The position numbers and the translations under genes are program-made. Shown here in pieces: positions 1-11,300 of a stretch of 11,300 nucleotides of DNA (the stretch's first letter is position 1; every line of letters begins with the position of its first letter). Source of the DNA: Marinilabiliales bacterium (GTDB lineage Bacteria > Bacteroidota > Bacteroidia > Bacteroidales > BM523); assembly GCA_002869425.1 (NCBI GenBank), contig PKSZ01000150.1, positions 1-11,300 on the forward strand, written 5' to 3'. Below the pieces are notes generated by a model. It saw nothing but the letters and a program-made list of their open reading frames with translations. It made no database searches and was not told the DNA's origin.

Positions 1-934
1 TATAGCCAACAAAAACATTTTCATCACCTGTTATATTTGCAGCACCTGCATGATAACCCAAAAAAGAATTATAGTATCCACCATCATTTACCACTCCGGA
101 CTCATGTCCAATAAAGTAATTTTCTGTGGTTAGCCTCATGATTCTTTGCTTGGTTCCACCTTCAATGTTTTCTACACCAAAACCTGAAGTTGAGTCGCTT
201 ACAAAAACCCTTGTACTATCATCCTGAACAAACAAGTAGTTGCTGGTAATACTTCCTTTGGCCGGGCTAAAGCCTCCAACCGCGAAACCACCTTTGCTTC
301 CTGTTGCCTTTGCGTCTGTGTATTCATCATCGATATAAACGCGAACACTATCCGGTGTAACCCTCAGATATTCCTGTACTTCTGATTTTGCCGGGCTGAA
401 GCCTCCTACAGCGAAACCGCCTTTACTTCCTGTTGCTTTTAACGCAGGGTCGTTAGGAACATTTACACGAACACCATTGGAATATACTGCAAAAATTGTA
501 TCACCATCGGAGTTTAATACTTCAAAAATTGGATCATCAATACCAATGCCCAGATCTGCTTTTACTTCGAGTTTTCCAATAGGAGCAGAAGTACCAACAC
601 CCACTTTGTTAACTGCATCAGTAGTGAAAACATTATTTGCATTTTTTGACCAGATATCGCCCATATTCGAAAGGCCAATCCATTGTCCTCCATCGTAAAA
701 GTAAAATGCATTCTGATCCGTATCAAAAACCATAAGTCCCTGAACGGGGTTGGCAATGCCTGTGCGCTGTCCAGATGTTAGTCTTGGAATGAGCAAGCCT
801 TTATCTGTAGAATATACATCCAACATAGCAGAAGGATCGGCAATATGTGAATCGTCATCTGTAACTGCTACGTTTTGGGCAATTATAGCAGATGAAAACA
901 ATAAGAATATTAATATTGGAATTATTTTTTTCAT
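1..934 (-). CDS. Secreted modular fibre-like protein, N-terminal 311 residues (C-terminus outside window)
   Basis: The reading frame is open from the ATG at 934 to the window edge, so the gene is 3'-truncated by the window, not broken. Residues 1-19 form a signal peptide (MKKIIPILIF start) ending at A|QN. Residues 20-90 are the family module (NVAVTDD, SAMLDV, GLLIPRLT, AFYFYDGGQW). A GVGTSAPIGKLEV motif lies at 112-124. GGFAVGGFSPAK occurs at 172-183 and 215-226, a 43-residue period. The 17-residue GHESG/GYHAG array starts near 272, with three units visible. The start is 5 bp past the stop of the gene at 940-3459, which implies co-transcription and perhaps translational coupling. The upstream AAATAAACACA is A-rich with no Shine-Dalgarno site, as is usual in Bacteroidota. 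Residues 192-280 match the gene at 8580-10826 almost exactly. The role as a surface fibre or adhesin is inferred, and the tip domain is unknown. Confidence 0.9.
   Translation of the reverse strand, partial: MKKIIPILIFLLFSSAIIAQNVAVTDDDSHIADPSAMLDVYSTDKGLLIPRLTSGQRTGIANPVQGLMVFDTDQNAFYFYDGGQWIGLSNMGDIWSKNANNVFTTDAVNKVGVGTSAPIGKLEVKADLGIGIDDPIFEVLNSDGDTIFAVYSNGVRVNVPNDPALKATGSKGGFAVGGFSPAKSEVQEYLRVTPDSVRVYIDDEYTDAKATGSKGGFAVGGFSPAKGSITSNYLFVQDDSTRVFVSDSTSGFGVENIEGGTKQRIMRLTTENYFIGHESGVVNDGGYYNSFLGYHAGAANITGDENVFVGY
191..439 (-). repeat. Two tandem 43-residue GGFAVGGF modules, gene 1-934
   Basis: These are residues 166-248. Each unit reads K-A-T-G-S-K-GGFAVGGFSPAK, then a Y-L-x-V-x-x-D-S-x-R-V stretch ending in short acidic turns. 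The two cores use different codons, so the unit is kept at protein level rather than being a fresh DNA duplication. Confidence 0.85.
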
Positions 935-939
935 TGTGT

Positions 940-3459
940 TTATTTTGACGCTGATTGTTCCAGTGTTTCCTGTAGTTTTAGTACAGTCTTTTCCAGACTA
1001 TCAAAACGTTCTTTCATTTTATCGTTTTCTGCTTTTAGATTATTGATTTGACTTTCTTTTTTATTTACTTCAGTCATCAGTTTTTTGTTTAAGTCGATAA
1101 TGGCCTGAATGGATAAGATTGAGAAATCGTCGTATGACAAACCTTTATATTCTGTTTTGTCGTTTGGTAAATAGAAAGTGTTTATTAGGTCAGGAAATAA
1201 GTCTTCAACATCCTGAGCGATAAAACCATAAGACTTTGGATCTTTTTTATCACTTGATTTAAGATAAAACTTAGAAGGTTTTAGTTGAAGTACTTTATCC
1301 AGCACTTCTCCAACAGGTTCAATATCCTGTTTTAATCTTTTATCAGAAGCAACGTCATATGAACCATCTGCATCATCAATTCTTGACATAACTGTACCAT
1401 TGTATGAGAAGATGAATTTATTGGCTCCGCTACCGCTTCCAATTTCCCAATAGTTTGAATTGTCGGAATTCTCCATACGGATGGCATGTAAATCATTGTC
1501 TTGTTTGATATGAATATCGCAAGCAGGGTATAATTCGTTGATGCCAATATCCCCGGTATTATCTTCAAAAGTAACCCTGTGTGTTGTTCCATCATAAAAA
1601 TTCATATTGCCACTACTTGCAGTTCCTATTTGCCATTCTTCTCCACCTGAATATTCTTCAACGTGAATGGCATATCCTGACGAGTTTGTTTTTACATCCA
1701 GTGTTGCATCTGGAGATGTAGTTCCAATTCCTACGGATCCACCCATAAATGAATATACATCGTCAGTGGTATAACTAACTGTTGACCCACTAATATTAAA
1801 TGCCATAACGTTATCTGCCTGAACATCTATACCACTACCAAAACCAAAAGCATCTTTACCATCTGTTGAAACATTTCTACCAATAGCAACAGATGCAAAT
1901 CTTGTTAACGGCATAAAAGTCAAGGCATAAGATAATGCAGTGTTATCAAATCCCAATGCAAGAGAGTAGCCTTTTACAAAATGCATGGCATCCCCTGCTC
2001 CAGCAAGGTTGCTATAGCCAATAGATATGGAATTTGTGCAGTATGCTTCAGACTCTGATCCTATTGCAGTTGATCTTGTTCCTGCTGCGATATTTCCGTA
2101 TCCCATTGCAATACTACTGGTTCCTGTAGTAGTTGATTCGTCTCCCAATGCAACAGAGTTTTTACCATCGCCCAGAGTGTTAACGCCCAGTGCGAGTGCT
2201 CCAGATCTTGTTGTAGCTGCTCCAAGTCCAATAGCCATTGAATAATCTCCAGCTGCCAGTGTTGGATTTCCTGTAGAAACCCCTGAAGTATCTCTGCCAA
2301 CCGAACCAAATGCATATGAGCCGGTTCCTGTGGCCAGGGCTTCATCTCCAAACGCATAAGAGTTTGATCCTCTTGCATCTGCAAAGTTCCCTATTGCAGT
2401 AGAATTTGTGCCAAAAGATCTTGCGCTGTTACCCAATGCTTGTGAGTAGTTTCCAACTGCTTTAGATTCATATCCAGAAGCCCATGAATAGGAACCTACA
2501 CTGTCAGGATCCTGAACAAGAACCTGTCCTGCCATAAAAGCTTCTTTGATAGGATACCAAAGGATTCTTGGTTCTGAAGGATTGATTACTTCAGATGAAT
2601 CTGCTCCTGAAATATTTAAATAGTCATTTGTAACGCCTTTTGCATCTGAGAATCCTCCAACAGCAAAGCCTCCTTTACTTCCTGTTGCTTTATCGGGTCC
2701 TGATTCGTCAATCCACATTCTGATACTGTCATCGCAAACCCTCATGTATTCGTAGGTTAGAGAATTCTTTGCCGGACTAAAACCGCCAACAGCAAATCCT
2801 CCTTTGCTACCTGTTGCTTTTGAACCATCTGATTCTTCAATGTATATTCTAACGCTATCGGGAGTAACCCACATATATTCTCCAATAGGGCCACCTTTTG
2901 CCTGGCTGAAACCACCAACAGCAAAACCGCCTTTATTCCCGGATACTTTGCTAGGACTATCATCAACGTTTATTCTAACGCCTCCCTGATACACTGCGAA
3001 AACTGTATCTCCATTATTGTTTACAACTCCGAAGATGGGTTCTTCCTGCGTTATACTTGGATCAGATTTTACTTCAAACTTACCTGCAGGTGTTTTTGTG
3101 CCAATTCCCAGTTGGAAAGTTGTGTCGTTAAGAAACACCATACTTCCATCTTGTCCCCAGAGGCCACTTGGGGTTCCATGCGTTAGATTATACCAGGTTG
3201 TATCTTGTCTGAAGTAAAATTCATTCAGATCTGTATCAAATACAAGCAGTCCCTGAGCAGGATTAGCAATTGAAATTCGTTGGTTAGTAGTGAGCCTGGG
3301 AACCAATAAACCTTTGGTTGTTGATTTCACATCCAGCATTGCAGATTCATCTGCAGTATAGCCATTGTCATCTGTAATAGCCACATTCTGAGCATTTAAC
3401 AGAGTGCTAAGAAACATGAAAAGCACCATAAAACAAGCAACGGAGTATTTAATTACCAT
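940..3459 (-). CDS. Secreted fibre-like protein with YadA-type head repeats and C-terminal Peptidase_S74 chaperone domain
   Basis: The 839-residue protein begins with a signal peptide (about 1-23, ...LLNA|QN). The shared N-terminal module spans about 24-92 and a LGIGTKTPAGKFEV motif 117-130. GGFAVGGFS.AK occurs three times, at 177, 220 and 263, exactly 43 residues apart; siblings have two copies. After a linker with AGQVLVQDPDS (310-320), residues 323-541 hold YadA/Hep_Hag-like head repeats such as NYSQALG, TNSTAIG and SNSYAFG, mostly 14 residues apart. The siblings have 17-residue units here. A second GIGTTSPDATLDV lies at 578-590. The C-terminus matches Peptidase_S74: SDKRLK at 705-710 supplies the Ser and Lys expected of the self-cleavage site, and GFIAQDV lies at 745-751. 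A coiled coil covers about 788-835. In phage fibres this domain drives trimerisation and then cuts itself off. Surface location and adhesion are inferred. Confidence 0.93.
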   Translation of the reverse strand: MVIKYSVACFMVLFMFLSTLLNAQNVAITDDNGYTADESAMLDVKSTTKGLLVPRLTTNQRISIANPAQGLLVFDTDLNEFYFRQDTTWYNLTHGTPSGLWGQDGSMVFLNDTTFQLGIGTKTPAGKFEVKSDPSITQEEPIFGVVNNNGDTVFAVYQGGVRINVDDSPSKVSGNKGGFAVGGFSQAKGGPIGEYMWVTPDSVRIYIEESDGSKATGSKGGFAVGGFSPAKNSLTYEYMRVCDDSIRMWIDESGPDKATGSKGGFAVGGFSDAKGVTNDYLNISGADSSEVINPSEPRILWYPIKEAFMAGQVLVQDPDSVGSYSWASGYESKAVGNYSQALGNSARSFGTNSTAIGNFADARGSNSYAFGDEALATGTGSYAFGSVGRDTSGVSTGNPTLAAGDYSMAIGLGAATTRSGALALGVNTLGDGKNSVALGDESTTTGTSSIAMGYGNIAAGTRSTAIGSESEAYCTNSISIGYSNLAGAGDAMHFVKGYSLALGFDNTALSYALTFMPLTRFASVAIGRNVSTDGKDAFGFGSGIDVQADNVMAFNISGSTVSYTTDDVYSFMGGSVGIGTTSPDATLDVKTNSSGYAIHVEEYSGGEEWQIGTASSGNMNFYDGTTHRVTFEDNTGDIGINELYPACDIHIKQDNDLHAIRMENSDNSNYWEIGSGSGANKFIFSYNGTVMSRIDDADGSYDVASDKRLKQDIEPVGEVLDKVLQLKPSKFYLKSSDKKDPKSYGFIAQDVEDLFPDLINTFYLPNDKTEYKGLSYDDFSILSIQAIIDLNKKLMTEVNKKESQINNLKAENDKMKERFDSLEKTVLKLQETLEQSASK
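1837..2493 (-). repeat. 14-residue YadA/Hep_Hag-like head repeat array, gene 940-3459
   Basis: These are residues 323-541. The repeat-ending glycines fall at 329, 343, 357, 371, 385, 411, 425, 439, 453, 467, 481, 503, 527 and 541. Runs of exactly 14 are broken by inserts around 386-400, 482-496 and 504-520. Core units are (x)S-x-A-[ILMF]-G. In YadA-family adhesins such repeats form a trimeric left-handed beta-roll; the same fold is inferred here. Confidence 0.8.
2590..2949 (-). repeat. Three tandem 43-residue GGFAVGGF modules, gene 940-3459
   Basis: These are residues 171-290. The GGFAVGGFS cores start at 177, 220 and 263, exactly 43 apart, followed by QAK, PAK and DAK. The last unit decays after NDYLNISGADSSE, where the sequence turns into the linker leading to the YadA-like head. 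Confidence 0.85.
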
Positions 3460-3674
3460 AACTCTCTTTATTTTAATATGTTAGTATATGTACTATTGAT
3501 GTAAATATACGAATTTTTGTTGCATTAATAATCAAGATATAAGCACTTTTCATCAAGTAAAACGAGGGTTTTACCAATTAATGATGAGTCTTCCACAATA
3601 GATTTATGAAATAAAGAAAATGGAGAAGAGGAGATAATTTTTATTAATTCTGCAAAAGTAAATGAAATGCAATC
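3460..3674. other. 215-bp intergenic region, longest gap inside the fibre gene cluster
   Basis: No gene is seen here. It is AT-rich and holds a minus-strand promoter candidate at 3653-3684 and a 7-bp hairpin at 3557-3574. A weaker promoter candidate has TATATTTA (3502-3509 on the minus strand) with TTG at 3533-3535. I see no strong GC stem followed by a T run, so a true terminator for the gene at 3675-6128 is not evident. Confidence 0.6.
3557..3574. repeat. Short perfect inverted repeat in the 215-bp gap
   Basis: GTAAAAC (3557-3563) and GTTTTAC (3568-3574) are exact complements around a 4-base loop. The stem is AT-rich and not followed by a T run on either strand, so it is a weak terminator candidate at best. 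It could be a leader hairpin or an operator. Confidence 0.4.
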
Positions 3675-3684
3675 TTATTTACAA
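3653..3684 (-). promoter_or_regulatory. Candidate Bacteroidota-type promoter for the gene at 940-3459
   Basis: On the minus strand TTG (3682-3684) is followed after 21 bp by TACTTTTG (3653-3660), matching the TTG / TAnnTTTG promoter of Bacteroidota. It would give a leader of roughly 185 nt. The -33 part lies inside the last codons of the upstream gene. Pattern match only; AT-rich DNA produces such matches by chance. Confidence 0.35.
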
Positions 3685-6128
3685 TCTGTTGCATTTATTA
3701 TTCCTTTATCTCCGGGTTCATTGTATAGCTCAGGATTGAGATATTTTCCTCTTTCGTTTTGAGGTTTATCCTCTTCAACGATTATAGGGTGCTGTACAGC
3801 ATAAGGATCTTTTCTTGAGCCTGTTACTTGCCAGCAAACTTTCATTCCACTGGTTCCTCCTGCAATCGAAAACTGGTTGTTACTAATTTCCTGATCAATA
3901 TAAATGGGGGCATAAGCACCAATGCTTGTTAGTTGATATCTAAAATCTTTATTAAGCGCTTCAAAGTAGCCAGGTAGTGTAATAGTAGCCCTGCCTTCAC
4001 TGTCGAGAATAACTGTTCCATCGTAAACATTTTTCATGTCGGGACTTTCAACAAATGAGTGAGACAGGTATTTGTTTTCCGGATCCTGTGGGTGATCAAT
4101 TTTGAATGAACCTGCTGATTTTGAAAGTGTTCCGTTAACATGTACATTCCCACTGAAAAAACCTGCATAATTTGTTCCGCTACCACTTGCTGAAGCATAA
4201 ATACCAATGTGGGAGCCTGTTCCTGTTCCACTAGCTGCAGTGTAAACACCGTAAATATCTGCTGTTGATGTGCCCGATGAATTGGCATATAGACCATAAG
4301 CAGAACCTGTTGCATCGTTGGTTGTAATTGCCCAAAGTGTTTTCCATTTTGATTCTGCCTTTATAGCTACACCATAATTGTCTGTAACATTGTGTGCTGC
4401 ATGAATTGCAGGATTGTCGTTACTTGCTTGCAAATCGTACACGGCAAGTTTATTCCCCGGACTATTGGTTCCAATTACGATCTTGCCATTGTTATAGAAA
4501 ATGTCTGTGCCATTTTGTGTCCAGTATGAATAAAAGGGTAGCCATGCGGAACCATTGTAACCTTCAAAATTTGTTCCTGTCCAGCGAATTGTTCCTGCAT
4601 TGGATAGAGATGTTGTGCCAATCCTTATGCCTCCATTCACATCTAATGTTTCTACTGGGTATTTTCCAATTCCAAGTTTATTGTTAACTCTCAATATCTG
4701 GTTGTCGAATTCGCCATATATTAAAGCACTGACACTGGTTTGTGACCAGTCGTTGGCAATGTATAGTTTGTGCGATCCTGTTTCCTGATAGCCAGCACCT
4801 GATCCAAGAAAGACATTATAGCTTCCATTGCAACCGCTACCTGCTGTGGATCCAATATAAGTATTGTCTGATCCTGATGAATTCATTCTACCTGCTTCGT
4901 TGCCAAGAAATGTATTATCATCACCTGTTATGGTGTTTGTACCAGCTTTATATCCAATGAATATTTGACCCTGTTTATCTGTATTGCTATAGCCTGCCTG
5001 ATGACCAATGAATACATTGTAACCTCCTATGGTGTTATTATGGCCGGCTTCGTTTCCCAGAAAAGTATTGTAGTTACCTGAAGAGTTTGTAACCCCACTC
5101 TCAAATCCCATAAATGTATTTTGGGTACCGTTAGCATTATTCATCCCACTTTTGTATCCAAAGAAAGAGTTGTAATCATTTTGGTTGTTTAAACCTGCCT
5201 GATACCCAACAAATGAGTTGTATGAACCGCCCAGGTTTTCTTTGCCCGACTGGTATCCTATAAAACAGTTGTGGTAGCCAAAATAGGTATTCATACCACT
5301 TTCATGGCCGATAAAATAATTATCAGGTGTAAGATCCAAGTAGTTTGCTGATCCCATTTGCCAGTCTCTGATTTCGAAACCACCTGTACTGTTTGTCCAT
5401 ACCCGACTACTGTCATCCTGAACAAAAAGATAATTATTTGTTAGGTCTCCCTTTGCTGTACTGAAACCACCAACCGCAAAACCTCCTTTGCTACCCGATG
5501 CCTTTGCATCAATATAATCGTCATCAATATAAACCCTAACGCTGTCTCTTGTTACCCTAAAATACTCTTGAGGTTCTCCTTTGGCTGGACTAAAACCGCC
5601 AACCGCAAAGCCTCCTCTGTTGCCACTGGCTTTAACAGCTGGTTCTTCTGAAACATAAATACGAACACCGTGGGGATAAACTGCAAAAACAGTATCTCCG
5701 ACCGCATTTAGTACTTCAAATATCGGTTCTTCCGGAGAGATAGAGGGATCAGCAATAACTTCCAGTTTGCCCAGAGGATTTTTTGTCCCTACTCCAACCT
5801 TGTTAATGGTGTCAGAGGTATATATGTAATTGCCAGATTTGCTCCATATGTCTCCTTCTGCTATAAGATTTATCCAGTTACCATTGGTGTAGAAGTAGAA
5901 AGAGTTATCGTTGGTGTCATAAACCAGCAAGCCATTGGCAGGATTGCTGATAGATGTTCTTTGTGAACTGGTTAATCTGGGAATAAGAACTCCTTTTGAG
6001 TTAGACTTGATATCGAGCATTGCTGAATTGTCTGCGGAGTATCCGTTGTCATCTGTTATTGCAATATTTTGAGCTTGAGAGATAAGACTAAAAACAGCGA
6101 GTAGGAGTAAGATGGATATTCTTTTCAT
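3675..6128 (-). CDS. Secreted fibre-like protein with 17-residue repeat array and C-terminal SFKIDHP-type domain
   Basis: The 817-residue protein has a signal peptide (about 1-19, ISQA|QN), the family N-terminal module (20-88) and VGVGTKNPLGKLEV (111-124). GGFAVGGFS.AK occurs at 172 and 215. Eleven G-x-x-[AS]-G repeats lie between 274 and 446, at 16-17 residue spacing. A LIYGEF segment (469-474), GIG, TIRWTGTNFEGY and glycine/serine-rich strands (GVYTAASGTG, GIYASASGSG) follow. The end, about 673-810, is a conserved block I recognise from hypothetical proteins of several phyla: SFKIDHPQDPENKYL, SFVESPDM, GRATITLPGYFEALN, VCWQVTGSRKDPYA, VEEDKPQNERG. Its function is unknown to me. It takes the position of the S74 or lectin-like ends of the siblings. 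The start lies 34 bp after the stop of 6163-8526, suggesting one transcript. A trimeric surface fibre is inferred; no catalytic motif is visible. Confidence 0.93.
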   Translation of the reverse strand: MKRISILLLLAVFSLISQAQNIAITDDNGYSADNSAMLDIKSNSKGVLIPRLTSSQRTSISNPANGLLVYDTNDNSFYFYTNGNWINLIAEGDIWSKSGNYIYTSDTINKVGVGTKNPLGKLEVIADPSISPEEPIFEVLNAVGDTVFAVYPHGVRIYVSEEPAVKASGNRGGFAVGGFSPAKGEPQEYFRVTRDSVRVYIDDDYIDAKASGSKGGFAVGGFSTAKGDLTNNYLFVQDDSSRVWTNSTGGFEIRDWQMGSANYLDLTPDNYFIGHESGMNTYFGYHNCFIGYQSGKENLGGSYNSFVGYQAGLNNQNDYNSFFGYKSGMNNANGTQNTFMGFESGVTNSSGNYNTFLGNEAGHNNTIGGYNVFIGHQAGYSNTDKQGQIFIGYKAGTNTITGDDNTFLGNEAGRMNSSGSDNTYIGSTAGSGCNGSYNVFLGSGAGYQETGSHKLYIANDWSQTSVSALIYGEFDNQILRVNNKLGIGKYPVETLDVNGGIRIGTTSLSNAGTIRWTGTNFEGYNGSAWLPFYSYWTQNGTDIFYNNGKIVIGTNSPGNKLAVYDLQASNDNPAIHAAHNVTDNYGVAIKAESKWKTLWAITTNDATGSAYGLYANSSGTSTADIYGVYTAASGTGTGSHIGIYASASGSGTNYAGFFSGNVHVNGTLSKSAGSFKIDHPQDPENKYLSHSFVESPDMKNVYDGTVILDSEGRATITLPGYFEALNKDFRYQLTSIGAYAPIYIDQEISNNQFSIAGGTSGMKVCWQVTGSRKDPYAVQHPIIVEEDKPQNERGKYLNPELYNEPGDKGIINATDCK
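4791..5321 (-). repeat. Eleven-unit 17-residue GYxAG repeat array, gene 3675-6128
   Basis: These are residues 270-446. Unit glycines lie at 274, 291, 308, 324, 341, 358, 375, 392, 409, 426 and 442. The consensus is G-[YNH]-x-[AS]-G-x-x-N-x-x-G-x-x-N-x-F-[ILM]. At DNA level this is a 51-bp (sometimes 48-bp) degenerate tandem repeat. Confidence 0.85.
5397..5630 (-). repeat. Two tandem 43-residue GGFAVGGF modules, gene 3675-6128
   Basis: These are residues 167-244, with cores at 172 and 215. The first is followed by FRVTRDSVRVYID and the second by LFVQDDSSRVW, the same strand pattern as in the siblings. Confidence 0.85.
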
Positions 6129-6162
6129 AATGCAATTTTTGGTAAAGGAAGAATTCAGTTCG

Positions 6163-8526
6163 TTATTCCTTATTTAGTGTAGAAGCATTTAATGTTTCGT
6201 GAATTTTATCAATTTCAGCTCTGAAGCTTTTTTCCTGTTCGTTTAAGGCTCTTTTCAATTCTTCATTTTCTTTTTTCAATTCTTTTACAGCATTAACCAA
6301 TGCAACATTAATTGAATGCATGTTAAAATCCAGATAGCCATCTTCGCCTTTATTAACTGCTTCAGGGAATACTTTTTGAACATCCTGGGCTATAAAGCCA
6401 ACGTATTGTATATCACTGGGAAGATGTCTGGGATTGTTTTTTTTGTAATTAAACTGAACCGGGTTTAGCTTGCAAATATCTTCCAATCCTTTTGAATAAT
6501 CACCATTGATATCTTTGAGCCTGATATCTGAGCTGTTACTCCAGCTTCCTCCGCCAGGTTTACCTGCAGAGCCGTTAACTTCCAGTGTGTATGATGGAGA
6601 GCTAGTTGCAATTCCAACTTCATCGGCGAAATAGTTGTATGCACCACCATAGCCCCAGCTAAAATATGTATCATTATACCAAAGTGCCTCATCTCCATTT
6701 ACATACATGGCGACACCTGTTGAGCTACTCTTTAAGTTTGCGTATCCGGCAATGGTTAGGTTGGCATTGTCATCAAGCTTTGCTTTTGTTGTATTTCCAT
6801 CATATGATAGCGCTTCCCAGAAGTTGCCAGTATTGCTGTTTCCATCCTGAATGATTATACCTCCTGAGGTTGTATTGAAAAATTGTGAACTTGTCTGTTG
6901 TATTCGCAGTTTGGCTCCGGATGGAGCGGTACTAATGCCAACACTGGCATTGAAGCGAAGCTTATTATAATCAAATTCGCCATAAATTAAGGCTGTTTCA
7001 TCATCATTGTCGGAGTTCTCAATATATAACTTATTGGATTCTGTTTCGTTGTATCCGGCGTTGTACCCGATAAATACATTTCCTTCTCCGCTAAAGTTTC
7101 CTTGTCCGGCACTTTTTCCTATCATTACATTGTTATCGCTTTGTGTAAAATAGCCCGCCATATCTCCAAGAAAGGTATTATTATTGCCTGTTTGATTGTA
7201 GTAGCCAGATAAGTATCCAAGACTTGTATTGTGTTCACCAGTAGAGATTCTTTGTCCGGCTAGATTTCCCACAATTGTATTATAGCTGCAGTCATCTGCA
7301 TAGAAGCCGCATGTAACACCAACAAAAACGTTTCCATATCCTGCTGCGAGATGGTTTCCCGCTTCAGCTCCAATTAATGTGTTTTGTTTGGCTCCATCAA
7401 GGTTTATTCCTGCGTCAGCACCAACTACTGTGTTATAGTCTCCTGTTGTGTTACCGTAGCCAGCCATAGATCCGATAAATGTGTTCTCTCGGCCAATGGT
7501 GTTGTGATATCCTGTCATAAAACCCATAAAAGAGTTTCTAACACCATCATCAGAGCTTGGACCCCCAACATTTGAATAGCCACTTTGATAGCCGATAAAT
7601 GAATTAAATGATCCCGAAGTATCCGAGAAACCAGCCTGATATCCAATGAATTGGTTGTGAATTCCTGAAGTGACCCTATCGCCACTGTGGTGTCCAATGA
7701 AGTAGTTTTCCGAAGTTAAATCTACAAGGTTTTCAATGTTGTCAGTATTGATTGATCCTACTCCGAAACCTCCCAGAGAATCCTCTACATAAACTCTTGT
7801 ACTGTCTGTGTGAACAAACAGGTAATCGTTGGTCATGTTTTTAGCAACACTGAATCCTCCCACAGCAAAACCGCCTCTGTTTCCGCTTGCTTTTGTGCCA
7901 ATTGAGTCAGGGATGTAGATTCTTACACTATCGGGTGTAACCCAAAGATAATCGTCTTGAAGACTTTTGGCCTGGCTAAAACCACCAACAGCGAAACCTC
8001 CTCTGTTTCCGGATGCTTTAGCGGGATCATTTTCAACATTGATGCGAACACCAGAATTGTAGACAGCGAGTACAGTATCTCCATTTTTATTTACAACGCC
8101 AAAAATAGGATCTTCATCTGAAATATTATTGTCGGCTTTTACTTCCAGCATTCCTTTCGGAATTTTGGTTCCAATTCCGACGTTATCAGTTGTATCATTC
8201 AGGAAAACCCTTGATCCGGATTTAACCCATAAAGGACCTGTGGTTCCAGAAGTTAGGTTTAGCCAGGATTGACCATCATAATAGTAAAAGGCATTTTCTG
8301 TGGAATCATAAACCAGTAAACCTGCAACGGGATTATTTATATTCTCTCTTTGAGCAGTTGTGAGCCGAGGAATCAGCATTCCTTTGTTTGTTGATTTAAC
8401 ATCAAGCATCGCTGATGCATCAGCGTTATAACCAGCATCATCGGTTATTGCTACGTTTTGAGCTTTCAAATGCCCAAAAGCTGAAATAAGGACTGCTATT
8501 AGTAGAAATTGGAGTGTTTTTCTCAT
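6163..8526 (-). CDS. Secreted fibre-like protein with 17-residue repeat array and C-terminal Peptidase_S74 chaperone domain
   Basis: The 787-residue protein has a signal peptide (about 1-22, HLKA|QN), the family N-terminal module (23-91) and VGIGTKIPKGMLEV (116-129). GGFAVGGFS.AK occurs at 176 and 218. Thirteen GYQAG-type repeats lie between 278 and 491, 16-17 residues apart except for one extra hexapeptide (about 323-328). The KLYIEN and LIYGEFD segments then lead to a strand-rich stem and a second fibre motif, VGIATSSPSYTLEV (637-650). Residues 666-750 are a Peptidase_S74 domain: SDIRLK at 666-671 provides the Ser and Lys of the expected autocleavage site, and GFIAQDV is at 710-716. A charged coiled coil (about 745-778) ends the protein. 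By family knowledge, this domain assembles a trimer and is then released by self-cleavage before Ser666. The gene follows 8580-10826 by 53 bp. The final surface role is inferred. Confidence 0.93.
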   Translation of the reverse strand: MRKTLQFLLIAVLISAFGHLKAQNVAITDDAGYNADASAMLDVKSTNKGMLIPRLTTAQRENINNPVAGLLVYDSTENAFYYYDGQSWLNLTSGTTGPLWVKSGSRVFLNDTTDNVGIGTKIPKGMLEVKADNNISDEDPIFGVVNKNGDTVLAVYNSGVRINVENDPAKASGNRGGFAVGGFSQAKSLQDDYLWVTPDSVRIYIPDSIGTKASGNRGGFAVGGFSVAKNMTNDYLFVHTDSTRVYVEDSLGGFGVGSINTDNIENLVDLTSENYFIGHHSGDRVTSGIHNQFIGYQAGFSDTSGSFNSFIGYQSGYSNVGGPSSDDGVRNSFMGFMTGYHNTIGRENTFIGSMAGYGNTTGDYNTVVGADAGINLDGAKQNTLIGAEAGNHLAAGYGNVFVGVTCGFYADDCSYNTIVGNLAGQRISTGEHNTSLGYLSGYYNQTGNNNTFLGDMAGYFTQSDNNVMIGKSAGQGNFSGEGNVFIGYNAGYNETESNKLYIENSDNDDETALIYGEFDYNKLRFNASVGISTAPSGAKLRIQQTSSQFFNTTSGGIIIQDGNSNTGNFWEALSYDGNTTKAKLDDNANLTIAGYANLKSSSTGVAMYVNGDEALWYNDTYFSWGYGGAYNYFADEVGIATSSPSYTLEVNGSAGKPGGGSWSNSSDIRLKDINGDYSKGLEDICKLNPVQFNYKKNNPRHLPSDIQYVGFIAQDVQKVFPEAVNKGEDGYLDFNMHSINVALVNAVKELKKENEELKRALNEQEKSFRAEIDKIHETLNASTLNKE
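7054..7707 (-). repeat. Thirteen-unit 17-residue GYxAG repeat array, gene 6163-8526
   Basis: These are residues 274-491. Unit glycines lie at 278, 295, 312, 335, 352, 369, 386, 403, 420, 437, 454, 470 and 487. The single 23-residue step contains an extra polar hexapeptide near 323-328, a probable surface loop. This is the longest array of the four that can be counted or partly seen. Confidence 0.85.
7786..8016 (-). repeat. Two tandem GGFAVGGF modules, gene 6163-8526
   Basis: These are residues 171-247, with cores at 176 and 218. The spacing here is 42 rather than 43 residues, and both cores follow SGNR instead of the SGSK/TGSK common elsewhere. Confidence 0.82.
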
Positions 8527-8579
8527 TTTAGTTACATTTTATTAATAATTTGTTTCCTGCCTGATTGTAGCATATTTAT

Positions 8580-10826
8580 TTATTGCTGCCAAGCAAACCA
8601 ATCTACTTGTAAACTCTGTCCCCATATTCCTCCTGGACTGTCAACCCTGCAAATATTTACCTGGACAGATGTTGTTGAAATATTTCTTGTTGTGATTGCA
8701 AATACATCTGAATAATTTTGACCTCTTACAGTGACATTAACTTTTGGGGTTGTTGTAAAAGAAGATGGGAAAGTAATCGTAATGGTTTTTACACCACCAC
8801 TTGAATTTGTGCCTACTGTTGCAGTTCCGGCCTGAATTTTCTCTATGGTTGTACCGCCATTTAATTGCATGCCTCCATCACCATAAATTACAAATTTTGT
8901 ATCTGTATCTGTCCAGCCAGTAGCACTTGTATTTGTCCTTATTCGCAAGGGAATATCAGTGGCTTCACCATCTGTATCAATAATCAAACCTTTCTGACTT
9001 GCAGCATTTGTGTTGTTTGATACATGTAAGGCACTTTCCGGAGAACCCTCATTAACACCAAGCCTGTTACTGCTAAAATCACCATAAATCAATGGAGAAG
9101 AAGTATTCGAGTTGTCTATGTACAATTTATCAGAACCTGACTCATCTGATCCGGCATTACATCCAATAAAAACATTGCCACTTCCATAGTTGCTATTCCC
9201 TGTATTGTATCCAAGCATAACATTATTACTTCCTGACGTGTTATTGTACCCAGACAACGGACCAACATATAAATTGTTACTTCCACCATCCATATTAACA
9301 CCAGCCCACCAACCGATGGTTGTATTAAAACTGCCTTCTTCGTTACGAAAAGATGCCTGATTACCAATGCAAGTATTACCTGTACCACCAATATTACTGT
9401 ATCCAGCTGCATTTCCAAGAAAGACATTATTCCATGCATTGTTATGATAACCAGCCTGATATCCTATGAAAAGACTGAATCGACCTGTTGTATTTGAATA
9501 ACCTGCTTCAGGACCGATGAATACATTTCTGAAGCCTGAAGTATTTGATTTTCCCGCCATATATCCAAAAAATGCATTTTCATAACCGTCATCATTGTTT
9601 AAGCCTGCACTATATCCATAAAATGCATTTTTATCACCAGATGTAAGTTTATTTCCTGATTTATAACCAACACATGAGTTATATTGAGCATCTGTAATTG
9701 CAATTCCACTTTCATGACCAATGAAATAGTTTTCCGTAGTTAGTCGCATAATCCTTTGTTTGTTAGAGCCTTCTATATTTTCAACACCAAACCCAGATGT
9801 TGAATCGTTTACGAATACTCTCGTGCTATCGTCCTGCACAAAAAGGTAACTATTGGTAATTGTTCCTTTGGCCGGGCTGAAGCCGCCTACAGCAAAACCA
9901 CCTTTGCTGCCTGTTGCTTTTGTGTCAACATAAGAGTCGTCTATGTATACACGCACACTGTCGGGTGTAACATTTAAATAGTCCTGTACTTCATTTGCTT
10001 TAGCCGGACTAAAACCACCTACGGCAAATCCACCTTTGCTACCTGATGCCTTAACCTGATCGGTATTTACATAAACTCTTACACCGTATGGATATACTGC
10101 AAAAACTGTATCTCCATCAGCATTCTGTACATGAAAAAGTGCTTCATTGCTTCCCAGATTGGATGATCCTTTAACTTCAACAGATCCTTCACTTTTTAAT
10201 ACCAGCCTGGCATCGTCGGCTGTGACATTATTCATGTCAGATAAGGGCCTGTTTGCAAATATTAAATCACCCCTACCATAACTTAATCTGTCCTGATAGA
10301 AAATTCCACCTTTGGATGTATTGACTGTTGTGCCATTCCAAAATCTAATTCCGGACATTACACCATAGGAGCCATTTGAATTTTGTACCTGGATGAAGGT
10401 CCCAGATGTTCCTGTTATATCTGCAGAAAAATGTTTTATGTGCATTTTTTGGAGTGGGAGATCTACCCCAATACCAATTGAATCATTGATGTCTGCAGTA
10501 TATGTATATGGTGCTGATCTTAGCCAGATTGCACCATCTGCTGAGCCTGAAGACATATCTATCCAATCAGAACCATCAAAAAAGTAATATCTATCATGAC
10601 TGATATCAAAGACCAAGAGACCTGCAGTAGGCGTTGCAATTGCAAGTCTTTGAGAACTAGTCATTCTTGGTGCCAGAAAACCTTTGGTTAAGGATTTTAC
10701 ATCGAGCATTGCAGATGAATGTGCATTATAAGAATTGTCATCTGTTATTGCAACATTTTGGGCTTTAATAGCATATGATGTAAGGATATACACTACTAAG
10801 AGTGGGAGCACTTTGTTAATTTTCAT
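8580..10826 (-). CDS. Secreted fibre-like protein with 17-residue repeat array and C-terminal H-type-lectin-like domain
   Basis: I place the start at 10826 (748 residues) because MKINKVLPLLVV begins a normal signal peptide ending IKA|QN, as in all siblings. The frame stays open to an ATG at 11048, but that would add 74 residues with no signal-peptide character and overlap the promoter region. The family N-terminal module spans 23-92. Unlike its siblings, residues about 131-229 carry an extra block (GIRFWNGTT, FYQDRLSYGRGDLIF, DARLVL). GGFAVGGFSPAK occurs at 265 and 309. Twelve GYKAG-type repeats run from 370 to 559. The end (about 679-746: VKTITITFPSSF, TPKVNVTV, ITTRNI, QVDWFAWQQ) resembles the H-type lectin fold, a trimeric sugar-binding domain; this fold call is by pattern only. 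As the first gene of the cluster, it probably carries the main promoter. Confidence 0.9.
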   Translation of the reverse strand: MKINKVLPLLVVYILTSYAIKAQNVAITDDNSYNAHSSAMLDVKSLTKGFLAPRMTSSQRLAIATPTAGLLVFDISHDRYYFFDGSDWIDMSSGSADGAIWLRSAPYTYTADINDSIGIGVDLPLQKMHIKHFSADITGTSGTFIQVQNSNGSYGVMSGIRFWNGTTVNTSKGGIFYQDRLSYGRGDLIFANRPLSDMNNVTADDARLVLKSEGSVEVKGSSNLGSNEALFHVQNADGDTVFAVYPYGVRVYVNTDQVKASGSKGGFAVGGFSPAKANEVQDYLNVTPDSVRVYIDDSYVDTKATGSKGGFAVGGFSPAKGTITNSYLFVQDDSTRVFVNDSTSGFGVENIEGSNKQRIMRLTTENYFIGHESGIAITDAQYNSCVGYKSGNKLTSGDKNAFYGYSAGLNNDDGYENAFFGYMAGKSNTSGFRNVFIGPEAGYSNTTGRFSLFIGYQAGYHNNAWNNVFLGNAAGYSNIGGTGNTCIGNQASFRNEEGSFNTTIGWWAGVNMDGGSNNLYVGPLSGYNNTSGSNNVMLGYNTGNSNYGSGNVFIGCNAGSDESGSDKLYIDNSNTSSPLIYGDFSSNRLGVNEGSPESALHVSNNTNAASQKGLIIDTDGEATDIPLRIRTNTSATGWTDTDTKFVIYGDGGMQLNGGTTIEKIQAGTATVGTNSSGGVKTITITFPSSFTTTPKVNVTVRGQNYSDVFAITTRNISTTSVQVNICRVDSPGGIWGQSLQVDWFAWQQ
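9150..9731 (-). repeat. Twelve-unit 17-residue GYxAG repeat array, gene 8580-10826
   Basis: These are residues 366-559. Unit glycines lie at 370, 387, 404, 421, 438, 455, 471, 488, 505, 522, 539 and 555. The eighth unit has ASF where the closing glycine is expected. Confidence 0.85.
9807..10052 (-). repeat. Two tandem GGFAVGGF modules, gene 8580-10826
   Basis: These are residues 259-340, with cores at 265 and 309 (spacing 44). The second unit and the following 40 residues match gene 1-934 almost exactly. Confidence 0.85.
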
Positions 10827-10904
10827 AATATTAAATTCAAAAGCAGTTATTGTTTTTTTCAGGTTGTTGATTGCATGAATGATTTGGCAATCAGAAATGC
10901 AAAC

Positions 10905-10920
10905 TTGTACAAAAGTACAA
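10905..10920. repeat. Palindrome overlapping the cluster promoter candidates
   Basis: TTGTAC (10905-10910) and GTACAA (10915-10920) form a perfect 6+6 inverted repeat around AAAA. It covers one candidate -7 element and part of the next, so it could be a repressor operator or a 5'-end hairpin. Short palindromes arise by chance in AT-rich DNA. Confidence 0.4.
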
Positions 10921-10925
10921 AAATA
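10910..10925 (-). promoter_or_regulatory. Candidate -7 elements for the fibre gene cluster
   Basis: Two adjacent minus-strand matches to TAnnTTTG are present: TACTTTTG (10910-10917) and TATTTTTG (10918-10925). Neither has a TTG at the usual upstream distance, so support is partial. Either would give a leader of roughly 75-90 nt ahead of the ATG at 10826, consistent with the shorter start chosen for that gene. Confidence 0.35.
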
Positions 10926-11033
10926 TAATGTTGGATATTGTTGATAATGATACTGTTCATCAATAGTTTTTAGTTGTTCATAAAAATTATGAAATAATTC
11001 TAATCTAAATAATGGTTTTGAAGACAAATGAAA

Positions 11034-11068
11034 TTGAAAAGAATACATGAATATTTGTGTTAACTTTG
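11034..11068 (+). promoter_or_regulatory. Candidate Bacteroidota-type promoter for gpmI
   Basis: TAACTTTG (11061-11068) matches TAnnTTTG exactly. A TTG lies at 11034-11036 with a 24-bp spacer, slightly longer than usual. The predicted leader to the ATG at 11120 is about 45 nt. Confidence 0.5.
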
Positions 11069-11072
11069 TAAT

Positions 11073-11091
11073 TGATTGAACAGATCAATCA
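11073..11091. repeat. Inverted repeat at the predicted gpmI transcript 5' end
   Basis: TGATTGA (11073-11079) and TCAATCA (11085-11091) are exact complements around ACAGA. The repeat starts about where transcription from the candidate promoter would begin, so it could be an operator or a stabilising 5' hairpin. Confidence 0.4.
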
Positions 11092-11119
11092 CAATTGTAT
11101 GATTTAAGATCAAATTAAT

Positions 11120-11300
11120 ATGGATAAGAAAGTAGTTTTAATGATCCTGGATGGCTGGGGTATAGGAGATAAATCAAAATCGGATGTGATTTATACAGAG
11201 GGAGCAGAAAATATTGAAAATCTGAAAAGTACATATCCAAATAGCCGGTTGCAAACTTGTGGAGAGGATGTAGGGTTGCCTGAAGGACAGATGGGGAATA
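11120..11300 (+). CDS. gpmI: 2,3-bisphosphoglycerate-independent phosphoglycerate mutase, N-terminal 60 residues (runs off the window)
   Basis: The frame opens at ATG 11120 and stays open to the window end. The product starts MDKKVVLMILDGWGIGDK, the hallmark of cofactor-independent phosphoglycerate mutase, a cytosolic two-Mn glycolytic and gluconeogenic enzyme interconverting 3- and 2-phosphoglycerate. Asp11 of DGWG is the expected metal ligand. Residues 53-60 read LPEGQMGN, and in this family the next residue is the catalytic serine that carries the phosphate; its codon begins at 11300. The full protein is normally about 510 residues. The gene diverges from the fibre cluster and has its own promoter candidate 52 bp upstream, so it is probably unrelated in function. 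Confidence 0.96.
   Translation, partial: MDKKVVLMILDGWGIGDKSKSDVIYTEGAENIENLKSTYPNSRLQTCGEDVGLPEGQMGN

Follow-up and report, generated by a model that had tools for sequence, protein, structure and literature searches.

Part of a chromosomal array of probably host-encoded, phage-tail-like fiber genes with a common base and differing tips in a Marinilabiliales bacterium

S74 domains act as trimer chaperones that are self-cleaving at an SDxxxK motif. They are known from phage proteins such as those of K1F and T5, which are named as examples in a study on Bdellovibrio bacteriovorus (PMC10769870). This study describes the mosaic adhesive trimer (MAT) superfamily, i.e., chimeric exported fibers with S74 or non-S74 tips, in which a constant domain follows the signal peptide, the shafts are beta-helical, and many copies occur per genome. 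The N-terminal domain of about 130 residues is reported there to be without structural homolog in the PDB, tip swapping is suggested by the authors, and the surface element holding the fiber base is given as not known in the Bdellovibrio work (PMC10769870). Another point of comparison is the SprB/SprF gliding adhesin, of which SprB is described as a type B substrate (PMC12635249).

With a probability of about 0.72, the window analyzed here (the whole stretch of 11,300 nucleotides) belongs to a chromosomal gene array for adhesive, phage-tail-like fibers that are encoded and exported by the host cell and dock on a partner. Like the MAT fibers, all five proteins of the window and their relatives have a signal peptide (judged by eye) followed by a conserved domain, and they end in an S74 domain with SDxxxK (g2 and g4) or in another tip (g1 and g3), g5 being cut. 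However, they belong to another phylum, and the likeness noted between the bases is one of architecture. Runs of as many as 11 genes and a T9SS partner seem not to be mentioned for the MAT fibers; words beginning with Bacteroid, operon, and tandem are absent from the main text of PMC10769870. It had been suggested that a five-gene operon with swapped ends may not be described as a system. The concept is known from the MAT fibers, whereas literature searches turned up no precedent for the Bacteroidota base, its arrays, or the conserved downstream partner.

Layout of the array and its fiber proteins

Five neighboring fiber genes on the minus strand (g1 to g5) span positions 2-10826 of the window (Table 1), separated in reading order by gaps of 53, 34, 215, and 5 bases. 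The g1 frame was listed as longer, from 11048; its leader peptide begins at 10826. A divergent phosphoglycerate mutase-like gene bounds the array on the 5' side. Positions 1 and 11300 are the ends of the contig, which leaves no room to extend the locus.

Table 1. Genes and protein parts in the window; bounds of the shaft arrays are approximate
Feature	Positions	Strand	Remarks
Divergent gene start	11120..11299	+	matches 2,3-bisphosphoglycerate-independent phosphoglycerate mutase over first 58 positions
g1	8580-10826	-	748 aa; base, insert, 17-residue shaft, H-lectin-like tip; first in array
g1 insert in base	10164..10451	-	~96 residues, extra compared with the other genes
g1 17-residue shaft array	9057..9734	-	lag 17
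g1 tip, H-type-lectin-like	8589..8783	-	Pfam PF09458, 23.5 bits vs cut-off 24
g2	6163-8526	-	787 aa; base, 17-residue shaft, S74 tip, C-terminal helix (coiled-coil-like)
g2 17-residue shaft array	7027..7713	-	lag 17
g2 S74 domain	6355..6531	-	SDIRLK (SDxxxK)
g3	3675-6128	-	817 aa; base, 17-residue shaft, SFKIDHP tip
g3 17-residue shaft array	4770..5324	-	lag 17 and module bounds
g3 SFKIDHP tip	3765..4148	-	without Pfam family; occurs near C-terminus of phage tail proteins too
g4	940-3459	-	839 aa; base with three GGFAVGGF modules, 14-residue YadA-head-like shaft, S74 tip
g4 14-residue YadA-head-like shaft array	1780..2532	-	period and Pfam
g4 S74 domain	1186..1347	-	SDKRLK (SDxxxK)
g5	2-934	-	311 aa visible; base and first shaft units, remainder past contig end

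All five gene products are apparently exported, as each begins with a hydrophobic stretch ending in A|QN (export judged by eye). The common base consists of the QN module and GGFAVGGF modules, of which g1, g2, g3, g4, and g5 carry 2, 2, 2, 3, and 2 copies; the signal peptide, N-terminal module, and GGFAVGGF modules that the original prediction assigned to all five proteins are therefore present in each. The insert of g1 recurs in an S74-tipped gene on contig C438 of genome G000, where linker plus insert agree at 80% across 124 columns.

A 17-residue array had been proposed for four of the proteins. In g1, g2, and g3, this period exceeds 300 of 300 shuffles (lag-17 scores of 0.93-1.15 vs shuffle maxima of -0.13 to 0.11), whereas g5, in which only the first units are visible, scores 1.40 and stays below its shuffle maximum of 2.12. 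The shaft of g4 has a 14-residue period (score 0.51 vs a shuffle maximum of -0.05) and corresponds to YadA_head by Pfam (8e-16).

The four visible C-termini are of three kinds, as had been noted: lectin-like (g1), S74 (g2 and g4), and SFKIDHP (g3). Judged from PF13884 matches over the cut-off of 22 (50.2 bits and 3e-13 in g2, 54.9 bits and 1e-14 in g4) together with the Ser...Lys motif, g2 and g4 bear the predicted S74 chaperone/peptidase signature. These two tips are merely 33% alike, and SDxxxK is present in 21 of the 24 S74-tipped genes, including both. The tip of g1 has relatives in L059 and L132 (identities of 53% and 70% across the C-terminal ~130 residues), the H_lectin score in L132 being 21.6 bits and under the cut-off of 24. 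The g3 tip gave no Pfam match at E<=1, and no T9SS sorting domain was found in g1 to g4 at E<=1 with Pfam and NCBIfam, the C-terminus of g5 lying beyond the contig. Across the family, 12 tip classes were distinguished, of which 11 sit on QN bases that have two GGF modules; those resembling Pfam families besides S74 are Fib_succ_major (over cut-off) and Lcl_C and H_lectin (just under). The tips also include unnamed domains that may bind ligands.

The proteins could be read as tail fibers of a prophage, a tailocin, or an extracellular contractile injection system, since PHROG tail spike/tail fiber families match g1 to g5 (g5 weakly, 0.0072) and S74, SFKIDHP, and shaft are found in phages. The SFKIDHP tip was matched in 24 viral loci as well as in 10 phage records, and part of the g2 17-residue shaft array in 13 phage records. 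Phage tail fibers and tailspikes with an S74 chaperone (K1F, T5) share the S74 domain, the SFKIDHP tip, and the repeat shaft with the present proteins. However, leader peptides in all five suggest export from the cell, the base is nearly missing from viral contigs and phage records (two weak viral loci and four short phage matches), and runs of up to 11 fibers with differing tips fit no single phage. In addition, the visible neighbor is a phosphoglycerate mutase, and no virion genes occur in the window, of which 474 bases are visible beyond g1 and zero beyond g5; around other arrays, what was inspected of the flanking genes was their leader sequences. A phage-type locus is therefore very improbable, and the frequency of tip and shaft in phages next to the near absence of the base points to a host base carrying a phage-type shaft and tips. 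Similarly improbable are trimeric autotransporter adhesins of the YadA type, to which the YadA_head repeats of g4 and of 6 of the 10 relatives scanned, as well as the matches of the g4 head to solved BpaC, invasin (1p9h), a Hep_Hag protein, and EibD, would point. However, no YadA membrane anchor was found in the five at E<=1 (g5 being cut by the contig end), which speaks against membership, and those C-termini that are visible belong to the S74, lectin-like, and SFKIDHP kinds; the head repeats are shaft parts in common use.

Bases, tips, and a downstream partner in relatives

Relatives were searched for scattered, unlinked genes as evidence against the array. These were not found; 80 of the 120 family genes examined sit in same-strand runs, the longest of which comprise 8, 8, and 11 genes in unbroken contigs. 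Concordance between the trees of the N- and C-terminal halves was likewise sought, and base and tip trees disagree. Among the 24 S74-tipped genes, bases are 63% alike within genomes vs 52% between, whereas the S74 tips are 33% alike within vs 34% between. Base distance and S74-tip distance are uncorrelated (Mantel r = -0.018), and the nearest neighbor comes from the same genome for 16 of 21 bases, compared with 2 of 21 S74 tips. Bases thus cluster by genome, and tips do so far less. On the base tree, the S74 tips require 17 changes (17.4 with shuffled labels), while all 11 tip classes are somewhat clustered (21 changes vs 27.2 shuffled). Neighboring genes of GWF2_33_38 agree at 87% in the base but at 29% in the S74 tip, and one tip that occurs in both GWA2_31_9 and GWF2_33_38 has 75% identity although the bases beneath it are 54% alike. 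Near-identical bases also carry unrelated tips in L100_8475 (S74) and L132_2106 (H-lectin-like), and in L100_2619 (Lcl_C-like) and L100_4773 (Fib_succ_major). In one relative genome, all 9 of 9 close pairs use the same codon for identical residues more often in the base than in the rest of the gene (60-73% vs 44-62%). The signal of tip exchange is weaker in the window's own genome, where, among five pairs, codon identity is raised in the base only for g1-g5 (55% vs 42%) and is equal or lower in the others, and where the S74 tips do group together in the tip tree (4 rows with 2 changes, a value reached by 4 of 500 shuffles).

Directly 3' of some fiber arrays lies a partner, an exported protein with a conserved domain of ~300 residues that has no Pfam name and usually with a T9SS sorting signal. 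It occurs in a short form or with giant SprB or Ig repeats. A fiber gene is located upstream in 15 of the 18 full-length partner matches with visible upstream (absent in 3), or in 10 of 13 when the five profile-building rows are dropped, and for 10 of these 15 linked partners the distance to the fiber gene is 5-48 bases. Conversely, the partner follows 9 of the 24 QN-base runs with visible 3' end, 0 of 14 YQ-base runs, and 0 of 7 others. A T9SS sorting domain was found in 10 of 10 short partners scanned (of 17), 9 being over cut-off, and 9 of the 10 match type A signals. Among the giant partners, three were scanned for sorting signals: a sub-threshold type A match lies at the C-terminus of one, a second has none, and in the third, from the window genome, the C-terminus is not visible. 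The 3' end of the window array is lost at the contig end, and the pair is known from another contig of its genome, C406, on which a fiber (9720-11618) is followed by a partner (1776-9671) with 31 SprB stretches; T9SS SprA fragments are also present in this genome. PorP/SprF genes lie near two distant partners. The loci resemble the SprB/SprF gliding adhesin and other T9SS adhesins in these SprB stretches and PorP/SprF genes but differ in the type A signals of the short partners and in fibers that are without a T9SS signal.

The original prediction of paralogs diversified by swapping their tips is supported by the base-tip discordance, although homogenized bases on old tips would give the same pattern. 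Old paralogs may have kept their tips while gene conversion re-copied the 5' halves within a genome, with the result that only the base looks shared. The grouping of bases by genome, the raised base codon identity in the nine close pairs, and the pair L107_7390 and L107_9998 (85% identical over the first 716 bases and beyond that sharing only one 55-base repeat of the base) agree with static tips. Yet unrelated tip classes sit on near-identical bases, and the tip order is, by eye, not common to arrays of different genomes, so that we regard this account as tenable but clearly below even odds; it makes tip movement unnecessary, not impossible. Slightly more weight, still short of an even chance, is given to the idea that fiber and partner are neighbors only as co-controlled surface adhesins, with the base docking elsewhere or the fibers being shed. 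The 15 of 24 QN-base runs without an adjoining partner would fit this, and Reg_prop/Y_Y_Y sensors following the partner in five loci scanned fit co-regulation. This idea is opposed by the association of the partner with the QN rather than the YQ base (9/24 vs 0/14, Fisher p 0.014), by the 5-48 base spacing in 10 of 15 cases, and by the short partner, seen in eight genomes scanned, being barely more than the domain and the T9SS signal.

Possible organization at the cell surface

The A|QN ends suggest that the fiber proteins cross via Sec and signal peptidase I, and trimerization would be expected. S74, where present, would chaperone the trimer and then cut itself off at SDxxxK. The base would be oriented toward the cell, with the shaft projecting and the tip binding a glycan or another ligand; one cell would thereby show several specificities, the tips being exchanged or freely diverging. 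Sister genes may retain one base because all of them dock on one common site, for which the T9SS partner protein 3' of the arrays is the best candidate. As the fibers are without a T9SS signal or a recognized anchor, they would depend on the partner to be held or carried at the cell exterior. We tentatively propose a surface organelle built around a docking protein that is exported by the T9SS and that receives interchangeable phage-type fibers or carries them across the outer membrane, with the sensors beside some loci perhaps timing production; this full picture is possible rather than probable.

If it is true, a single stalk, which may be mobile, would display several specificities wherever the partner is a giant SprB-type protein. 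The arrays show that the chimeric-fiber strategy described for a predator exists also in Bacteroidota, as large tandem arrays in which base and tip evolve apart. The T9SS partner is a concrete candidate in Bacteroidota for the element that holds the fiber base. A structure model of the base was weak (mean pLDDT 70.9, pTM 0.39) and gave no PDB match at E<=0.001. A capping-loop-like motif, based on a self-chosen pattern, occurs in all five proteins, mostly within the base, and MyRF aligns over the capping-loop-like stretch of g2.

Architecture and tips of the fibre array

The window comprises all 11,300 bases of contig C449, one of 751 in a 3.92-Mb draft genome (83% complete). Its minus strand carries five consecutive genes in the same orientation (g1 to g5, in reading order), separated by 53, 34, 215, and 5 bases. 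A divergent gene from 11120 matches phosphoglycerate mutase, and the array therefore starts with g1; the 3' end of the array is missing from the contig. All five proteins start with a hydrophobic leader ending A|QN (judged by eye), which fits the Bacteroidetes Q-rule (PMC5837995). Behind the leader lies the base, made up of a QN module (~70 residues), then a linker and a short module, and finally two to three GGFAVGGF (GGF) modules; a repeat shaft and a C-terminal tip follow the base. This anatomy confirms the original prediction of a five-gene array of apparently exported fibre proteins with a shared base, and the visible tips are of the three kinds foreseen, with S74 occurring twice and the H-lectin-like match under cut-off.

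Genes of the array and their visible tips
Gene	Position	Strand	Tip	Remark
g1	8580-10826	minus	H-lectin-like	Pfam score below cut-off
g2	6163-8526	minus	S74	SDxxxK
g3	3675-6128	minus	SFKIDHP	
g4	940-3459	minus	S74	SDxxxK
g5	2-934	minus		cut by contig end

The 17-residue shaft, expected in four of the five proteins, is found in g1, g2, and g3 (lag-17 scores exceed all 300 shuffles), while only its beginning is visible in g5, too short for a periodicity test; the g4 shaft is a 14-residue array matching YadA_head and solved autotransporter heads. In a set of 50,697 phage records, 13 match part of the g2 shaft, and several of these carry a tail-protein annotation. In the 215-base gap upstream of g4 (3460-3674), the promoter consensus TTG..TAnnTTTG has one match right at the far end of the gap, the sole match upstream of any of the five genes, and a second promoter may perhaps lie there.

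Among 129 complete, non-duplicate C-termini, 99 were classed and 30 remained unclassed: S74 (50), Fib_succ_major (8), SFKIDHP, HLP, and Lcl_C-like (6 each), TWQ (5), WYI (4), H-lectin-like, GHY, VIQ, and MAW (3 each), and one class of 2, the three-letter names being coined here. A Pfam scan of representatives placed Fib_succ_major above and Lcl_C and H_lectin just below cut-off, and found no tip family for the other representatives. Locus L142 (2402-6218) holds two tandem SFKIDHP-tipped genes, in which neither QN nor GGF module was found, followed by a QN-module gene.

Separate histories of bases and tips

Within the array, GGF module 2 and the collar of g5 are closest to those of g1 (92% and 88%), yet its linker is only 33% identical to that of g1 and is nearest to that of g3 (58%). 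The ~96-residue insert of g1 recurs on contig C438 in an S74-tipped gene; linker and insert together are 80% identical and the following module 81%, yet the tips are unlike. When 52 bases are placed on a tree (229 columns), they cluster by genome. Eleven tip classes require 21 changes on this tree (minimum 10; shuffled labels 27.2, 0/200 as low), thus showing some residual clustering, strongest for Fib_succ_major (0/500 shuffles as low) and Lcl_C (3/500). S74 alone needs 17 changes versus 17.4 when shuffled (261/500 as low), 12 of them forced by well-supported branches.

Among 24 S74-tipped genes, base identity is 63.1% within genomes (29 pairs) versus 52.0% between them (247 pairs), an excess reached in 0/2000 permutations, whereas tip identity is 32.7% versus 34.0% (1541/2000 as high). 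The nearest neighbour belongs to the same genome for 16/21 bases and 2/21 S74 tips, the latter being those of C438 and C406, and base and S74 tip distances do not correlate (Mantel r -0.018). The disagreement of base and tip trees that the proposed comparison looked for is thus present, bases following the genome much more than S74 tips do. An exception is the window's own genome, whose four S74 tips form a cluster on the tip tree (2 changes, 4/500 shuffles as low). At the DNA level, genes L107_7390 and L107_9998 match at 85% across their first 716 bases, and L119_6102 matches L107_12349 of another genome at 71% across a 1437-base stretch of shaft and tip, with bases 53% alike at the protein level. 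At identical residues, the base exceeds the rest of the gene in codon identity in 9/9 close pairs within one relative genome; of five pairs in the window's genome, g1-g5 alone shows this. The two halves therefore have separate histories, a pattern that either moving tips or re-copied bases would produce. The interpretation as paralogues with swapped tips is supported to this extent.

Arrays in relatives and traces in viruses

The base profile matched (E<=1e-10) 120/295 genomes of the window's order. A scan of named genomes yielded 72 loci, every one titled MAG; 70 of the titles read Bacteroidota, Bacteroidetes, Bacteroidia, or Bacteroidales, and the other two Chlorobiota and Chloroherpetonaceae. 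With a gene counted if it has one or more GGF modules and a length of at least 250 residues, and a run taken as same-strand genes with gaps below 600 bases, 80/120 genes stand in runs, and 14/20 genomes have runs of at least two; the loci were taken around matches and some regions were hand-picked, so these are not genome-wide rates. As predicted, most of the genes counted are linked rather than scattered. In longer stretches, arrays comprise eight genes in GWF2_33_38, four in G183, and three and five in the single-contig genome G213. A second base type, YQ (a leader, then ..YQ[AGTS]V.R..), is joined to the same GGF modules, shafts, and tips, and forms its own runs without the partner gene described below (L204/L205, L206, L209-L212, L213, L075/L076). 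MAG82 has eight genes (five YQ, three QN) plus runs of 3 and 3 elsewhere, and GWF2_33_16 has 11 (five QN, six YQ) with two more beyond one other gene; both mixed arrays keep QN and YQ in separate blocks. In G001, the nearest genome, a number of fibre genes (L058, L078, L117, L133) are short, fragmentary, or contain stops, through either decay or faulty assembly.

Viruses almost entirely lack the base: two weak loci among 13 candidate stretches of viral contigs and four matches in 50,697 phage records, each covering 20-23% of the query. The SFKIDHP tip occurs in 24 viral loci among 90 candidate stretches and in 10 phage records, one being a Prochlorococcus phage P-SSM2 tail fibre; none of the viral SFKIDHP-tipped proteins has a GGF module, and one has a 24-residue piece resembling the QN module. 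A leader was seen by eye in 3/24 of these loci (L174, L175, L177), which are perhaps host genes in viral-labelled contigs; four others have a cut start. For a phage locus, nothing was found in the window, whose visible flank is short.

The partner gene and a possible mode of display

The most interesting and most tentative part of the finding is an exported partner protein with a conserved ~300-residue domain (aligned), for which we propose a docking role. In the four arrays that led to it (G213, MAG82, GWF2_33_38, GWF2_33_16), its gene immediately follows the QN block on the 3' side. The rear consists of Big_5/Big_12 repeats in MAG82 and GWF2_33_16, is unnamed in G213, and carries SprB repeats in GWF2_33_38 (26 stretches) and the window's genome (31); in short partners it is little beyond a sorting signal. 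On contig C406 of the window's genome, a fibre gene (9720-11618) is followed after 48 bases by a giant partner (1776-9671), whose frame ends at 1776 while repeats resume in another frame (1772-3), the gene being either broken or misassembled there.

The partner domain matched 87 of 295 genomes at 1e-20. Among the matches listed, 20 span nearly the whole domain (residue <=11 to >=297), or 18 without G154:C87 and G070:C132, where the upstream side is not visible. A same-strand fibre gene lies within 1.1 kb upstream in 15/18 (10/13 without the five profile-building rows), at 5-48 bases in 10 of the 15, at 133 (G070:C460), 274 (G169:C69), and 403 bases (G070:C787), and at ~1 kb in G001:C483 (a fragment) and G262:C296 (behind a 112-residue frame). 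The fibres of G169:C69 and G044:C129 are visible as shaft and S74 only, and those of G245:C115 and G070:C460 have a QN module and no GGF module; G286:C4, G201:C40, and G199:C4 have no fibre gene upstream. Seven further partial-match regions have the fibre upstream in two (G287:C3, G166:C35), directly downstream in G253:C9 and in G259:C246, which has no visible upstream side, and on neither side in three. The 3' end is visible in 24 QN runs; the partner comes next in eight of these, second in one, and at neither place in 15, versus 0/14 YQ runs (9/24 vs 0/14, Fisher 0.014); it follows 0/7 other runs.

All 10 short partners scanned (of 17) match a T9SS sorting domain: type A in nine, of which eight exceed the cut-off, and type B in one, also above its cut-off. 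Of the giant partners, G213 ends in a sub-threshold type A signal, the scan of MAG82 found none, and the end in the window's genome is not visible; this genome has two above-cut-off fragments of the T9SS channel SprA (TIGR04189).

The fibres would leave the cytoplasm by Sec export and trimerise, with S74 as chaperone where present; we infer that the base then docks on the T9SS-exported partner, with the shaft pointing outward and the tip binding a ligand. A shared docking site would explain why bases within a genome resemble one another and tips differ. Among known systems the Bdellovibrio MAT superfamily (PMC10769870) comes closest, with the same logic and the same S74/non-S74 split; the authors of that work suggest tip swapping there and describe the surface element holding the MAT base as unknown. 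On this comparison of overall logic and tips, the window's fibres are termed MAT-like rather than MAT members. A YadA autotransporter was rejected, as there was no anchor match in g1-g4.

Downstream of the partner, Reg_prop, Y_Y_Y, or both occur in five scanned loci (L255, L256, L257, L269, L056), two of them also with SpoIIE and one with HATPase, and there is a sub-threshold sensor match in G213; counting all fibre or fibre-partner loci, such sensors also stand beside L213. PorP/SprF genes adjoin distant partners in L262 (30-968) and L270 (1230-2165), the latter partner carrying the type B signal.
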